Assembly (NCBI RefSeq): GCF_011008565.1
Contig: NZ_JAAIWK010000002.1
Coordinates: 62,001-126,000 of the forward strand
DNA: 64,000 nt
Reading direction: 5' to 3'
From: Heyndrickxia ginsengihumi
GTDB lineage: Bacteria; Bacillota; Bacilli; Bacillales; Bacillaceae_C
Part shown: positions 1-64,000 of the stretch, piece by piece
How the letters are laid out: each line of letters opens with the position of its first letter
Position numbering within the stretch: position 1 is the first letter of the stretch
The notes under the pieces: generated by a model
Databases searched by the model: none
Seen by the model: the letters and a program-made list of their open reading frames with translations, nothing else
What the model was told of the DNA's origin: nothing
Program-made: the position numbers and the translations under genes

Positions 1-159
1 TTCATGATACAATTCAAAAAATAAAAATAAAACCTTCTGGCACGCCTGTTCCTATCTTTGCTTAAAACCACTTATAAAAATAATCATTCTGCTATTATCA
101 ATGAACCTATTAAAACTGGTAAATAAGGCAATTAATATTCAACTTTTAATCGCTTTCAA

Positions 160-188
160 GTGACAATACAAAATATTAACGATATAAT
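160..188 (+). promoter_or_regulatory. SigA promoter of ylaL
   Basis: GTGACA (160-165) lies 17 nt before a perfect TATAAT (183-188), about 28 nt upstream of the ylaL start. The first 160 bases of the window show no gene. Confidence 0.65.
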
Positions 189-215
189 TTAATAGTTGGA
201 AGGGGGAAAAGGAGA

Positions 216-707
216 ATGATTATTCCAGTTAAAGGAAAAGTGAAGTTTCCAATTACATTAGATATTGGAACATGGCTTTTTGATGATCACAAAATTGATT
301 TAGATACATATTTTGAGCAAGATCACTCTGAAACAAATACAGATGAAGAATATTTAAAGAAAACGGGTCAATTTTTCGACCGGGAAATAAAAGAAGGAGC
401 AATTACACAACCGCCACCGAAACCAAATACCCATTCTAAGCGGCAGCATATGAAAACGGGAAGCTTCGGCATAAAAATTGATCGTTTTATTAGAAATGCT
501 GAACCATTAGACGATGCAAAAGACATCGTGTTTGAAACAGTAAATGGTGATATTCGTTTCCCACTTACCAAACTAGCAGAATTAATTCTAGCTTTCTCAC
601 ATAAAGGAAAACCATTAAAAGACGATGGTCCGCTTCATATTTTATTTGATGATGGTTCTAATCGTGAAAATCCAATTAAATTTGTTTCCGGTTTGCGTAT
701 CGAATAA
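216..707 (+). CDS. ylaL: YlaL family protein (function unknown)
   Basis: This 163-residue soluble protein has no signal peptide or membrane segment. It begins MIIPVKGKVKFPITLD and has a proline-rich stretch near residues 66-72. The ATG follows a strong GGAAGGGGGAAAAGGAG ribosome binding site and a good SigA promoter. Position next to phoH/ylaK matches B. subtilis ylaL, which is about the same length. The family has no established biochemical role that I can name with confidence. It is monocistronic and ends at its own hairpin terminator. The name rests on length, N-terminal sequence and synteny. Confidence 0.75.
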   Translation: MIIPVKGKVKFPITLDIGTWLFDDHKIDLDTYFEQDHSETNTDEEYLKKTGQFFDREIKEGAITQPPPKPNTHSKRQHMKTGSFGIKIDRFIRNAEPLDDAKDIVFETVNGDIRFPLTKLAELILAFSHKGKPLKDDGPLHILFDDGSNRENPIKFVSGLRIE

Positions 708-722
708 CTATGTATGTTCTAG

Positions 723-759
723 GATGTCAGACACTGAAATCGTGCCTGACATCTTTTTA
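723..759 (+). terminator. Terminator of ylaL
   Basis: GATGTCAG (723-730) pairs with CTGACATC (746-753), with a further CAC/GTG inner stem, followed by TTTTT. Confidence 0.8.
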
Positions 760-840
760 ATAGCCTGTTAAATAATCCTCCCTTGTCTTATGAGGACCGG
801 CCCACACAAGAAGGAAACAATTATATATTTAACTAAGCCT

Positions 841-2169
841 TTATAATAAATCAGCAGCAATTTGTGCTAACCGAGATCTTTCACCTTTAAACAATTTAAT
901 ATGACCAGCAATCGGCTCATGTTTAAATTTCTCTAGTACATATGTTAAACCGTTATTATAGGCATCTAAATATGGATGATCGATTTGGTCAGGATCACCC
1001 ATTAACACAATTTTACTGTTCTCCCCAACCCTTGTTAGTATTGTTTTTACCTCATGCTTTGACAGATTTTGAGCTTCGTCAATAATAATAAATTGTTCTG
1101 GTATACTGCGGCCGCGAATATATGTTAAAGCCTCTACTTCGATCGAACTCATTCCTGCTAAAATATCATCTATTTCCCCTGACTTTTTCGTGTTAAATAG
1201 GTATTCCAAATTATCATAAATTGGCTGCATCCACGGACGCAATTTTTCTTGTTTCTCCCCTGGTAAATACCCGATATCTTTTCCAAATGGGACAATCGGT
1301 CTTGCAACAAGTAACTTTTTGAAAATTTGCAAATCTTCTGTTTGCATCAATCCCGCAGCCAGCGCCAATAAAGTTTTTCCGGTTCCCGCCTTTCCGATCA
1401 TGGACACAAGGGGAATGTCTTCGCGAAGAAGCAGTTCTAACGCCATTGTTTGCTGCACATTTCTAGGTTTTATTCCCCAAATGGCATCTTGATTATATAA
1501 TAATTTTTTCACCACTGTTCCTGATTGATCAACAATACCAATTGCTGACGATGAACTGCCAAGTGCATCCTTCATAATTAAAAATTGGTTTGGATAAAAC
1601 GTCTGTGTTGTAAATTCACGAATGGCTAGTTCATTCTTTTGATAAAAACTTTTTAAATAATCTATATCAACAAAAATTTCCTGTAAGCCAGTATAAATAT
1701 GGTCTGCTTCCACAACACGATCATTTAAAAAATCCTCCGCTTGTAAACCTAGTGCATCTGCTTTAACTCTTACGAGTGCATCCTTGCTCACCAAAATAAC
1801 AGCTCTACCATTTTCTTTTGCATTTTCTTCAATAGAGAGATTTTTCGCTACTGCTAGAATCCGATTATCATTCGTTTTTTCAACGAAAATTTCTTGCAAT
1901 TGAAAAAATGATCGATGATTTAGCTCAATTCGCAACATCCCTCCATTACGAAGTGGAATTTTTTCATGTAATTTCCCTGTTTGTCTAAAGCTATCCATTA
2001 ATTTCGATACTTGTCTTGCGTTTCTTCCTATTTCATCCATGTTTCTTTTTTTTGAATCCACTTCTTCAAGTACAACTGCTGGGATCACTACTTCATTATC
2101 TTCAAAAGAAAAAATCGCATTAGGATCTTGTAATAATACATTTGTATCTAACACGTAAATTTTATTCAA
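841..2169 (-). CDS. phoH: PhoH family protein with N-terminal PIN domain (YlaK)
   Basis: The 442-residue protein joins an N-terminal PIN-type RNase domain (about residues 1-140, starting MNKIYVLDTNVLLQDP with the first acidic site D8) to a C-terminal PhoH ATPase domain (about 230-440). The ATPase carries Walker A GKAGTGKT and Walker B IIDEAQN. PIN-PhoH proteins are thought to act as RNA helicase/nucleases; that role is known from the family and is not visible here. Order and orientation beside ylaJ and ylaL match B. subtilis ylaK. Start is ATG at 2169 behind GGAGGCATCC. Confidence 0.9.
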   Translation of the reverse strand: MNKIYVLDTNVLLQDPNAIFSFEDNEVVIPAVVLEEVDSKKRNMDEIGRNARQVSKLMDSFRQTGKLHEKIPLRNGGMLRIELNHRSFFQLQEIFVEKTNDNRILAVAKNLSIEENAKENGRAVILVSKDALVRVKADALGLQAEDFLNDRVVEADHIYTGLQEIFVDIDYLKSFYQKNELAIREFTTQTFYPNQFLIMKDALGSSSSAIGIVDQSGTVVKKLLYNQDAIWGIKPRNVQQTMALELLLREDIPLVSMIGKAGTGKTLLALAAGLMQTEDLQIFKKLLVARPIVPFGKDIGYLPGEKQEKLRPWMQPIYDNLEYLFNTKKSGEIDDILAGMSSIEVEALTYIRGRSIPEQFIIIDEAQNLSKHEVKTILTRVGENSKIVLMGDPDQIDHPYLDAYNNGLTYVLEKFKHEPIAGHIKLFKGERSRLAQIAADLL

Positions 2170-2342
2170 CTGGATGCCTCCTGCTTCTCTTGGATTAAAT
2201 TATTTTATGAAAAATTGTTGGAACTGTTCATCTTTAGTGGACAAAGATTTCATTGCTAAAATATATGTCCAAATGTATAAAGTTAGAAGATTTTTACACA
2301 CTAAACTTTAAAGGATGTATGAATACTTGGAGGTGCATTCCG

Positions 2343-2948
2343 TTGAGAATCATCCATACGCTCATGATTGTCAGTCTATTCGCCTTTTTAACAGCTTGTG
2401 TTGAAAACAATAGCCTGCAAAATGGCGAAAGAAAAGATGCGATTCCCAGAAACGTCTCAGTTAAAAACAGTGACAATCAAAACACAAATCGAAAATCTAA
2501 CCTGCAAATTGCAAATCGTCTTGCACAAATTGCAAAAAGCATCCCTAAAGTAAAAAATGCTCGTGCAGTCGTATTTGGAAATTATGCAATTGTAGGGATA
2601 GACGTCGACGCAAATCTTGATAGGTCAGAAGTAGGATCGATCAAATATTCAGTTGCTGAAAGCCTAAAGCATGATCCATACGGGGCACAATCAATCGTTA
2701 TTGCAGACCCTGATTTAAACGAAAGACTAAAAGAAGTTGGAGAAGATGTTCGCGCCGGAAAACCAGGGCAAGGTATTTTAAATGAGCTAGCAGATATTGC
2801 CGGTAGAGTCATGCCGGAAATTCCTAAAAATATTGTAGAACCATCAAACCCAAATCAAGCTCCAGAGAAGCCTAAAAAGACCCTTAACGATTCTCAAGGT
2901 AAGCAACTCAATAAAGAACAAGAGAAACAATCAAATCAGCACAAATAA
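2343..2948 (+). CDS. ylaJ: YlaJ, YhcN/YlaJ-family sporulation lipoprotein
   Basis: The protein is about 201 residues. I place the start at TTG 2343, because GGAGGTG sits 7-8 nt upstream and the product then opens with a lipoprotein signal peptide whose lipobox is LTAC (cysteine near residue 19). The mature part holds the Spore_YhcN_YlaJ domain (QIAKSIPKVKNARAVVFGNYAIVG region split over about residues 60-90). The C-terminus is low-complexity, rich in Pro, Lys, Gln and Asn. Family members are membrane-anchored spore or forespore proteins with germination or outgrowth roles; that is inferred here. An upstream in-frame start at 2253 would add 30 residues without a ribosome binding site. Confidence 0.85.
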   Translation: MRIIHTLMIVSLFAFLTACVENNSLQNGERKDAIPRNVSVKNSDNQNTNRKSNLQIANRLAQIAKSIPKVKNARAVVFGNYAIVGIDVDANLDRSEVGSIKYSVAESLKHDPYGAQSIVIADPDLNERLKEVGEDVRAGKPGQGILNELADIAGRVMPEIPKNIVEPSNPNQAPEKPKKTLNDSQGKQLNKEQEKQSNQHK

Positions 2949-2954
2949 AGAATG

Positions 2955-2986
2955 AACAGCCTAGACGATGCTAGGCTGTTTTTTTT
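2955..2986 (+). terminator. Terminator of ylaJ
   Basis: AACAGCCTAG and CTAGGCTGTT form a perfect 10-bp stem around a 6-nt loop, followed by T6. Confidence 0.9.
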
Positions 2987-3045
2987 GAATTTATAAGTTA
3001 AACACGCAAATAAGCGAAATCAACTAATCATGACACGTTGACAAA

Positions 3046-3090
3046 CCAAAAAAAGAGTACTCAAGATTTGATCTAGAGTACTCTTTTAAT
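3046..3090 (-). terminator. Terminator of typA, probably bidirectional
   Basis: AAAAGAGTACTC (3051-3062) and GAGTACTCTTTT (3076-3087) form a 12-bp stem just beyond the typA stop codon. T-tracts lie on both strands. Confidence 0.85.
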
Positions 3091-3092
3091 CA

Positions 3093-4928
3093 TTATGCTT
3101 TTTTCAGCCTTTTAGCCAATTTTTCACGTTCGTTTTTATTTAAAATCTGTTTGCGCAAACGAATAGATTCTGGAGTCACTTCACAATATTCATCGTCATT
3201 TAAATATTCAAGTGCTTCCTCCAATGACATAATTCTTGGCTTTTTAATTACAGATGTTTGATCTTTCGTTGCAGACCGCACATTCGTTGCATGTTTCATT
3301 TTTGTAATATTAACGGTAATATCATTTTCACGTGTATTTTCGCCAACGATCATACCTTCATAAATATCTGTTCCAGGTTCAACAAAAAGGGTACCTCTAT
3401 CTTCTACTTGCATCATACCATAAGTTGTTGCTTTACCTGTCTCCATAGATACAAGAACACCATTACGGCGTCCCCCAACACGACCTGGTTGCAATGGTTG
3501 ATAACTATCAAAGCTATGGTTTAAAATACCATATCCTCTTGTTAACGTCATAAATTCTGTTGTGTAGCCAATTAAACCACGTGCCGGAACATTGAAAATC
3601 AGACGAACTTGTCCATTTCCATTGTTAATCATATCTAGCATTTCACCCTTACGTGAACCAAGCGATTCAATAATAGAACCTGTATGCTCTTCAGGGATAT
3701 CAATTTGTACTCTTTCAACAGGTTCACATTTCACACCATCAATTTCTTTTACAATAACTTGTGGTTTTGAAACTTGCAGTTCAAATCCTTCACGGCGCAT
3801 GTTTTCAATCAAAATAGATAAATGTAGTTCACCGCGGCCAGATACGACCCATGCATCTGGAGAATCTGTATTTTCAACACGTAAACTTACATCTGTTTGC
3901 AATTGTGAACGCAATCTTTCTTCAATCTTTCTTGCTGTTACAAATTTTCCTTCGCGACCAGCAAATGGGCTATTGTTGACAAGGAAAGTCATTTGCAACG
4001 TTGGTTCGTCAATACGAAGAGGCGTTAATGCATCTTGGTGATCAATAGGACAAACAGTTTCACCTACGTTAATATCTTCCATACCGGAAACTGCAATGAG
4101 ATCTCCAGCATTCGCTTCTTGAATTTCTTCCCTTTTCAAACCAAAGAAGCCAAATATTTTCGTTACTCTAAACGTTTTGACAGAACCATCCAATTTCATC
4201 AAAGCAACCTGTTGGCCTACATGCATATTACCTCGGAATACTCGTCCAATTCCGATACGTCCAACATAATCGTTGTAATCAAGAAGTGCCACTTGGAATT
4301 GCAATGGTTCTTCACGATTGTCAACTGGAGCTGGGATATGTTCAATAATGGTTTCAAATAGAACCTGCATATTCTCATTTTGCTTAGCTGGATCTGGATC
4401 AAGGCTTGCAGTTCCATTCATCGCAGAAGCAAATACAACAGGGAATTCTAATTGGTCATCATTAGCATCCAATTCAATGAATAATTCTAATACTTCATCC
4501 ACTACTTCTTTTGGACGTGCAAAATCACGATCAATTTTATTGACAACGACAATTGGTGTTAAGTTTTGCTCAAGCGCCTTTTTAAGTACAAAACGCGTTT
4601 GCGGCATACAACCTTCGTACGCATCTACAACTAGAAGGACACCATCCACCATTTTCATAATTCGCTCTACTTCGCCGCCGAAGTCTGCATGTCCTGGAGT
4701 ATCTAAAATATTAATTTTTTTATCTTGATAATGAACAGCCGTATTTTTAGCAAGAATTGTAATGCCTCTTTCGCGTTCTAGGTCATTAGAATCCATCGCT
4801 CTTTCTTCGACATGCTCATTGGAACGAAATGTGCCGGACTGCTTTAATAACTGATCGACTAAAGTTGTTTTACCATGGTCAACGTGAGCTATAATCGCTA
4901 TATTACGTAAATCTTCTCTTCTTTTCAA
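3093..4928 (-). CDS. typA: Ribosome-associated translational GTPase TypA/BipA
   Basis: At 611 residues this is full length for TypA/BipA, an EF-G-like GTPase that binds 70S ribosomes and matters in ribosome assembly, cold and stress growth. The G domain at the N-terminus shows AHVDHGKTT, RERGITI, DTPGHADF and NKIDRD. A beta-barrel domain, EF-G III/V-like domains and the TypA-specific C-terminal region (near PRIMSLEEALEYLNDDEY) follow. Start is ATG at 4928 with AGGAGG upstream. The position before ylaF matches B. subtilis ylaG. The small genes ylaH and ylaI of B. subtilis are missing here. Confidence 0.97.
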   Translation of the reverse strand: MKRREDLRNIAIIAHVDHGKTTLVDQLLKQSGTFRSNEHVEERAMDSNDLERERGITILAKNTAVHYQDKKINILDTPGHADFGGEVERIMKMVDGVLLVVDAYEGCMPQTRFVLKKALEQNLTPIVVVNKIDRDFARPKEVVDEVLELFIELDANDDQLEFPVVFASAMNGTASLDPDPAKQNENMQVLFETIIEHIPAPVDNREEPLQFQVALLDYNDYVGRIGIGRVFRGNMHVGQQVALMKLDGSVKTFRVTKIFGFFGLKREEIQEANAGDLIAVSGMEDINVGETVCPIDHQDALTPLRIDEPTLQMTFLVNNSPFAGREGKFVTARKIEERLRSQLQTDVSLRVENTDSPDAWVVSGRGELHLSILIENMRREGFELQVSKPQVIVKEIDGVKCEPVERVQIDIPEEHTGSIIESLGSRKGEMLDMINNGNGQVRLIFNVPARGLIGYTTEFMTLTRGYGILNHSFDSYQPLQPGRVGGRRNGVLVSMETGKATTYGMMQVEDRGTLFVEPGTDIYEGMIVGENTRENDITVNITKMKHATNVRSATKDQTSVIKKPRIMSLEEALEYLNDDEYCEVTPESIRLRKQILNKNEREKLAKRLKKA

Positions 4929-5050
4929 AAAAATTTCCTCCTGCCTAACTTAAATCTTAGTTAGTGTCTCTGTAACTAAATTATTGTAACATATTTACTA
5001 GAAATGATAAAAGTTTTTAGGTAAAATGATAATTAAAGGGAGGGCTTTTT

Positions 5051-5236
5051 ATGCGAGAAATCAAGTGGGTATTTGTTTTCTTTGCTTTCGCTGCATTTCT
5101 TTCCATTTGTGGAATAGGAGTTGCAATTGGAGCAGAGAGCATCTTCGGTCTTTTCATTTCCATCGTTTTATTATTTTTTATTATGGGATTTGGATTTAAA
5201 ACAAAGAAAAGATACCGCGAAGAAGGAAGATTATAA
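5051..5236 (+). CDS. ylaF: YlaF-like small membrane protein
   Basis: This 61-residue protein has two predicted membrane helices (about residues 6-27 and 31-49) separated by IGAES and a basic tail (KTKKRYREEGR). The ATG follows GGGAGGG at good spacing. It is divergent from typA as in B. subtilis, where ylaF has the same size. Its 3' end overlaps the convergent suhB stop region by 6 bp. Function is unknown. Confidence 0.8.
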   Translation: MREIKWVFVFFAFAAFLSICGIGVAIGAESIFGLFISIVLLFFIMGFGFKTKKRYREEGRL

Positions 5237-6031
5237 GCTTCCTTCTTTTAAATATTTATTTAAAATCGTTTCATGCAAACTTGGCTTGCTTACAAATACA
5301 GGACTATTTTCCAATATTTTCAACGGCTCTCCTTTAATATCCGTCATAATACCGCCTACCTCTTCTATTATAACCTTTCCAGCTGCAAAATCCCATGGTG
5401 ATAAGCGCATTGTGATATACGCATCAAGCCTACCTGTAGCCACATATGCAATTTCCAATGCTGCTGAACCATAGCAACGAATTGCTCGTACATCTTTGAC
5501 TAGCTTTGATAATTTTTTTGGGTCTATTTTTCGGTTCTCAACAACCCAAGTCGGATTTAACCCTACAATAGCGTTTTCAATAGCAGCATCCGTAAGTTTT
5601 GGAATCGGAACATCATTAAAATATGCTCCCTCCCCATGAACAGCATGATAAAGTTCTTTGTGAATCACATCATATATATAGCCTAATTTTCCCACTCCGT
5701 TTTCATAAATACCGATAGAAATCATAAAATTTCTTTGTTGATGCACAAAATTTACTGTTCCATCAATCGGATCAACAATCCATAACATTCCGTTTGTACA
5801 ATCAATCTTCTCGCCTAATCCTTCCTCACCTAGAATATGGTGATCCGGAAACTTATTTTTAATATGTTGAATAAAGAACTGTTCAATTTCTTTATCAATA
5901 TTTGTCACTAAATCATTTCGGTCTGACTTTGTTTCAATTTCAATTGAGGTAGAAAATGAGGCCAAAATCTTTTCTCTTGCCTCTTCTAACCACTCTCGAA
6001 CGTATGTATCAATTTCGTCCCAATTATTCAT
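5231..6031 (-). CDS. suhB: Inositol-1-monophosphatase family phosphatase
   Basis: The 266-residue protein is a typical Mg-dependent inositol monophosphatase/FIG-superfamily enzyme. It shows the metal-site motifs GEEG, DPIDGTVNFVH and SPWDFAAG in order. Family members hydrolyse inositol-1-phosphate and sometimes NADP or fructose-1,6-bisphosphate, so the substrate here is not proven. It corresponds by position to B. subtilis suhB (yktC). Start is ATG 6031 behind GGAGGG. It converges with ylaF. Confidence 0.92.
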   Translation of the reverse strand: MNNWDEIDTYVREWLEEAREKILASFSTSIEIETKSDRNDLVTNIDKEIEQFFIQHIKNKFPDHHILGEEGLGEKIDCTNGMLWIVDPIDGTVNFVHQQRNFMISIGIYENGVGKLGYIYDVIHKELYHAVHGEGAYFNDVPIPKLTDAAIENAIVGLNPTWVVENRKIDPKKLSKLVKDVRAIRCYGSAALEIAYVATGRLDAYITMRLSPWDFAAGKVIIEEVGGIMTDIKGEPLKILENSPVFVSKPSLHETILNKYLKEGSL

Positions 6032-6470
6032 ATAGAACCCTCCATTGAATACTCTTGATTTTCTTAAGAGTAAAGGAAAACGTATTATTTATCAAGTTTT
6101 GAAAACTTTCACTCTAATCCATCAGCATTATTAAACAATACTGGATAAAATTGTTAATATCAGCCATTGTGAAATAATAAGTATGTACGGCAAAGAAGGA
6201 AAAAAATTATTTTCAATAAATAGTAGTGGTTTTCGCTTCGGAGGTCGTATACTCCTGCAGAAACTCCCTTGAACGCACTTTTCCTGCAAAAGTCTCTTTC
6301 GCTACAATAACTGGAAATGAATGATTTTATTAAAATTTAAACATACTTAAATACGTAATCTTTTGCTTTCAGATCTAATAGATCGGATGAGTGATTCCAT
6401 TTTAGGAGGACGCTTTCCCCAGACAGTCCGGAAAAATCCTCGTAGCTTTGCGAATCCAGGGTCTCACATA
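6032..6470. repeat. Gene-free stretch with degenerate Bacillus-type GC-rich repeats
   Basis: No ORF here has a ribosome binding site. Two stretches are richer in GC than their surroundings and look like decayed copies of the intergenic repeats seen elsewhere in the window. One is 6225-6300, whose complement contains GCAGGAGTATACGACCTCC. The other is 6400-6470, GGACGCTTTCC...GGGTCTCAC, which resembles the complement of the family A palindromic repeat. Confidence 0.45.
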
Positions 6471-6473
6471 AAA

Positions 6474-6505
6474 AAACCCCCATTTTTTAAGGGAGCAAAA
6501 TTTTT
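6474..6505 (-). terminator. Likely terminator of ykzI
   Basis: On the minus strand CTCCC and GGGGG flank an A-rich loop and are followed by T7, 30-60 nt after the ykzI stop. The stem is short and includes a wobble pair. Confidence 0.5.
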
Positions 6506-6533
6506 TCCAGGTAAGCCAAACATTTTCTTACTT

Positions 6534-6728
6534 TTACATAGCATCCATTTTTAAAAGTTCTTCACGAATTTTTTCCAGTTTCTTAATGGTTTTTTGCTTA
6601 GTTTCTTCATTTTTGTTTTCCATTGCTTCGAACAATGTTGCAAGCTCGTAATCTAATTCCAGCCTTAAAACCGCAATTTTTTTCTTTTCATACTGCTGTC
6701 TTTTTTTGGAATTAATGACTTGTTTCAA
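6534..6728 (-). CDS. ykzI: YkzI-like small coiled-coil protein
   Basis: This 64-residue, highly charged protein is predicted to be almost entirely helical, with heptad-like Leu/Ile spacing from residue 18 to the end. It starts with TTG at 6728 behind GGAAG. It lies between suhB and yktB, where B. subtilis has the small gene ykzI. Function is unknown. The assignment is by position and size. Confidence 0.65.
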   Translation of the reverse strand: MKQVINSKKRQQYEKKKIAVLRLELDYELATLFEAMENKNEETKQKTIKKLEKIREELLKMDAM

Positions 6729-6943
6729 TTCTCACACTTCCTTCCATTGGATGATCGAATTTTCAGATATTGTTTTATATATATTATGAACTTGTCGGAA
6801 TGATGTAACAAAATTGGGTGAAAATCTATTTTTTTATTAAACAAACCACTTTAATTTTCAAGACACGCCGTCGAATGTGATAAAATAATGATGAATATTG
6901 TCATAACATGTCTAATTTTATTATTAAACTGAGGTGAACATAT

Positions 6944-7555
6944 ATGAACATCGCATCATTTACTGAGCAGGACTTTCAAGTCTTTAACATAGAGGGACTA
7001 GATGCAAGAATGGAGCAATTGAAACAAACAGTACGACCGAAGCTTGAAGCGTTAGGAGCGTATTTTACTCCTACACTATCAGCCATTACAGGAGAAGAGA
7101 TGTTTTACCATGTCGCTAAGCATGCTCGTCGTACGATAAATCCGCCTAATGATACGTGGGTTGCCTTTTCAAGCAATAAACGTGGTTATAAAAAATTTCC
7201 ACATTTTCAAATTGGACTTTGGGAAACACATTTGTTTATATGGGTTGCAATTATTAATGAATGCCCAATAAAGGACGAGATCGGAAAAAAGTTAGAGAAA
7301 AAAATTAATCCAATTATCGAAAATATCCCAAGTCATTATGTTTGGTCCAATGATCATACGAAACCGAATGCCAGTATATTAAATAAACATGAGCTTCAAT
7401 CACTATTTCGCCGTATGCAAGTTGTAAAAAAAGCAGAAATGCTTTGCGGACTCCATATTCCCAAAAATCAAGCGATTGAGATGTCCCCTGAAACATTGAT
7501 TAAAACAATTGAAGATGTATTTATTCATTTATTACCCATATATAAAATCGTCTAA
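6944..7555 (+). CDS. yktB: YktB, UPF0637 (DUF1054) family protein
   Basis: The 203-residue soluble protein begins MNIASFTEQDFQVF and contains the family-typical segment around GLWETHLFIWVAII (residues 89-102). The start ATG follows GAGGTG. The family is common in Firmicutes and structurally characterised, but no molecular function is established. Neighbours ykzI and yktA support the assignment. Confidence 0.88.
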   Translation: MNIASFTEQDFQVFNIEGLDARMEQLKQTVRPKLEALGAYFTPTLSAITGEEMFYHVAKHARRTINPPNDTWVAFSSNKRGYKKFPHFQIGLWETHLFIWVAIINECPIKDEIGKKLEKKINPIIENIPSHYVWSNDHTKPNASILNKHELQSLFRRMQVVKKAEMLCGLHIPKNQAIEMSPETLIKTIEDVFIHLLPIYKIV

Positions 7556-7593
7556 ACCATTGTATTAACATAACAATTTTCAGTACTTGATTA

Positions 7594-7690
7594 AAAAAGG
7601 CCGTCTCTCGATCGAACAAATACGGATTATAAGTTAAAACAGCTCTTATAATATGTTATGTTTGATCATATTTGAGACAGCCTTTATCTT
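7594..7690. terminator. Long composite hairpin between convergent yktB and yktA
   Basis: AAAGGC (7596-7601) pairs with GCCTTT (7680-7685), GTCTC with GAGAC, CGAACA with TGTTTG, and TTATAAG with CTTATAA inside. The result is a nearly continuous 90-nt foldback. T-rich flanks suit termination of both genes. Confidence 0.55.
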
Positions 7691-7706
7691 TATAAAAAAA
7701 GATTGG

Positions 7707-7985
7707 TTACATTTTAATTAACCCTGATTCGGACTCTTTCATTTTTTTTACTGCTCTATACGGAGAGTACCCACTTACTTCTTCAAACTCATTGCAAAAT
7801 TTTTTCTCATCTGCTTTACCAGGTACAATCTCTTTAAAGCGTCGATAACGGCTTAAAAGTTCATCACGTTTTATGCCTTTTTCATATGCCTTTTCAATTG
7901 CTTCAAAAAAATGAACGACATCAATTACTTCCTGTGTTGACCAATCCATTGAAAAAGGATATTGATATTCCACCAATTTCACCAT
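7707..7985 (-). CDS. yktA: YktA, UPF0223 family protein
   Basis: About 92 residues. The start is set at ATG 7985 because GTGAG precedes it at 4 nt and the product then opens [12 protein letters not shown], as in the family. The conserved [18 protein letters not shown] block is followed by a helical body ending in a charged region. UPF0223 proteins are small Bacillus proteins without assigned function. Position between yktB and speA matches B. subtilis. Confidence 0.85.
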
Positions 7986-8257
7986 CTTTCTCACTTTTTT
8001 AACACATACACATTTTACATAGATAGCCTCTTTTCATTCAATTATTCTAGTATAATAAATAATTAAAAATAAGCAATTAAGTTTCAGCGTTTCTTTCACT
8101 TTTATACGTAGCTTATCACTACAATTGTCATTTCATACTTGTGATGTGATTGAACAATACCCACTTTATTATAACTAAGTGCCCTTATATCTAATTTCTA
8201 TATGAAATAATTATTTTCCTTTTTATACGGAAAACTATTTAAAAAGATAGAGTGAAA

Positions 8258-8266
8258 TGCTATAAT
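8258..8266 (+). promoter_or_regulatory. Extended -10 element upstream of speA
   Basis: TGCTATAAT (8258-8266) is a perfect extended -10 element. No good -35 element is visible. It lies about 48 nt before the speA start. The rest of 8000-8300 holds nothing recognisable. Confidence 0.5.
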
Positions 8267-8313
8267 TCATTTGTTTTGTTAACGATTATTTTATAAAAAA
8301 GGTGGAGAAGTCA

Positions 8314-9783
8314 TTGTCGCAATTGGACACACCATTATATACAGGTTTACTTAGACATGTTAGTCGCAACCCCATTCAATTCCATATTCCTGGCCATAAA
8401 GCGGGAAACGGCGTTGATCCTGAGTTTCGTCAGTTTATTGGCGAAAATATTTTCAAGCTAGATTTAATTAATATTGAGCCATTAGATGATTTGCATTCAC
8501 CACATGGAATTATTATGCACGCACAACAGTTAGCAGCTGAAGCTTTTGGCGCTGATCATACATTTTTTTCAGTCCAAGGAACAAGCGGTGCGATTATGAC
8601 AATGGTCATGAGCGTTTGCCATCCTGGAGATAAAATTATTGTTCCGCGTAATGTTCATAAATCTGTTATGTCAGCAATTGTTTTCTCAGGAGCAATCCCT
8701 ATTTTTATTCATCCTGAAGTAGACAATCAATTAGGAATTTCACATGGCATTACACCAGAGTCCGTTTCAAAGGCATTACAACAAAATCCTGATGCGAAAG
8801 CTGTGTTAGTCATAAACCCGACTTATTATGGGATTTCCGCTGATTTAAAAAGTATTGTTGAGATTGCCCATGCATATCATGTTCCTGTGCTTGTTGATGA
8901 AGCCCATGGTGTTCATATACATTTTCATGATGAACTTCCATTATCAGCAATGCAAGCCGGTGCAGATATGGCAGCAACAAGCGTCCATAAACTTGGCGGC
9001 TCACTTACTCAAAGCTCGATATTGAACATTAAAGAAGGACTTATATCTAAAAATCACGTTCAAAGTATGTTTAGCATGCTTACAACAACATCTACATCCT
9101 ATATTTTACTTGCCTCTTTAGACGTTGCACGAAAAAGATTGGCCACTGAAGGGAAAGAAATTATTGAGGCAACCATCCAACTTGCGAAAAAAGCGCGCAA
9201 ACAAATTAATGAAATCGATCATTTGTATTGTGTTGGCAATGAAATTTTAGGAACAAAAGCGACGTACGATTATGACCCGACGAAATTAATTATTTCTGTA
9301 AAAGATCTTGGCATTACAGGTCATGATGCAGAAAAATGGTTACGTGAAGTATATAACATTGAAGTTGAACTTTCTGACTTATACAATATTCTTTGTATTG
9401 TCACACCTGGAGATAGCGATCAAAGTGTAAACCAATTAGTTAAGGCGTTAGAAGAGCTCTCTAACACTTTTTCACATCTTTCAAGCAAGCTTGATGTTCA
9501 AGTACTATTACCAGATATTCCTTTACTTGCTTTAACACCGCGTGATGCATTTTACGCTGAAACTGAGACGATACCGTTATCAGAATCTGAAGGGAGAATT
9601 ATTGCGGAGTTTGTAATGGTTTATCCTCCAGGAATTCCAATCTTTATTCCTGGGGAAATCATTACAGAAGAGAACTTAAATTATATTCGCACAAATTTAG
9701 AAGCTGGATTACCTGTTCAAGGGCCAGAAGACCCTCAATTAAATACAATAAAAGTCATAAAAGAACATCGGGCAATTAAATAA
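8314..9783 (+). CDS. speA: Arginine decarboxylase SpeA (Orn/Lys/Arg decarboxylase class I fold)
   Basis: The 489-residue PLP enzyme probably decarboxylates arginine to agmatine, the first step of polyamine synthesis in Bacillus. The PLP lysine is in TSVHKLGGS (about K226), preceded by the aspartate-containing DEAHGVH motif. The N-terminal IPGHKAG box and the C-terminal family domain ending in the PPGIPIFIPGE block are present. I choose TTG at 8314, since GGTGGAG at 8301-8307 is its ribosome binding site and the alternative GTG at 8302 lies inside that site. Position next to SR1 and yktA matches B. subtilis speA. Lysine decarboxylation cannot be excluded by sequence. Confidence 0.92.
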   Translation: MSQLDTPLYTGLLRHVSRNPIQFHIPGHKAGNGVDPEFRQFIGENIFKLDLINIEPLDDLHSPHGIIMHAQQLAAEAFGADHTFFSVQGTSGAIMTMVMSVCHPGDKIIVPRNVHKSVMSAIVFSGAIPIFIHPEVDNQLGISHGITPESVSKALQQNPDAKAVLVINPTYYGISADLKSIVEIAHAYHVPVLVDEAHGVHIHFHDELPLSAMQAGADMAATSVHKLGGSLTQSSILNIKEGLISKNHVQSMFSMLTTTSTSYILLASLDVARKRLATEGKEIIEATIQLAKKARKQINEIDHLYCVGNEILGTKATYDYDPTKLIISVKDLGITGHDAEKWLREVYNIEVELSDLYNILCIVTPGDSDQSVNQLVKALEELSNTFSHLSSKLDVQVLLPDIPLLALTPRDAFYAETETIPLSESEGRIIAEFVMVYPPGIPIFIPGEIITEENLNYIRTNLEAGLPVQGPEDPQLNTIKVIKEHRAIK

Positions 9784-9813
9784 AGATATTAAGATATTAA
9801 AACATACTAACAT

Positions 9814-9857
9814 TAGTAGCGCAAACCTAGGCCATGGTTTGTGCTACTATTTTTTTA
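9814..9857 (+). terminator. Terminator of speA
   Basis: TAGTAGCGCAAACC pairs with GGTTTGTGCTACTA (one wobble) around an 8-nt loop, followed by T7. Confidence 0.9.
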
Positions 9858-10142
9858 TAGTAGAAGTGAAGGAAGGTCGACCAACCTCTGGGACCATGTA
9901 AGAGTCCGTATCAAAACCAGACCAACTTCACACCCTTATTTGAATCAGTTTAGTATGTTGGGTCCACGAGATCGTGTATAAGAAAATGGAATCGATAAGG
10001 CACTGTGAAGGCTTCTATGATAGGCAAAAGGAGTAGATTTGTATGAAACATGTCATCGCCTTACGAAAGATTTTATTTTTTATGATTTGCGCAATGCTTA
10101 TGACAAATTAAAAACGCAACAGAAATTACTGAAAGATACTTG
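9858..10142 (+). mobile_element. Probable relic of an IS110-family left end with start of transposase
   Basis: A structured 180-nt leader (9860-10042, with GGTCGACC and GAAG/CTTC foldbacks) precedes GGAGTAGATTTGT and an ATG at 10043 encoding MKHVIAL. I recall this as the N-terminus of Bacillus IS110-type transposases. The catalytic Asp expected next is lost: the frame runs into RKILFFMICAM and stops. A neighbouring frame still reads YDLRNAYDKLK. In IS110 elements the leader upstream of the transposase encodes the guide (bridge) RNA. The family call is from memory of the N-terminus and layout and needs a database search. Confidence 0.4.
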
Positions 10143-10153
10143 ACTAATCGTAA

Positions 10154-10317
10154 GAAAGAGGATGGGACAAAACTCAATAGCTAAAGACGAACATTGCACA
10201 AAGCGGATGCAGGAGGCTCACCAGCCAACCGCGGAAAGCGAAAGATATTCCCGGATCCGGGTTAGAGCGCAATATTCGAGTTTCTTTAGTTAATAACTTT
10301 TGTTCCACCTCTTCTTT
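10154..10317. repeat. Palindromic repeat family B, copy 1
   Basis: This 164-bp element has imperfect inverted arms of about 45 bp. GAGGATGGGACAAAACTC and AGCTAAAGACGAACATTGC on the left mirror GCGCAATATTCG and CTTTAGTTAATAAC on the right. The centre contains family A-like sequence (CCGCGGAAAGCGAA). A second copy in reverse orientation lies at 32761-32902. Confidence 0.75.
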
Positions 10318-10379
10318 TCTCCCTTTTCTAAAAAAGCTAATGTCAGTATCTGAAATCGCCTACTCTTAACTTATAGTGC

Positions 10380-10404
10380 AAAAAAAAAGCGGCTATAAGC
10401 CGTT
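10380..10404 (-). terminator. Terminator of SR1
   Basis: On the minus strand CGGCT, a 3-nt loop and AGCCG are followed by CTTTTTTTT, 15 nt after the SR1P stop codon. Confidence 0.85.
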
Positions 10405-10566
10405 GAGACATTGACCATTATTCTTCCTCTTCGTGCTGACAATGTTCACATGTTGAGTAGAGAACCGTAACCTTTTCATCTTCTACATGTTCGATCGTAG
10501 CTTCACATGATTGGCATACAATGATTCCCATTTTAATTTCCCCCTAAAAATAATTTGTAAGCGTTT
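10383..10566 (-). ncRNA. SR1 dual-function small RNA
   Basis: The transcript of about 180 nt is inferred from a plausible minus-strand promoter (TTGAAT, 17 nt, TAATAT, ending near 10575), the SR1P reading frame and the terminator. In B. subtilis, SR1 lies at this position between speA and the pdh operon. There it base-pairs with ahrC mRNA and encodes SR1P, and it is repressed under glycolytic conditions by CcpN and to a lesser degree CcpA. The identification rests on the peptide, size and synteny. The antisense region was not matched here. Confidence 0.75.
10418..10531 (-). CDS. SR1P, GapA-binding peptide encoded by SR1
   Basis: A 37-codon ORF starts at ATG 10531 with AGGGGGAAA upstream. It reads MGIIVCQSCEATIEHVEDEK, then a second Cys pair as CEHC, and ends EEEE. 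Four cysteines in two CxxC pairs suggest a small zinc-binding fold. B. subtilis SR1P has the same length class, the same N-terminus (MGTIVCQDCEGTI, as I recall it) and the same location. There it binds glyceraldehyde-3-phosphate dehydrogenase GapA and promotes the GapA-RNase J1 interaction; rnjA is also in this window. The position, motif and SR1 features agree. Confidence 0.85.
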   Translation of the reverse strand: MGIIVCQSCEATIEHVEDEKVTVLYSTCEHCQHEEEE

Positions 10567-10569
10567 ATA
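10555..10569. promoter_or_regulatory. cre-like CcpA site at the SR1 start region
   Basis: TTGTAAGCGTTTATA matches the cre consensus WTGNAANCGNWNNCW at all defined positions but one. It overlaps the predicted SR1 transcription start, a position suited to repression. B. subtilis SR1 is subject to CcpA control, from a more distant site. Confidence 0.6.
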
Positions 10570-10645
10570 TTTATATATTAATACATACTATTTAATTATT
10601 CAAGATAAAAAAGTATATTATATTTATTTAATTGTGACATATAAT

Positions 10646-10888
10646 TTATTTTACCATCTCATCTAAAACGATTTGTAGTACGCCGTAAGCAGATAAGCTC
10701 GAAGCCGTAATAATCATCGTTCTGCGAAATGATTTAATGATGGACTTAGCTAACAAAAAGGCTAAATAAAAAAACACAATAAATGTAATAACTTTAAACA
10801 CCATTCGATCCCCTTTTGAAAGCCAAGATGCCAATGTAAAAACGCTCCAAACCATTAATTGAAAAAGAAATGCAACATAGTATTTCAT
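10646..10888 (-). CDS. Small membrane protein of unknown function
   Basis: I do not recognise this 80-residue protein. It starts with ATG 10888 behind AGGGTGAG. It shows a hydrophobic N-terminal helix (residues 3-22), a second helix (about 29-49) and a third weaker hydrophobic stretch (55-75) after the basic KSFRR segment. It lies between the SR1 gene and pdhD, where B. subtilis carries the lipoprotein gene slp, but it lacks a lipobox and is not that protein. Good initiation signals make it a likely real gene. Confidence 0.6.
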   Translation of the reverse strand: MKYYVAFLFQLMVWSVFTLASWLSKGDRMVFKVITFIVFFYLAFLLAKSIIKSFRRTMIITASSLSAYGVLQIVLDEMVK

Positions 10889-11184
10889 CGTCTCACCCTA
10901 AGTTTTTTATTATGAATATAACGAATCTATTCTCCATTAATAAACAAATATGCCCAATTTTACACAATATGATGAATATTTTACGACGATTAGAATCATA
11001 ATATCTATATTACGAAAACTTAAGAAGATAAAAAGGAATAAACATAAATGATAGGCACCCAAATAACATTGCTTTATTTGTGAATACCCCTTTTACTCAA
11101 CGTAAAAACATATATTGTCATTTATTATTTGAGCCTTTTAAAAAATGTTTGTTTTTATTAGTCCGTTCTCAAACAAGCTATCTA

Positions 11185-11285
11185 CAGTAAAAGAACCAAA
11201 ATTTCTACGGGATTAGCAGGATTGCTGAGTCCCCAGCTTCTTCCGCAGAAGCAGCACCCGGACGAAAATCAACTGCCTCTTTTTA
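11185..11285 (+). repeat. Degenerate family A repeat copy
   Basis: CGGGATTAGCAGGATTGCTGAG matches the family A left arm (split in two blocks here), and GGACGAAAATCAACTG matches its end. The right arm is reduced. The rest of 10889-11300 is AT-rich and shows no gene. Confidence 0.5.
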
Positions 11286-11302
11286 ATAAAAAGGCTGCAA
11301 AT

Positions 11303-11330
11303 TAAAAAAGTGCCCTCGTTGAGGACACTT
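11303..11330 (-). terminator. Terminator of the pdhABCD operon
   Basis: On the minus strand AAGTGTCCTC and GAGGGCACTT form a 10-bp stem with one wobble or mismatch, followed by TTTTTAAT, just past the pdhD stop. Confidence 0.85.
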
Positions 11331-11338
11331 CATATTGC

Positions 11339-12751
11339 TTATTTTAAAATGTGAATTGGTGTTCCAAGAGCAACTTCCGATGCTTCCATTGTAATTTCAC
11401 CTAATGTTGGATGTGCATGGATCGTCATTGCAATATCTTCAGCAGTCATACCTGCCTCAATTGCTAGACCAAGTTCAGAAATGATATCAGATGCACTGAC
11501 ACCTGCTACTTGTGCACCAATTAGTAAGCCATCTTCCTTACGTGTTACCAATTTAACAAAACCATCTGTTTCGTTTAATGCTAATGCACGTCCATTAGCA
11601 CCGTAAGGGAATTTTGCTGCTACAACATCTAATCCTTCTTCTTTAGCTTGAGCTTCAGTATAACCGACAGTTGCAAGCTCAGGTTCAGAGAACACAACAG
11701 CAGGAATACCGATGTAATCAATTTCAGAAGGATGGCCGGCTATTGCCTCAGCAGCGATTTTTCCTTCATATGACGCTTTATGAGCAAGCTGAGGACCTGG
11801 CACAATATCACCAATTGCGAAAATATTAGATACACTTGTACGACATTGCTTATCGATCTCGATAACGCCTCTTTCTGTCATCTTCACACCAGCTTGTTCT
11901 AATCCCATTTCGTCTGTATTCGGACGGCGACCAATTGTAACTAACACATAGTCTGCTTCAAGTTTTTGTTGTTCACCTTTTGCTTCGTAAGTGACAACGA
12001 CACCATCTTCTTTTTCTTCTACACCTTTAGCTAATGCTTGTGTAATAACTTGAACACCTTTCTTCTTCAAATTACGGGAAACAATTGATGTCATTTGTTT
12101 TTCATAAGCATTACCTAAAATATCTGGAGCGCCCTCTAAAATCGTTACTTCAGTTCCAAAGTTCGCATAAACAGTACCAAGTTCGATTCCGATTACACCG
12201 CCACCGATAATCACTAATTTTTTTGGAATTTCTTTTAAATTTAACGCTCCGGTTGAGTTTAAAACTCTTTCTGAATATTTGAAAGTTGGCAATTCAATTG
12301 GACGTGAACCAGTTGCGATAATTGCATGCTTAAATGTATAAGTTTGCGCCGAATCTTCCTTAATAACACGTAGAGTATGATCATCATTGAAATAAGCTTC
12401 ACCTTTTACAATCTCTACTTTATTCCCCTTTAAAAGAGATTCAACTCCGCCTGTCAATTTTTGAACAACGCTTTGTTTCCATGTTTGTACCTTTTCAAAA
12501 TTAACTGTTACATTTTCAGAAACAATTCCCATATCCTCAGATTGCTTTGCATGCTCATAACGATGAGATGCTGAAATAAGTGCTTTTGATGGTATACAGC
12601 CAACATTTAAGCAAACACCACCAATATGCTCTTTTTCTACTATTGTTACTTTTTGTCCTAATTGTGCAGCACGAATTGCTGCAACATATCCCCCTGGACC
12701 AGCACCAATGACAATTGTATCTGTTTCAATTGGAAAATCTCCCACTACCAT
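11339..12751 (-). CDS. pdhD: Dihydrolipoamide dehydrogenase, E3 of pyruvate dehydrogenase
   Basis: The 470-residue flavoprotein reoxidises the dihydrolipoyl groups of E2 and passes electrons to NAD+. It shows the FAD fingerprint [19 protein letters not shown], the redox disulfide [13 protein letters not shown], the NAD-binding [10 protein letters not shown] and the C-terminal dimer motif AHPTLGE with the catalytic histidine. The N-terminus [11 protein letters not shown] is the Bacillus PdhD form. It begins 4 nt after pdhC and is last in the operon. Confidence 0.97.
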
Positions 12752-12755
12752 TTTT

Positions 12756-14060
12756 TTACGCCTCCATTAATAATAGTTCTGGATCGTTTAATAAACGTTT
12801 TATATGATTTAACGCATTTTGTGCGGTTGCACCATCAATCATACGGTGATCAAAGCTTAATGATAATGCTAAAACAGGAGCTGCAACAATTTCACCGTTT
12901 TTTACAACTGGTTTTTCAGCAATTCTACCAATTCCTAAGATAGCTACCTCAGGATGGTTAATTACAGGTGTAAACCATTGGCCACCAGCAGAACCAATAT
13001 TCGTAATTGTTGTAGAAGCACCTTTCATTTCGTTTGGTGCTAACTTACCACTGCGTGCTTTATCAGCTAGCTCATTAATTTCTTTTGAAACAGCAAAAAC
13101 AGATTTTCGATCAGCATGTTTAACAACTGGAACAAGCAAACCTTTTTCAGTATCTGCAGCAATTCCAATATTGTAATAATGCTTTTGAATAATTTCATTT
13201 GTTGAGTCATCAATCGATGTATTAAGAACAGGATACTCTCTTAAAGCACTAACAAGAGCTTTCACTACGTACGGCAAGAACGTTAGTTTAATGCCCTTTT
13301 CAGCTGCAATTTCTTTAAATTTCTTTCGATGTGCAACTAATGCTGTAACATCCACTTCATCCATGAGCGTTACATGTGGCGCCGTTTGTTTTGAATGAAC
13401 CATCGCCTTTGCAATAGCCTTTCTGATTGCAGTCATTGGCTCACGTGTTTCAGGGAAATCACCCTCTGGTATAACGACTTGTGGCGCTGCTTTTTCTGCA
13501 TGTTCAACTGGTGTTTCTGATGTTTCCGGCGTTTTTGTATCACCGTTAACAAAAGCATCAATATCAGCTTTAATGACACGGCCATTATTACCGGAACCAG
13601 ATACAAGACGAATGTCAACACCCTTTTCGCGAGCATACTTACGAACAGAAGGCATTGCAATTACACGGCGATTTGGATCTGCCGCCTCTTGCTTAGAATC
13701 TGCCGTTTCTTTAGCTGCTTCTTCTTTATTCGTTTCAACAGCTACCTCTTGTTTTTCAATCTGTGCTTCTTCCTTTTCTTCACTTGCTCCATGGTTGCCT
13801 TTAAATTGCATATTTTCATATCCAGGGGCATCAAATTTCGCAAGCACATCTCCAACAACAGCTACAGTTCCTTCTTCAACTAAAATTTCTTCAACTGTAC
13901 CTTCTACTGGAGAAGGAATTTCAACAACGGATTTATCATTTTGTACTTCACATAGTACATCATCTTCTTCAACTTTATCGCCAGGCTTAATAAACCATTT
14001 AACGATTTCACCTTCATGTATTCCTTCACCGATATCTGGTAATCTAAATTCAAATGACAA
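12756..14060 (-). CDS. pdhC: Dihydrolipoyl acetyltransferase, E2 of pyruvate dehydrogenase
   Basis: The 434-residue core enzyme has one N-terminal lipoyl domain with the lipoylation site in QNDKSVVEI (about K43). An Ala/Glu/Lys-rich linker and the peripheral subunit-binding domain ([15 protein letters not shown], near residue 136) come next. The catalytic domain ends in DHRMIDG. The start is TTG 14060 behind AAAGGAGTGAG at 6 nt. It transfers the acetyl group from E1 to CoA. It sits between pdhB and pdhD with 88 nt and 4 nt gaps. Confidence 0.96.
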
Positions 14061-14148
14061 GGTGTTCTCACTCCTTTTTGATCATAATCATCTATCACAA
14101 CAATAAGAAACTTTTTATTGTAGCATGTGAATAGATATGATGTAGCGA

Positions 14149-15126
14149 TTAAAAAGTTAAGACTTTTTTCGCTGTTTCTAAAATGTCTTTATAAGTCGGA
14201 ATCCAAATACCTTCTGCTTGTGCAAATGGATAGATCGTGTCAGGAGCCGTTACCCGAAGGACTGGTGCCTCCAAGCTTAAAATGGCACGCTCATTAATTT
14301 CAGCAATAACATTTGCAGCAATTCCTGCTTGTCTTTGTGCTTCTTGGACTACTATAGCACGATTTGTTTTCTCAACGGAAGCAACAATTGTTTCAACATC
14401 CAGCGGACTTACTGTTCGTAAATCAACTACTTCTACAGAATAGCCTTCTTTTTCCAGCTCTTCAGCAGCTTTTAATGATTCATGAACCATCGCACCATAA
14501 GCTATGATGGAAAGATCTGTACCTTCTCGTTTAACATCTGCTTTTCCAATAGGTACTGTGTATGCTTCTTCTGGAACTTCCTCACGGAAAGAACGGTACA
14601 ATTTTAAATGCTCTAAGAACACAACTGGGTCATTATCTCTTATTGAAGAAATTAACAATCCTTTTGCATCATATGGTGTTGAAGGTATAACTACTTTAAT
14701 ACCTGGTGTTTGGGCCATTAACCCTTCCAAGCTGTCAGCATGCATTTCTGGAGTATGTACCCCGCCTCCAAATGGAGAACGAATTGTAATTGGCATATTG
14801 ATACTGCCGCCCGTACGGAAACGATACCGAGCCATTTGGCCATGAATCGAGTCCATTACCTCAAATACAAAACCGAAAAATTGAATTTCTGGAATAGGAC
14901 GAAATCCTTGAAGAGCTAAACCAATTGATAATCCACCAATTCCTGATTCAGCTAACGGAGTATCAAATACACGTTCTTCACCAAATTCTTTTTGCAAACC
15001 TTCTGTCGCACGGAATACGCCGCCGTTAACGCCAACGTCTTCACCGAATACTAACACATTTTCATCATTTTTTAACTCAGTACGTAATGCGTCAGTGATT
15101 GCTTGAATCATTGTCATTTGCGCCAT
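14149..15126 (-). CDS. pdhB: Pyruvate dehydrogenase E1 beta subunit
   Basis: The 325-residue subunit begins [18 protein letters not shown], has the family motif [18 protein letters not shown] (near residue 28) and the transketolase C-terminal domain. With PdhA it forms the thiamine-diphosphate E1 heterotetramer. It starts 3 nt after the pdhA stop, so the two are probably translationally coupled. Confidence 0.97.
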
Positions 15127-15129
15127 GGC

Positions 15130-16263
<1,134 letters not shown>

Positions 16264-16409
16264 CTACATATCTTCATTTAGATGATTATTTCAGTTCTAT
16301 CATTCATTTTTCCAATACTAAATTAGTCACTATTTTATGAAAATGTCGACAGATTACATAAAACAACAAATACACAAGAAACCGCAATCATTTTCATTTT
16401 TCACAAAAA

Positions 16410-16423
16410 ACAGTATATACTGT
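16410..16423. promoter_or_regulatory. 14-bp perfect palindrome upstream of pdhA
   Basis: ACAGTATATACTGT is a perfect palindrome 165 nt upstream of pdhA, downstream of the candidate promoter. A variant without the left half (GTATATACTGTATTATAA) recurs at 20443-20460. It may be an operator; no known regulator is assigned. Confidence 0.4.
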
Positions 16424-16473
16424 ATTAATAAAATCATCTAACAAAGTGATACAATACTGTTTCTGACATATAT

Positions 16474-16502
16474 AGAGTACCTTAAAATTGGTAAAGCGTC
16501 AA
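16474..16502 (-). promoter_or_regulatory. Candidate pdhA promoter
   Basis: On the minus strand TTGACG is followed after 17 nt by TACTCT. The -35 is good and the -10 weak. It would give a leader of about 220 nt. The 16260-16665 region has no ORF. Confidence 0.35.
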
Positions 16503-16664
16503 TTATAAAACCTAACTCAAAAAAATTTTTTAAAGATCATAAACAATCATCTGTAATACTTAGCCTTCAAAACTGTATTATAATAGAATAGACATTAATC
16601 TTTTATACCATAACAAGTTCCGCAACTGTCCAATATTTTTCGACAATGACTGCAAATCTAGAAA

Positions 16665-16697
16665 CAAAAAAATCCCGTCTCGCACGGGATTTTTTCT
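16665..16697 (-). terminator. Terminator of ykrA
   Basis: On the minus strand AATCCCGT and ACGGGATT form a perfect 8-bp stem with a GCGAG loop and a following T7, starting at the ykrA stop. Confidence 0.9.
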
Positions 16698-17468
16698 TTA
16701 TATTAGTTCTAATTTTTTTAGACCATAATAAATTCCGCCATTGTCAACATCTTCAGTTACAAAGCTAGCGCATCCTTTCAGTATGTCAACAGCATTCCCC
16801 ATTGCTACTCCAGTACCAACTTCTTTAATCATCTCAACATCATTTAGTCCATCTCCAAAAGCATATACATTTTTCATATGAATGCCTAATTTAGAGATCA
16901 TTTGTTTTATCCCCTCTGCTTTTGAACCACCGTTTGGTAAAACATCCATGGAATATTGGTGCCAACGTACAAAATGAAGATCGGGAAATTTACCTATATA
17001 TATATCTTCATCTTTTTCTTCGCAAAATAATAACGCTTGATAAATTTCATTATGTAAATAAAAAGATGGATCGTATGCAGGATGAGGAAACTTTAAGCTA
17101 GCGATCCCCTCTTCAATATGAGGATGGTACTCCACATTCGCTTTCATAGTTTTTTCTGTTAAGTATACAAGTGGATGACCGTTTTTATTTGCTAATTCCG
17201 TTAAGGCCTTTTGTGCTTCAATTAAAAGTGGATTCTTATATATCAATTCATTTTCGAACACTACAAACTGACCGTTAAAACTAACATATGAATCAATCTC
17301 CAACTCCTTGCGAATATGTTCAAACATAAAAGGGGTACGACCTGTTGCAATGGCTACATATACTCCATTGCTTTTCAACTCTTTAATTGCCTTTTTTGTA
17401 GAATCCGGAATATTTTTATGATGATCAAGCAATGTACCATCAATATCAAAAAATACGATGTCTTTCAT
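16698..17468 (-). CDS. ykrA: Cof-type HAD hydrolase YkrA
   Basis: The 256-residue HAD-superfamily phosphatase has motif I DIDGTLLDHHK (nucleophile D8), motif II ATGRTP, and motifs III/IV with K in GGSKAEGIK and GDGLNDVEM. The type IIB cap makes it a Cof-like sugar-phosphate phosphatase; the substrate is unknown. Start is ATG 17468. It is monocistronic, between the pdh operon and rpoY-rnjA, as in B. subtilis. Confidence 0.88.
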   Translation of the reverse strand: MKDIVFFDIDGTLLDHHKNIPDSTKKAIKELKSNGVYVAIATGRTPFMFEHIRKELEIDSYVSFNGQFVVFENELIYKNPLLIEAQKALTELANKNGHPLVYLTEKTMKANVEYHPHIEEGIASLKFPHPAYDPSFYLHNEIYQALLFCEEKDEDIYIGKFPDLHFVRWHQYSMDVLPNGGSKAEGIKQMISKLGIHMKNVYAFGDGLNDVEMIKEVGTGVAMGNAVDILKGCASFVTEDVDNGGIYYGLKKLELI

Positions 17469-17630
17469 TTTATCTAAACTCCATTCTTTACTACTTATAT
17501 TTCACAATGTTAACATTTCCTCTCCTCAATCGTAAATTACTTTCATCTTAAATATTCGTCATTTCCACATTTTTCCTCGATAATAAAAAATTCTTTTGCA
17601 TATAATATAAGACAAGATCTACTGGCCGCC

Positions 17631-17658
17631 TTTACTTTATCCGATAATTTATTACAAT
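17631..17658 (+). promoter_or_regulatory. Candidate promoter of the 23-codon ORF
   Basis: TTTACT and TACAAT are separated by 16 nt. Transcription would begin near 17665, directly at the Shine-Dalgarno hairpin. Confidence 0.45.
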
Positions 17659-17679
17659 AGAAGTAGGGAGATGATCTCC

Positions 17680-17751
17680 ATGTTAAAAAAGCTAAAAAAG
17701 AAGCTTTTAAAACAATGGAAAGATCTATTAAGAAAAAAAACAATTGCATAA
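17680..17751 (+). CDS. Putative 23-residue cationic amphipathic peptide
   Basis: ATG 17680 opens MLKKLKKKLLKQWKDLL, then RKKTIA and a stop. The peptide has nine Lys, one Arg and one Asp, with Leu/Trp at positions 2, 5, 9, 10, 13, 16 and 17, a one-sided helix pattern. AGGGAG lies 9 nt upstream, a promoter-like pair precedes it, and a strong terminator follows the stop by 7 nt. The Shine-Dalgarno is inside the inverted repeat GGAGATGATCTCC (17667-17679), which abuts the start codon. Complete gene signals on so small a unit suggest a real gene. I know no named homologue. It could be a membrane-active peptide or regulated toxin, which is inference. Confidence 0.5.
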   Translation: MLKKLKKKLLKQWKDLLRKKTIA

Positions 17752-17758
17752 CCATTGG

Positions 17759-17787
17759 AATCCCTCTTTGTGAGGGATTATTCTTTA
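17759..17787 (+). terminator. Terminator of the 23-codon ORF
   Basis: AATCCCTC and GAGGGATT form a perfect 8-bp stem with a TTTGT loop, followed by ATTCTTTA. Confidence 0.75.
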
Positions 17788-17939
17788 TCTAATTATCTTT
17801 TTATTTTAGTAAGTTCACCCATTAAAATGAAATCAGCATACTCTAATAGTATTTACTAACAATATACTTGATTGATACCGGGTGAAAGATTTAAAAAATC
17901 AAATAAATATATGGATAAATATTAATTTACATGAAAAAG

Positions 17940-17969
17940 TTGTTATATGTAGTTATCTTTTTATATAAT
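17940..17969 (+). promoter_or_regulatory. SigA promoter of rpoY-rnjA
   Basis: TTGTTA (17940-17945) is followed by an 18-nt spacer and a perfect TATAAT (17964-17969). Confidence 0.65.
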
Positions 17970-18013
17970 AGAAAAAGTTACTATTGAAAACGGAGTAAGG
18001 AGAGAGATAAAAC

Positions 18014-18220
18014 ATGATCTATAAAGTTTATTATCAAGACAGTTTATATGAAGTACCTGTACGAGAAAATACAAAAGCTTTTTATATTGAAGCTGAATCT
18101 GAAAGAGAAGTACGCCAAAAATTAAAAAACCGCGCAATTAATATCGAGTATATTCAATTATTAGAAGGAAAATATCTCGAATATGAAAAACAACAAGAAA
18201 ATTTTAAATTAGTGGAGTAG
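18014..18220 (+). CDS. rpoY: RNA polymerase epsilon subunit RpoY (YkzG)
   Basis: This 68-residue protein is the small epsilon subunit that binds core RNA polymerase in Firmicutes. It begins [19 protein letters not shown], typical of DUF1447/YkzG, and is full length. The start follows AAGGAGAGAG. It lies 7 nt upstream of rnjA and is surely co-transcribed with it, as in B. subtilis. Confidence 0.92.
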
Positions 18221-18227
18221 TAACTAT

Positions 18228-19895
18228 ATGAAATTTGTTAAAAATGATCAAACAGCTGTTTTCGCTTTAGGCGGACTGGGCGAAATCGGCAAAAATACTT
18301 ATGGCGTACAATTTCAAGATGAAATCATTCTGATTGATGCTGGGATCAAATTTCCTGAAGATGAGTTGTTAGGAATTGATTATGTAATTCCTGATTATAC
18401 TTATTTAGTTAAAAATGTTGATAAAATTAAAGGGCTATTTATTACCCATGGTCATGAAGATCATATCGGTGGTATCCCTTATTTACTACGACAAATCAAC
18501 ATTCCTATTTACGGTGGCAAATTAGCACTTGGCTTAATTAGAAATAAATTAGAAGAACACGGCTTATTACGACAAACACAATTAATAGAAATTCAAGAAG
18601 ATGATATCATTAAATTTAGAAAAACATCAGTGACCTTCTTTAGGACAACCCACAGTATTCCTGATTCTTACGGAATTGTTGTCAAAACACCTCCTGGAAA
18701 TATTGTTCATACAGGAGACTTTAAGTTTGATTTTACCCCTGTTGGGGAGCCTGCCAACTTAACGAAAATGGCTGAGATTGGAAAAGACGGTGTTCTTTGC
18801 CTCTTGTCTGATAGTACAAATAGTGAAGTTCCTAATTTCACAATGTCTGAACGTCGAGTAGGCGAAAGTATTCAAGATATTTTTCGAAAAGTTGACGGAA
18901 GAATTATATTTGCAACCTTTGCATCAAACATACATCGTCTCCAACAAGTAACAGAAGCTGCTGTTCAAACAGGAAGAAAAATTGCTGTTTTTGGACGTAG
19001 CATGGAAGCAGCGATTGAAATCGGACATGATCTCGGCTATATTCGTTGCCCAAAAGACACTTTTGTTGATACACAACAATTGAATCGTCTTCCGGCCAAT
19101 CAAGTAACCATTCTTTGTACTGGTAGCCAAGGCGAACCAATGGCTGCTTTATCTAGAATCGCAAATGGCACACACCGTCAAATTCAAATTCAGCCCGGGG
19201 ATACTGTTGTCTTTTCTTCTTCTCCAATTCCAGGGAATACAACGAGTATTAATCGAACGATTAATCTACTTTATCGTGCTGGAGCAGATGTTATTAGCGG
19301 TCCATTAAATAATATCCATACTTCTGGACATGGTGGTCAAGAAGAACAGAAATTGATGTTGCGTTTAATCAAACCTAAGTTTTTCATGCCAATTCATGGT
19401 GAATATCGCATGCAAAAGACTCATGCACAATTAGCAAATGACTGCGGTGTTCCTGAAGAAAACTGTTTTATTATGGATAATGGTGAAGTACTTGCTTTAA
19501 GCAGTGATAAAGCACAAGTAGCAGGTAAAATCCCTTCTGGCTCTGTTTATATAGATGGAAATGGAATCGGTGATATTGGAAATATCGTACTGCGTGATCG
19601 TCGAATTCTTTCAGAAGAAGGACTTGTCATCGTGGTTGTAGCTATTGACATGAATGAATTTAAAATTGCTTCTGGTCCAGATATTATTTCACGAGGTTTC
19701 GTATACATGCGTGAATCCGGTGATTTAATTAACGAAGCACAATCGATTATTGCAAAACATCTAAACGTTGTAATGGAACGAAAAACAACTCAATGGACAG
19801 AAATTAAGAATGAAATTACTGACACACTTGCACCATTTTTATACGAAAAAACAAAGCGCCGACCAATGATTATGCCAATCATTATGGAGGTTTAA
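18228..19895 (+). CDS. rnjA: Ribonuclease J1
   Basis: The 555-residue metallo-beta-lactamase/beta-CASP ribonuclease has 5'-3' exonuclease and endonuclease activity and drives mRNA turnover and RNA maturation. The zinc motif HGHEDH is at H74-H79, as in B. subtilis J1. Further metal ligands appear in THSIPDS and HTGDFKFD. The beta-CASP region includes ASNIHR and HTSGHGG, and the C-terminal domain follows. It is second in an operon with rpoY. The presence of SR1P in the same window fits the known SR1P-GapA-RNase J1 link. Confidence 0.97.
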
Positions 19896-19918
19896 TAAGA
19901 TATTTATGTAAATCATAC

Positions 19919-19969
19919 AGACTGTAAACAAGCTCCGTTAACATGGATCGATTGTTTACAGTCTTTTTT
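19919..19969 (+). terminator. Terminator of rpoY-rnjA
   Basis: AGACTGTAAACAA and TTGTTTACAGTCT form a 13-bp stem with a 20-nt loop, followed by TTTTT. Confidence 0.9.
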
Positions 19970-20254
19970 GGCTGTTTTCGTTAACTTTGTTGCTTTTTCA
20001 TCCTTTAAGCTAGACTCCCCTCCCTCTATTTAAGATAAAAGGTAAAATGTAGAGATCAAAATGAAGCTTGAATTAAGGACGAAGTTCAGAATGTCATTAC
20101 TTTTAACCTCGTTCTTGCAAAAAAGAGTCTGTTGTATAACATTTTCATATTTATTTTGCTGGAGACGCAAATAGACGGATACAAATCCTTGGAAGAAAGT
20201 AATTTTCAAGTATAAAAGCTGGGCTCTTTTCTAAAGATGTTGTTTAGGGAGAGG

Positions 20255-20345
20255 TGATTTCGATCCAAAATGCTGAGCCTCCGTCGCTGTGCACTACACC
20301 CCTGTAATTCTCACCTATTCCGCTTTTCTCACAGGAGCCTTAATC
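20255..20345 (-). repeat. Degenerate family A repeat copy, reversed
   Basis: The complement reads GGCTCCTGTGAGAAAAGCGG, then GACGGAGGCTCAGC and GATCGAAATC, matching the order of family A blocks. The rest of 19970-20560 has no gene. Confidence 0.55.
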
Positions 20346-20476
20346 TCCCTGTATCGGTTCACCAAAACAGCAACCATATTTATCAGATAAAGCAAAAAAT
20401 TACGGATAATCTAAAAAAGTACTGTACAAAAACAAAAAAACCGTATATACTGTATTATAACAACAAATCATAAATA

Positions 20477-20554
20477 ATGTCTGTTGTATAAAACAAAATG
20501 TTTCTAATCTCACTTATCCAATACAATCATCCCATCTGTTTTATAACAACAGAA
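20477..20554. promoter_or_regulatory. Inverted repeat upstream of the YhfH-type gene
   Basis: TCTGTTGTATAAAACA (near 20477-20493) is mirrored by TGTTTTATAACAACAGA (20538-20554), with one extra base and a loop of about 45 nt. A related direct copy, TCTGTTGTATAACA, occurs near 20128. It may be a leader hairpin or a pair of operator half-sites. Confidence 0.45.
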
Positions 20555-20580
20555 ACTATCTTTTAAGGAGAGGATTTATA

Positions 20581-20718
20581 ATGAATATCACTAGCCCAGT
20601 TGAGTTTTTTAAAACTTTGCCACCAAAGCAATGTCCAGAATGCGGTCAAGTAATTGAAGAACAAGCTGAATCTTACTTAATGGAATGTGATCATTGTCTA
20701 TCTAAAAAAACAGAGTAA
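20581..20718 (+). CDS. YhfH-family small zinc-ribbon protein
   Basis: The 45-residue protein has the pattern FFKTLPPKQCPECGQVIEE followed by CDHC. These two CxxC pairs with the preceding LPPK motif are typical of the Bacillus YhfH family, which I recognise by pattern. It probably binds one zinc; function is unknown. ATG 20581 follows AAGGAGAGG at good spacing. It is monocistronic and converges on ktrC. Confidence 0.75.
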   Translation: MNITSPVEFFKTLPPKQCPECGQVIEEQAESYLMECDHCLSKKTE

Positions 20719-20722
20719 ATAT

Positions 20723-20758
20723 AATAAAACAGGAGGAATTATGTCCTCCTGTTTTATT
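20723..20758. terminator. Bidirectional terminator between the YhfH-type gene and ktrC
   Basis: AATAAAACAGGAGGA and TCCTCCTGTTTTATT form a perfect 15-bp stem with a 6-nt loop and T/A tracts in the stem base, serving both strands. Confidence 0.9.
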
Positions 20759-21417
20759 TACTGCAAATCTTGTTCAAATCGATTGATAGCTTCATCCGCT
20801 CCAATAATAATTAATGTATCTCCAGCTTGAATAACGTCCTGAGCGCTTGGAGAAATTATTATGTTTTCTTTATTCCTTTTTATAGCAACAATTGTAACCC
20901 CATATTTTGCGCGAACATTTAAATCTAAAAGTGAATTACCAGCCATTTCTGTCGTTGAAGCAACCTCAGCAATACTAAACTCTTCAGACAACTCCAAGTA
21001 GTCTAGTATATTATTCGAGATCATATGATGTGCAATTCTTTTTGCCATATCTCTTTCAGGATGAACAACGTGAGTAGCACCGATTTTTAGCAATACTTTC
21101 TCATGTAAATCATTTTGCGCTTTCACCGTAATCGTTTTAACACCTAATTCTTTTAAAATAATTGTTGTTAATATACTCCCTTGTATATCTTCACCAATCG
21201 CAACGATAACATGTTCAAAATTTCGGACACCTAATTTTCTCATGACTGTCTCATCCGTTGTATCAGCAATTACCGCCTGAGTCGCAATTTGAGCAAACTC
21301 ATTAACTCTATCCTCATCTCTATCAATAGCTAAAACATCCATACCAGCGTCAATCAATTCCCGACATACACTACCACCGAACCGCCCTAAACCAATCACA
21401 GTAAATTCTTTCTTCAT
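20758..21417 (-). CDS. ktrC: KtrC, cytosolic gating subunit of a Ktr potassium transporter
   Basis: The 219-residue protein has an N-terminal RCK/TrkA-N domain with the nucleotide-binding GLGRFGGSVCREL motif and acidic ID at the end of the second strand (about residues 1-130). A TrkA-C domain follows (about 135-219). It gates KtrD/KtrB-type K+ channels in response to ATP/ADP and c-di-AMP, known for the family. No membrane partner gene lies beside it, as in B. subtilis, where ktrC stands alone near rnjA. Confidence 0.92.
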   Translation of the reverse strand: MKKEFTVIGLGRFGGSVCRELIDAGMDVLAIDRDEDRVNEFAQIATQAVIADTTDETVMRKLGVRNFEHVIVAIGEDIQGSILTTIILKELGVKTITVKAQNDLHEKVLLKIGATHVVHPERDMAKRIAHHMISNNILDYLELSEEFSIAEVASTTEMAGNSLLDLNVRAKYGVTIVAIKRNKENIIISPSAQDVIQAGDTLIIIGADEAINRFEQDLQ

Positions 21418-21542
21418 CTCAAATTCCCCATCCTATGAACTTAACATTTTTAATACCATTATTCTAACATAGATCTTTGCATATTTTGGAAGAAGACTCT
21501 TTTTAAGGATTGCTGTTTTTTATTTGTTCATGTTTAACTTCA

Positions 21543-22013
21543 TTAGCTTTTATAAAATGAACTGATCTCTTTCATTTCTTTCAATATAAGATGAAGCTGC
21601 TTTTCAAGCAGATGTAAACCGCTTCCTCCTGTTTGCATATGTCGCAGTCTTCCGTTTTCGTCAAATAGATAGTAAGAAGGAACATACATATTTTCAAATG
21701 CATCTGCTAACCGATGCTCATTATCAATATAAATTGGTTGTGTCATCCCGTAATCTTTTGCAATCAATTTTACGATTTCAATATCAAGATCATTTTCAGA
21801 TCGTGGCATATGTACACCAACAACATTTAATTGTTGTTTATATTGATCACGGAATTTATTTAGTTCCGGCATTGCCTTTTTACAAATATGGCAGCTGATC
21901 GCCCAAAAATGAATCAATGTCGGCCTTACGCCAATTAACTCATCTCTCGTAACTTCTTGATTAACCCATTCTGTTGCATTTGCCAATTCAGGCATTTTTT
22001 CATTAAGCTTCAT
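21543..22013 (-). CDS. ykuV: Thioredoxin-like thiol-disulfide protein YkuV
   Basis: The 156-residue TlpA/ResA-like protein carries the redox motif CHIC in FWAISCHICKKAMPEL (about C41-C44). There is no signal peptide, so it is cytosolic. B. subtilis YkuV is a thioredoxin-like oxidoreductase adjacent to ykuU. Here a repeat and the ykuU terminator separate the two, so it may have its own promoter. Start is ATG 22013 behind GGAGGGGG. Confidence 0.88.
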   Translation of the reverse strand: MKLNEKMPELANATEWVNQEVTRDELIGVRPTLIHFWAISCHICKKAMPELNKFRDQYKQQLNVVGVHMPRSENDLDIEIVKLIAKDYGMTQPIYIDNEHRLADAFENMYVPSYYLFDENGRLRHMQTGGSGLHLLEKQLHLILKEMKEISSFYKS

Positions 22014-22134
22014 AATCCCCCTCCTTACTATATCTCTCTATCGTTTACATTAACCTAAATACACAAAAATAAATAACATTTTTTCTGAAACTAATTGGTA
22101 AGAAAATCACCTGCTCGCTTTTGATGACCGTTCA

Positions 22135-22275
22135 TAAAACTAATCTGAGCGGAAGGATGCAAAACTCCTGCGGGATTAGCGAAATTGCTGAGACCCCGTA
22201 GGCGGACAGCGCCGAGGAGGCTCAGCTTTCGCCCGCGGAAAGCGACATCCCGGAGCAAAACCACTTCATCCTTTT
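22135..22275 (+). repeat. Structured palindromic repeat family A, copy between ykuV and ykuU
   Basis: The GC-rich element folds through GGATG/CATCC, GCGG/CCGC, GCGAAA/TTTCGC and GCTGAG/CTCAGC. It ends in an apical stem GGCG-gacag-CGCC (22201-22213). In the 27 kb copies the apical stem is GACG/CGTC, a compensatory change. Confidence 0.85.
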
Positions 22276-22299
22276 CCTAAACTTTATTGAAAGCAGCCT

Positions 22300-22331
22300 A
22301 AATAAAAGACCTAACCGAATTCGGTAGGTCC
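22300..22331 (-). terminator. Terminator of ykuU
   Basis: On the minus strand GACCT, a bulge, and ACCGAATTCGGT within AGGTC make a 10-bp stem followed by TTTTATT. Confidence 0.75.
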
Positions 22332-22353
22332 TTACAAATAAAAAGATTCAGGA

Positions 22354-22896
22354 TTAAAGTGTAGCTTGACCAGGCTTCCAGTTGACAGGGCAAAGTCCAC
22401 CAGTTTGAAGAGCTTGAAGTACACGAAGAGTTTCTTCTACACTGCGGCCAATATTATTATGATTCACAACTTGATACATTAATTCTCCATCCGGATTAAT
22501 AATAAATAAGCCGCGGAGTGCTACGCCTTCCTCTTCAATAAGAACCCCATAGTCACGAGAAACTTTATGGTTATGATCGGCAGCTAAAGGATAGTTAAGT
22601 TCGCCAATTCCGCCTTCTTTACGATCCGTTTTAATCCAAGCTAAATGAGTATGAATAGTATCAGTTGACACCCCAATTACTTCTGCATCTAACTTTTCAA
22701 AATCTGCGTAACTGTCAGACATAGCAGTAATTTCAGTTGGACAAACAAAAGTAAAATCCATTGGATAGAAGAAAAGAACCGTCCATTTGTTATTTTTCAT
22801 GTTCTCTTCCAAGCTTACTTTACCAAATTCTTTATTAGGTAAAACAGCTTCCATTTCGAAACGTGGCGCTTGCTTCCCTACTAAACGTTCAGTCAT
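22354..22896 (-). CDS. ykuU: 2-Cys peroxiredoxin YkuU
   Basis: The 180-residue peroxiredoxin has the peroxidatic cysteine C52 in DFTFVCPTE and the resolving cysteine C169 in GGLCPVNWKPG. It is a typical AhpC/Prx1-type 2-Cys enzyme that reduces H2O2 and alkyl peroxides, probably recycled by a thioredoxin-like partner such as neighbouring YkuV (inference). The start ATG 22896 follows GGGAGGG. A PerR-type operator overlaps its promoter. Confidence 0.94.
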   Translation of the reverse strand: MTERLVGKQAPRFEMEAVLPNKEFGKVSLEENMKNNKWTVLFFYPMDFTFVCPTEITAMSDSYADFEKLDAEVIGVSTDTIHTHLAWIKTDRKEGGIGELNYPLAADHNHKVSRDYGVLIEEEGVALRGLFIINPDGELMYQVVNHNNIGRSVEETLRVLQALQTGGLCPVNWKPGQATL

Positions 22897-22971
22897 TCAC
22901 AATCCCTCCCAATAATATAGGATCTTTTTCAATTGAAAACGCAATAAATCTATTCTCAATTACTATGTACG

Positions 22972-22986
22972 TTAAAATTATTATAA
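22972..22986. promoter_or_regulatory. PerR-type operator of ykuU
   Basis: TTAAAATTATTATAA matches the PerR box TTATAATNATTATAA at all defined positions except the fourth. It overlaps the -10 element of the ykuU promoter, as expected for a repressor site. A Fur-family relative cannot be excluded. Confidence 0.7.
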
Positions 22987-23008
22987 TAAACCACATATCG
23001 AGAGTCAA
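22980..23008 (-). promoter_or_regulatory. SigA promoter of ykuU
   Basis: On the minus strand TTGACT (23008-23003), a 17-nt spacer and TATAAT (22985-22980) form a strong promoter about 85 nt upstream of the start codon. Confidence 0.8.
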
Positions 23009-23206
23009 ACGATCGCATTTAGATTTAGCCTATTAAAACTTATTATTATCTAACAACGCCAATAACTGTATCAATGCGCGGAAAAATAATATTTTTAAGC
23101 AGAAGTTATTTTGAAATATGATTTTAATCTACATTTAAAGTTTAACCAACTTATTGGCGTGTTAAAATTAGAATAACGATTATTTAAAATCATTAGGAGG
23201 TTTATT

Positions 23207-24022
23207 TTGGATAAAGTTTTAAATGATTTCACAAATAAGGATGAGATTCTTAACATCTTTTATGAAGCAGGTACGGTTATCGTACGATTGATTATTATTT
23301 ATGTACTTTACTTAATTATTAAGGCAGTTGGGCATAAAATGATTCATACTATTTTCGAACGCTATCAAGCACGAGAAAAAGTATCATCCTCACGTGCAAA
23401 AACATTGGAAAAGCTTATTAAGAATACTATTGACTACATTCTCCTCTTTATTATTATTGTTACAGCCTTGCAAATGATAGGAATTCACGTTACAGCAATA
23501 TTGGCCGGTGCAGGAATCATTGGCTTAGCAATAGGGTTTGGAGCTCAGGGATTGGTCAGTGACGTTGTAACAGGATTCTTTTTATTATTAGAAAAGCAAG
23601 TAGATGTTGATGACTATATTACGACAGGTAATTTTTCAGGCATTGTCGAGCAAATGGGATTACGCACAACACAAATACGGGATTTCGATGGAACATTGCA
23701 TTTTATTCCTAATCGCCAAATCATTACTTTAAGCAATCATTCTCGGGGCAATATGCGTGCTCTCGTAGATATTTCTATAAGTAATGAAGAAGATCCTGAT
23801 AAAATGATTGATATCATCCAAACTGCTTGTATAGAAGCTGTAAAAGGAAACTTAGATGTAGTAGAAGGTCCAAATGTAGTTGGGGTTGAAGCATTTGATA
23901 GTAAAGAAATTGTTATTCGTGTACTTGCAAAAACAAAAAATGGAAAACAATGGGAAGTTGAAAGAATCTTGAAAAAGGCAATTGCAAATGTGTTAACAAA
24001 ACGCGTAAAAGAAAGCAATTAA
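23207..24022 (+). CDS. ykuT: MscS-family mechanosensitive channel YkuT
   Basis: The 271-residue protein has three N-terminal membrane helices (about residues 20-45, 68-90, 94-120). The third is the Gly/Ala-rich pore helix with AGAGIIGLAIGFGAQ. The beta domain with DDYITTGNFSGIVEQ and the alpha/beta C-domain follow. It opens under hypo-osmotic tension. The start is TTG 23207 behind a perfect AGGAGG. It is divergent from ykuU, as in B. subtilis. Confidence 0.92.
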   Translation: MDKVLNDFTNKDEILNIFYEAGTVIVRLIIIYVLYLIIKAVGHKMIHTIFERYQAREKVSSSRAKTLEKLIKNTIDYILLFIIIVTALQMIGIHVTAILAGAGIIGLAIGFGAQGLVSDVVTGFFLLLEKQVDVDDYITTGNFSGIVEQMGLRTTQIRDFDGTLHFIPNRQIITLSNHSRGNMRALVDISISNEEDPDKMIDIIQTACIEAVKGNLDVVEGPNVVGVEAFDSKEIVIRVLAKTKNGKQWEVERILKKAIANVLTKRVKESN

Positions 24023-24025
24023 AAT

Positions 24026-24080
24026 GAAAAAAGAAGAAGGCTTAAGGACTGTGAAAAGCTCCTTATAGCCTTCTTTTTTC
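24026..24080 (+). terminator. Terminator of ykuT
   Basis: AAGAAGGCT and AAGGA pair with TCCTT and AGCCTTCTT, followed by TTTTC. The stretch 24120-24180 beyond it has a GC-rich scrap (GGTGAGCTTTCGGACCCGCA) that looks like repeat remains. Confidence 0.75.
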
Positions 24081-24203
24081 ATTCTGTTTAAATGAAGCTG
24101 TAAAATAAAACTGTCCTTAAAGTTGATTAAAGCGTAAAAGGTGAGCTTTCGGACCCGCACGCGGAAAACAAAATAAACTATTGTTTTTTTATAGGCCTTT
24201 GTA

Positions 24204-25319
24204 TTAAAGCGTACAAATATAATCAGTCATAAGAGATACAGCCACTTCAATTGCTTCTTCGTTTGGTGACAGTTTAGCATGGTGAAGCCCAAATGGGGAA
24301 TCAACCCCAAGCCAAAACATGAACCCTGGTATTTCTTTTAACATATAACCGAAATCTTCACCTGTCATTGCTTCCTTACATACAAACAAATTGGCATGTT
24401 TGTACTTTTCTACAAAATCCATAAATGCTTTCGTTGGCTCATGATGATTATATACTTGATAATAATTGCAACCATAGTCAATAGAAGCTTCGCATTCAAA
24501 TGAGACTGCAATGCCTTTAACGACATTTTCAATTCGCTTTTTAACTAGCTCCATACCTTCTGCAGATAATGTGCGAATCGTTCCTTCTAATCTTGCTTGT
24601 TCTGCAATAATGTTTTGAACAGTCCCTCCTGTTATTTTTCCAATTGTAATAACAGCACTATCAAGTGGATCAACATTGCGAGAAATAATCGTTTGCAATT
24701 GCGTTACTAAATGAGCTGCTGCCACCACCATATCCTTAGTTAACTGTGGATATGCGGCATGTCCACCTTTTCCTCGTAAATCAATAAACAGCTCTGAAGT
24801 ATTAGCAAACAACAATCCTTCCTTTACTGCAATCGTACCTACTGGATATTCTGGAGCAATATGAAGCCCCATGATCATATCAGGCTTCCAATCACCAACT
24901 AATACTTCTTCCAACATTGCTTCCGCCCCTCCAGGCCCTTCTTCAGCTGGTTGGAAAATAAACAGCAAATCATCTTGAATTGGATGATCTGCAAAGTAGG
25001 TTAAAATACCAAGGGCAATTGTCATATGAAAATCATGACCACATGCATGCATTTTCCCCTCATGTTCGGAATGGAAATCTAGTCCTGTCTGCTCTTCAAT
25101 AGGTAAACCATCAATATCTGTACGATAACCTATTAATTTTTTCGCATTGGTTCCTTTTATTTTTACAAGGATCCCCGTCTTCCATGTTTTTATTTGCAAT
25201 CTTTCTTGCGGAAGTAAAGAAAGATAATTCATTATATAGGCCTGTGTTTTAAATTCTTGATACCCTAACTCAGGTATTCGATGTAAATCTCGCCTTATTT
25301 GAGTTAAATCCACCGCCAT
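24204..25319 (-). CDS. ykuR: N-acetyldiaminopimelate deacetylase YkuR
   Basis: The M20-family amidohydrolase is about 371 residues. I set the start at ATG 25319, with GAGGAGG 8 nt upstream; a longer frame begins inside the intercistronic hairpin. Metal-site motifs include MHACGHDFH and AEEGPGG, and the family-typical MTGEDFGYM is near the C-terminus. It removes acetyl from N-acetyl-L,L-diaminopimelate in the acetylase branch of lysine/peptidoglycan precursor synthesis. It follows dapH in the same orientation, and patA (38.8 kb) completes the acetylated branch. Confidence 0.92.
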
Positions 25320-25339
25320 CACAACGTCCTCCTCTATCG

Positions 25340-25426
25340 TAAAAGGGTCGGGCATCACATTTCATATTTCAAAATATCTATCCAATAGGTATTTCGAGAT
25401 ATAAAACATAGCGCCAGACCCTTTTA
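25340..25426 (-). promoter_or_regulatory. Long intercistronic hairpin between dapH and ykuR
   Basis: TAAAAGGGTC and GGC (25340-25353) pair with GCC and GACCCTTTTA (25413-25426), enclosing a second AU-rich stem. The 3' arm is followed by CGATAG rather than a T-run, so it looks like a weak terminator, attenuator or stability element. Confidence 0.5.
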
Positions 25427-25441
25427 AAAACAAGATTTTAA

Positions 25442-26152
25442 TTATAAGTTTCGAAGTTCCTGTTTAATTTCAATTTTTGACTTTGTTTTTTCATCAATTT
25501 CTTTGATAACTTTTGCAGGAACTCCAGCTACAACTGTATTAGGTGGAACATCACTTACAACAATTGCACCAGCAGCAACTACAGCACCTTTCCCAACTGT
25601 AACACCTTCAAGAATAACAGCATTGGCACCTACTAATACATTATCTTCAATAATAACTGGTTTTGCAGAAGGCGGTTCTACAACACCAGCTAATACAGCA
25701 CCGGCACCAATATGGCAGTTTTTCCCTACTGTTGCTCTTCCACCAAGTACAGCATTCATGTCAATCATCGTACCTTCACCAATCACTGATCCAATGTTGA
25801 TGGAAGCTCCCATCATGATAACAGCATTATCTCCTATTTCAACTTGATCACGAATAATAGCACCTGGCTCAATACGTGCATTTACCCCTTTTAAATCAAG
25901 CAAAGGTATCGCAGAATGGCGGCGATCATTTTCAACAACATAATCTTCAATTTTGTCTTTATGCGCTTCAATTGCTGCTGAAATTTCTGACCATTCACCG
26001 AAGATGGTTCCAACGTTACCATTGATAAAAGCATGAGCACTTTCTCCAAAATCAATCCCTTGTAATTGCCCTTTTACATACACTTTTACGGGAGTTGATT
26101 TCTTACTATTTGCAATAAATGAAATAATTTCGTTTGCATCCATCATTTTCAT
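25442..26152 (-). CDS. dapH: Tetrahydrodipicolinate N-acetyltransferase DapH
   Basis: The start is ATG 26152 (MKMMDANEI) behind GGAGGTATAC, giving 236 residues, the usual DapH length. An N-terminal helical domain is followed by left-handed beta-helix hexapeptide repeats (about residues 85-205, for example [16 protein letters not shown]). It acetylates tetrahydrodipicolinate with acetyl-CoA, committing it to the acetylase diaminopimelate branch. It is first gene of dapH-ykuR. Confidence 0.95.
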
Positions 26153-26314
26153 ATGTATACCTCCATCTAAAATATATATGAATAAGATGAGGAGTCGACA
26201 ATCTTTAATTAGCTTCACTTAAAGAATTGTTCTTCACCTTATTTTGACAAATTAAGCCATTATACTACTGCATTTACTTTAACAGACAAGTCTTTTATAT
26301 ACAAGTATGAATCA

Positions 26315-27205
26315 TTAAATTACATGGGGATTCATAGCAACAAATTCATTGACTACATCAAGAAAAGCTTGGACTTGTTTTAATTCAAAAGCTGCATCAT
26401 AGCCAAGCATCCATGTGTCTCTTTTTAATAGTTGACCGTGCTCATCTTTTAATGGAATTTTATAAAGATTTTTTACATCAGCATCATTTAATGTAATAGC
26501 CGGCAAAATAGCGTAGCCAATTCCGTTAAAAGCCATTTGTTTACAAGTTTCAATCTGATCAACGACAATAGTTCTTTTTGGGGATGATTGAAATTCACGA
26601 TGCCACCAATCTTGAATTTCTTGATAATAATTTGAGTCGCTTTTAAATTGGATATATGGACGATCAGTATGTAGGACTTCACCAATTTCTTGAATTTCTT
26701 TATCCACTAAATATAGAGGATCTTCAAAAAGGTGAAGCTTTGGTCCTTTCCAATCAGTTGATCCACGAACGATTCCAATATGTACTTCATCATCATAAAT
26801 AGATTTCATAATCTCACTGCTCCAACCAGTGATTAAAGAAATTTTCGCATGTGGATACTGTTGGACGAATTTTTTTAAAACTTTTGGAAGCCAATTTTGC
26901 CCAACGATTGTTGCACAAGCAATTTTTAACGTTCCATGTATTTTTGAATCCAACGTATTAATTTGCTCTCGAACCTTTTCTTCTTTATCAAGAATTTCAT
27001 TTGCAAATTGAATCACTAACTCACCTGAAGGAGTTATCGTCAGTCCTTTTTGGGTTCTAAGAAAAAGCTGTGTACCCCAATGTTTCTCAATTGTTTGTAA
27101 TCTTTGTGAAAGCGCAGGTTGAGAAACAAAAAGACGTTCTGCCGCTTTCCTCATATTCAACTCTTGCGCTAATACTGAAAGTAATTGAAACTCTGAAAAA
27201 GCCAT
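26315..27205 (-). CDS. ccpC: LysR-type regulator CcpC
   Basis: The 296-residue LysR protein has an N-terminal winged helix (QLLSVLAQELNMRKAAERLF, then SQPALSQRLQTIE) and a substrate-binding domain. In B. subtilis, CcpC represses citrate synthase and aconitase genes and responds to citrate. The gene lies beside the ykuL-dapH region there as here. Start is ATG 27205. The name rests on synteny and LysR architecture. Confidence 0.85.
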   Translation of the reverse strand: MAFSEFQLLSVLAQELNMRKAAERLFVSQPALSQRLQTIEKHWGTQLFLRTQKGLTITPSGELVIQFANEILDKEEKVREQINTLDSKIHGTLKIACATIVGQNWLPKVLKKFVQQYPHAKISLITGWSSEIMKSIYDDEVHIGIVRGSTDWKGPKLHLFEDPLYLVDKEIQEIGEVLHTDRPYIQFKSDSNYYQEIQDWWHREFQSSPKRTIVVDQIETCKQMAFNGIGYAILPAITLNDADVKNLYKIPLKDEHGQLLKRDTWMLGYDAAFELKQVQAFLDVVNEFVAMNPHVI

Positions 27206-27289
27206 AATACCCCTCTATAAGTTTTTCTTATTATTATACACGAAGAAGTCAAGAGATTTCTATTCATCCATGCAACTTTAAATTTAAAT

Positions 27290-27880
27290 GATTATAAAGA
27301 ACTGATCAGAGCAGACTCCTGCGGGATAAGCGAAATTGCTGAGACCCCGCAGACGGACAGCGTCGAGGAGGCTCAGCTTTCGCCCGCGGAAAGCGAGCTT
27401 CCTCGAGCGGAAATCAACCTCTTGTTTTACGAAAAAACAACAAGTATACAAGAACAGCCGTTTTAAAAATTTTCACTTTTTAAAAGAAGCTACCCCCTTG
27501 ATTATAAAGATGATTAGAGCGGAAGGATGTGAGACTCCTGCGGGATAAGCGAAATTGCTGAGACCCCAAAGACGGACAGCGTCGAGGAGGCTCAGCTTTC
27601 GCCCGCGGAAAGCGAGCATCCTGGAGCAGAAAGCAACCTCTTGTTTTACGAAAAAACAACAAGTATACAAGAACAGCCGTTTTAAAAATTTTCACTTTTT
27701 AAAAGAAGCTGCCCCTTGATTATAAAGATGATTAGAGCGGAAGGATGTGAGACTCCTGCGGGATAAGCGAAATTGCTGAGACCCCGCAGACGGACAGCGT
27801 CGAGGAGGCTCAGCTTTCGCCCGCGGAAAGCGAGCATCCTGGAGCGGAAATCAACTACTGCTTTTTATAAAAAAACAGCC
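27290..27880 (+). repeat. Three-copy tandem array of structured repeat family A
   Basis: Units begin at 27290, 27500 and 27718 (periods 210 and 218), each opening GATTATAAAGA. Each has the palindromic GC-rich core; the first two are separated from the next by a near-identical AT-rich spacer (TTGTTTTACGAAAAAACAAC ... TTTAAAAATTTTCACTTTTT). Unit 1 lacks the GGATG/CATCC basal stem. Frames open across the array are repeat artefacts. Confidence 0.9.
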
Positions 27881-27894
27881 CTATAAAGAGGCTG

Positions 27895-28341
27895 TTAAAA
27901 ATGATTGAGTTTATGCACATGATGGTTTAATTCTTTTAGCAAAGTCCTCCTCGTAAAAATTCCTGCAAAAAACCCGTCCTGATCTTCTACACATAAAAAC
28001 GGATGATCAATTAACAATCCTAAAGCTTTCTCGAAGTTATCATTAATCTGTATACGAGGTATATTTTTATTCATTACATCTTCTACTTTTTTATCAGTTA
28101 ATTTTTCAAATTCAATCCGTTCCAAACCTAAAATTGAATCGGTAATTAATGCTGAACTAATAAGTCCATGTAATTTATATTGCGGATCTAAAACAGGAAT
28201 AGATGAATATCCGCTTTTTGTCAGCACTAACAAAGCATGTTCTAAACTGTTGCTCATTTGTACATGGGCAACTTTTTCAGATGGAATCATAAAATCAATA
28301 ATTTTCGGTTCAAGAAATTCATGGCTTTGTAAGGAAATCAT
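27895..28341 (-). CDS. ykuL: CBS-pair protein YkuL
   Basis: The 148-residue protein consists of two CBS domains (about residues 10-70 and 85-140) with little else. CBS pairs bind adenine nucleotides; a c-di-AMP role is known for some Bacillus CBS proteins (DarB/YkuL), which bind and regulate Rel and pyruvate carboxylase. The start ATG 28341 follows GGAGG. Position next to ccpC agrees with B. subtilis ykuL. Confidence 0.9.
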   Translation of the reverse strand: MISLQSHEFLEPKIIDFMIPSEKVAHVQMSNSLEHALLVLTKSGYSSIPVLDPQYKLHGLISSALITDSILGLERIEFEKLTDKKVEDVMNKNIPRIQINDNFEKALGLLIDHPFLCVEDQDGFFAGIFTRRTLLKELNHHVHKLNHF

Positions 28342-28704
28342 GAAATTCCTCCATTCTTAATTGAATTTTGTATGTTCAAAACCCTTCTAAGATGAAGTAT
28401 CAAATCAAACAATTCAATAAAATCTTTGTGTATATCCCTTTATATTTTATCATAGTACACTTAGGAATGGTTCCAATTTATATCATCTGTATTGTAACAA
28501 TGATTAAAATCATTTTCTACTCTATATATAATAAACTTATATTTACAAATATTTTATAAAAACTAATTCTGCCGCTTTACATCAAAAGATTAAAAAACAA
28601 CCATAAATAGCTATTTTCGTAACAATTTGCTGTTTAAAGAAACTAGATGTTGTCTCTTTAAATTTTCATAAATGAACCTGATTGAATCCTTTAAAAAAGA
28701 GCTT
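28342..28704. other. Gene-free AT-rich stretch
   Basis: No ORF here has a ribosome binding site, and no repeat is obvious. A hydrophobic 63-codon frame at 28368-28559 lacks initiation signals. The ykuK and ykzF genes found here in B. subtilis are absent. Confidence 0.6.
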
Positions 28705-28730
28705 AAAAAAAGAGCCAATACGGCCCCTTC
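28705..28730 (-). terminator. Terminator of ykuJ
   Basis: On the minus strand GGGCC and GGCTC (one wobble) with a 5-nt loop are followed by T7. Confidence 0.65.
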
Positions 28731-28732
28731 TA

Positions 28733-28984
28733 TTAAGCATTACTTCCTTCTTGAACGATATCAAAAATTTCAATTGCAGTAATATCAATATCATCAAATT
28801 GGTACTTATTTGAATGCTTTTTATCATCGAATACTTCTAGCTCATAAGTATTTGTCGCAGGGAAAAATTTAACTTGGCATAGCGTTTTTCCATTTACTTC
28901 AAAACGCCTTTGCTGCACTTCACCTGAATCCTTTACTTCTTGCATTGCTTGTAATCTTTGAATAATACCTAAAAGTTGAGACAT
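28733..28984 (-). CDS. ykuJ: YkuJ family protein
   Basis: The 83-residue protein begins MSQLLGIIQRLQAMQE, close to B. subtilis YkuJ, and has the conserved middle FEVNGKTLCQVKFF and C-terminal DDIDITAIEIFDI. It is a small, soluble alpha+beta protein of unknown function. The start follows AAAGGAG. The neighbours ykuL and fadH fit. Confidence 0.85.
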   Translation of the reverse strand: MSQLLGIIQRLQAMQEVKDSGEVQQRRFEVNGKTLCQVKFFPATNTYELEVFDDKKHSNKYQFDDIDITAIEIFDIVQEGSNA

Positions 28985-29261
28985 AATGAACTCCTTTCAA
29001 AAGCAAATAAAATGATGAATTCGAAATCATTTCTTTAACGATTTACAAAATATAATTTACATATGCAATCCTCTCACATTTTACATGTCGAAACAATAAC
29101 GAATATTTCTTGTCCCCAAAAGGAATTGTACAGTAATAATTCCACTTAGGAAACCCACTGTCGACATTTTATTACATATTTTTTTCTATTCCATCCACTT
29201 TAAGTTATTCTTTATCATATGTTAACGTTTTACTCCATATTATTGTTCCCGTTTTATTTTA
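28985..29261. other. Gene-free stretch between ykuJ and fadH
   Basis: No convincing ORF, repeat or operator was seen. Confidence 0.55.
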
Positions 29262-29298
29262 CAAAAAACTTTCTACTTCAAATGTAGAAAGTTTTTGT
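29262..29298 (-). terminator. Terminator of fadH
   Basis: AAAAACTTTCTAC and GTAGAAAGTTTTT form a 13-bp stem with a 7-9 nt loop and T-tracts. Confidence 0.8.
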
Positions 29299-29381
29299 AT
29301 TCAAGTATATATGATTGTTGACTTTTGTACATAAACATTGATGCGCTGTTTACATTATTTTTAAATAACTTGAATGAACAC

Positions 29382-30146
29382 TTAAAATGGATGTTGGTTC
29401 AACCACTGTCCACCATCCATCGTCACAACTTCACCATTCATGTAAGCCGCATGTTCAGAGAGGAGAAAATAGGCAAGCTCTGCTATTTCTTCTGGATGGC
29501 CTAATCTGCCGAGTGGAACACTGCTTAGCGTCCTTTTAGCAGCTTCTTCAGATGTCCATAATTTACTTGCACCACCTGTTCTTTCAATTGGACCTGGAGC
29601 GATTGCATTAACAGTGATACCGTATTTGCTACCCCACTCAACAGCTAATGTTCTTGTAAGCGATAAAACTCCTGCCTTTGCTGCTGCTGAATGAACAACC
29701 CCTGCACCAGCACCCCAAGCATATGTCGCAACCATATTGATAATCCGCCCTTTAATATGATGTTTAATCCAATAGTTTCCAACGGCACGTGAACAGTAAA
29801 ACGTTCCATTGAGGACAATATTAATGACGGAATTCCAACCGTTAATAGATAGTGTTTCTGCTGGACATATAAAGTTCCCTGCAGCATTGTTCACTAAAAA
29901 ATCAACTGTTCCAAATGATTCAACTGTCTGTTCTAACATCTTTTCAACATCATCAGGATTTCTTACATCCATTTGGATCGCTAAAATTGAAGGGGATTCA
30001 GCCCCTAATTCCCTCTTTGCCCTTTCCAGCTTGTCTTGATCTCTTCCAGTAATGACAATTTTCGCCCCAGCATTTACAAATCTTTTTGCCATATATTTTC
30101 CCATTCCATTTGAACCGCCAGTGATAATCACCACTTTATTTTTCAC
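29382..30146 (-). CDS. fadH: 2,4-dienoyl-CoA reductase FadH (SDR type)
   Basis: I set the start at GTG 30146 (GAGGGGG 6 nt upstream), giving 254 residues, the B. subtilis FadH length. The short-chain dehydrogenase fold shows TGGSNGMG for NADPH binding and NNAAGNF. The usual SDR catalytic Tyr/Lys are replaced by the decarboxylating-reductase form around HSAAAKAGVLSLTRTLA. It reduces 2,4-dienoyl-CoA in oxidation of unsaturated fatty acids. A FadR box directly upstream supports the call. Confidence 0.92.
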   Translation of the reverse strand: MKNKVVIITGGSNGMGKYMAKRFVNAGAKIVITGRDQDKLERAKRELGAESPSILAIQMDVRNPDDVEKMLEQTVESFGTVDFLVNNAAGNFICPAETLSINGWNSVINIVLNGTFYCSRAVGNYWIKHHIKGRIINMVATYAWGAGAGVVHSAAAKAGVLSLTRTLAVEWGSKYGITVNAIAPGPIERTGGASKLWTSEEAAKRTLSSVPLGRLGHPEEIAELAYFLLSEHAAYMNGEVVTMDGGQWLNQHPF

Positions 30147-30163
30147 ATAAATCCCCCTCTTCG

Positions 30164-30181
30164 TGAATGAATAACCATTCA
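30164..30181. promoter_or_regulatory. FadR operator upstream of fadH
   Basis: TGAATGAATAACCATTCA matches the Bacillus FadR consensus TGAATGAMTANTCATTCA at every defined position but one. It lies 17 nt before the fadH start and predicts repression relieved by long-chain acyl-CoA. Confidence 0.85.
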
Positions 30182-30196
30182 TTTTTTTGACAGAAC

Positions 30197-30246
30197 TAAA
30201 TTTTATTCAATCGATTTCGCTCCAAGCAGAACCGATTGAATAAAAT
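30197..30246 (-). terminator. Hairpin downstream of the 70-residue gene
   Basis: ATTTTATTCAATCG and CGATTGAATAAAAT form a 14-bp stem with a 19-nt loop. The following T-run is short (TTTAG), so termination may be partial. Confidence 0.5.
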
Positions 30247-30265
30247 ATATGAAACCTACTAGCTA

Positions 30266-30478
30266 TTAATCTAATTTATTATTTGTAATGGTCTTGTTTA
30301 ACTTAGCTAATGAACGCAGCATAGTATCTTTAAAATTATAGCCTTTTGCAATTGCGACATGTTCATTGTACTCAGTAATGATTTTCCCTTTTGAGCTAGG
30401 TTCTTTAAAACCATAAATAAACATTTTCATACAGCCTGTGTCAGTTGGAATGATCATCATTTCCATTTTTTTATCCAT
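30266..30478 (-). CDS. Unrecognised 70-residue protein
   Basis: I do not recognise this protein. It is small and slightly basic, with a Met-rich N-terminus (MDKKMEMMIIPTDTGCMKMF), a beta-rich first half and a helical C-terminal half. The ATG follows AAGGAG with 8-nt spacing, and a strong hairpin lies downstream, so it is probably a real gene. It lies between fadH and the GGDEF/EAL gene, in the place of B. subtilis ykuG/ykuH, but resembles neither in size. Confidence 0.6.
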   Translation of the reverse strand: MDKKMEMMIIPTDTGCMKMFIYGFKEPSSKGKIITEYNEHVAIAKGYNFKDTMLRSLAKLNKTITNNKLD

Positions 30479-30588
30479 TTAGCACGCTCCTTCTGTCCCC
30501 ATACAGCCAAGCATACAAAGAAGAGGAATTTTTTTATGTTCATATGTTCACTCTAACACGAAACCATTAAAAAGGAAATAAACGTGCA

Positions 30589-32625
30589 TTAATAAAAATA
30601 TCGATGTTCAATCTCTTCAGCCGATACTGGACGGCTAAAATAATAGCCCTGGGCCTTTTGACAATTAAGAGATTGAAGTAACTTTACTTGTTCTTGCTCT
30701 TCTACCCCTTCAGCTATAACCTCTAAATCTAAATGATGAGCCAAATGGATAATCGTCTTTGTAATTGCCACGTCCTTCTGGCTAATATTAAGCTCCCTAA
30801 TAAAAGATTGATCAATTTTCAAAATATCAATAGGGAATTTTTTTATATAGTTCAATGATGAATAACCTGTTCCAAAATCATCTACAGAAATCTTTATTCC
30901 TAAATCCTTTAATTCCTGTAAAATATTTAAAACATTCCCTATATCCATCATCATTGTTTCTGTAATCTCTATTTCGATAGCCGAAGCAGGCAAATCATAT
31001 TTTCGCAATGTCTGATGAATTAATTTAGGCAAGTATGGTGCTTTGAACTGTTTTGGAGAAATATTGATCGCCACCCGAAAATCAACAGCTCCCCTTTCCT
31101 GCCATTCCTTTACTTTCTTACAAACAGTGTCGATCACCCATTCTCCAATTGGGATAATTAAGCCTGTCTCTTCTGCAAATGGAATAAACTTTAACGGCGA
31201 AACATTACCAAATTTTGGGTTATTCCACCTTAATAATGCTTCAAAGCTTTCAATTTCCCCTGATTTGAGGTCAACTTGTGGTTGATAATGGATCATTAAT
31301 TCATTCTTTTCAATCGCTCGTCTTAAATGTTTCCCCATTAAAATATACTGTTGAAATTCGACGTCCATACGGCTACTATAAAAGCGATAATGTCCTTTAC
31401 CACTATCCTTTACTTGTGACAACGCGGTATCAGCATGTTTAATCAATGTTTCTTCATCTTCGCCATCATTTGGATAAATACTGATTCCAATTGAAGAAGC
31501 AATGATATAATCTTCTTCCTCAATTTGAAAGGGCTCATTAAATATTGCAGATATTAAAACGGCCCCTTTTTCAATATCATCTTGATTTCCATTTAATATA
31601 ATGATAAAACGATCACTGTTTACATGATATACTTGAAAGTCATCAAGATTTAATCTTTGCAGTCGCTGCGCCGTTCTCTTTAAGATTTCATCTCCAGCTT
31701 GCTTACCTAAAATATCATTAAAATACTTAAAACGATCTAAATCAATATAATAAATAGCAAATTGACGGTTTGCTTTCTTTGCTTCTAAAATAAGCATCTT
31801 CATATGTTCTAGAAGTGCATGTTGATTCCATAATCCTGTCAATTCATCATGTAATGCGAATCGGTTCTCAACCGCCGATTTATTAATATTTTGGATAGTG
31901 ATAAAAAACCTCTTTATATTTATATCTACCGCAACAAGCATAATATGAATAGAAACAAATATTTTTTCACCAATTCGATTATAAACATAACAAGAAAACG
32001 TTTGGTCTTGATGGCTCACAAGCGACTTATTTAATAATAATTGAAAATCCTGTGCTGTATGCTTCTCCATTAGATTAAAAATAGAACGGCTTTTCAGCTC
32101 ATTCTCCTTATATAACAGCAAATCATTTACTGATTCATTCATACTTAAAATGTTACCCGATACATCAATAGACATGACAGCACCGATATGGCGTTGTACA
32201 AGTGCCTCATAAGCTTTATTGCTCTCTAATAATACCTTCTTCCCCATTTCTAATTCTGTTACATCTTTTGTCATTACAATAATCCATTGACACGGACGAT
32301 CTTCTTCTTTGTTGCAAATTAATGTCGATTCATAAAGGGACACTTTATTATTTATATAGGTTTCTGTAATAAAAGTAACAGGTTCAGAACTTTCAATCAC
32401 TTTACAGCAATAGCTTTCCAACTGTCCATTTTGAATCACTTCACTTAATATTTGATATACTTGTTGTTCGGCTCGATCATCACATGCAATTGCAAATGTT
32501 GGACCATGCTCCACCTTTATTATCGATACGAAATCAGCCAATTGATATAAAGTATCTAGATTGAATAATGTTTTAATTAAATCACGAAGATTGTCAAACT
32601 CTCTCGTTGCTGCTACCTTGTCCAT
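30589..32625 (-). CDS. PAS-GGDEF-EAL protein, probable c-di-GMP phosphodiesterase
   Basis: About 678 residues from ATG 32625 (AAAAAGGA 7 nt upstream). Two PAS-like domains (about 1-130 and 135-265) precede a GGDEF domain starting LHDELTGLWNQHALL. Its active-site motif is NSDRF instead of GG(D/E)EF, so cyclase activity is unlikely. The EAL domain is intact: ESFEALLRW, INISPKQF, EIEITETMMM, DDFGTGYSSLNYIKKFPID with LKID, and AEGVEE. No membrane segments. It occupies the locus of B. subtilis ykuI, which has an EAL domain without GGDEF. Confidence 0.88.
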   Translation of the reverse strand: MDKVAATREFDNLRDLIKTLFNLDTLYQLADFVSIIKVEHGPTFAIACDDRAEQQVYQILSEVIQNGQLESYCCKVIESSEPVTFITETYINNKVSLYESTLICNKEEDRPCQWIIVMTKDVTELEMGKKVLLESNKAYEALVQRHIGAVMSIDVSGNILSMNESVNDLLLYKENELKSRSIFNLMEKHTAQDFQLLLNKSLVSHQDQTFSCYVYNRIGEKIFVSIHIMLVAVDINIKRFFITIQNINKSAVENRFALHDELTGLWNQHALLEHMKMLILEAKKANRQFAIYYIDLDRFKYFNDILGKQAGDEILKRTAQRLQRLNLDDFQVYHVNSDRFIIILNGNQDDIEKGAVLISAIFNEPFQIEEEDYIIASSIGISIYPNDGEDEETLIKHADTALSQVKDSGKGHYRFYSSRMDVEFQQYILMGKHLRRAIEKNELMIHYQPQVDLKSGEIESFEALLRWNNPKFGNVSPLKFIPFAEETGLIIPIGEWVIDTVCKKVKEWQERGAVDFRVAINISPKQFKAPYLPKLIHQTLRKYDLPASAIEIEITETMMMDIGNVLNILQELKDLGIKISVDDFGTGYSSLNYIKKFPIDILKIDQSFIRELNISQKDVAITKTIIHLAHHLDLEVIAEGVEEQEQVKLLQSLNCQKAQGYYFSRPVSAEEIEHRYFY

Positions 32626-32760
32626 AAAACCATCCTTTTTATCTCCATAATCAGGAAATTCAATCTCCCAAAAGTGGGCAAACTGTAATAACACAACAAT
32701 ATAACTCTATTTTACAAGGAAATAAATAAAAAGAATAGAAAAAAATTCTAAAACAAAAAA

Positions 32761-32902
32761 GAGGCTAGGAAAAAAGTATGAACTAAAGAACCCCCGAATA
32801 TCGCGCTCCAACTCCGCTCCGGAAATATCCTTCGCTTCCGGAGCAGAGTTGTGCAATGTTCGTCTTTAGCTAACCACTTTTGAGTCTTGTCCCAACCTCT
32901 TT
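32761..32902. repeat. Palindromic repeat family B, copy 2
   Basis: In reverse orientation it repeats AGCTAAAGACGAACATTGCA and the GTTGGGACAA and CTTTAGTT blocks of the 10.2 kb copy. The centre is a clean stem GCTCCGGAA/TTCCGGAGC. It lies 6 nt beyond the MMPL gene and may end its transcript. Confidence 0.75.
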
Positions 32903-32907
32903 AAACA

Positions 32908-35900
32908 TTATTTATTAGCGATGAACGGCCACCAATTTACTTTTCCTAAAGTCTTCGCAATCACAGGAATTAAAAGCGGCAAAACAAGAAAAGTATAGAA
33001 TAATAAACCAGTGAGCGTTAAAGTAGCAATTTGCATAAGCGTTAATACGCCTGATGGAAGCATTGCAGCAAATGTTCCAGATAAAATGATTACAGCTGAA
33101 ATAATGACAGTCCCCATATTTTTCATCGCATATAATATTGCATCTGCAACAGACAATGCTTGATACTCATTAAACCTCTCCATTAAGAAAATAGAATAGT
33201 CTATTCCGAGAGCAATTAAAATGACAAAACCAAAGAAAGGAACTGCCCAGCTAAGTCCAGAATAGCCGCCTAAATGGATAAAGATTAGTTCAGTAACAGC
33301 CATAGATGCATAATATGTTATCAATAATGACACCAATATATAAATTGGCATGATGATTGACCGCAAGAAAATAATTAAAGCTACAGCTGCCCCTGCCAAC
33401 ATTAAAATGACAGTATGTGTATAATCATTTTTTGATAAACTTCTAAGATCATGATTTATACTTGTTACGCCATCAATCCCGACATGGGCATTTTCTAATT
33501 TTGTATTCTTTGTTGAATCTTTAATAGATTGATGAATGTGATTAATCATGTCTATCGCTTCATTTGAATACGGATTTTCGGTTAAAATAATATTTATTCT
33601 AACCATTTTCCCATCAGGAGATATATAATTTCCAAGTGCTTTTTGATAGTTTACATTATTTAATAATTGGTCCGGGATATAAATCCCTTGTGTTCCTTCT
33701 TGATCGGCAGATAAATCCGCTAAAAAACTCTGTGCACTATCCAGTCCGGATTCTATATGACCAAGGCCATCTACACTTGAATTTAATCCATTCGATAGTT
33801 GATCAAGTTGACCATTGTAATGACTTAATCCTGATCGTAATTGCGCCTGCCCGTCTGATATACTCTTTAATCCATGATTAATGGCTGGTATTTTATTAAT
33901 AACTTGATTTTGGGCATTCGCCGCTTTATCAATTCCTTGTTCTAGTTGATTCAAGCCATTGATAACAGGCGTAAAACCATTTACGAATTGACTTAGACCA
34001 TTTGACATCGTTTGTAATTGCGTATTGATCGCTTCTAGCTTTGATGTCGTATGATCCAGTTGCATAATTAAGCTAGGAACTTCACTGTTTATCATCCCAA
34101 GTTCCTCAAGGCTTTGTTGTAGCTGCTGAAATTGCGGGTCCTTTTTGATTTCGGGATGACCTTTTAAAAAACGATTATAGTTGGACTGCAGCTGATCAAG
34201 TTCAGAAGGAATATCACTAGGCAATTGATTGGATTCTTTTATATATTGCTTAATGCTTTTTTGAGCATCCTGATATTTTAATAATAACTGTCCAAATCCA
34301 GCCTGCAGTTGTTCAGCCTGTACCTGTGCCTTTTGAACATTCGACTTTAATTGATGGGCCCCTTGTGAACCATCTCTCATACCTGTTTCAATATTGCTTA
34401 ATGCCGCTTGTAGATTTGTCATACCTGATTGGATTTTACTCGTTCCTGATTGTAAATCATCTATTCCATCAGTAGCAGCCTTAATTTTAGCTTTAGAATT
34501 GGCAACTGAATCGGAAGCAGTATTCAATCCTGACTTTATTTGACGCAAACCATCATTGCTTTCTTTAATACCATTACTAATTGTTTTCGCTTGTTTATGA
34601 ATATATATGTCTTGTATAACCTTCCCTGCTGGACGTGTAGGACTTTGAACCTCTTGAACATTTTTCAAACTTGCTAGATTTGCACTGATTTTCTCAATCA
34701 AAGCTAAATAGTCTTTTGACTTCATTGATTCGTCGTTTTCTATAACAACTTCGACTGGCATCATTTTATCAGCACCAAAGCTAGTCGAAATCATGTTAAA
34801 TGCTTTGACAGAATCGTACCCCTTGCCAATTTCATTTAAAGAGTTGAAAGAAATTTTCCCATTGTAACTGATTAGTAAAGGCATGACGATGATGATGACG
34901 ATTCCTAAAGCAATGAAAGGCCGTGCGATAGCAATCTTTCCTAGCCAAGTCCATATTTTACTTTCATTGTGGGTAATTTCACCTTTCGTTGGCCAAAATA
35001 GGTTTTTTTTCAAAACTGCCATAAAAAAAGGGATAACTGAAAACAGCGCCATTAACAAGATGGCAACACCGATGGCAACAGCCGCTGCCGATTGATATAA
35101 TTTAAATGTTGCTAAACCAATAGAGGCGAATCCAATCATAACAGCAATGCCGCTTATTAAGACGGTTTTTCCTGCAGATTTGTATGTATTTATAATCGCA
35201 GGGAGTGTCTCCCTTCCTTTTGATAGCTCCTCTTTAAAACGACTTAGCAGTAAAATACAATAGTCCGTTCCGATTCCAAAAAGAATTGCAACTAAAAATA
35301 TTTGCGTAAAATTCGAAATTGGAAAATTAAAACGATCAACTAAAACGGCTAAAATAAATTGGCTCATCATATAGGCAAGTGCCACGGTTATTAAAGGAAT
35401 AAACGGTGCAATGATTGAACGGTAAACTAAAATTAATACGATTAAAATAAAAACAACTGTAATGAGCTCCGTTCTTTTTAAACCCTTTTGTGAACTGTCT
35501 GCAACATCTTGATTAATCAAACTGCTACTCGTCATTAAAGCTTGAATACCAGGCGTTTGAATTGCCTTTTGTAATTGTTTCCTCACACTTCTTAAAGAAG
35601 AGTGACTCAAATTTACAGTAAGTCGTGTCATTACTGTTTTTTGATCTTTGGACACTAGTGCTTTTTTTAGTGATGGATGATCAAACTGACTTATTACTTT
35701 CGTGATGTGTAAAGATTCTTTATTATCATTTAAGCGGTGAATCGTATGTTCTATACGATCCATGTCTGCTTGATTAAATTTATGTGATTGGTGAAAGACA
35801 ACCATAATATTTGCAGTCTCTTTTTGATCTGGATTATGCCGATCTTTTATTTGCGACGCTATAGCGGAAGGATATCCATTTGGTACGGAAATTTGTCCTT

Positions 35901-36006
35901 TTTCACGTACTAATAAATTTAAAGATGGCGCCTTCCATGCCAATATGCCCCCACACAACACCCATAAAATTAAGACTAACCAACGGAGCTGTACAATATA
36001 TTTCAT
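32908..36006 (-). CDS. MMPL/RND-family exporter with coiled-coil extracellular domain
   Basis: The 1032-residue protein has the MMPL layout: one N-terminal helix, a first extracellular domain (about 35-175), five helices, a second large extracellular domain (about 395-835), then a final helix bundle. Conserved GIGTDYCILLLSRFKEE and ALGIDYSIFLMERFNEY mark the two duplicated cores with proton-relay Asp-Tyr. The second domain contains a long helical region with repeating SG(L/M)xx(L/I) segments like YhgE/Pip proteins. Closest B. subtilis type is YdgH/YdfJ. Substrate is unknown; lipid or drug export is the family role. Start is ATG 36006 behind AGGAG. Confidence 0.9.
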   Translation of the reverse strand: MKYIVQLRWLVLILWVLCGGILAWKAPSLNLLVREKGQISVPNGYPSAIASQIKDRHNPDQKETANIMVVFHQSHKFNQADMDRIEHTIHRLNDNKESLHITKVISQFDHPSLKKALVSKDQKTVMTRLTVNLSHSSLRSVRKQLQKAIQTPGIQALMTSSSLINQDVADSSQKGLKRTELITVVFILIVLILVYRSIIAPFIPLITVALAYMMSQFILAVLVDRFNFPISNFTQIFLVAILFGIGTDYCILLLSRFKEELSKGRETLPAIINTYKSAGKTVLISGIAVMIGFASIGLATFKLYQSAAAVAIGVAILLMALFSVIPFFMAVLKKNLFWPTKGEITHNESKIWTWLGKIAIARPFIALGIVIIIVMPLLISYNGKISFNSLNEIGKGYDSVKAFNMISTSFGADKMMPVEVVIENDESMKSKDYLALIEKISANLASLKNVQEVQSPTRPAGKVIQDIYIHKQAKTISNGIKESNDGLRQIKSGLNTASDSVANSKAKIKAATDGIDDLQSGTSKIQSGMTNLQAALSNIETGMRDGSQGAHQLKSNVQKAQVQAEQLQAGFGQLLLKYQDAQKSIKQYIKESNQLPSDIPSELDQLQSNYNRFLKGHPEIKKDPQFQQLQQSLEELGMINSEVPSLIMQLDHTTSKLEAINTQLQTMSNGLSQFVNGFTPVINGLNQLEQGIDKAANAQNQVINKIPAINHGLKSISDGQAQLRSGLSHYNGQLDQLSNGLNSSVDGLGHIESGLDSAQSFLADLSADQEGTQGIYIPDQLLNNVNYQKALGNYISPDGKMVRINIILTENPYSNEAIDMINHIHQSIKDSTKNTKLENAHVGIDGVTSINHDLRSLSKNDYTHTVILMLAGAAVALIIFLRSIIMPIYILVSLLITYYASMAVTELIFIHLGGYSGLSWAVPFFGFVILIALGIDYSIFLMERFNEYQALSVADAILYAMKNMGTVIISAVIILSGTFAAMLPSGVLTLMQIATLTLTGLLFYTFLVLPLLIPVIAKTLGKVNWWPFIANK

Positions 36007-36189
36007 CCAACTCCTACCCCCTTTTGTTTAACTTTCTCTCTATTTTTTATAATGAAATTATAGCATATTCATCTATGTAATATTGTTAAATAATTAAAAC
36101 AATAGATCGGTTCTTTCCATTTCCAAGGAAAAGTTGTATAATTAATTAACAAAAAAGTAAAATTATTTAATTTAGAAAGGAGTTCTACA

Positions 36190-36666
36190 TTGAATTCACA
36201 TAAATGTACTCCATTGAACCCTACAATTCAAAACCTCTCTCATGCGATTTTCACCGTGAATCGCCATGCTAAAACTGCTACGAATCCGAAATATTTATAC
36301 TGCCTTAAAAAAACAGCGCTTCAAAAGATGATTCAAGAAGGAAAAGCTGTTAAAATCGGACTGCATTTTTCTGAACACCCAAAATACAGTCAGCAGCAAT
36401 CGGATGTCTTAATTCGTTGTGGCGATTATACATTTCATATACCACCATCAAAGGAAGACTTTAAAAATCTCCCTCATCTTGGCAAACTCGATCATTCATC
36501 AAGAAATCCAAAATGTCACATGTCTTTGCACCAAGCGAAACTTTTACTACAAGCCTATACAGGAATGATGGAAAATCAACCAAAATCACCTCAAAAATCA
36601 ACGCAGCAATACCATAAAAAGAATTGCAAACCTGTCTTTAAAAGGCTGGGGGATTCATTTTTTTAA
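36190..36666 (+). CDS. ykyB: YkyB family protein
   Basis: The 158-residue basic protein starts with TTG 36190 (AAAGGAG 7 nt upstream). It begins MNSHKCTPLNPTIQNLSHAI, has HAKTATNPKYLYCLKK and a Lys/Gln-rich tail after residue 128. No membrane segment. It is a conserved Bacillus protein of unknown function adjacent to cheV, exactly as in B. subtilis. Confidence 0.85.
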   Translation: MNSHKCTPLNPTIQNLSHAIFTVNRHAKTATNPKYLYCLKKTALQKMIQEGKAVKIGLHFSEHPKYSQQQSDVLIRCGDYTFHIPPSKEDFKNLPHLGKLDHSSRNPKCHMSLHQAKLLLQAYTGMMENQPKSPQKSTQQYHKKNCKPVFKRLGDSFF

Positions 36667-36700
36667 GCAATTCAACATTTTTCATAACGGTTATTAATTT

Positions 36701-36749
36701 TAAAGCCTCATATTATAAATAATGATGATCATAATATGGGGCTTTAAAT
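36701..36749. terminator. Bidirectional terminator between ykyB and cheV
   Basis: AAAGCCTCATATTAT pairs with ATAATATGGGGCTTT over 15 bp with one wobble, between convergent genes. Confidence 0.7.
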
Positions 36750-36768
36750 ACTGTTGATACTACTAATA

Positions 36769-37674
36769 TCATAAAATAAGTGCATCAATATATTTAATTA
36801 ATTCATTAATTTCCGGTTTACTTACTTGAGCGTCAGCCCCTACAATCTCTCCTTTATGCCTTAAAGTATCAGTGATCAGCGATGAAAAAATGATGACGGG
36901 CAAATCATTCATATCATTTGTCTCTTTAATTTTTTTCGTCAAGTGATGACCATCCATTTGCGGCATTTCAATATCTGTAATAACGAGCTGCACTTCTTCC
37001 GTTATCCGTTTGCCTTCTTTCAGAAGTGAATCAAGGTAAGCAAAAGCTTCTCTTCCGTTTTCAAAAAATTTCACTTGCTCATAACCAGCTTCATTTAATG
37101 TTTCTTCTAGAAGTCCTCTAAGTAAAGCAGAATCCTCAGCCAAAACAATTCGCTTATTACTTCTTTCTCTTTTCCCTAGTTTCTTTACTTCTGCTACTTT
37201 TATATTAATATTTGGATTTATTTCCGTTATAATTTTTTCAAAATCTAGCATTAAGATCATATCCTGATCTTGTTTAATCACACCGACAATTTCATTTGAT
37301 TGACTCGAATACAAATCAGAAGGCTTTTCAATTCTCTCCCAAGATATTCGATGTATTTTGGAGACGTTGTCTACATGAAAAACGATTTTTTGCTGATTAA
37401 ATTCTGTTACGATAAATTTCTCATTTGCACAATACGTCTGTTCTTGAGATTTTAACACCTTCCGCATGTTTACAACCGGCAGCACTTCACCGCGTAGCTG
37501 GATAATTCCTTCTACAAATGGATGTGCATTCGGAATGATCGTCACGTGTGCAGGCATAATAATTTCCTTCACTTTGATAACATTAATTCCATATTTATTT
37601 TGATTTACTTCAAATTCAATGATTTCTAGTTCATTCGTACCACTTTCTAAAAGAATTCCTTTATTACTTTCCAC
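36769..37674 (-). CDS. cheV: Chemotaxis coupling protein CheV
   Basis: About 301 residues. GTG 37674 is 7 nt from GGGGG and is preferred to TTG 37677. An N-terminal CheW-like domain (about 12-155, FEVNQNKYGINVIKVKEII) couples receptors to CheA. A C-terminal receiver domain (about 172-301) holds the acidic pocket LAED, the phosphorylated Asp in VITDIEMPQMDG, and the conserved SKP lysine. Phosphorylation by CheA aids adaptation. No other chemotaxis or flagellar gene is in the window. The adjacent ykyB matches B. subtilis. Confidence 0.92.
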   Translation of the reverse strand: MESNKGILLESGTNELEIIEFEVNQNKYGINVIKVKEIIMPAHVTIIPNAHPFVEGIIQLRGEVLPVVNMRKVLKSQEQTYCANEKFIVTEFNQQKIVFHVDNVSKIHRISWERIEKPSDLYSSQSNEIVGVIKQDQDMILMLDFEKIITEINPNINIKVAEVKKLGKRERSNKRIVLAEDSALLRGLLEETLNEAGYEQVKFFENGREAFAYLDSLLKEGKRITEEVQLVITDIEMPQMDGHHLTKKIKETNDMNDLPVIIFSSLITDTLRHKGEIVGADAQVSKPEINELIKYIDALIL

Positions 37675-37689
37675 CAAAATTCCCCCTTT

Positions 37690-38087
37690 TTCTACTTTTT
37701 TCTCCTTTTGAATGATTATATCATGAACGTTCTTATATTCGCTGTATTTTTTGCAAAATCACGTTTTCTTTATTTTTATCGTTTTGGGTCTTTTATACTG
37801 GTACAACGAAAAACAAACTCTTCAAGTTTTCAAGGAAATATTTAAATTCTATTATTTATATTTTTCTATTGGAGTGAAGATAGAACCTAATGCGAAGAGA
37901 TTGATGATAAAACCCTTTTGCATGAAGTTTTACATTTAATATGGAAGATTTTTTACTATGTAGATTGGAGCGGAAATGTAAGGAAGTTTACTACGGGATA
38001 TAATCAGTGCAAGGTGGAACTTTCATGTTTTCGAATGGCATATTGATTAAAAGAGACTATTCTAAATTCCTTTTGTTAACAAACTGA
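37690..38087. other. Gene-free stretch with decayed family A repeat
   Basis: At 37965-38035 a degenerate copy is visible (TTGGAGCGGAAATGTAAGGA ... CTACGGGATA ... GCAAGGTGG). A 62-codon frame at 37751-37939 has no ribosome binding site and is not called. Confidence 0.45.
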
Positions 38088-38110
38088 AAGCCTCCTTATT
38101 TGGGAGGCTT
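38088..38110 (-). terminator. Hairpin at the end of the RDD gene
   Basis: AAGCCTCC and GGAGGCTT form an 8-bp stem overlapping the stop codon. The following T-run is poor. Confidence 0.45.
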
Positions 38111-38585
38111 AATTTCGCTCGTCCATTATTACTGATGTGCCAGCGATCATATCGTGTAGTGTTTGTTTTCTTTCTGTAAATGCAGCAATAATATATCCAA
38201 TATAAAATATACCAGATAAAATCATCGCAAAGCTTCTACCTAAAGCACGCCAAAATGTTAGCGGATTTCCTTTAGTATCAATCACTTTGAGCCCTAAAAC
38301 TCTTTTTCCTATCGTTGCCTGCCATTTCGATGATTCTAGCCACGCAAAATACAAAATAGGTAAAATTAAATCTACGAAGAAAATAACAAGATATCCAATT
38401 CCGATAGAGAAAAATTGATTAATTGTAACTTTATTCGTAGAAAAATCAATTTGTACTGCTACAATGCAGAACACCGCAAGTGTAATAATTAAGAGTGGAA
38501 TACTGAGTATTACCATATCTATTAAATAAGCTACAAATCTCCTCCAAAAACCTGCATACCTTATATCTTGTTGTTGTTCATCCAT
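38109..38585 (-). CDS. RDD-family membrane protein
   Basis: About 158 residues from ATG 38585 (GGAG 8 nt upstream). The RDD hallmark is seen as YAGFWRRFVAYLIDMVIL, with the first Arg-Asp pair in helix 1. Three to four membrane helices follow, with the second signature block GKRVLGLKVIDTKGNPLTFWRAL split by the loop. The C-terminus ends QTLHDMIAGTSVI. RDD proteins may be transporters (Na+/H+ exchange is reported for one), but function here is unknown. Confidence 0.85.
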   Translation of the reverse strand: MDEQQQDIRYAGFWRRFVAYLIDMVILSIPLLIITLAVFCIVAVQIDFSTNKVTINQFFSIGIGYLVIFFVDLILPILYFAWLESSKWQATIGKRVLGLKVIDTKGNPLTFWRALGRSFAMILSGIFYIGYIIAAFTERKQTLHDMIAGTSVIMDERN

Positions 38586-38799
38586 ACTTCCATCTCCATT
38601 CAAGCATACACTCACTACTATAAATGATTAAAATGAGAAAATCATGTAAAATTAATAAAAAAAGCATGATATTGAAAAATTATTTTTTCCACTAATGCCA
38701 ACTCATTTTATAGTACAATTAGAACAACGAATAAAATATTTTAATCATACTTTTCTTCAATGCTATGATACAGTTAAACGAAATAAGGAGGCAATTTCT

Positions 38800-39948
38800 T
38801 TGGATCATTTACTAAATCCAAAAGTATTAGATATTGAAATTTCCGGAATTCGCAAATTTTCTAATATGGTGAACCATATTGAAGATATGGTCTCTTTTAC
38901 AATCGGCCAACCAGATTTTCCTACACCTGAGCACGTTAAACTGGCTGGAATACATGCAATTGAACAAAATGTAACAAGTTACACACACAATGCTGGAGAT
39001 ATAAAACTAAGAAATGCTGCTGCACAATTTGTGCAAACAAAATATAATCTGAATTACAATCCCGAAACGGAGGTCATTGTAACAATAGGTGCCAGTGAAG
39101 CGATCGACATTACGCTTAGGACGATCTTAGTACCTGGATCAGAGGTAATTTTACCCGGCCCTGTGTATCCTGGTTATGAGCCACTGATCCGTTTGTGCGA
39201 TGCAATACCAGTTCATGTCGATACGAGAGACTCTAACTTTAAATTAACAGCTGAAAAAATTAAGACAGCTCTTACAGATAGAACGAGATGTGTCATTTTA
39301 CCTTATCCTTCAAATCCAACTGGTGTTACCTTAACGGCAGATGAATTAAAAGAAATAGCAGATTTACTAAAGGACAAAGAAGTGTTTGTATTAGCAGATG
39401 AAATATATAGTGAACTATCTTATGATAGTCCGCATGTATCTATTGCGAACTTTTTACATAACCGTACCATCGTCATAAATGGCCTTTCTAAGTCGCATTC
39501 TATGACAGGATGGCGAATCGGCTTGTTGTTTGCTCCAGAATGGCTTAGTAAACATATTTTAAAAGTCCATCAATACAATGTCACATGTGCTACTTCTATT
39601 TCGCAACAAGCAGCAATTGAAGCATTAACAAATGGAATAGATGATGCTAAAGTGATGAAAAAAGAATACATGAAAAGAAGAGACTTTGTATGTTCACGAC
39701 TGGATCAATTAGGTTTAACATATGTAAAACCTAACGGCGGATTCTACTTTTTTGTTAAAATACCCGACTATATTGCTCTATCATCATTTGATTTTGCTGT
39801 CGATTTAGCCAATAAAAATAAAGTCGCAGTCGTTCCTGGAAGTTCTTTCTCAGCTTATGGTGAAGGATTTTTCCGAATTTCATATGCATGCAGTATGGAG
39901 ACACTTCAAGAAGGATTTAACCGCATCGAAAGTTATTTAAAAAGATAG
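38800..39948 (+). CDS. patA: N-acetyl-L,L-diaminopimelate aminotransferase PatA
   Basis: The 382-residue class I/II aminotransferase starts with TTG 38800 behind AAGGAGG (product MDHLLNPKVLDIEISGIRKF). The upstream in-frame extension has no ribosome binding site. The PLP lysine is in NGLSKSHSMTGWR, and YPSNPTGV and DEIYSEL are typical. In B. subtilis, PatA acts in the acetylase diaminopimelate branch, so with dapH and ykuR here it completes that branch. It is beside cheV/ykyB, as in B. subtilis. Confidence 0.93.
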   Translation: MDHLLNPKVLDIEISGIRKFSNMVNHIEDMVSFTIGQPDFPTPEHVKLAGIHAIEQNVTSYTHNAGDIKLRNAAAQFVQTKYNLNYNPETEVIVTIGASEAIDITLRTILVPGSEVILPGPVYPGYEPLIRLCDAIPVHVDTRDSNFKLTAEKIKTALTDRTRCVILPYPSNPTGVTLTADELKEIADLLKDKEVFVLADEIYSELSYDSPHVSIANFLHNRTIVINGLSKSHSMTGWRIGLLFAPEWLSKHILKVHQYNVTCATSISQQAAIEALTNGIDDAKVMKKEYMKRRDFVCSRLDQLGLTYVKPNGGFYFFVKIPDYIALSSFDFAVDLANKNKVAVVPGSSFSAYGEGFFRISYACSMETLQEGFNRIESYLKR

Positions 39949-39979
39949 ATCCTTGGTTAAATAGTGAAACTGTTCCTAA

Positions 39980-40085
39980 AGATTGTTGATTGGAGTAAAA
40001 GGTGCAAGACTCCTTCGGGAAAAACGGGATAGATGAGACACTAAAGGAGTGAAGCAAGCATACTGGAGCATAAATCAACTAACCC
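39980..40085 (+). repeat. Degenerate family A repeat copy
   Basis: GATTGGAGTAAAAGGTGCAA, GACTCCTTCGGGAAAAACGG, GATGAGACAC and TGGAGCATAAATCAAC occur in the family A order. Arms are poorly preserved. Confidence 0.6.
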
Positions 40086-40146
40086 TTTTGTTGAAAAGTT
40101 ACAAGGTTAACGAAAACAGCTATTTAAAAGAATATAGATCATAAAT

Positions 40147-40197
40147 AATCCGCTTAAGAGGAACCGTTCAGCCCCCTTTTAAGCGGATTGTTTATTG
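40147..40197. terminator. Bidirectional terminator between patA and ykwC
   Basis: AATCCGCTTAA and TTAAGCGGATT form an 11-bp stem with a 21-nt loop and a T-rich tail. Confidence 0.75.
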
Positions 40198-40260
40198 TAT
40201 CATTGAAATTAACATATATTTACTGTGAATTCGATGTTTAAAAACAAGGCAATCAATTCA

Positions 40261-41139
40261 TTAAAAAATATCCCAATATTTCACTAAAGCTTGCGTACCG
40301 CTATTTTCCTCACCATTTTCAGCTAATTGTTCATATAGCTTTTTACTTAGAGCAAGCCCAGGAAGCTCTAAGTTCATTTTCTCTGCTTCATCTAATGCAA
40401 TTTTCATATCTTTAATAAAATGTTTAATAAAAAATCCAGGTGAATAATCGCCAGCAAGTACCCGAGGAATTAAATTGGATAATGACCAGCTGCCCGCAGC
40501 CCCTGCACTAATTGATTTCAATACTTTTTCCGGATCTAATTCTGCTTTTTTGGCATACACAATTGCTTCACTTACCCCCATCATATTTGAAGCGATCGCA
40601 ATTTGATTGCACATTTTTGTATGCTGTCCAGAACCAGCCGCCCCTTGATGTACGATATTTTCCCCTAGCACCTTCAAAACTGGCAATACCTTTTCAAATG
40701 TTTCAACATCTCCGCCAACCATTATCGTTAAATTTCCTTTTTGTGCACCGATATCGCCACCTGAAACTGGCGCATCAATTGCTTCGATATTTTTTTCTTT
40801 CGCAGCTTGATATATTTTCCTTGCAAGTGTAGGAGTTGATGTTGTCATATCAATCAATACTGTCTGTTCATTAGCATGTTTCAGTAATCCATTTTCGCCA
40901 AAATAAACTTCTTCCACATCATACGGATAACCAACCATTGTAATAATAACCGCTGATTGTTCTGCAACCTCTTTTGGCGAAGGGCACCATGTAGCCCCCT
41001 GCTCTAATAAAAGATTTGCCTTATCCTTGGAACGATTATAAACATTAAGTGAATATCCAGATTTCAATAAATTGAATGCCATATTTCTACCCATGACACC
41101 TAATCCGATAAATCCAATACTTGTTAATTGTTTATCCAT
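40261..41139 (-). CDS. ykwC: 3-hydroxyacid dehydrogenase family protein YkwC
   Basis: The 292-residue NAD(P)-dependent beta-hydroxyacid dehydrogenase has the Rossmann motif GFIGLGVMGRNMAFNLL, the substrate motif DAPVSGGDIGAQKG and the catalytic lysine in GSGQHTKMCNQ. Family members act on 3-hydroxyisobutyrate, tartronate semialdehyde or similar; the substrate here is unknown. It precedes patA/cheV as ykwC does in B. subtilis. Start is ATG 41139. Confidence 0.88.
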   Translation of the reverse strand: MDKQLTSIGFIGLGVMGRNMAFNLLKSGYSLNVYNRSKDKANLLLEQGATWCPSPKEVAEQSAVIITMVGYPYDVEEVYFGENGLLKHANEQTVLIDMTTSTPTLARKIYQAAKEKNIEAIDAPVSGGDIGAQKGNLTIMVGGDVETFEKVLPVLKVLGENIVHQGAAGSGQHTKMCNQIAIASNMMGVSEAIVYAKKAELDPEKVLKSISAGAAGSWSLSNLIPRVLAGDYSPGFFIKHFIKDMKIALDEAEKMNLELPGLALSKKLYEQLAENGEENSGTQALVKYWDIF

Positions 41140-41174
41140 ATTTTCTCCCCCACACTCATTTATTTATCGTTTTA

Positions 41175-41960
41175 TTAAATCGATTTTACTTTTCCGCCGT
41201 CAATCAAAAAGCTGCTTCCGGTGACATATGAATTTGCATTTGATGCAAGAAAAGCAACAAATTTAGCAAATTCTTCAGGTTGACCATATCGTTTAAGCGG
41301 AATAGACTGTAATTGTTCTTGCTCAACTTCTTCTAAGCTCTTTCCTGTCTTTTCTGCTGTTACACGATCAAGATGTGTAATTCGATCCGTTGCAATTCTA
41401 CCTGGACCAACTGTATTAATTAAAATAGAGTAAGGTGCTAGTTCTTCAGCTAGCGATTTAGAGAGTCCGACAATACCCGTTCTAAAAGTATTTGACAAAA
41501 TTAATCCTGGAATTGGCTCTTTAATAGAAGATGAAGCAATATTGATAATTCTTCCGCCATTTTTCTTCAGCAAAGGAAGTGACTCTCTAATGATTCTTAT
41601 GTATGAAAGCAAATTAAGTTCAAATGATTGCTGCCATTTTTCATCGTCCATATCTTCAAAATTTCCTGCTGGAGGCCCACCTGCATTATTTACCAATATA
41701 TCAAGTCTTCCATAAGTATCTTTTACCTTTTGGACCATTGCTTTTATCTCTTCAACATTTGTAATATCCGTTTTAATATATTCAACATCACCTTTGCCTA
41801 ATGCAAGCAACTCCTGTTTTACTTGTTGGAGCTGTTGTTCATTTCTGCTTGCAATAACAACATTAGCACCTTCTTCAACTAGTTCTTTTGCAATTGCTTT
41901 TCCGAGCCCTTGACTAGAAGCTACAACGAGAGCTGCTTTTCCTTTAATTCCCAATTTCAT
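41175..41960 (-). CDS. Short-chain dehydrogenase/reductase
   Basis: About 261 residues from ATG 41960 (AAGGAGG 8 nt upstream). The SDR fold has ASSQGLGKAIA at the cofactor site, NNAGG and a catalytic region IIRESLPLLKKNG ... INIASSSIKEP. The expected YxxxK is replaced here by TFRTGIVGLSKSLA, as in some atypical SDRs. It lies 35 nt upstream of ykwC in the same orientation, probably co-transcribed. Substrate is unknown. Confidence 0.8.
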   Translation of the reverse strand: MKLGIKGKAALVVASSQGLGKAIAKELVEEGANVVIASRNEQQLQQVKQELLALGKGDVEYIKTDITNVEEIKAMVQKVKDTYGRLDILVNNAGGPPAGNFEDMDDEKWQQSFELNLLSYIRIIRESLPLLKKNGGRIINIASSSIKEPIPGLILSNTFRTGIVGLSKSLAEELAPYSILINTVGPGRIATDRITHLDRVTAEKTGKSLEEVEQEQLQSIPLKRYGQPEEFAKFVAFLASNANSYVTGSSFLIDGGKVKSI

Positions 41961-42037
41961 TTCATATACCTCCTTAATATTCTTCAATGCTAATTCAAGT
42001 ATAAACGAAGTATTCAGTAAAATTCATCTATTATGAC

Positions 42038-42075
42038 TAAAAAAGCCGAATGAAATATTCATTCGGCTTAAAAAA
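42038..42075 (-). terminator. Terminator of ptsHI
   Basis: AAGCCGAATGAA and TTCATTCGGCTT form a perfect 12-bp stem with a 3-nt loop. T-runs are present on both strands. Confidence 0.85.
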
Positions 42076-42198
42076 GAGAATAATGAGAAGAAACGATGCA
42101 CACCCAACAGATTATACTACGTATATCAGGACGCAATGTTCTTATTGGGATAATATACTATACCCATTTACAATCTCACTAATCCACTTTTTTACTTT

Positions 42199-43917
42199 TT
42201 AATGATTTGTAAATTTTTTCACAAGTTCTAACACTTCATCATTTGTTGTTAGATTTAATGCTTGCTCAGCTAATTTTTCCATGTCGGCTTTGTTCAACGT
42301 ACGTATTTGTGATCTAGCTTTTAAGATAGAAGAAGCACTCATTGAAAATTCATCTAATCCTAAACCAAGAAGAAGAGGAATTGCAATTTCATCTCCAGCC
42401 ATCTCACCGCACATGCCTGCCCATTTACCTTCTTGATGAGCAGCATCAATAACGCGTTTCACAAGTCGTAAAATAGATGGATTGTATGGTTGATATAAGT
42501 ATGAAATACGCTCATTCATACGGTCAGCAGCCATTGTATACTGGATCAAATCGTTTGTTCCAACACTGAAGAAATCAACTTCTTTTGCAAATAGATCTGC
42601 TAAAACTGCAGTTGAAGGAATTTCTACCATGATACCAACTTCAATTTCATCAGAAACTTTTACACCCTCTTGAATGAGTTTATCTTTTTCTTCAAGAAGA
42701 ATAGATTTTGCTTCGCGGAATTCATTTAAGTTGGAGATCATTGGGAACATGATTTTTAAGTTACCGTATGCACTTGCACGAAGTAGCGCACGTAATTGTG
42801 TCCGGAAAATATCCTGTCTATCTAAGCATAGACGAATAGCACGGAAACCAAGAAATGGATTCATCTCTTCAGGAAGTGGTAAATAAGGTAATTTTTTATC
42901 GCCACCGATATCAAGTGTACGGACAACGACAGGTTTACCATTTAAGCCTTCTAAAACCGCTTTATACGATTCAAACTGTTCCTCTTCAGTTGGAAGTTCA
43001 TCTCTTCCCATATATAAGAACTCAGTACGATATAAACCGACACCTTCACCGCCATTATCAACAACACCTTGTAAATCATTTGGTGTTCCGATATTAGCAA
43101 CTAATTCAACATGATGTCCATCCTTAGAAACGGTTTTTTCATGAAGTAATTTAGCCCATTCAGCTTTTTGTTGTTCAAATTTTTCTTGCTCTTTCTTGTA
43201 CTGTTCCACTACTTCTGGTGTTGGATTAATATGGACATCACCCGTTAATCCGTTAACGATTACAAGATCACCATTTTGGATATCTTGAATTGCCGTTTTT
43301 GTACCAACAACAGCTGGAATTTCTAAAGAGCGAGCCATGATTGCTGAATGTGATGTACGTCCCCCAACGTTAGTCGCAAATCCTTTAACAAATTCACGAT
43401 TTAGTTGAGCTGTATCTGAAGGTGTTAAATCTTCAGCGATGACAACCACTTCTTCAGCGATCATACTAGGATTTGGAATATCAACTTGAAGCAGGTGCGC
43501 TAAAATTCGTTTCGTAACATCGCGAATATCAGCTGCACGTTCTCTCATATATTCATTATCCATTTGTTCAAACATCGTAACGAACATATCTGCAGTTTCT
43601 TTTAAAGCGAATTCTGCATTAACTTGATCGTTTTTGATTTTATCTTCGATTTGAGATAATAATTCTGGGTCACTTAAAACAAGTAAATGTGCATCGAAAA
43701 TCGCAGCTTTATCCGCACCTAATTCTTTAAGAGCATGTTCGCGAATCGCTTCCAATTCTGTTTTTGATTCAGCTACCGCGCTATGTAGGCGATTAACTTC
43801 TTCGTCAACATTTTGAACATTTTTCTTTTCATAAGATAAATCAGGTTCCACTAAACGGTAAGCTTTTGCTATTGCAATACCGTTAGATGCCGCAATACCT
43901 TTTAGAATTGTTGACAT
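42199..43917 (-). CDS. ptsI: PTS Enzyme I
   Basis: The 572-residue phosphoenolpyruvate-protein phosphotransferase is full length. The active-site histidine is in [17 protein letters not shown]. The C-terminal PEP-binding barrel has [14 protein letters not shown], the [13 protein letters not shown] motif and the cysteine in [10 protein letters not shown]. It phosphorylates HPr at the expense of PEP. Its ATG overlaps the ptsH stop by one base (TAATG), giving translational coupling. Confidence 0.97.
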
Positions 43918-44183
43918 TATTCAGCTAAACCTTCTTTTTTCAATAGTTCTGCTAGGCTGTTCAATGCGTCTTCAGCATCGTTACCTTCAGCGAAAATTGT
44001 AATATCTGCACCTTTACCAATTCCAAGAGACATAACACCCATAATTGATTTTAAGTTAACTTTTTTATCCTTGTACTGTAATTGAACGTCAGAGTCGAAT
44101 TTGCTAGCAGCTTGTACAAGCAAAGTAGCCGGACGTGCGTGAATTCCTGTATCTGCAGTTACTGTAAAAGATTTTTGAGCCAT
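43917..44183 (-). CDS. ptsH: PTS phosphocarrier protein HPr
   Basis: The 88-residue HPr starts with ATG 44183 ([20 protein letters not shown]). It has the Enzyme I-phosphorylated H15 and the HprK target S46 ([11 protein letters not shown]), so it can act both in sugar uptake and as CcpA co-repressor. No ptsG or glcT lies upstream, unlike B. subtilis, so ptsHI is a stand-alone unit here. Confidence 0.97.
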
Positions 44184-44224
44184 AATTTTCTTACTCCTTT
44201 TCAATAAAATATTTTTCTCATATA

Positions 44225-44253
44225 AAAATAAAGCACGTTGCAAATTTCGTCAA
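44225..44253 (-). promoter_or_regulatory. SigA promoter of ptsHI
   Basis: On the minus strand TTGACG (44253-44248), a 17-nt spacer and TATTTT (44230-44225) lie about 42 nt upstream of ptsH. Confidence 0.6.
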
Positions 44254-44409
44254 TATTTATGTGAAATGTTACATAAAAAAGACAAAACTGCATTAAATTT
44301 GATGGGGATTTAAAAGAAAATCCACGGTATAGGATACCATGACTTAAAAAATAATACAAATTTCGAGAAATATCAACATAATTCTTTCAATTCGATCAAA
44401 ATAATGATA

Positions 44410-44604
44410 TTAGCTTCTCGGAATCTGTAAATATTGATAAATCACATTTCCCCCATGTTGGGCAATCCCTTTAAAATGTTTAAAATCTTCTTGGGAAACA
44501 AGCACTTCACGAAAAGTTAAAAAATCTTCCTTTTTAATTAAAAATTCCTGAATTTCACCTTTTCGAAGTTTTTCAATCAAATCTTTCATTTCTTCCTCTG
44601 TCAT
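44410..44604 (-). CDS. Unrecognised 64-residue acidic protein
   Basis: ATG 44604 has GGGGTG 6 nt upstream. The product opens MTEEEMKDLIEKLRKGEIQE, a helical acidic segment, and continues with KKEDFLTFREVLVSQEDFKHF and a Gly/aromatic end (HGGNVIYQYLQI). No cysteines or membrane segments. I do not recognise the family. It is divergent from the ykvS-like gene and shares its intergenic region. Confidence 0.6.
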   Translation of the reverse strand: MTEEEMKDLIEKLRKGEIQEFLIKKEDFLTFREVLVSQEDFKHFKGIAQHGGNVIYQYLQIPRS

Positions 44605-44813
44605 ATGCTTCACCCCATTAATATTTTATCATAGGAACTCTCATATTAATCATAACAATGATGATTTGCTTGTTGGAATTGTAAAAGCATAAAATGCTTT
44701 TTTAAAACAAATTAATAGTTTATTCAAATTTCCGTAACTATTAGTCTTGAACTTTTCTGATAAATAGTGCAAACTATTTACAATACGTTCAAAAAGTGAT
44801 AGGAGGCGTTATT

Positions 44814-45005
44814 TTGAAGAAAGCTCAAATTGGTGATATTATTGAATTCAAAGAGGGCTTGCAAGGCGTTGTGGAAAAAGTGAATGAGAATTCTGTTATT
44901 GTTAATTTAACACATATGGAAAATTTCAATGAACTAGAATTAGATGAAAAAACGGTTATTAATCATAAAAATTACAAAATTATTCAATCATCCACAAAGG
45001 CTTAA
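44814..45005 (+). CDS. ykvS: YkvS-like DUF2187 protein
   Basis: The 63-residue protein starts with TTG 44814 behind AGGAGGC. It opens LKKAQIGDIIEFKEGLQG and is predicted to be a small beta-barrel like the KOW/DUF2187 family (GVVEKVNENSVIVNLT). B. subtilis ykvS lies in the clpE-ptsH interval, in agreement. Function is unknown; nucleic-acid binding is possible by fold. Confidence 0.75.
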   Translation: MKKAQIGDIIEFKEGLQGVVEKVNENSVIVNLTHMENFNELELDEKTVINHKNYKIIQSSTKA

Positions 45006-45051
45006 ATACCATAATGACGATCTACCTAACTAAAAGCTCACGTACGCAAAA

Positions 45052-45087
45052 AAAAAAGAAATTGGGAGTGCTCTCAATTTCTTTTTT
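45052..45087 (+). terminator. Terminator of ykvS
   Basis: GAAATTGGGAG and CTCTCAATTTC pair over 11 bp with one wobble, followed by T6. Confidence 0.8.
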
Positions 45088-45273
45088 GCGTGTCAACTCG
45101 ATTCGACTATTTATATTAAATGATGGAATTTTCTTTCCATTCATTTTATCTACTAGATTTGATAAAATAACAAAGTATGAAAAAATGAATATGTTTTATT
45201 TCATGAATGTATTCATTTTTTGAATGAGTTACTATTATATTTTCTGTGATTGAAAGAGAGGAGAAACTACAGC

Positions 45274-45894
45274 ATGACGAAACTTTCCGTCGATACGAAG
45301 CTAATCAGTAGTATTATACTAGCTCATATTCTTCTATTTATAACATTTCACGATCATCATGCGGTTTTTTGGTACTTATATTCCGGGGCTATGCTCTTTC
45401 TAATTAGTTTTTCTATATTTCAAGGGAAAGCAGAAAGCAACGCGAAAAAGTCTTTTTTTCAATTCCTACTATATGGCATTCTTTCCGGTATCGTTTTATA
45501 TTTGATTTTTTGGATCGGACATTTTTTATTAACATTATTGCCAACGGATCTTGATCAACAAGTTTCACATGCTTATAAACGCTTTTCACCGGAATTGCTT
45601 TGGAATTATATTGTCCTCATCATTATTCTCATCCCAGGTGAAGAAATTTTTTGGCGAGGCTTTGTACAAAAACGTTTAATGAATCTAATGAACGATAAGT
45701 TTGCCATCTTAATTTCTGCACTTTTAAATGCATCTGTATTTCTTTATGCAGATTTACCAATTATGATGATTGCCGCGTTTGTCGGTTCTCTATTTTGGGG
45801 AATTCTTTATGCTAAAAAAAGAGATCTATCGATGCTTATTTTGTCACATTTAATATTCGATCTTTTACTTCTTGTCATTTTTCCAATCCATTAA
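45274..45894 (+). CDS. CPBP-family intramembrane metalloprotease-like protein
   Basis: The 206-residue membrane protein (ATG 45274 behind AGAGGAG) has six predicted helices. The CPBP signatures are PGEEIFWRGFVQKRL (motif 1 EExxxR, about residues 122-136), an Asn-containing motif 2 helix (LNASVFLYADLP) and motif 3 HLIFDLLL with the C-terminal His. These are the residues used by Rce1-type proteases. Bacillus members may process peptides or affect bacteriocin immunity; no target gene is adjacent. Confidence 0.85.
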   Translation: MTKLSVDTKLISSIILAHILLFITFHDHHAVFWYLYSGAMLFLISFSIFQGKAESNAKKSFFQFLLYGILSGIVLYLIFWIGHFLLTLLPTDLDQQVSHAYKRFSPELLWNYIVLIIILIPGEEIFWRGFVQKRLMNLMNDKFAILISALLNASVFLYADLPIMMIAAFVGSLFWGILYAKKRDLSMLILSHLIFDLLLLVIFPIH

Positions 45895-45920
45895 GACTGC
45901 AACTAAGCAGTCTTTTTTTA
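45894..45920 (+). terminator. Terminator of the CPBP gene
   Basis: AGACTGC and GCAGTCT form a 7-bp stem with a 6-nt loop, followed by T6. Confidence 0.8.
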
Positions 45921-46955
45921 TTATATTTTCCTTGTTTTAATCCCAAGGATAACGATAAACAGTAGACTGAAATAACCAAATATCGGATAAAGTATCGATA
46001 GCAGTGTTCCATAGTGCAATTGACTAATAAGAAATGTTATAACTAAAATGATGATATAAATCGGAATACTATTAATCGATAAATATCCTCTTAGTTGCTT
46101 TTCTAAACCATAGACATTGCCAATAATTGAAGTGAAAATTTCGCTATAAATCATTAATATGTAAATCATATAGATTTCAGGAAAACTATTTTTCACAATA
46201 ACTGCCATCGGCAATTCATATGATGTAAAATGTGGTAACGTAACCAATGAAAAATGACTAGATATAAGGATCCACGTTAAAAATAAACCGCCGAATATTC
46301 CCCCAAGCCTTATCGTTTTTTTATCATTTACTTCAGTTGCAATTGGGACTAGAACAGCTTGCGCCAATGCTAAATTAAATGCTGCATATGAAAGAGCTTG
46401 AGTAATGGCATTACCAAAATGCGCCGTGTTTGGCCTCCATCGTAAATGCGTCAAAAAATTAGGCTCTTGTACAGAATGTGACATTAATAAGGCATTAAAT
46501 AAGATCATCATCGGTACGACAAAAGTATTGACACTAAACAATCCTTTTGAACCAATTAACATTACAATAAAAGTGAGCAAAACAGTAATGAGCATACCAA
46601 TCATTCTACTTACATGAAGATGTTCATCAAAAACTGCACCTGCGCCAGATAACATCACGCCACAAACACAAATAAGCATCACCATTGTTAATAAATTAAT
46701 CGCTTTAGATAATGTTTTCCCAAATAAAAATTCGTTAAACTCTTCGTACGATTGTGCTTTTATATCAATCGCCTTCTCCATCATCTTCGTTCCTAGAATA
46801 ATAAAAAGCACACCTGAAATAAAGATAGAAAGAAAACCATAAAACCCAAAGCGAGTAAAAAATTCCACTATCTCTTTTCCTGTTGCAAAACCTGCACCGA
46901 TTATTGTTCCAATATAAACAGCAGCAATTTGAAGTGCACTTAAACCTCTTTTCAT
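45921..46955 (-). CDS. ykvI: YkvI family membrane protein, putative transporter
   Basis: About 344 residues from ATG 46955 (GGAAGGGGAAG upstream). Ten or so membrane helices begin with the LeuT-like helix 1 motif AAVYIGTIIGAGFATGKEI. The protein resembles the APC-superfamily YkvI/YbfB group. Substrate is unknown. It lies divergent from clpE, where B. subtilis also carries ykvI. Confidence 0.85.
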   Translation of the reverse strand: MKRGLSALQIAAVYIGTIIGAGFATGKEIVEFFTRFGFYGFLSIFISGVLFIILGTKMMEKAIDIKAQSYEEFNEFLFGKTLSKAINLLTMVMLICVCGVMLSGAGAVFDEHLHVSRMIGMLITVLLTFIVMLIGSKGLFSVNTFVVPMMILFNALLMSHSVQEPNFLTHLRWRPNTAHFGNAITQALSYAAFNLALAQAVLVPIATEVNDKKTIRLGGIFGGLFLTWILISSHFSLVTLPHFTSYELPMAVIVKNSFPEIYMIYILMIYSEIFTSIIGNVYGLEKQLRGYLSINSIPIYIIILVITFLISQLHYGTLLSILYPIFGYFSLLFIVILGIKTRKI

Positions 46956-47093
46956 AAAACTTCCCCTTCCTACAATTAACTCTCTATCCCCAGTAAACAT
47001 CATGATTAATCAATAAAATTCCATTTATTATCATCCTATGTACAAGCAATGAAGATTAGCCCGGCCCTTCTGTTATTTAGAAAAAAATAAATT

Positions 47094-47110
47094 AGTCAAA
47101 AAAGGTCAAA
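47094..47110. promoter_or_regulatory. CtsR operator 1 of clpE
   Basis: AGTCAAA-aaa-GGTCAAA is a perfect tandem heptad (RGTCAAA, 3-nt spacer), just upstream of the -35 element. Confidence 0.9.
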
Positions 47111-47118
47111 AAAAACTC

Positions 47119-47147
47119 TTTACAACGAAAAATAAAATGGCTATAAT
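47119..47147 (+). promoter_or_regulatory. SigA promoter of clpE
   Basis: TTTACA, a 17-nt spacer and a perfect TATAAT, flanked on both sides by CtsR heptads. It implies a leader of about 185 nt. Confidence 0.85.
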
Positions 47148-47156
47148 GTAATCAAA

Positions 47157-47183
47157 GGTCAAAATAAGTCAAACAAAGTCGTT
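47157..47183. promoter_or_regulatory. CtsR operator 2 of clpE
   Basis: GGTCAAA-ata-AGTCAAA-caa-AGTCGTT covers the transcription start region; two perfect heptads are followed by a degenerate third at the same 3-nt spacing. Confidence 0.9.
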
Positions 47184-47220
47184 ATTTGCTTTATATTGTT
47201 TGATTGCAAAAATCAAACTT

Positions 47221-47304
47221 GGTCAAATTCAAGCAAACCATTTGCATTTATTCTTATTTTGATCTACATTATTCAACAAAAGGTCAAAGTTAATCAAAGT
47301 CAAA
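47221..47304. promoter_or_regulatory. Further CtsR-like heptads in the clpE leader
   Basis: GGTCAAA-ttc-AAGCAAA (47221-47237), GGTCAAA-gtt-AATCAAA (47282-47298) and AGTCAAA (47298-47304) continue the pattern. A palindrome GTTTGATT-gcaaa-AATCAAAC lies just before them (47197-47217). Confidence 0.7.
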
Positions 47305-47338
47305 CAATCAAACGATCTTTAATAAGGAGGAATGTTTG

Positions 47339-49495
47339 ATGTTGTGTGAAAAATGTCATCAAAATGAAGCGAATATTGGATTTCATATAAATATTAATGG
47401 GAATGAACAAACTTTAAATTTATGCTCTAATTGCTACCAAGAAGAACGTGCTAAATTTGAAAATCAATTTGGAGGTGGATCATTCATGAATGGTTTTGGT
47501 AATGTTGGCGGCTTGAATGATTTATTCAACCAAATGAATGCAAATGGATTTACAAATATGGGTGGTATCAAACAACAAACAATACAAACCCAAGGTCAAA
47601 GAGGCGGCGGATTTTTAGATCAATTTGGTCGTAATTTGACTACAATGGCCCAATCTGGACAAATCGATCCTGTAATTGGTCGCGATGAAGAGATCAGTCG
47701 TGTAATTGAAATTTTAAATCGCCGCAATAAAAATAACCCTGTGTTGATTGGGGAACCAGGTGTAGGTAAAACGGCCATTGCTGAAGGGCTTGCCCTTAAA
47801 ATTGCTGAAAATAAAGTTCCAGCCAAATTAAGAAATAAACAAGTATATTTATTAGATGTAGCATCCCTTGTTGCAAACACAGGAATTCGCGGTCAATTTG
47901 AAGAACGCATGAAAAAACTAATCAATGAATTGCAGCAAAGAAAAGATGTACTGTTATTTATTGACGAAATTCACTTGCTTGTTGGTGCTGGTTCTGCAGA
48001 AGGATCAATGGATGCGGGGAATATTTTAAAACCTGCTCTCGCTCGTGGTGAAATTCAAGTGATTGGTGCAACAACATTAAAAGAATATCGTCAAATTGAA
48101 AAAGACGCTGCCCTTGAAAGACGTTTTCAACCTGTTCAAGTTAGTGAACCAAACCTAGATGAAGCATACATGATTTTAAAAGGGTTAAAAGACCGTTATG
48201 AAAAGTATCATCAAGTAACTTATACAGAAGACGCTTTAAAAGCTTGTGTGAACCTTTCACATCGTTATATTCAAGATCGCTATCTGCCAGACAAAGCCAT
48301 TGATTTAATGGATGAAGCTGGCTCAAAATTAAATTTAACGATTACAATTCCAAGTAAAGAAGATATCGAAAAACGTTTAAATGAAATTAAGCAAGAGAAA
48401 CAAGCTGCTTTAGCAAAAGAAGATTATGAAACAGCAGCTAAGCTTCGAAATGAAGAAACAAAGCTAAAAGAATGGCAAACATCAAAGCAAGATTCGGCAA
48501 AACCAATCGTTGATGTAGCGCAAATACAAGAAATTATTGAGAAAAAGACAGGCATACCTGTTGGTAAATTAGAAGTAGATGAACAACAAAAACTGCAACA
48601 TTTAAAAGAAAACTTATCTGCTAAAGTAATTGGCCAACAAGAAGCTGTTAACAAAGTGGCAAAAGCAATCAGACGCTCACGTGCAGGGTTAAAGGCTAAA
48701 ACTCGCCCAATCGGTTCTTTCCTATTTGTAGGTCCTACTGGAGTCGGTAAAACAGAATTGTCAAAAACGCTAGCAGAAGAATTATTCGGTACGAAAGATG
48801 CAATGATTCGCCTTGATATGAGTGAATTTATGGAAAAACATAGTGTGGCCAAATTAATCGGTGCGCCTCCAGGATATGTTGGCCATGAAGAGGCAGGTCA
48901 ATTGACAGAAAAGGTACGCCGCAATCCTTACAGCATCATCTTGCTGGACGAAATTGAAAAGGCACACCCAGACGTACTCAATATGTTCTTACAAATCCTT
49001 GATGATGGCCGCCTAACAGATAGCCAAGGTCGAACTGTAAGCTTCAAAGACACTGTTATTATTATGACAAGTAACGCTGGTGTTGGACAAAAACGCGCTC
49101 AGTTAGGATTCGGAAAAAGTGAAGCGATCAAAGAATCAAACATCCTTAATTCATTAGGAGATTTCTTTAAACCAGAATTTTTAAACCGTTTCGACAGTAT
49201 TATTGAATTCAATGCATTAGAAAAACATGACTTAATTAAAATTGTCGATATATTGCTTACAGATTTAAACGAAACACTTGATGAACAATCTATTCAATTA
49301 GAAGTAACGGAAGCCGTAAAAGAAAAAATCGCTGAACTTGGCTACGATCCTGCATTTGGTGCTAGACCATTACGCCGTGTCATCCAAGAACAATTAGAAG
49401 ATCAAATCGCTGACTTTATATTAGATCACCCAGAACATAAACAATTAGTTGCCGAGATACAAAATGAACAAATCATGATAAACGCTGCAAAATAA
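47339..49495 (+). CDS. clpE: ATP-dependent Clp protease ATPase subunit ClpE
   Basis: The 718-residue HSP100 protein starts with ATG 47339 (AAGGAGG 8 nt upstream). ClpE is marked by the N-terminal zinc finger (LCEKCHQ ... LCSNCY), here followed by a Gly/Asn/Phe-rich linker. AAA+ domain 1 has GEPGVGKT, a UVR segment [13 protein letters not shown] lies in the middle, and AAA+ domain 2 has GPTGVGKT. It unfolds misfolded or damaged substrates for ClpP during heat stress and helps remove CtsR. The multiple upstream CtsR boxes fit tight repression. Confidence 0.97.
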
Positions 49496-49511
49496 TGGAT
49501 ATAAATAAATT

Positions 49512-49552
49512 AAAAAGGCCAAAAGAACGTCTCGTTCTTTTGGCCTTTTTAT
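49512..49552 (+). terminator. Terminator of clpE
   Basis: AAAAAGGCCAAAAGAACG and its complement form an 18-bp stem with a small loop, followed by T5. Confidence 0.9.
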
Positions 49553-49620
49553 TGTGCTTTATTAGCTTGTCATTCATCCGCATAATAGCTAATACCCTAT
49601 TCTATTCGTTAAAACAGTGA

Positions 49621-50988
49621 TTATTGTTCAGTAGTCTTTTCTTGGATAGCACTGACTACTGGAAGACTGGCTGTATGATTTCGTTTTATCATAAATTTAT
49701 AAACCGGCAGACCAATTATTGTACAGATAATCGATAAAATTGTATCTTTTGGACTATCTATTAATGTACTTCCTACAATATATATAACCCCTAAAATGGC
49801 AATAATCGGTGTTACTGGATAAAGTGGTACTTTATAAAGATTCCTTCCATTGTCTGGATCTCTTTTTCTTAATATAAATAAAGCAAAAAAAGCGAGTCCA
49901 TAGAAAGTAAAAACAGAAAAAATTGCAATATTTGATAACCTATCTGGATCCCAACATAACATTAATATTAATGAAATGATCACGACAAGAACAGTCGCCC
50001 CTACTGGTGTTTTAGATTTCGGATGAACCCACGAAATGAAACGGGAAGCTGGTACTAGCTTACTTTCAGCCATTGCATATGGTATACGTGGAAAGGTTAA
50101 TAATTTGCCGTTTAAGCAACCAAAAATGGAGATTAGAATCCCAATTGTGATCAATTTTGAACCAACTGGACCAAACAAAATCTGTGATGCATAGCTGGCT
50201 GAATTTGCTCCAAGATGAACAATTTGTTTGCCTGATAACACATGGAATAAAGCGGCGTTTACCGCTATATAAGCAAACATGACAAATAAAATTCCTGATA
50301 TAATCGCTTTAGGTAATGTTTTTGAAGGATTTTTCATTTCCCCCGCCATAAAGCCGACATTAATCCAGCCGTCATACGCCCAAAGCGTTGCAAGTACAGC
50401 TGCACCCATACTAATATGATCAGCTGCAACACCACTCTCTTGCATTAATATATTCCCATTTCCCTTCCAAAGACCAAAAATCGCAATCAGAAAAATAGGA
50501 ACCATCTTTCCTATCGTAGAGCCAATCTGTATAAATCCGCCATATTTTGTTCCTAATAAGTTTAAAATCGTCAAAAATAAAACGACCATAATCCCAATCC
50601 AAATTTTATTATGCTGTTCTATACCAAACAAGTCAGCAAATATTGAGCCAAAATATAGGCCTAGTGCCCCAATAACGGCTGGAGCATAAATAAGAGATTG
50701 AATCCAGCCACATAAAAAACCCCATAGTTTTCCGTAAACAGTTTCAAGATAAGCATATAAACCACCTGTTTTTGGGATTTTTACACTTATTTCTGAGATT
50801 GTTAAGCCGCTCGCTAATGTAATAATGCCCCCTATGATCCATGCCAACATTGCCATTTTTGAATTTCCTGCTGAAGATAAAATAATTCCAGGCTTCATAA
50901 ATATTCCTGATCCAATAACAGTACCGATAACAATTGACGTTGCCACTGAAAAGCCAATATTTTTCCTTAACTCCGAATGTTGTTCCAT
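49621..50988 (-). CDS. APC-family amino acid permease (SteT-like)
   Basis: About 455 residues from ATG 50988 (CAGGTGG 5 nt upstream). Twelve membrane helices begin with the APC helix 1 motif VIGTVIGSGIFMKPG. The resemblance to B. subtilis SteT (YkbA), a serine/threonine exchanger of the L-type (LAT) group, is by N-terminal motif. The substrate is not proven. Monocistronic. Confidence 0.82.
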   Translation of the reverse strand: MEQHSELRKNIGFSVATSIVIGTVIGSGIFMKPGIILSSAGNSKMAMLAWIIGGIITLASGLTISEISVKIPKTGGLYAYLETVYGKLWGFLCGWIQSLIYAPAVIGALGLYFGSIFADLFGIEQHNKIWIGIMVVLFLTILNLLGTKYGGFIQIGSTIGKMVPIFLIAIFGLWKGNGNILMQESGVAADHISMGAAVLATLWAYDGWINVGFMAGEMKNPSKTLPKAIISGILFVMFAYIAVNAALFHVLSGKQIVHLGANSASYASQILFGPVGSKLITIGILISIFGCLNGKLLTFPRIPYAMAESKLVPASRFISWVHPKSKTPVGATVLVVIISLILMLCWDPDRLSNIAIFSVFTFYGLAFFALFILRKRDPDNGRNLYKVPLYPVTPIIAILGVIYIVGSTLIDSPKDTILSIICTIIGLPVYKFMIKRNHTASLPVVSAIQEKTTEQ

Positions 50989-51206
50989 GTCTACCACCTG
51001 CAAACAATTGTATTTTTATTGTAAACATTATATCATAGAATACTTTACTAATATAATTTTCAGAATTATTTTTCTTTGTAATTGGATGTAAAATCCCCTT
51101 ATTATTAGGAGACTATTTGTATAGAACGATGATTCGTTAGTTTAGTTTTCCAATATATTCGAGGCAGTTCATTTTTATAGAAGACCGGCAGCACTTCAAA
51201 AATTAC

Positions 51207-51230
51207 GTAAAAAATACGGGGTGCCCCGTA
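51207..51230 (-). terminator. Terminator of the M3 oligopeptidase gene
   Basis: TACGGGG and CCCCGTA form a 7-bp palindromic stem, followed on the minus strand by T6. Confidence 0.75.
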
Positions 51231-51276
51231 AAGAATAAATCTTAATGGTGCACCCCGACTGTTATGATCATCTTTG

Positions 51277-52971
51277 TTATAGGTTTTTGTCATCAACTTC
51301 GTTAAGATAGTTTTGAATTGTATCAATGACAGATTTGACACAGCCATCTTCAAAAGGTGAAATTAAATTTGCTTCTTTCACTAACTGAGTGAAAGACTTC
51401 GTTCCCCCTTGTTTACATAAATGGAGATAATCTTTCCAAGCAGCATCGTGATCTTCTTGTGACTTTTTCCAAAATTGAAAGGCACATATTTGTGCCAGTG
51501 TGTAGTCAATATAATAAAATGGATTTTCAAAAATATGACCTTGTCTTTGCCAAAAACCGCCACGCTCTAAATAAGCAAACCCATCATAATCTCGGTGTGG
51601 TAAATATTTTTTCTCTAATTCTTTCCATATTTGTTTTCTCTCTTCTGGAGTAGCTTCTGGATTTTCATAAACAGCATGCTGAAATTCGTCAACAGCAACT
51701 CCATAAGGTAAAAACTGTAATGCCGCACTTAAATGGGCAAACTTATATTTATCCGTATCTTCTTTAAAAAATAAGTTCATCCATGGATACGTAAAAAACT
51801 CCATACTCATTGAGTGTATTTCGCAAGCTTCAGTAGTTGGCCATATGAGCTCAGGAGTTTCGATATGGCGACTCGAATATACTTGAAAAGCATGGCCAGC
51901 TTCATGCGTCAATACATCAATATCACCGCTTGTGCCATTAAAGTTTGAGAAAATAAATGGTGATTGATAATCAGCAATAAAAGTGCAATATCCCCCGCTC
52001 GCTTTACCTCTTTTTGCCAATAAATCGAGCAAATGATGTTCTGTCATAAATTGAAAAAATTCATTTGTTTCAGGGGATAGTTGTGCGTACATTTTCTTAC
52101 CATTTTCCAAAATCCACTCCGCATCCCCCTTTGGAGTCGCATTACCTGTTAAAAACTGTAAGCTTTCATCGTAAAATTTGAGTGAATCAACACCAATTCT
52201 TTTCTCCTGGCGTTTATATAAAGCTGTTGCAAGTGGAACGATATATGTTTGAATCTGGTTTCGATAATTTTTCACCATATCAGCATTATAATCTGTTCTA
52301 TTCATACGATCATAACCGAGTTCGACAAAGTTTTTATATCCTAACGTTTTAGCGATTTCCGTTCGTACTTGAACTAGATCATCATAAATTCGATCAAATT
52401 CTTCTTCATGTTCTGCAAAAAAGGTGAAACGTGCTTCAGTTGCTTTTTTTCTTATTTCCCGATCTGTTGACTCAGCAAATGGCTGCAATTGGGCAAGTGT
52501 CCGTTCTTCACCTTCAAATAAGATTTTGGCAGAGGCTACTAACTTTGTATATTGGGATACAAGTTTATTTTCTTTCTGCAACAAAGGAACAATATTAGGA
52601 GAAAATGTCTTTAGCTGAACTTCAGCAAGGGCAAATAATTGTTTTCCCCACTTTTCTTCCAATTGCGAACGGAAGTTGGATTGCACAATTGCTTTATTAA
52701 AATCAGCATTTAAGCCTTCCATCACTGGCAAGACTTCATCCATAAAATCATTTTCAGCTTTATAGAATTCATCTTCCGTATCAATTGTATGCCGGATATA
52801 ACAAAGATTGTACATCGTATCAAACATGCTTGATACTTTATTTAATTCAGCGATCGCCTGATGTTGATCCTCCACATTTTCTGCATGATGAAAGTGATTA
52901 AGCCAATGATGAAATTCCCTTGTAATTTGCTCCATATTCGGTCTCACATACTTATACTCTTCAAATTTCAT
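51277..52971 (-). CDS. M3-family oligoendopeptidase
   Basis: About 564 residues from ATG 52971 (AGAGGTG 5 nt upstream). The zinc site HEAGH in LTHEAGHAFQVYSS is followed by the third ligand region EACEIHSMSMEFF. The length and order fit the short PepF/M3B clade, a cytosolic enzyme that cleaves oligopeptides. It is smaller than B. subtilis PepF (YjbG). B. subtilis has motAB between mhqR and clpE; here this gene and the permease lie there. Confidence 0.9.
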   Translation of the reverse strand: MKFEEYKYVRPNMEQITREFHHWLNHFHHAENVEDQHQAIAELNKVSSMFDTMYNLCYIRHTIDTEDEFYKAENDFMDEVLPVMEGLNADFNKAIVQSNFRSQLEEKWGKQLFALAEVQLKTFSPNIVPLLQKENKLVSQYTKLVASAKILFEGEERTLAQLQPFAESTDREIRKKATEARFTFFAEHEEEFDRIYDDLVQVRTEIAKTLGYKNFVELGYDRMNRTDYNADMVKNYRNQIQTYIVPLATALYKRQEKRIGVDSLKFYDESLQFLTGNATPKGDAEWILENGKKMYAQLSPETNEFFQFMTEHHLLDLLAKRGKASGGYCTFIADYQSPFIFSNFNGTSGDIDVLTHEAGHAFQVYSSRHIETPELIWPTTEACEIHSMSMEFFTYPWMNLFFKEDTDKYKFAHLSAALQFLPYGVAVDEFQHAVYENPEATPEERKQIWKELEKKYLPHRDYDGFAYLERGGFWQRQGHIFENPFYYIDYTLAQICAFQFWKKSQEDHDAAWKDYLHLCKQGGTKSFTQLVKEANLISPFEDGCVKSVIDTIQNYLNEVDDKNL

Positions 52972-53093
52972 TCTTTCACCTCTTTTTGACATTTATATCA
53001 TGATCTCTTTTTTTAAAAAAATTAATGTTTTTTTCTCCTGTTCAAGGTTAAAAACTCCTGCTAACCTTTTGAAAAATTCTTGATTTCAAAATA

Positions 53094-53528
53094 TTAATGG
53101 ATGTTTTTTCCAATCCGTTTTAAAAATTGAATCGCTAGTGCTTTTTCATCTTCATTTAACGCAGACATAATACGATCAATTCGTTCTTCATGCTCTGGGA
53201 AAAACGACTCGATAAATTCTTTGCCTTTTTCTGTTATATGTGCATATGTAATGCGGCGATCATTCGGACATGAGATTCGCTCTAAGTATTCTTTCTTTTC
53301 CAACTTGTCGACAACATATGTAATACTCCCGCTCGCAAGCAATATTTTCCCGCCTATTTGTTGTAAAGGTTGATCCCCCTTATGATATAACAATTCTAAA
53401 ACGGCAAATTCTGTTGGATTAACACCCTGCTTTTGAATAAATTGATTCGTATATTCATTAATAGCTCTCGAGGCTTTTGACAACACGACAAATAGTTTTA
53501 GCGACTGTTTCGTTTCATTCTCCATCAT
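53094..53528 (-). CDS. mhqR: MarR-family regulator MhqR (YkvE)
   Basis: The 144-residue winged-helix protein contains VNPTEFAVLELLYHKGDQPL and ASGSITYVVDKLEKK, which I recognise as close to B. subtilis MhqR. MhqR represses hydroquinone/catechol resistance genes and is reported to respond to aromatic electrophiles. Its target mhq operons are not in this window. An 11-bp inverted repeat ACATAcTATGT lies upstream at about 53588 and may be an operator. Start is near 53528; a second Met lies at residue 2. Confidence 0.85.
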   Translation of the reverse strand: MMENETKQSLKLFVVLSKASRAINEYTNQFIQKQGVNPTEFAVLELLYHKGDQPLQQIGGKILLASGSITYVVDKLEKKEYLERISCPNDRRITYAHITEKGKEFIESFFPEHEERIDRIMSALNEDEKALAIQFLKRIGKNIH

Positions 53529-53621
53529 AACCGATCCTTTAACTTTTTTATATTATATGTAACCGCAAATAACAATGCAATTTTATACATAGTATGTGCG
53601 CATTAAAAAATGATAACTGAA

Positions 53622-53670
53622 AATAAAAAGATTCCTACCTTATCTCTATGTTTGTGGTATGGAATCTTAT
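53622..53670 (-). terminator. Terminator of spo0E
   Basis: AAGATTCCATACC pairs with GGTAGGAATCTT on the minus strand, followed by TTTTATT. Confidence 0.75.
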
Positions 53671-53728
53671 CCGTGAGAAATTGCTGTTTTTGGAAAAGAA
53701 GATCTTTTTCTCTTAATTCCAAAATCTA

Positions 53729-54013
53729 TTAAACAACTTGTAAGGCTTTTTTCTGTTTCTTTATATTTAATGAAGATCTTTTTACCCTTTCATACAATAT
53801 AAAGGACATTTCTCTAATAACAATTAAGTCTGTTGGGTCTTCACGACGCTGACATTGATCATAGTATAAATTTAAGAGCCTGTCCAATTCTTGACTACAA
53901 TCAACCGTTTTTTCATGTGTGAAACCTAGCTCTAGACCCATTTGCATCATTTCTTCTCTTTTTTTCTGTATTTTTCTTAAATAATACTCTTCCGTTGCTT
54001 CATTCGTGCTCAC
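53729..54013 (-). CDS. spo0E: Spo0E-like aspartyl-phosphate phosphatase
   Basis: 94 residues from GTG 54013 (AAGGAG 9 nt upstream); a longer frame to 54076 has no ribosome binding site. The Spo0E signature is seen as IQKKREEMMQMGLELGF and SQELDRLLNLYY, a two-helix hairpin. Spo0E dephosphorylates Spo0A~P and delays sporulation. The position next to ykvA and mhqR matches B. subtilis spo0E. The C-terminal extension after residue 60 is longer than in the B. subtilis protein. Confidence 0.85.
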   Translation of the reverse strand: MSTNEATEEYYLRKIQKKREEMMQMGLELGFTHEKTVDCSQELDRLLNLYYDQCQRREDPTDLIVIREMSFILYERVKRSSLNIKKQKKALQVV

Positions 54014-54358
54014 TTTCCACTTCTCCTTCAATTTTTTTCTTTCTAGCTTATTGTATCTATTTTTATTAATAAGCAAAAGATGACAGGTTTTTTCTTAAAA
54101 CAATGCAGATTCCTATAATGTTATAAAACTCACAATGGGAAATGTCGTTTCATTAAATATTTTACGATTTCTCCCAGTAACTACTCAAGAATTATCGCAG
54201 GTCTTTGTATGAATGTAAATAGATTCGCAATATTAGACAAAATTATATAATAAATTTCTTGCTTTCGACAATCAAATTGTGCTGTAAAAGTTTGATTTTT
54301 TTCTTTTTATGGAGAAATAATATAAGAAAATCATGACAGGTATTTAAAAGGAGAGAAA

Positions 54359-54763
54359 ATGATGCTAAAAAAAATTCTTTTTAAAAGGATTGCCTATCGC
54401 CTATTTTCTTCAAAAGCAAAAACATATGCAGAAAATAAGATGAAAACAAAAAGGCTCTTATCAGAATCTGAGAAAAAAGCTTCTTCACATAAAACTTCAT
54501 TAAAACATATTTGGAGTAATATTCGTATTCTATTTCAATTACTAAAGGCTTGGACTACTGGTGAGTATCGTGATGTTCCCTATCGTACAATTATTATGAT
54601 TTTGGTCGGTTTACTTTATTTTATTTCACCGATTGATTTAATTCCAGATTTTCTGACAGGCCCAGGACTGCTTGATGACACAGCTGTACTCGCTTTTCTT
54701 CTCTCGCAAATAACACCTGATCTAAATAAATTTGTTCAATGGAAAGAAAATCAACAAAAATAA
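54359..54763 (+). CDS. ykvA: YkvA, DUF1232 membrane protein
   Basis: The 134-residue protein has the DUF1232 core LLYFISPIDLIPDFL (about 94-108) with two predicted membrane helices near residues 79-95 and 112-124 and a basic N-terminal half. The ATG follows GGAGAG. The family is common and uncharacterised. It lies between mtnE and spo0E, as in B. subtilis. Confidence 0.85.
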   Translation: MMLKKILFKRIAYRLFSSKAKTYAENKMKTKRLLSESEKKASSHKTSLKHIWSNIRILFQLLKAWTTGEYRDVPYRTIIMILVGLLYFISPIDLIPDFLTGPGLLDDTAVLAFLLSQITPDLNKFVQWKENQQK

Positions 54764-54782
54764 GGAGTGAGTAATAGAATGA

Positions 54783-54817
54783 AGTGGAGAGAATATTTAC
54801 AATATATTCCCTCCACT
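54783..54817. terminator. Hairpin between ykvA and mtnE
   Basis: AGTGGAGAGAATAT and ATATTCCCTCCACT pair over 14 bp with small mismatches. T-runs are short, so function is uncertain. Confidence 0.35.
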
Positions 54818-54829
54818 GCTTCTAATATA

Positions 54830-56020
54830 TCAACATTTATGGCTTGACGAAAACAATTCCAATTTACTTATTCTCTCTACTGCTTCTTTTAACCTTTCTT
54901 CTGATGTTAATAGACCTACACGTACAAATCCTTCACCGTTATTCCCAAAACCAATTCCTGGTGCAACAGCAACGTGCGCCTTTGTTAATAATAGATCAGC
55001 AAAACTCTCTGAAGTATAACCATATGGCACTTTTAGCCATGCAAAAAATGATCCTTGCGGTGCATCAACGTCCCAGCCAATTTCTTGAAGGCCGTTAATG
55101 AAAGTGTTTCTTCTTGATTCATACATGCGCACAAGTTTATCAACACAGTCTTGCGATTGCAATAAAGCCGCACAAGCCGCCTCTTGCACCGCACCAAATA
55201 AACTTACATACAAATGATCTTGAATTAAATTAATATGTTCGATAACACTTCGGTTACCAATTGCAAAAGCTACACGCCATCCCGCCATATTATACGTTTT
55301 CGACAATGTGTAAATTTCAATTCCAACATCTTTTGCTCCTTCTGCTTGGAGAAAACTAACTGGCTTTTTTCCTTCAAAGCCAATTGCTCCATAAGCAAAG
55401 TCATGGACAACACAAATATTGTGCTGCTTAGCAAATGTTACTGTGTCATGAAAAAATTCGACATTTGCTGTAGCACCTGTTGGGTTATTCGGATAATTCA
55501 AAAACATCAATTTTGCCTTTTCACTAACATCCGGTGAAAGCGCATTAAAATCTGGCAAGAAGCGATTTTCCTCCTTAAGCGGCATCATTTTCATATTTGC
55601 CTGTGCCAAAGCAATGCCTGACCAATAATCTGGATAGCCGGGGTCCGGTACTAATACAACATCACCAGGATCGAGAATACATTGCGGAATTTCAACAAGA
55701 CCAGCTTTTCCTCCAAATAGAACAGCCACTTCTTTATTTGGATCTACACTTACTCCAAATTCCCGCTTATAAAAATCTGCGATTGCTTCTTTTAAATATG
55801 GAAAGCCTCTAAACGGTGAATATTTGTGATTTACTGGTTTTTCTGCTGCTTCCTGCAATGCCTTCACAATATGTGGAGGTGTTGGTTGATCAGGATTTCC
55901 CTGCCCTAAATTTATCACATCATGCCCTTCAGCTTTTACCTTTTCTACTTTAGATACTAACGTTGCAAAAAATTGTGTCGGCAAAGATTTAAGAATCTTT
56001 GAAGGAGAAAATTCGTTCAT
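54830..56020 (-). CDS. mtnE: Methionine-salvage aminotransferase MtnE
   Basis: The 396-residue class I/II aminotransferase has the PLP lysine in IYTLSKTYNMAGWRVAF, and the motifs NPDQPTPPHI and YPNNPTGAT. In B. subtilis, MtnE transaminates alpha-keto-gamma-methylthiobutyrate to methionine using glutamine. It sits divergently from mtnU, which handles the by-product amide. Other salvage genes (mtnA, mtnK, mtnW, mtnX, mtnB, mtnD) are absent here. Start is ATG 56020. Confidence 0.88.
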   Translation of the reverse strand: MNEFSPSKILKSLPTQFFATLVSKVEKVKAEGHDVINLGQGNPDQPTPPHIVKALQEAAEKPVNHKYSPFRGFPYLKEAIADFYKREFGVSVDPNKEVAVLFGGKAGLVEIPQCILDPGDVVLVPDPGYPDYWSGIALAQANMKMMPLKEENRFLPDFNALSPDVSEKAKLMFLNYPNNPTGATANVEFFHDTVTFAKQHNICVVHDFAYGAIGFEGKKPVSFLQAEGAKDVGIEIYTLSKTYNMAGWRVAFAIGNRSVIEHINLIQDHLYVSLFGAVQEAACAALLQSQDCVDKLVRMYESRRNTFINGLQEIGWDVDAPQGSFFAWLKVPYGYTSESFADLLLTKAHVAVAPGIGFGNNGEGFVRVGLLTSEERLKEAVERISKLELFSSSHKC

Positions 56021-56142
56021 TCATAACCATCCTCTTGCATCATTTTACTTTTCTTGCTTAATAAAAAATGTTATAACGAAATAAATGGTTTGTAAAGCGA
56101 AAATTAAGAATATAGTAAATAAATTAGCAAAGGGAGAAAACA

Positions 56143-56925
56143 ATGAAAAAAAAGATTGCTTGTATTCAGCTCGATATTGAATTTGGAAATCCAAAAGCAA
56201 ATTATGAAAAAGTAGAGTCCTGGCTGCAAAAAGCAGTAAAACAACATTGTGATATTGCTGTCCTTCCTGAGCTTTGGACAACAGGCTATGATTTAAATCA
56301 TTTATCAACAATTGCCGACGACCATGCAAAGACATCTATTGCGTTTTTAAGTAAATTCGCCAAACAATATGGGATCGATCTAATCGGAGGGTCAGTTGCA
56401 AACAAAAAGAATGAGCAATTTTTTAATACAATGCTCATTATCAATCGGAATGGAGAGATGATTAAGCAGTATAGCAAACTGCATCTTTTTAAATTAATGG
56501 ATGAGCATTTGTATTTATCCTCTGGAAACAATGATGGCGTATTCCAGTTAAATGATGAGACGTTTGCAGGAGTTATTTGCTATGATATACGTTTTCCAGA
56601 ATGGATTAGGAAACAGGCATTGCAGGGGGCAAAAGCGCTGTTTGTATCTGCAGAATGGCCGCATGCGAGACTTGATCATTGGCGAACATTGTTGCTTGCA
56701 CGCGCAATTGAAAATCAATGTTTTATTATCGCCTGCAATCGGGCTGGTCGTGATCCAAATAATCTTTTTGCAGGACATTCAATGATTATTGACCCTTGGG
56801 GAAAGGTTCTTGCAGAAGGAACAGATAAAGAGGAATTAGTGACTGCCGAGATTGATTTATCTGTTGTTACCGATATTCGTAACACCATTCCAGTATTCTC
56901 TGACCGTTTACCTGAGTTTTATTAA
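56143..56925 (+). CDS. mtnU: Nitrilase-family omega-amidase MtnU
   Basis: The 260-residue C-N hydrolase has the catalytic triad: E43 in LPELWTTGY, K in KQYSKLHLF and C in GVICYDIRFPEW. It corresponds to MtnU (YkrU), which hydrolyses the omega-amide of the glutamine-derived alpha-keto acid made by glutamine transaminases such as MtnE. The ATG follows AAAGGGAG. Divergent from mtnE with 122 nt between; no S-box riboswitch is visible there. Confidence 0.88.
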   Translation: MKKKIACIQLDIEFGNPKANYEKVESWLQKAVKQHCDIAVLPELWTTGYDLNHLSTIADDHAKTSIAFLSKFAKQYGIDLIGGSVANKKNEQFFNTMLIINRNGEMIKQYSKLHLFKLMDEHLYLSSGNNDGVFQLNDETFAGVICYDIRFPEWIRKQALQGAKALFVSAEWPHARLDHWRTLLLARAIENQCFIIACNRAGRDPNNLFAGHSMIIDPWGKVLAEGTDKEELVTAEIDLSVVTDIRNTIPVFSDRLPEFY

Positions 56926-57004
56926 AGAAATTGAATGTCTACAGTAAACTATTTCTTCATATGCAATTTCTGTATGAGTAAAAACTGTAATAAACAGACA
57001 TGAT

Positions 57005-57056
57005 TAAATAAAAGAAGATGTCCAAGCAGCTCAAAGCTCGGACATCTTCTTTTATT
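57005..57056. terminator. Bidirectional terminator overlapping the ogt stop
   Basis: AAAAGAAGATGTCC and GGACATCTTCTTTT form a 14-bp stem with a 16-nt loop. The ogt stop codon is within the 3' arm. Confidence 0.85.
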
Positions 57057-57513
57057 TAAATCCTTCAATTTCTAATAATGTCGCTTTTTTATCAACTTGA
57101 TTTCCAGCATATCCTGTTAAGGAATGATTTTTCCCAATGACACGGTGACAAGGAATAATAATTGGTATCCTATTCTTTTTATTTGCCTGTCCTATGGCGC
57201 GAACTGCCTTCTCTCGATCTATTGCTTCAGCAATATCTGAATATGATCTTGTTTCTCCATATGGAATATTTTGAAGCTCTTTCCATACCGCCTTTTGAAA
57301 AGGAGTACCTTCAATTATAATGGGAACGTCAAACGTTTTTCTCCGTTTTAAAAAATATTCTTGTAATTGTTGTACTGCCTTTTGAAGAACAGGATGACCA
57401 GGCTCGTATTGTTCATTTAAATCAATTTGACCAAAATGAATTGCCGTTATTCCTTGGCTATTTCCGACAATTGTTAATAAACCTATAGGACTTTCCATCG
57501 TTATATATGCCAT
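57052..57513 (-). CDS. ogt: Methylated-DNA-protein-cysteine methyltransferase (Ogt)
   Basis: About 153 residues from ATG 57513 (AGGTG upstream); a GTG at 57525 adds four. The active site PCHRVIG with its alkyl-accepting cysteine, and the helix-turn-helix RAIGQANKKNRIPI, are intact. It repairs O6-alkylguanine directly. Its start region abuts the histidine kinase stop, so the two are in one transcript, as ogt follows kinE in B. subtilis. Confidence 0.93.
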   Translation of the reverse strand: MAYITMESPIGLLTIVGNSQGITAIHFGQIDLNEQYEPGHPVLQKAVQQLQEYFLKRRKTFDVPIIIEGTPFQKAVWKELQNIPYGETRSYSDIAEAIDREKAVRAIGQANKKNRIPIIIPCHRVIGKNHSLTGYAGNQVDKKATLLEIEGFK

Positions 57514-57525
57514 ACTATCTTTCAC

Positions 57526-58974
57526 CTATCCATTTTGAATTGGTAAATAAATATGGAAAGTAGTACCAACTCCTACTTCACTTTCTACATTTATTCTCCC
57601 CCTATGTTCTTTAATAATTTTATAGCTAATCATTAAACCAAGTCCAGTTCCTCTTTCTTTTGTTGTGTAAAAAGGTTCACCAAGCTTGGCAATTTTATCA
57701 GGGGGAATGCCATCTCCTTCATCCCGGATCATTGTATGAATCATTTGTTCCCGTTCATCATAACGAATCGTAATTTCAATTTTCCCTCCGTTTGGCATAA
57801 CTTCGATTGCATTTTTAATCATATTGATAAATACTTGCTTCATTTGATTGCCTTCACAAAAAGCATTAGGAAGTTGATAAGGATAATGGCAGTCAATTTC
57901 AATATTGTGCATTAATGCTTGGGCATTTAATAAATCAATGGTATCACTCATAATTTTTCTAATATCTTGATGCTGAAATTGAATTGCTTGGGGTTTTGCA
58001 AGAACAAGGAATTCAGTAATAATTGATTCGATTCTTGCTAATTCTGATGTAATAATATTGAAATATAATGTATGATCCTCTTCAATACTACTTTGTAATA
58101 ATTGAATAAAACCTTTCAATGCTGTCATTGGATTACGTATTTCATGTGCAATGCCTGCTGCTAGCTCTCCAACAATATTTAATGTATCTGATTTCCGCAA
58201 TTTTTCCTGCAACGCTCTTTTTTCTGTTATATCTCTAACAACAGTCAAATTCATATTAGACGTTAAATTACCTTTAGAAGTAATTTCAAAGTACTTTGTA
58301 AAATTTTGCCTTTTTATCGGAAATAGATAATCTGCTACACCGTTTTTCTTTAATTTTGTTATATGGTCTTGAAATTCCCTATGAAATTTATTATTCGTAT
58401 GTAATAGTTCCTGTAGACTTTTATTTAGCATTTCTTCTCTTTCACATTCAAAGTAGCAAGCTGCAACAGGATTTATATCAATAATTTTATAGTCCCAATC
58501 CCATAAAATCATTCCATCGAACGAGCCTTCAAAAATTTTGCGAAATCTTTCCTCACTATCACGCAATGTCTGCTCCATTTGATACCGATCGCTTACATTC
58601 CGAAAAATAGTCATGTGATGATCTTCAGCGCATATATATTTTGAGGTGAATTCAAGATGTTTTCTTTGACCGTTTGGCATTAAAAATAAAAGCTCACTAC
58701 GTACAGCGTTTGATCTGTTAATTTCTTGGATAATTTGATGAAAGCGAGCGTTCTTTTGAAAAACAAAATCCCATAATTTTTTATTTTTAAACTCTTCCAA
58801 AGAGCATTCAAATATTTTTAAGGCAGCTCTATTAGCCTTTAAAATGCTTCCATCATGCTTCCAAAAAACAATCCCATCAATTGCTTCTTCAAATAAGCTT
58901 TTAAATAGTTGTTCATTGTTCTTTAGTAAAAAATCCTTTTGCGGCTCTTTATGACCTAAACTATTTATCTTCAC
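57526..58974 (-). CDS. kinE: PAS-sensor histidine kinase, KinE-position
   Basis: The 482-residue kinase has no membrane segment. Two PAS domains (about 25-130 and 138-255) precede HisKA with the phosphorylated His in AAGIAHEIRNPMTALKGF, then the N box NMIKNAIEVM, G1 DEGDGIP and G2 GTGLGLM. No response regulator is adjacent, typical of orphan kinases feeding the Spo0F phosphorelay. B. subtilis KinE lies beside ogt but is longer (more PAS domains). The name is by position. Confidence 0.75.
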   Translation of the reverse strand: MKINSLGHKEPQKDFLLKNNEQLFKSLFEEAIDGIVFWKHDGSILKANRAALKIFECSLEEFKNKKLWDFVFQKNARFHQIIQEINRSNAVRSELLFLMPNGQRKHLEFTSKYICAEDHHMTIFRNVSDRYQMEQTLRDSEERFRKIFEGSFDGMILWDWDYKIIDINPVAACYFECEREEMLNKSLQELLHTNNKFHREFQDHITKLKKNGVADYLFPIKRQNFTKYFEITSKGNLTSNMNLTVVRDITEKRALQEKLRKSDTLNIVGELAAGIAHEIRNPMTALKGFIQLLQSSIEEDHTLYFNIITSELARIESIITEFLVLAKPQAIQFQHQDIRKIMSDTIDLLNAQALMHNIEIDCHYPYQLPNAFCEGNQMKQVFINMIKNAIEVMPNGGKIEITIRYDEREQMIHTMIRDEGDGIPPDKIAKLGEPFYTTKERGTGLGLMISYKIIKEHRGRINVESEVGVGTTFHIYLPIQNG

Positions 58975-59151
58975 TCTTGTTCTCCCCTTTTAATCAAGAA
59001 GCATGAATACAGTAAAAATTGTTCAATTAATTAGGACCCTGACAGTTGAAATGCTACATACATAAAAATAAATGCGGTCGGAGGAAAAAGAGCATACATG
59101 TTGATATTTCGTGAATAATAGTGAATTTCCTGCTTTAATATGAAATTTTGT

Positions 59152-59185
59152 CAAAAAATTATGGATGGGGATTCTCCCCATCCAT
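59152..59185 (-). terminator. Terminator of the coupled small-gene pair
   Basis: ATGGATGGGGA-ttc-TCCCCATCCAT is a perfect 11-bp stem (59161-59185), followed on the minus strand by AATTTTTTG. Confidence 0.85.
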
Positions 59186-59186
59186 A

Positions 59187-59330
59187 TTATTTACTTTTTC
59201 TATCTTCATCCGAAGAATTGTGTTTATCTTTAGAATTGTTGCTAGCGAAAATTTCATATATTTTATCTGCGTTTATATCTCCTAATTCAGAAGCTGATTC
59301 TTCTGAAAATATCTCTTTTTTCTTATTCAT
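59187..59330 (-). CDS. Unrecognised 47-residue hydrophilic protein
   Basis: ATG 59330 (GGGAG 6 nt upstream) opens MNKKKEIFSEESASELGD, then INADKIYEIFASNN and an SKDKHNSSDEDRKSK tail. It is hydrophilic and mixed-charge. Its start overlaps the upstream gene's stop by one base (TAATG), so translation is coupled, and a strong terminator lies just behind it. It is too short for most gene finders. No family is recognised; the nearby sspD suggests a spore protein (inference). Confidence 0.6.
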   Translation of the reverse strand: MNKKKEIFSEESASELGDINADKIYEIFASNNSKDKHNSSDEDRKSK

Positions 59331-59488
59331 TATGATCTCCCTTTTTTACCAAGTTTCGAGTTGCGATTTGCACCTTTTATTTCTTCTTCTCCCTTATGGA
59401 ATTCAGTAGAAAACTCAGTTTCTGCTAAATTTTTTCTCGGCGTTTGGTTATTTTTTTTAGCTGCGTCGAAAGTTGCTTTTCTTTTCAT
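59330..59488 (-). CDS. Unrecognised 52-residue basic protein, spore-protein-like
   Basis: ATG 59488 (AAAGGAGAG upstream) opens MKRKATFDAAKKNNQTPRKN. It continues LAETEFSTEFHKGEEEIKG and ends in Lys/Arg/Gly. The composition and the EFSTEF block recall small acid-soluble spore proteins of the gamma type or YfhD-like proteins, but I cannot assign a family. It is first of a two-gene unit with the 47-residue gene and divergent from sspD. Confidence 0.6.
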   Translation of the reverse strand: MKRKATFDAAKKNNQTPRKNLAETEFSTEFHKGEEEIKGANRNSKLGKKGRS

Positions 59489-59624
59489 AACAAACTCTCC
59501 TTTCACATTACAATCATTATATTGTCCTAATAAAATAATGAAATCCGCTGTAAAATATACAATCATTGGTGGTTTCAATACTGGATTTCATCCTTTTTCC
59601 ATTCATGATTTTCATTTTTTTTCT

Positions 59625-59631
59625 CATAATA
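59625..59631 (+). promoter_or_regulatory. SigG-type -10 element upstream of sspD
   Basis: CATAATA fits the SigG -10 consensus CATNNTA, about 73 nt before sspD. No clear -35 was seen. Confidence 0.4.
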
Positions 59632-59704
59632 ATAGCAGAAACAATTATTTTAGCTTCTAACAAATGATTCATTTACAAATAAATGTTTAAAGGAGATTAT
59701 TATT

Positions 59705-59905
59705 ATGGCAAGAAGCAGCAATAAATTATTAGTTCCTGGAATTGAACAATACCTCGATCAAGTAAAATATGAAATCGCACAAGAATTTGGCGTACAATTA
59801 GGTTCTGATACTGTATCGCGAGCAAATGGATCTGTTGGCGGAGAAATTACGAAACGCTTAGTTCAACAAGCACAAGCACAGTTATCAGGCAATAAGCAAC
59901 AATAA
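59705..59905 (+). CDS. sspD: Alpha/beta-type small acid-soluble spore protein
   Basis: The 66-residue SASP has the standard family sequence: the GPR protease site in [13 protein letters not shown] and the DNA-binding segment [17 protein letters not shown]. It coats spore DNA and protects it from UV and heat. The start follows AAAGGAG. B. subtilis sspD lies in the same genomic neighbourhood. Confidence 0.93.
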
Positions 59906-59918
59906 GAGCATTTGGAGC

Positions 59919-59963
59919 AAACTGTAAACAAACTCCTTCATATGGGTTTGTTTGCAGTTTTTT
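59919..59963 (+). terminator. Terminator of sspD
   Basis: AAACTGtAAACAAAC pairs with GTTTGTTTgCAGTTT around a CTCC...GGG region, followed by TTTTA. Confidence 0.8.
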
Positions 59964-60042
59964 ATGTTTTTGCCTCCAAAAAACCTATTTAACATAAAAA
60001 GACACTCGACAAACCACTGACCATTCCAATTCGAACAGCATT

Positions 60043-60822
60043 TTATGATGCTTCTTCCTTTGAATACCGTTTATTCTGCTTCTTCACTGAAAAGAAGTAT
60101 CCTGCTAGGGAGATTCCGATTAATACAGACCAGAAAATAAGCTTCCATAAAAATGATTCAGGAAAATGATGCGGCAGCACACCAACTTTTGGATGAGAAA
60201 GCGTAAATATAAGAAGCTTCACGCCGACCCAACCAACAATCAAAAAGGCTGCGTTTTCTAGATTAGGATATTTTTTTAACAATTCGACAAATTTATTAGC
60301 TGCAAAGCGAATCATAACAAGTCCGATCATACCTCCAGCAAACATGATCAAAAACTGCCCTGCATCAATTCCACCGATTTGAAACCAGCCCGCTGGTTTT
60401 AATGTAACAGCTAACGCTACAGCAGCTAGCATTGAGTCAATCGCAAACGCAATATCTGCAACTTCTACTTTTAACACCGTCAACCAAAAAGAAGCTTCTT
60501 TTTCTTTTACAGACAATAACGCCTCTTCTTGATGACCCTTTTTCTTTTTATAAAAATGATGAATTGTAATATAAAATAAATATGCTGCTCCGATTGCTTG
60601 CACCTGCCAAACATTCACTAAAAAAGAAATTAGAAACAGAGCAAGAAATCTAAAAATAAAAGCCCCGACCAAACCATAAAACAATGCCTTTTTTTGTTTA
60701 TTTCCAGGCAAATGCTTTACCATCACTGCCATAACGACCGCATTATCAGCTGCTAAAATACCTTCGAGACCAATTAATATCAATAAAACCCAGCCATATT
60801 CCAATACTAAAGATACATCCAT
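60043..60822 (-). CDS. TerC-family membrane protein (YkoY type)
   Basis: The start is ATG 60822 behind AAAAAGGAGG, giving 259 residues; a longer frame runs into the riboswitch. Seven or so membrane helices with the TerC acidic motifs GLEGILAADNAVVMAVMV and VADIAFAIDSMLAAVA. TerC proteins YceF/YkoY take part in Mn2+ export and metalation of secreted proteins in Bacillus. The upstream manganese riboswitch supports a role in manganese homeostasis. Confidence 0.9.
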   Translation of the reverse strand: MDVSLVLEYGWVLLILIGLEGILAADNAVVMAVMVKHLPGNKQKKALFYGLVGAFIFRFLALFLISFLVNVWQVQAIGAAYLFYITIHHFYKKKKGHQEEALLSVKEKEASFWLTVLKVEVADIAFAIDSMLAAVALAVTLKPAGWFQIGGIDAGQFLIMFAGGMIGLVMIRFAANKFVELLKKYPNLENAAFLIVGWVGVKLLIFTLSHPKVGVLPHHFPESFLWKLIFWSVLIGISLAGYFFSVKKQNKRYSKEEAS

Positions 60823-60884
60823 TGAAATGTCCTCCTTTTTCACAAGATTTACAAATTTTCTTTGACAAATCTTCCTATAAAGAC

Positions 60885-61030
60885 AAAAAGCAAGACCTCT
60901 GCCCTTATAGGCAAAGGTCTTGCTGGACATTTTTTCAGAATGCCAACAAAGCCGATGACTTCTGAAAAACGAAATCATGTAATGACGACTTTGTTTTAAG
61001 GATGCCAAACATCCTTAACGCTACTCCCCT
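60885..61030 (-). promoter_or_regulatory. yybP-ykoY manganese riboswitch
   Basis: On the minus strand the leader opens AAAGGGGAGTAGCG, has paired blocks GTTAAGGATG/CATCCTTAA, then TCATCGGC and GGCATTC. It ends in a terminator stem GCAAGACCTTTGCC/GGGCAGAGGTCTTGC followed by TTTTTG (60886-60923). This is the yybP-ykoY aptamer and expression platform, known to turn genes on with Mn2+. Confidence 0.88.
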
Positions 61031-61045
61031 TTGACAATTGTCAAA
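61030..61045. promoter_or_regulatory. 16-bp perfect palindrome at the terC leader start
   Basis: TTTGACAATTGTCAAA is a perfect palindrome next to the riboswitch 5' end. A possible promoter (TTGTTA, 17 nt, TACTTT) overlaps it. It may be an operator; it does not clearly match MntR. Confidence 0.45.
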
Positions 61046-61087
61046 AGTATTTTGTTAAGAACATTGTAACAAGTTAAAAAAAGATCG

Positions 61088-61552
61088 TCAATGCTTATCT
61101 CTTTTTAATAACATTCTTCTTATAACATTTCCGATGAAGATTCCAGGGATTAATGATAAAATCGGTAAAAACACTGGTCCGATTAATTTATTATGAACAT
61201 AAATAATAGGAGAATACATTAAACCAATCGTAACAAAGTATGCGGAAAAAGCAAAGGGAAGATAAATATGTTTTGGAGGATTTACAAAGCTTGATTTATA
61301 GGCATCCCACATTGCAAACATATATAAACATGGATAGAACATTAACCAATCATAATTTATAATATTGCTGGCCTCCACAGTTTTTCCTAGAAAACTAAGC
61401 ATAATTGCTTTATTAAAATGGCCATTAAGATTAATCAGAAATTCTAAAAACATGAATAGGATGCCTTTTAAATATGATCCCGTTAAAAGCTGAGCAAATC
61501 CAGGTAACGCCACACTCCAAAGAATTGCTTCTAAATGTGATAATTTTTTCAT
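61088..61552 (-). CDS. Membrane protein of unknown function, 154 residues
   Basis: A small integral membrane protein with four predicted helices (about 10-35, 60-85, 95-115, 122-142) that begins MKKLSHLEAILWSVALPGF. The pattern ALPGFAQLLTGSYLKG resembles DUF5683/TM2-like families, but I cannot be sure. The basic end is RRMLLKRDKH. It lies upstream of the riboswitch and is divergent from nothing obvious. Start is ATG 61552; function unknown. Confidence 0.7.
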   Translation of the reverse strand: MKKLSHLEAILWSVALPGFAQLLTGSYLKGILFMFLEFLINLNGHFNKAIMLSFLGKTVEASNIINYDWLMFYPCLYMFAMWDAYKSSFVNPPKHIYLPFAFSAYFVTIGLMYSPIIYVHNKLIGPVFLPILSLIPGIFIGNVIRRMLLKRDKH

Positions 61553-61712
61553 CTTTTTGCCTTTAAAATATGTATTGATAAATCAAACTTTCGATTCCGC
61601 TTTTAACGTCCATACTATTCATAAATTTCCCTCTTCTATTAATATGTTTCATATTGATATCCTCCCTTTATGTATAGGGTGCCCCATTTCACAAAATATA
61701 CTCTACATAATA

Positions 61713-61751
61713 GAAAAAAGAACAAGCAATGATCGATGCTTGTTCTTTTTC
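61713..61751 (-). terminator. Terminator of prfC
   Basis: AGAACAAGCA and TGCTTGTTCT form a 10-bp stem with an 8-nt loop, followed on the minus strand by TTTTTTC. Confidence 0.8.
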
Positions 61752-61755
61752 AAAT

Positions 61756-63324
61756 CTATTCCATAGGATTGGATAGCTTAATTTCTGGATGCTTATCACT
61801 AAACCAACGTAGTGCAAAATCATTTTCAAATAAAAACAGCGGCTTATCATAACGGTCTTTAACAAGTAAACTGCGTGAACTTGAAAGTGACTCGTCAACT
61901 TGATCCTCATCAATCCAGCGAGGAATCTTAGAACCAATTGATTCCATAATTACATCCGAATTATATTCATTTTTCATCCTGTGTTCAAAAACTTCAAATT
62001 GCAATTGACCAACTGCACCTAAAATATAGTCCTCTGTTCGATACGTCCTATATAATTGGATAGCCCCCTCTTGCACTAATTGATTAATTCCTTTATGAAA
62101 GCTTTTTTGTTTCATGACGTTTTTTGCAGATACCCTTACAAATAACTCAGGCGTAAATTGTGGAAGCTTTTCAAAATGAATAAGATTTTTTCCAGATGTG
62201 ATTGTATCACCAATTTGATAAGTACCTGTATCATATAAACCGATAATATCACCACTTACAGCAGCATCTACTGTACTGCGATCATCCGCTAGAAATTGGG
62301 TTGATTGAGAAAGTTTCATTTGCTTTCCAGTTCTAGACAAGGTTACATTCATTCCACGTTCAAATTTACCTGAGCATATGCGAACAAATGCAATACGATC
62401 ACGGTGAGCCGGATTCATATTTGCTTGAATTTTAAATACAAAACCAGAGAATTCCTCTGAGGTTGGTTCAATTTCTCCCACATCAGCTTTTCGAGGCTGT
62501 GGCGATGGCGCAAACTGCAAATATGTTTCCAAAAATGTTTGGACGCCAAAATTTGTTAAAGCACTACCAAAAAAGACAGGTGTTAAAGTTCCATTTGCAA
62601 TGTTTTCTTCTGAAAATTCATTCCCAGCTTCATCTAGCAGCATGATTTCTTCAATTGCTTGGTCGTATAATGTATTCTCTTTAATACCATAGTTCCCGTC
62701 AAGTTCACCATTTTCATTTAAAGGTAGAAAGCGATCATCCTCTTCTACTCGAAATTGTTCGATTCGATGATGATATCTGTCATAAATACCTAAAAATTCT
62801 TTTCCCATTCCAATCGGCCAATTCATTGGATAAGATTCAATTCCTAATACTTCTTCCAATTCTGCCAATAATTCAAGAGGTGTTTTCCCTTGACGATCTA
62901 ATTTATTAATAAAAGTAAAGATTGGGATGCCGCGCATTCGACAAACTTTAAATAATTTGATTGTTTGGGCCTCAATCCCTTTAGCGGCATCAATAATCAT
63001 TACAGCACTATCCACAGCCATTAACGTCCGATAAGTATCTTCACTAAAATCTTGGTGTCCAGGAGTATCTAATATATTTACTCTTTTTCCTGCATATTCA
63101 AATTGCATGACTGAAGACGTAACAGAGATACCTCTTTGTTTTTCTATTTCCATCCAGTCAGATGTCGCAAATTTCCCAGTTTTTTTCCCCTTTACTGTAC
63201 CCGCAGCCCGAATTGCTCCGCCAAATAAAAGCAACTGTTCAGTTAGAGTCGTTTTCCCCGCATCAGGGTGGGAAATAATTGCAAATGTTCTTCTTGACAA
63301 TACTTCATCTTTAAAACTTGTCAT
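61756..63324 (-). CDS. prfC: Peptide chain release factor 3
   Basis: About 522 residues; three successive ATG codons start the frame (63330, 63327, 63324), and 63324 is best spaced from AAAGGA. The GTPase domain shows [30 protein letters not shown] and NKLDRQ. The RF3-specific body then follows. RF3 recycles RF1/RF2 from ribosomes after termination. B. subtilis 168 lacks prfC, so this is a lineage-variable gene. Confidence 0.95.
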
Positions 63325-63404
63325 CATCATAATCCTTTCATTGTTAAATTAGTTTTTTACGAGTTAATAATGTTTTACATCGGGATCACCTTTTTCAATT
63401 TGTT

Positions 63405-63644
63405 TTACATTTCTCTAGTCCATTGATATATCCGTGTAGCAACCGCTTCTACATCGGTCATGACGTTTGTACGGATTAATGAATTTGTAAGACGTTCAAT
63501 CAAAGGCTCTCTTTCCTCATCATATGTAAAAGTAGCAGACCATTCGAATGCTGGAATTGCTACTATAAAATATTCTTCCTTTTTATTCTCATATATAAAA
63601 ACGTTCAATTCATCATGATTTACCATCATTTTTCGAATCTTCAT
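63405..63644 (-). CDS. YueH-like small protein
   Basis: The 79-residue protein begins MKIRKMMVNHDELNVFIYEN, has the IPAFEWSATFTYDEE block and ends in YQWTREM. It resembles the Bacillus YueH family from memory, not a confirmed match. A Shine-Dalgarno (GGGAG) is present but far (13 nt) from the ATG. Function is unknown. Confidence 0.6.
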   Translation of the reverse strand: MKIRKMMVNHDELNVFIYENKKEEYFIVAIPAFEWSATFTYDEEREPLIERLTNSLIRTNVMTDVEAVATRIYQWTREM

Positions 63645-64000
63645 ATTCTAAATTAATCTCCCAAAAAATTTAGTATACCACATCTAATATAACAGTTCAC
63701 TTTTATTATATAGGAAAATATAAAAAGAAAAAATATTTCACATCCATCTTTTATTCAAAAGCACTTGGAAATGGTACTTATTTTTTAATAAAACTTAAAG
63801 TGAAACAAAAACAAGTTTCCATTACTCGTTTTGGAGCCCAAGGGGAGAGAATCTTGTGCGATATGCTTGTCATAGGGAGACTAGTCGAGGAAGGCCGCCT
63901 TGGGAAGCGAACTTCATAGTACAAAGTTCCCATTCCTTCTATTTCTGATTTAATCACTAATCAATCGGAGCGAGTCTCCATAGTACTTAAAATAAAAAGA
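63645..64000. other. Gene-free end of the window with foldback
   Basis: No ORF with initiation signals was found. CCCAAGG (near 63838) and CCTTGGG (near 63898) can pair across a GC-richer 70-nt segment ending in GAAGCGAAC, and AATCGGAGCGAG near 63964 resembles repeat ends. It may be another degenerate repeat. Confidence 0.4.

Follow-up and report, generated by a model that had tools for sequence, protein, structure and literature searches.

A covarying hairpin at the core of a MITE-like element in Heyndrickxia ginsengihumi and other Bacillales, probably moved by IS1595-family transposases

Intergenic repeats of Bacillus are represented by bcr1-bcr18 of the Bacillus cereus group, of which bcr1, bcr2 and bcr3 are described as MITE-like in the available part of PMC3446304, and by the 74-bp Bhal-1 of B. 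halodurans, a structured family without known function according to an excerpt of PMC2267715. Both resemble the repeat reported here, a hairpin core carried by a small element (the core element), in being Bacillus intergenic repeats, and Bhal-1 also in being structured; the comparison with them was by description, for Bhal-1 on the basis of that excerpt, and the repeat may be identical with one of them. The ERIC/IRU sequences of enterobacteria are similar as well, since ERIC is 127 bp long, intergenic, hairpin-forming and bounded by inverted ends with a target duplication, but it occurs in other bacteria, its termini are TA and its inverted ends are 7 bp long (PMC2229807, in the portion accessible), whereas the core element has GGCT... 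ends and 8-bp duplications; the two were again set apart by description. IS1595-family elements have the same terminal sequences as the core element (in Niallia and several relatives) and the same 8-bp length of target duplication, but the core element encodes nothing and has a covarying hairpin of ~125 nt; ISfinder MITEs lie outside this comparison. A further parallel concerns an insertion sequence found in the loop of the hairpin (the loop element). The IS1182 family, including IS1272, likewise uses inverted repeats as targets, although IS1272 replaces a stem-loop without duplication (both from the available section of PMC5678879), whereas the loop element duplicates 8 bp (8-9 bp in relatives). 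No published description of the core-element family was identified in the literature searched, which consisted mostly of listings and passages and did not include ISfinder. Among the matches listed, literature matches to the sequence letters of the core appear unrelated.

The window, i.e. the whole stretch of DNA that was analysed, comprises 64,000 nucleotides of H. ginsengihumi. The core hairpin is an imperfect foldback of ~125 nt, with one copy at 22.1 kb and three at 27.3-27.9 kb. Scanning the window with a sequence-only model yielded these four cores, two partial matches at 39986-40056 and 20269-20341, and marginal matches. The features are as follows.

22139-22266, + strand: core hairpin, 22-kb copy (model match 22142-22261; folding)
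22267-22298, + strand: 3' arm of the 22-kb element, ending in the type-1-like right end TTTATTGAAAGCAGCC (by eye)
27287-27418, + strand: core, tandem copy 1, with a replaced outer 5' arm (model match 27313-27417, corresponding to model positions 24-128)
27419-27459, + strand: 3' arm of tandem copy 1, with the type-1-like right end AACAACAAG..AGAACAGCC (by eye)
27509-27637, + strand: core, tandem copy 2 (sequence-only model; repeat spacing)
27727-27855, + strand: core, tandem copy 3 (sequence-only model; repeat spacing)
39986-40056, + strand: truncated core (model positions 2-73; E 3e-10)
20269-20341, - strand: weak core match, probably decayed (model positions 23-91; E 1.2e-6)

The interval 22135-22275 of the preliminary description spans the core hairpin and excludes the outer arms of the element. 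The helices that it listed, GCGG/CCGC, GCGAAA/TTTCGC and GCTGAG/CTCAGC, are present at 22139-22266, 27509-27637 and 27727-27855; the basal GGATG/CATCC occurs, as it had said, in three of the four copies, with 27287-27418 lacking the basal GGATG arm, and the apical stem does differ as stated, with GACG/CGTC in the 27-kb copies and GGCG/CGCC in the 22-kb copy. Compared with dinucleotide shuffles, the folding z-scores were -3.32 (22 kb), -4.04 (27.5), -5.09 (27.7) and -3.57 (27.3), and the minimum-energy fold of the 27287-27418 copy itself differs from this hairpin. The tandem copies, together with their outer arms, recur at spacings of 219 and 218 bp; a 3' arm like that of tandem copy 1 ends at 27678 in copy 2, and a shorter arm extends to 27880 in copy 3 (by eye). 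Judged by eye, the recognisable ends of the window copies are right ends only, at 22298, 27459, 27678 and 27880, and no left end was recognisable in the sequence flanking the 22-kb element. The truncated core is flanked by type-1-like ends, from about 39968 to 40120 (by eye). More tandem cores occur elsewhere in the same genome (C63:98005-98340, C29:6835-7174, C6:70019-70350, C7:28-366 and C44:127869-128424), with a spacing of roughly 210-230 bp, as in the window.

The 22-kb copy sits in a gap of about 344 bp between peroxiredoxin and thioredoxin-like genes. The same gene pair is adjacent in 7 other genera, with gaps of about 60-290 bp and without the core; no close empty site was obtained for this copy, as same-genus genomes gave distant peroxiredoxin matches only. 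Among the copies in relatives, 11/180 overlap an ORF of at least 100 aa. Context counts rest on the 131 of 180 copies with two neighbours, of which 41 were convergent, 10 divergent, 48 along and 32 against tandem genes, compared with 70 convergent, 55 divergent and 192 tandem background gaps of at least 150 bp in the same loci, element gaps included. The core element avoids divergent gaps (p 0.008), and its orientation bias beside tandem genes was not significant (p 0.09). No Rfam family matched the core, either at the gathering threshold on the window or at a permissive setting on the region and 17 relatives' loci. Elsewhere in the window, Rfam matches were the SR1 sRNA (10385-10579, - strand) and the yybP-ykoY manganese riboswitch (60868-61041, - strand).

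R1, a sequence-only model built from the alignment of 28 own-genome copies, gave at least 130 core matches at E <= 1e-4 in the H. ginsengihumi genome (150 of 800 candidates scored), for which the BLAST list contained 49. With R1, the core was matched in 58/80 genomes, including this one, and in 37/53 genera (up to 43 candidates scored per genome), and within the same genus it was found in 4/5 genomes. In genomes of named species, a pattern scan returned at least 118 core stretches from many Bacillaceae genera and, among the matches listed, also from Sporosarcina, Lysinibacillus and Ureibacillus. Plasmid records contained 12 and 17 core matches with two queries, and phage records none with one query. 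Outside Bacillales, one core match (E 2e-11) was found in Pisciglobus halotolerans (L183, Lactobacillales).

The proposal that the fold itself is maintained is borne out by strong covariation. The 92 core matches of alignment A3 came from a sequence-only model, hence without fitting to a structure, and the structure tested on them was the RNAalifold hairpin of the 61 near-full rows, i.e. of the same sequences. Changes on both sides were seen in 31/42 pairs vs 17.5 after shuffling, and in 274 cells vs 74.2 after shuffling and at most 55 with slid partners, while paired cells reached 90.9% vs 81.6 shuffled; relatedness in these tests was controlled by weights and slid partners only. When mutual information was calculated without any structure on the 61/92 A3 rows with 105 or more bases (effective number 25), hairpin pairs took ranks 1-5 and 8 of the top 10. 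Furthermore, at least two Watson-Crick types were found in 25/43 pairs among 158 copies that were at least 112 bases long (effective number 36). The preliminary description had named a genome-wide alignment without covarying pairs as the outcome speaking against a maintained fold; covarying pairs were abundant, by tests other than R-scape. Covarying structure alone cannot separate an RNA role from a DNA role. From the 28 own copies alone, RNAalifold predicted a different, weak structure (-16 kcal/mol), which was dropped, its 8-pair helix being without covariation: on the wide alignment it had 1 covarying cell vs 1.0 shuffled, and on one measure its covariation score was reached by only 11/500 shuffles.

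In relatives, many cores lie inside a MITE-like element of ~180-250 bp with inverted ends. From the flanks of relatives, a type 1 end, GGCTSTTTTCGTAAA followed by TTGTTG, and a type 2 end, GGCTSTGTTAAA followed by TGTTGA, could be defined. An end scan recovered 14 elements with 8/8 and 7 with 7/8 matching duplication bases, with target site duplications (TSDs) such as TTTTATAA, AATATTAA and TATACAAT. The core was present in 20/21 of these elements and absent in L193, where positions 3453-3714 have type-1 ends and an exact TSD but no core match, a case suggesting that type-1 ends may carry other cargo. Single-core elements with a TSD of 7-8 of 8 were 179-248 bp from end to end; the core element is small, encodes nothing and has no transposase gene. 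Three composites of 425-509 bp (L196 772-1229, L228 2696-3204 and L219 7275-7699) each had a single outer end pair and one duplication (7-8 of 8), and the cores of L196 and L228 each have next to them another hairpin of like appearance that has diverged.

An exact 8-bp repeat beside GGCT/AGCC ends was found in 17 of 151 copies (from the near-full classes, with flanks of 110 bases that differed upstream) vs a null mean of 0.19 over 200 re-pairings of flanks (maximum 2 exact), and with one mismatch allowed in 28/151 vs 2.45. These duplications uphold one of two readings offered earlier, that of a replicating palindromic element, and mobility of the core element is well supported. In the H. ginsengihumi genome itself, exact TSDs were found in 0/25 copies and a near-exact one (one mismatch) in 1/25, so that mobility there is deduced from the relatives; the own-genome copies look old. 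At fixed end cut-offs, relatives had both ends in 18/126 copies, one end in 26 and none recognisable in 82, the respective counts for the own genome were 2, 7 and 16 of 25, and shuffled flanks gave no end pair. The ends are decayed in most copies, window copies included, which lowers our confidence in the explanation preferred below. An end search of three complete genomes, with the list judged by eye, gave no full-length type-1 element at one mismatch.

Querying plasmids with the type-1 end identified a 1,765-bp element on a plasmid of Niallia sp. Man26 (L268 2501-4265), with ends matching type 1 and the TSD TTTTTAAA. Between these ends lie the gene of an IS1595-family transposase (E 4e-61) and an apparent passenger gene, annotated as DinB. 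On a Priestia flexa plasmid, type-1-like ends 1,303 bp apart, with a 7/8 duplication, enclose ORF pieces that are IS1595-like by eye. IS1595 matches were found in 28/80 genomes of relatives, 17 of them over the cut-off. For type 2, 32 IS1595 loci (two from a separate search) were examined for whatever inverted ends stand beside an exact 8-bp duplication, with no end sequence specified in advance: six had GGCTCTGTTAAA ends (L275, L277, L278, L282, L289 and L295), L288 had an AGCT version of the end, L293 had another end, and 24/32 gave none. The core was absent from all eight IS1595-type loci tested (the plasmid loci L268 and L269 and the six with GGCTCTGTTAAA ends), which, together with the coreless L193, indicates that ends and core can part. 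The own genome contained one decayed IS1595 gene only, with a core elsewhere in its locus. Based on common ends and 8-bp duplications, IS1595-family DDE transposases are the probable movers of the core element.

An IS1182-type element inserts preferentially in the apical loop of the hairpin. In the own genome, 22 contig ends bear an IS end sequence, of which there are two kinds with 11 occurrences each; given these equal counts and the exact 8-bp repeats that pair the flanks, we infer 11 copies of one element, nine of them in a core at one same place and duplicating 8 bp. Eight copies were uniquely paired, six in cores (L047/L074, L048/L073, L052/L072, L053/L071, L054/L075 and L055/L067) and two outside cores, inside other inverted repeats (L050/L068 and L051/L070), while the remaining three per end have the common repeat CGTGCAGC and are mutually indistinguishable. 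Sixteen of the 18 core flanks were among the listed R1 half-matches, and the degenerate L071 and L075 were assigned by eye. In the minimum-energy folds of the rebuilt sites, the duplicated bases lay in the apical loop in 5/8 (L047, L048, L055, L050 and L051) and outside it in L052, L053 and L054. A 151-bp mini-version of the IS was also found inside the core loop of L066.

Insertions at the same place of the core were present in the relatives G007 (2/3 copies), G008 and G072 (the latter two being mini-versions), and the three that were checked had 9-bp repeats; the third G007 copy (L420) is in no core, with no hairpin visible. One G007 copy in a core loop gave an IS1182-family transposase match over the cut-off (351 bits), and another a match below it (242 of 270 bits), for a cut fragment. 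The assembly does not contain the middle of the own-genome copies, and the link is through the end sequence, at 93-96% over 26-30 bp. A stem count on IS1182-type empty sites covered 2 sites only, with stem 4, which about 0.3 of control positions reach. In the accessible part of PMC5678879, structure-dependent transposition is drawn with loop-only duplication among its possible outcomes, in keeping with the 8-bp loop duplications at the core. The core was also found within mini-elements with IS1182-type ends, namely L402 (324 bp, TSD CAAAGAAG) and L412 (317 bp, with TTTTTTTCT, of low complexity, on both sides); by eye, L399 and L396 resemble them, with imperfect duplications. In L402 and L398 the core is accompanied by type-2-like remnants, which suggests that nesting is the source of these mini-elements, a simpler one than separate capture.

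Given these sequence comparisons, we assign a probability of roughly 0.65 to the joint reading of a covarying-hairpin MITE that would be spread by IS1595 transposases, with its fold kept as DNA and its loop targeted by an IS1182-type element. IS1595 transposases would act in trans on the element ends and thereby spread the element, and tandem copies such as those at 27.3-27.9 kb could result from recombination or from joining of element ends. The hairpin might be retained for working as folded DNA (single-stranded or cruciform) in the life cycle of the element, for example by bringing both ends together at the replication fork, and IS1182-type elements would then land in the extruded loop. This reason for the retention of the fold is one that we infer. 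It is rather unlikely that the core is instead an independent module adopted by unrelated DDE families (IS1595-type and IS1182-type mini-elements), whose fold would aid transposition or survival at the replication fork as a transposase-neutral DNA signal, the extruded loop being a landing pad for IS1182-type elements.

A functional RNA (a regulatory element or mRNA stabiliser) that the MITE disperses and selection keeps once it is inserted, in line with an argument made for Yersinia ERIC, could likewise account for the covariation and for conserved unpaired bases such as columns 24, 27, 35 and 60; other B. cereus intergenic repeats are transcribed, and bcr3 is linked to a longer mRNA half-life (PMC3446304, in the part available). 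On an RNA strand, G.U is taken to be tolerated over A.C. Without weighting, G.T outnumbers A.C by 76 to 29 in the covarying pairs, which may indicate one strand, and pair 29-98 is a conserved T.G wobble in 153/158 copies. However, the weighted counts, which exclude this pair, were near equal, at 16.8 to 15.6 for the 12 pairs that covary and 50.7 to 47.0 for the other 30, so that no transcribed strand stands out, and 51 cluster representatives gave 85 to 79; a tRNA control for G.U vs A.C, at 5 to 1, was too small with 9 sequences. As this asymmetry is absent once weighted, no Rfam family matches and orientation beside tandem genes shows no clear preference (48 vs 32, p 0.09), the RNA reading that had been offered earlier loses ground and is improbable. 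The double changes would need no function at all if template switching between the palindrome arms mimicked covariation in an otherwise ordinary MITE, with no selection on the fold, and such changes should be equal on both strands, as seen. Nevertheless, unpaired internal columns are conserved like paired ones (1.04 vs 1.15 bits, p 0.42), several of them being nearly invariant, and arm copying should erase such mismatches rather than preserve them across many genera, which leaves this explanation with a small share of the probability. Strand symmetry and conserved unpaired columns together favour a folded-DNA role over RNA, without proving one. A REP-type element whose mover is a REP-associated (tyrosine) transposase, as the preliminary description suggested, would also be extragenic, palindromic, of high copy number and sometimes tandem, but the 8-bp target duplications, the ends common to IS1595 DDE elements and the size of the core, which exceeds the 20-40 bp given for REPs in the available part of PMC3733652, make it very improbable.

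In kind, the core element is an ordinary bacterial MITE; its unusual features are a non-coding core that is a covarying hairpin conserved across many genera, the presence of this core in more than a single transposon backbone, and its use as a target by further insertions. A fold-preserved, high-copy Bacillales hairpin thereby gains probable movers and defined ends, and could be named in annotation, and the need of a MITE for a folded core is now open to simple experiment. Loop insertions explain many contig breaks of the own-genome assembly, and as natural events they provide material for studying site choice by structure-seeking transposases. Other IS1182-family elements were flanked by 20-26-bp direct repeats, each of them a whole inverted repeat and mostly with a T-run behind it in the manner of an intrinsic terminator, the hairpin thus being duplicated in full; the boundaries of such duplications were clear in 13/40 IS1182-family copies (L349, L351-L358 (G034), L365-L367 (G075) and L368 (G078)).
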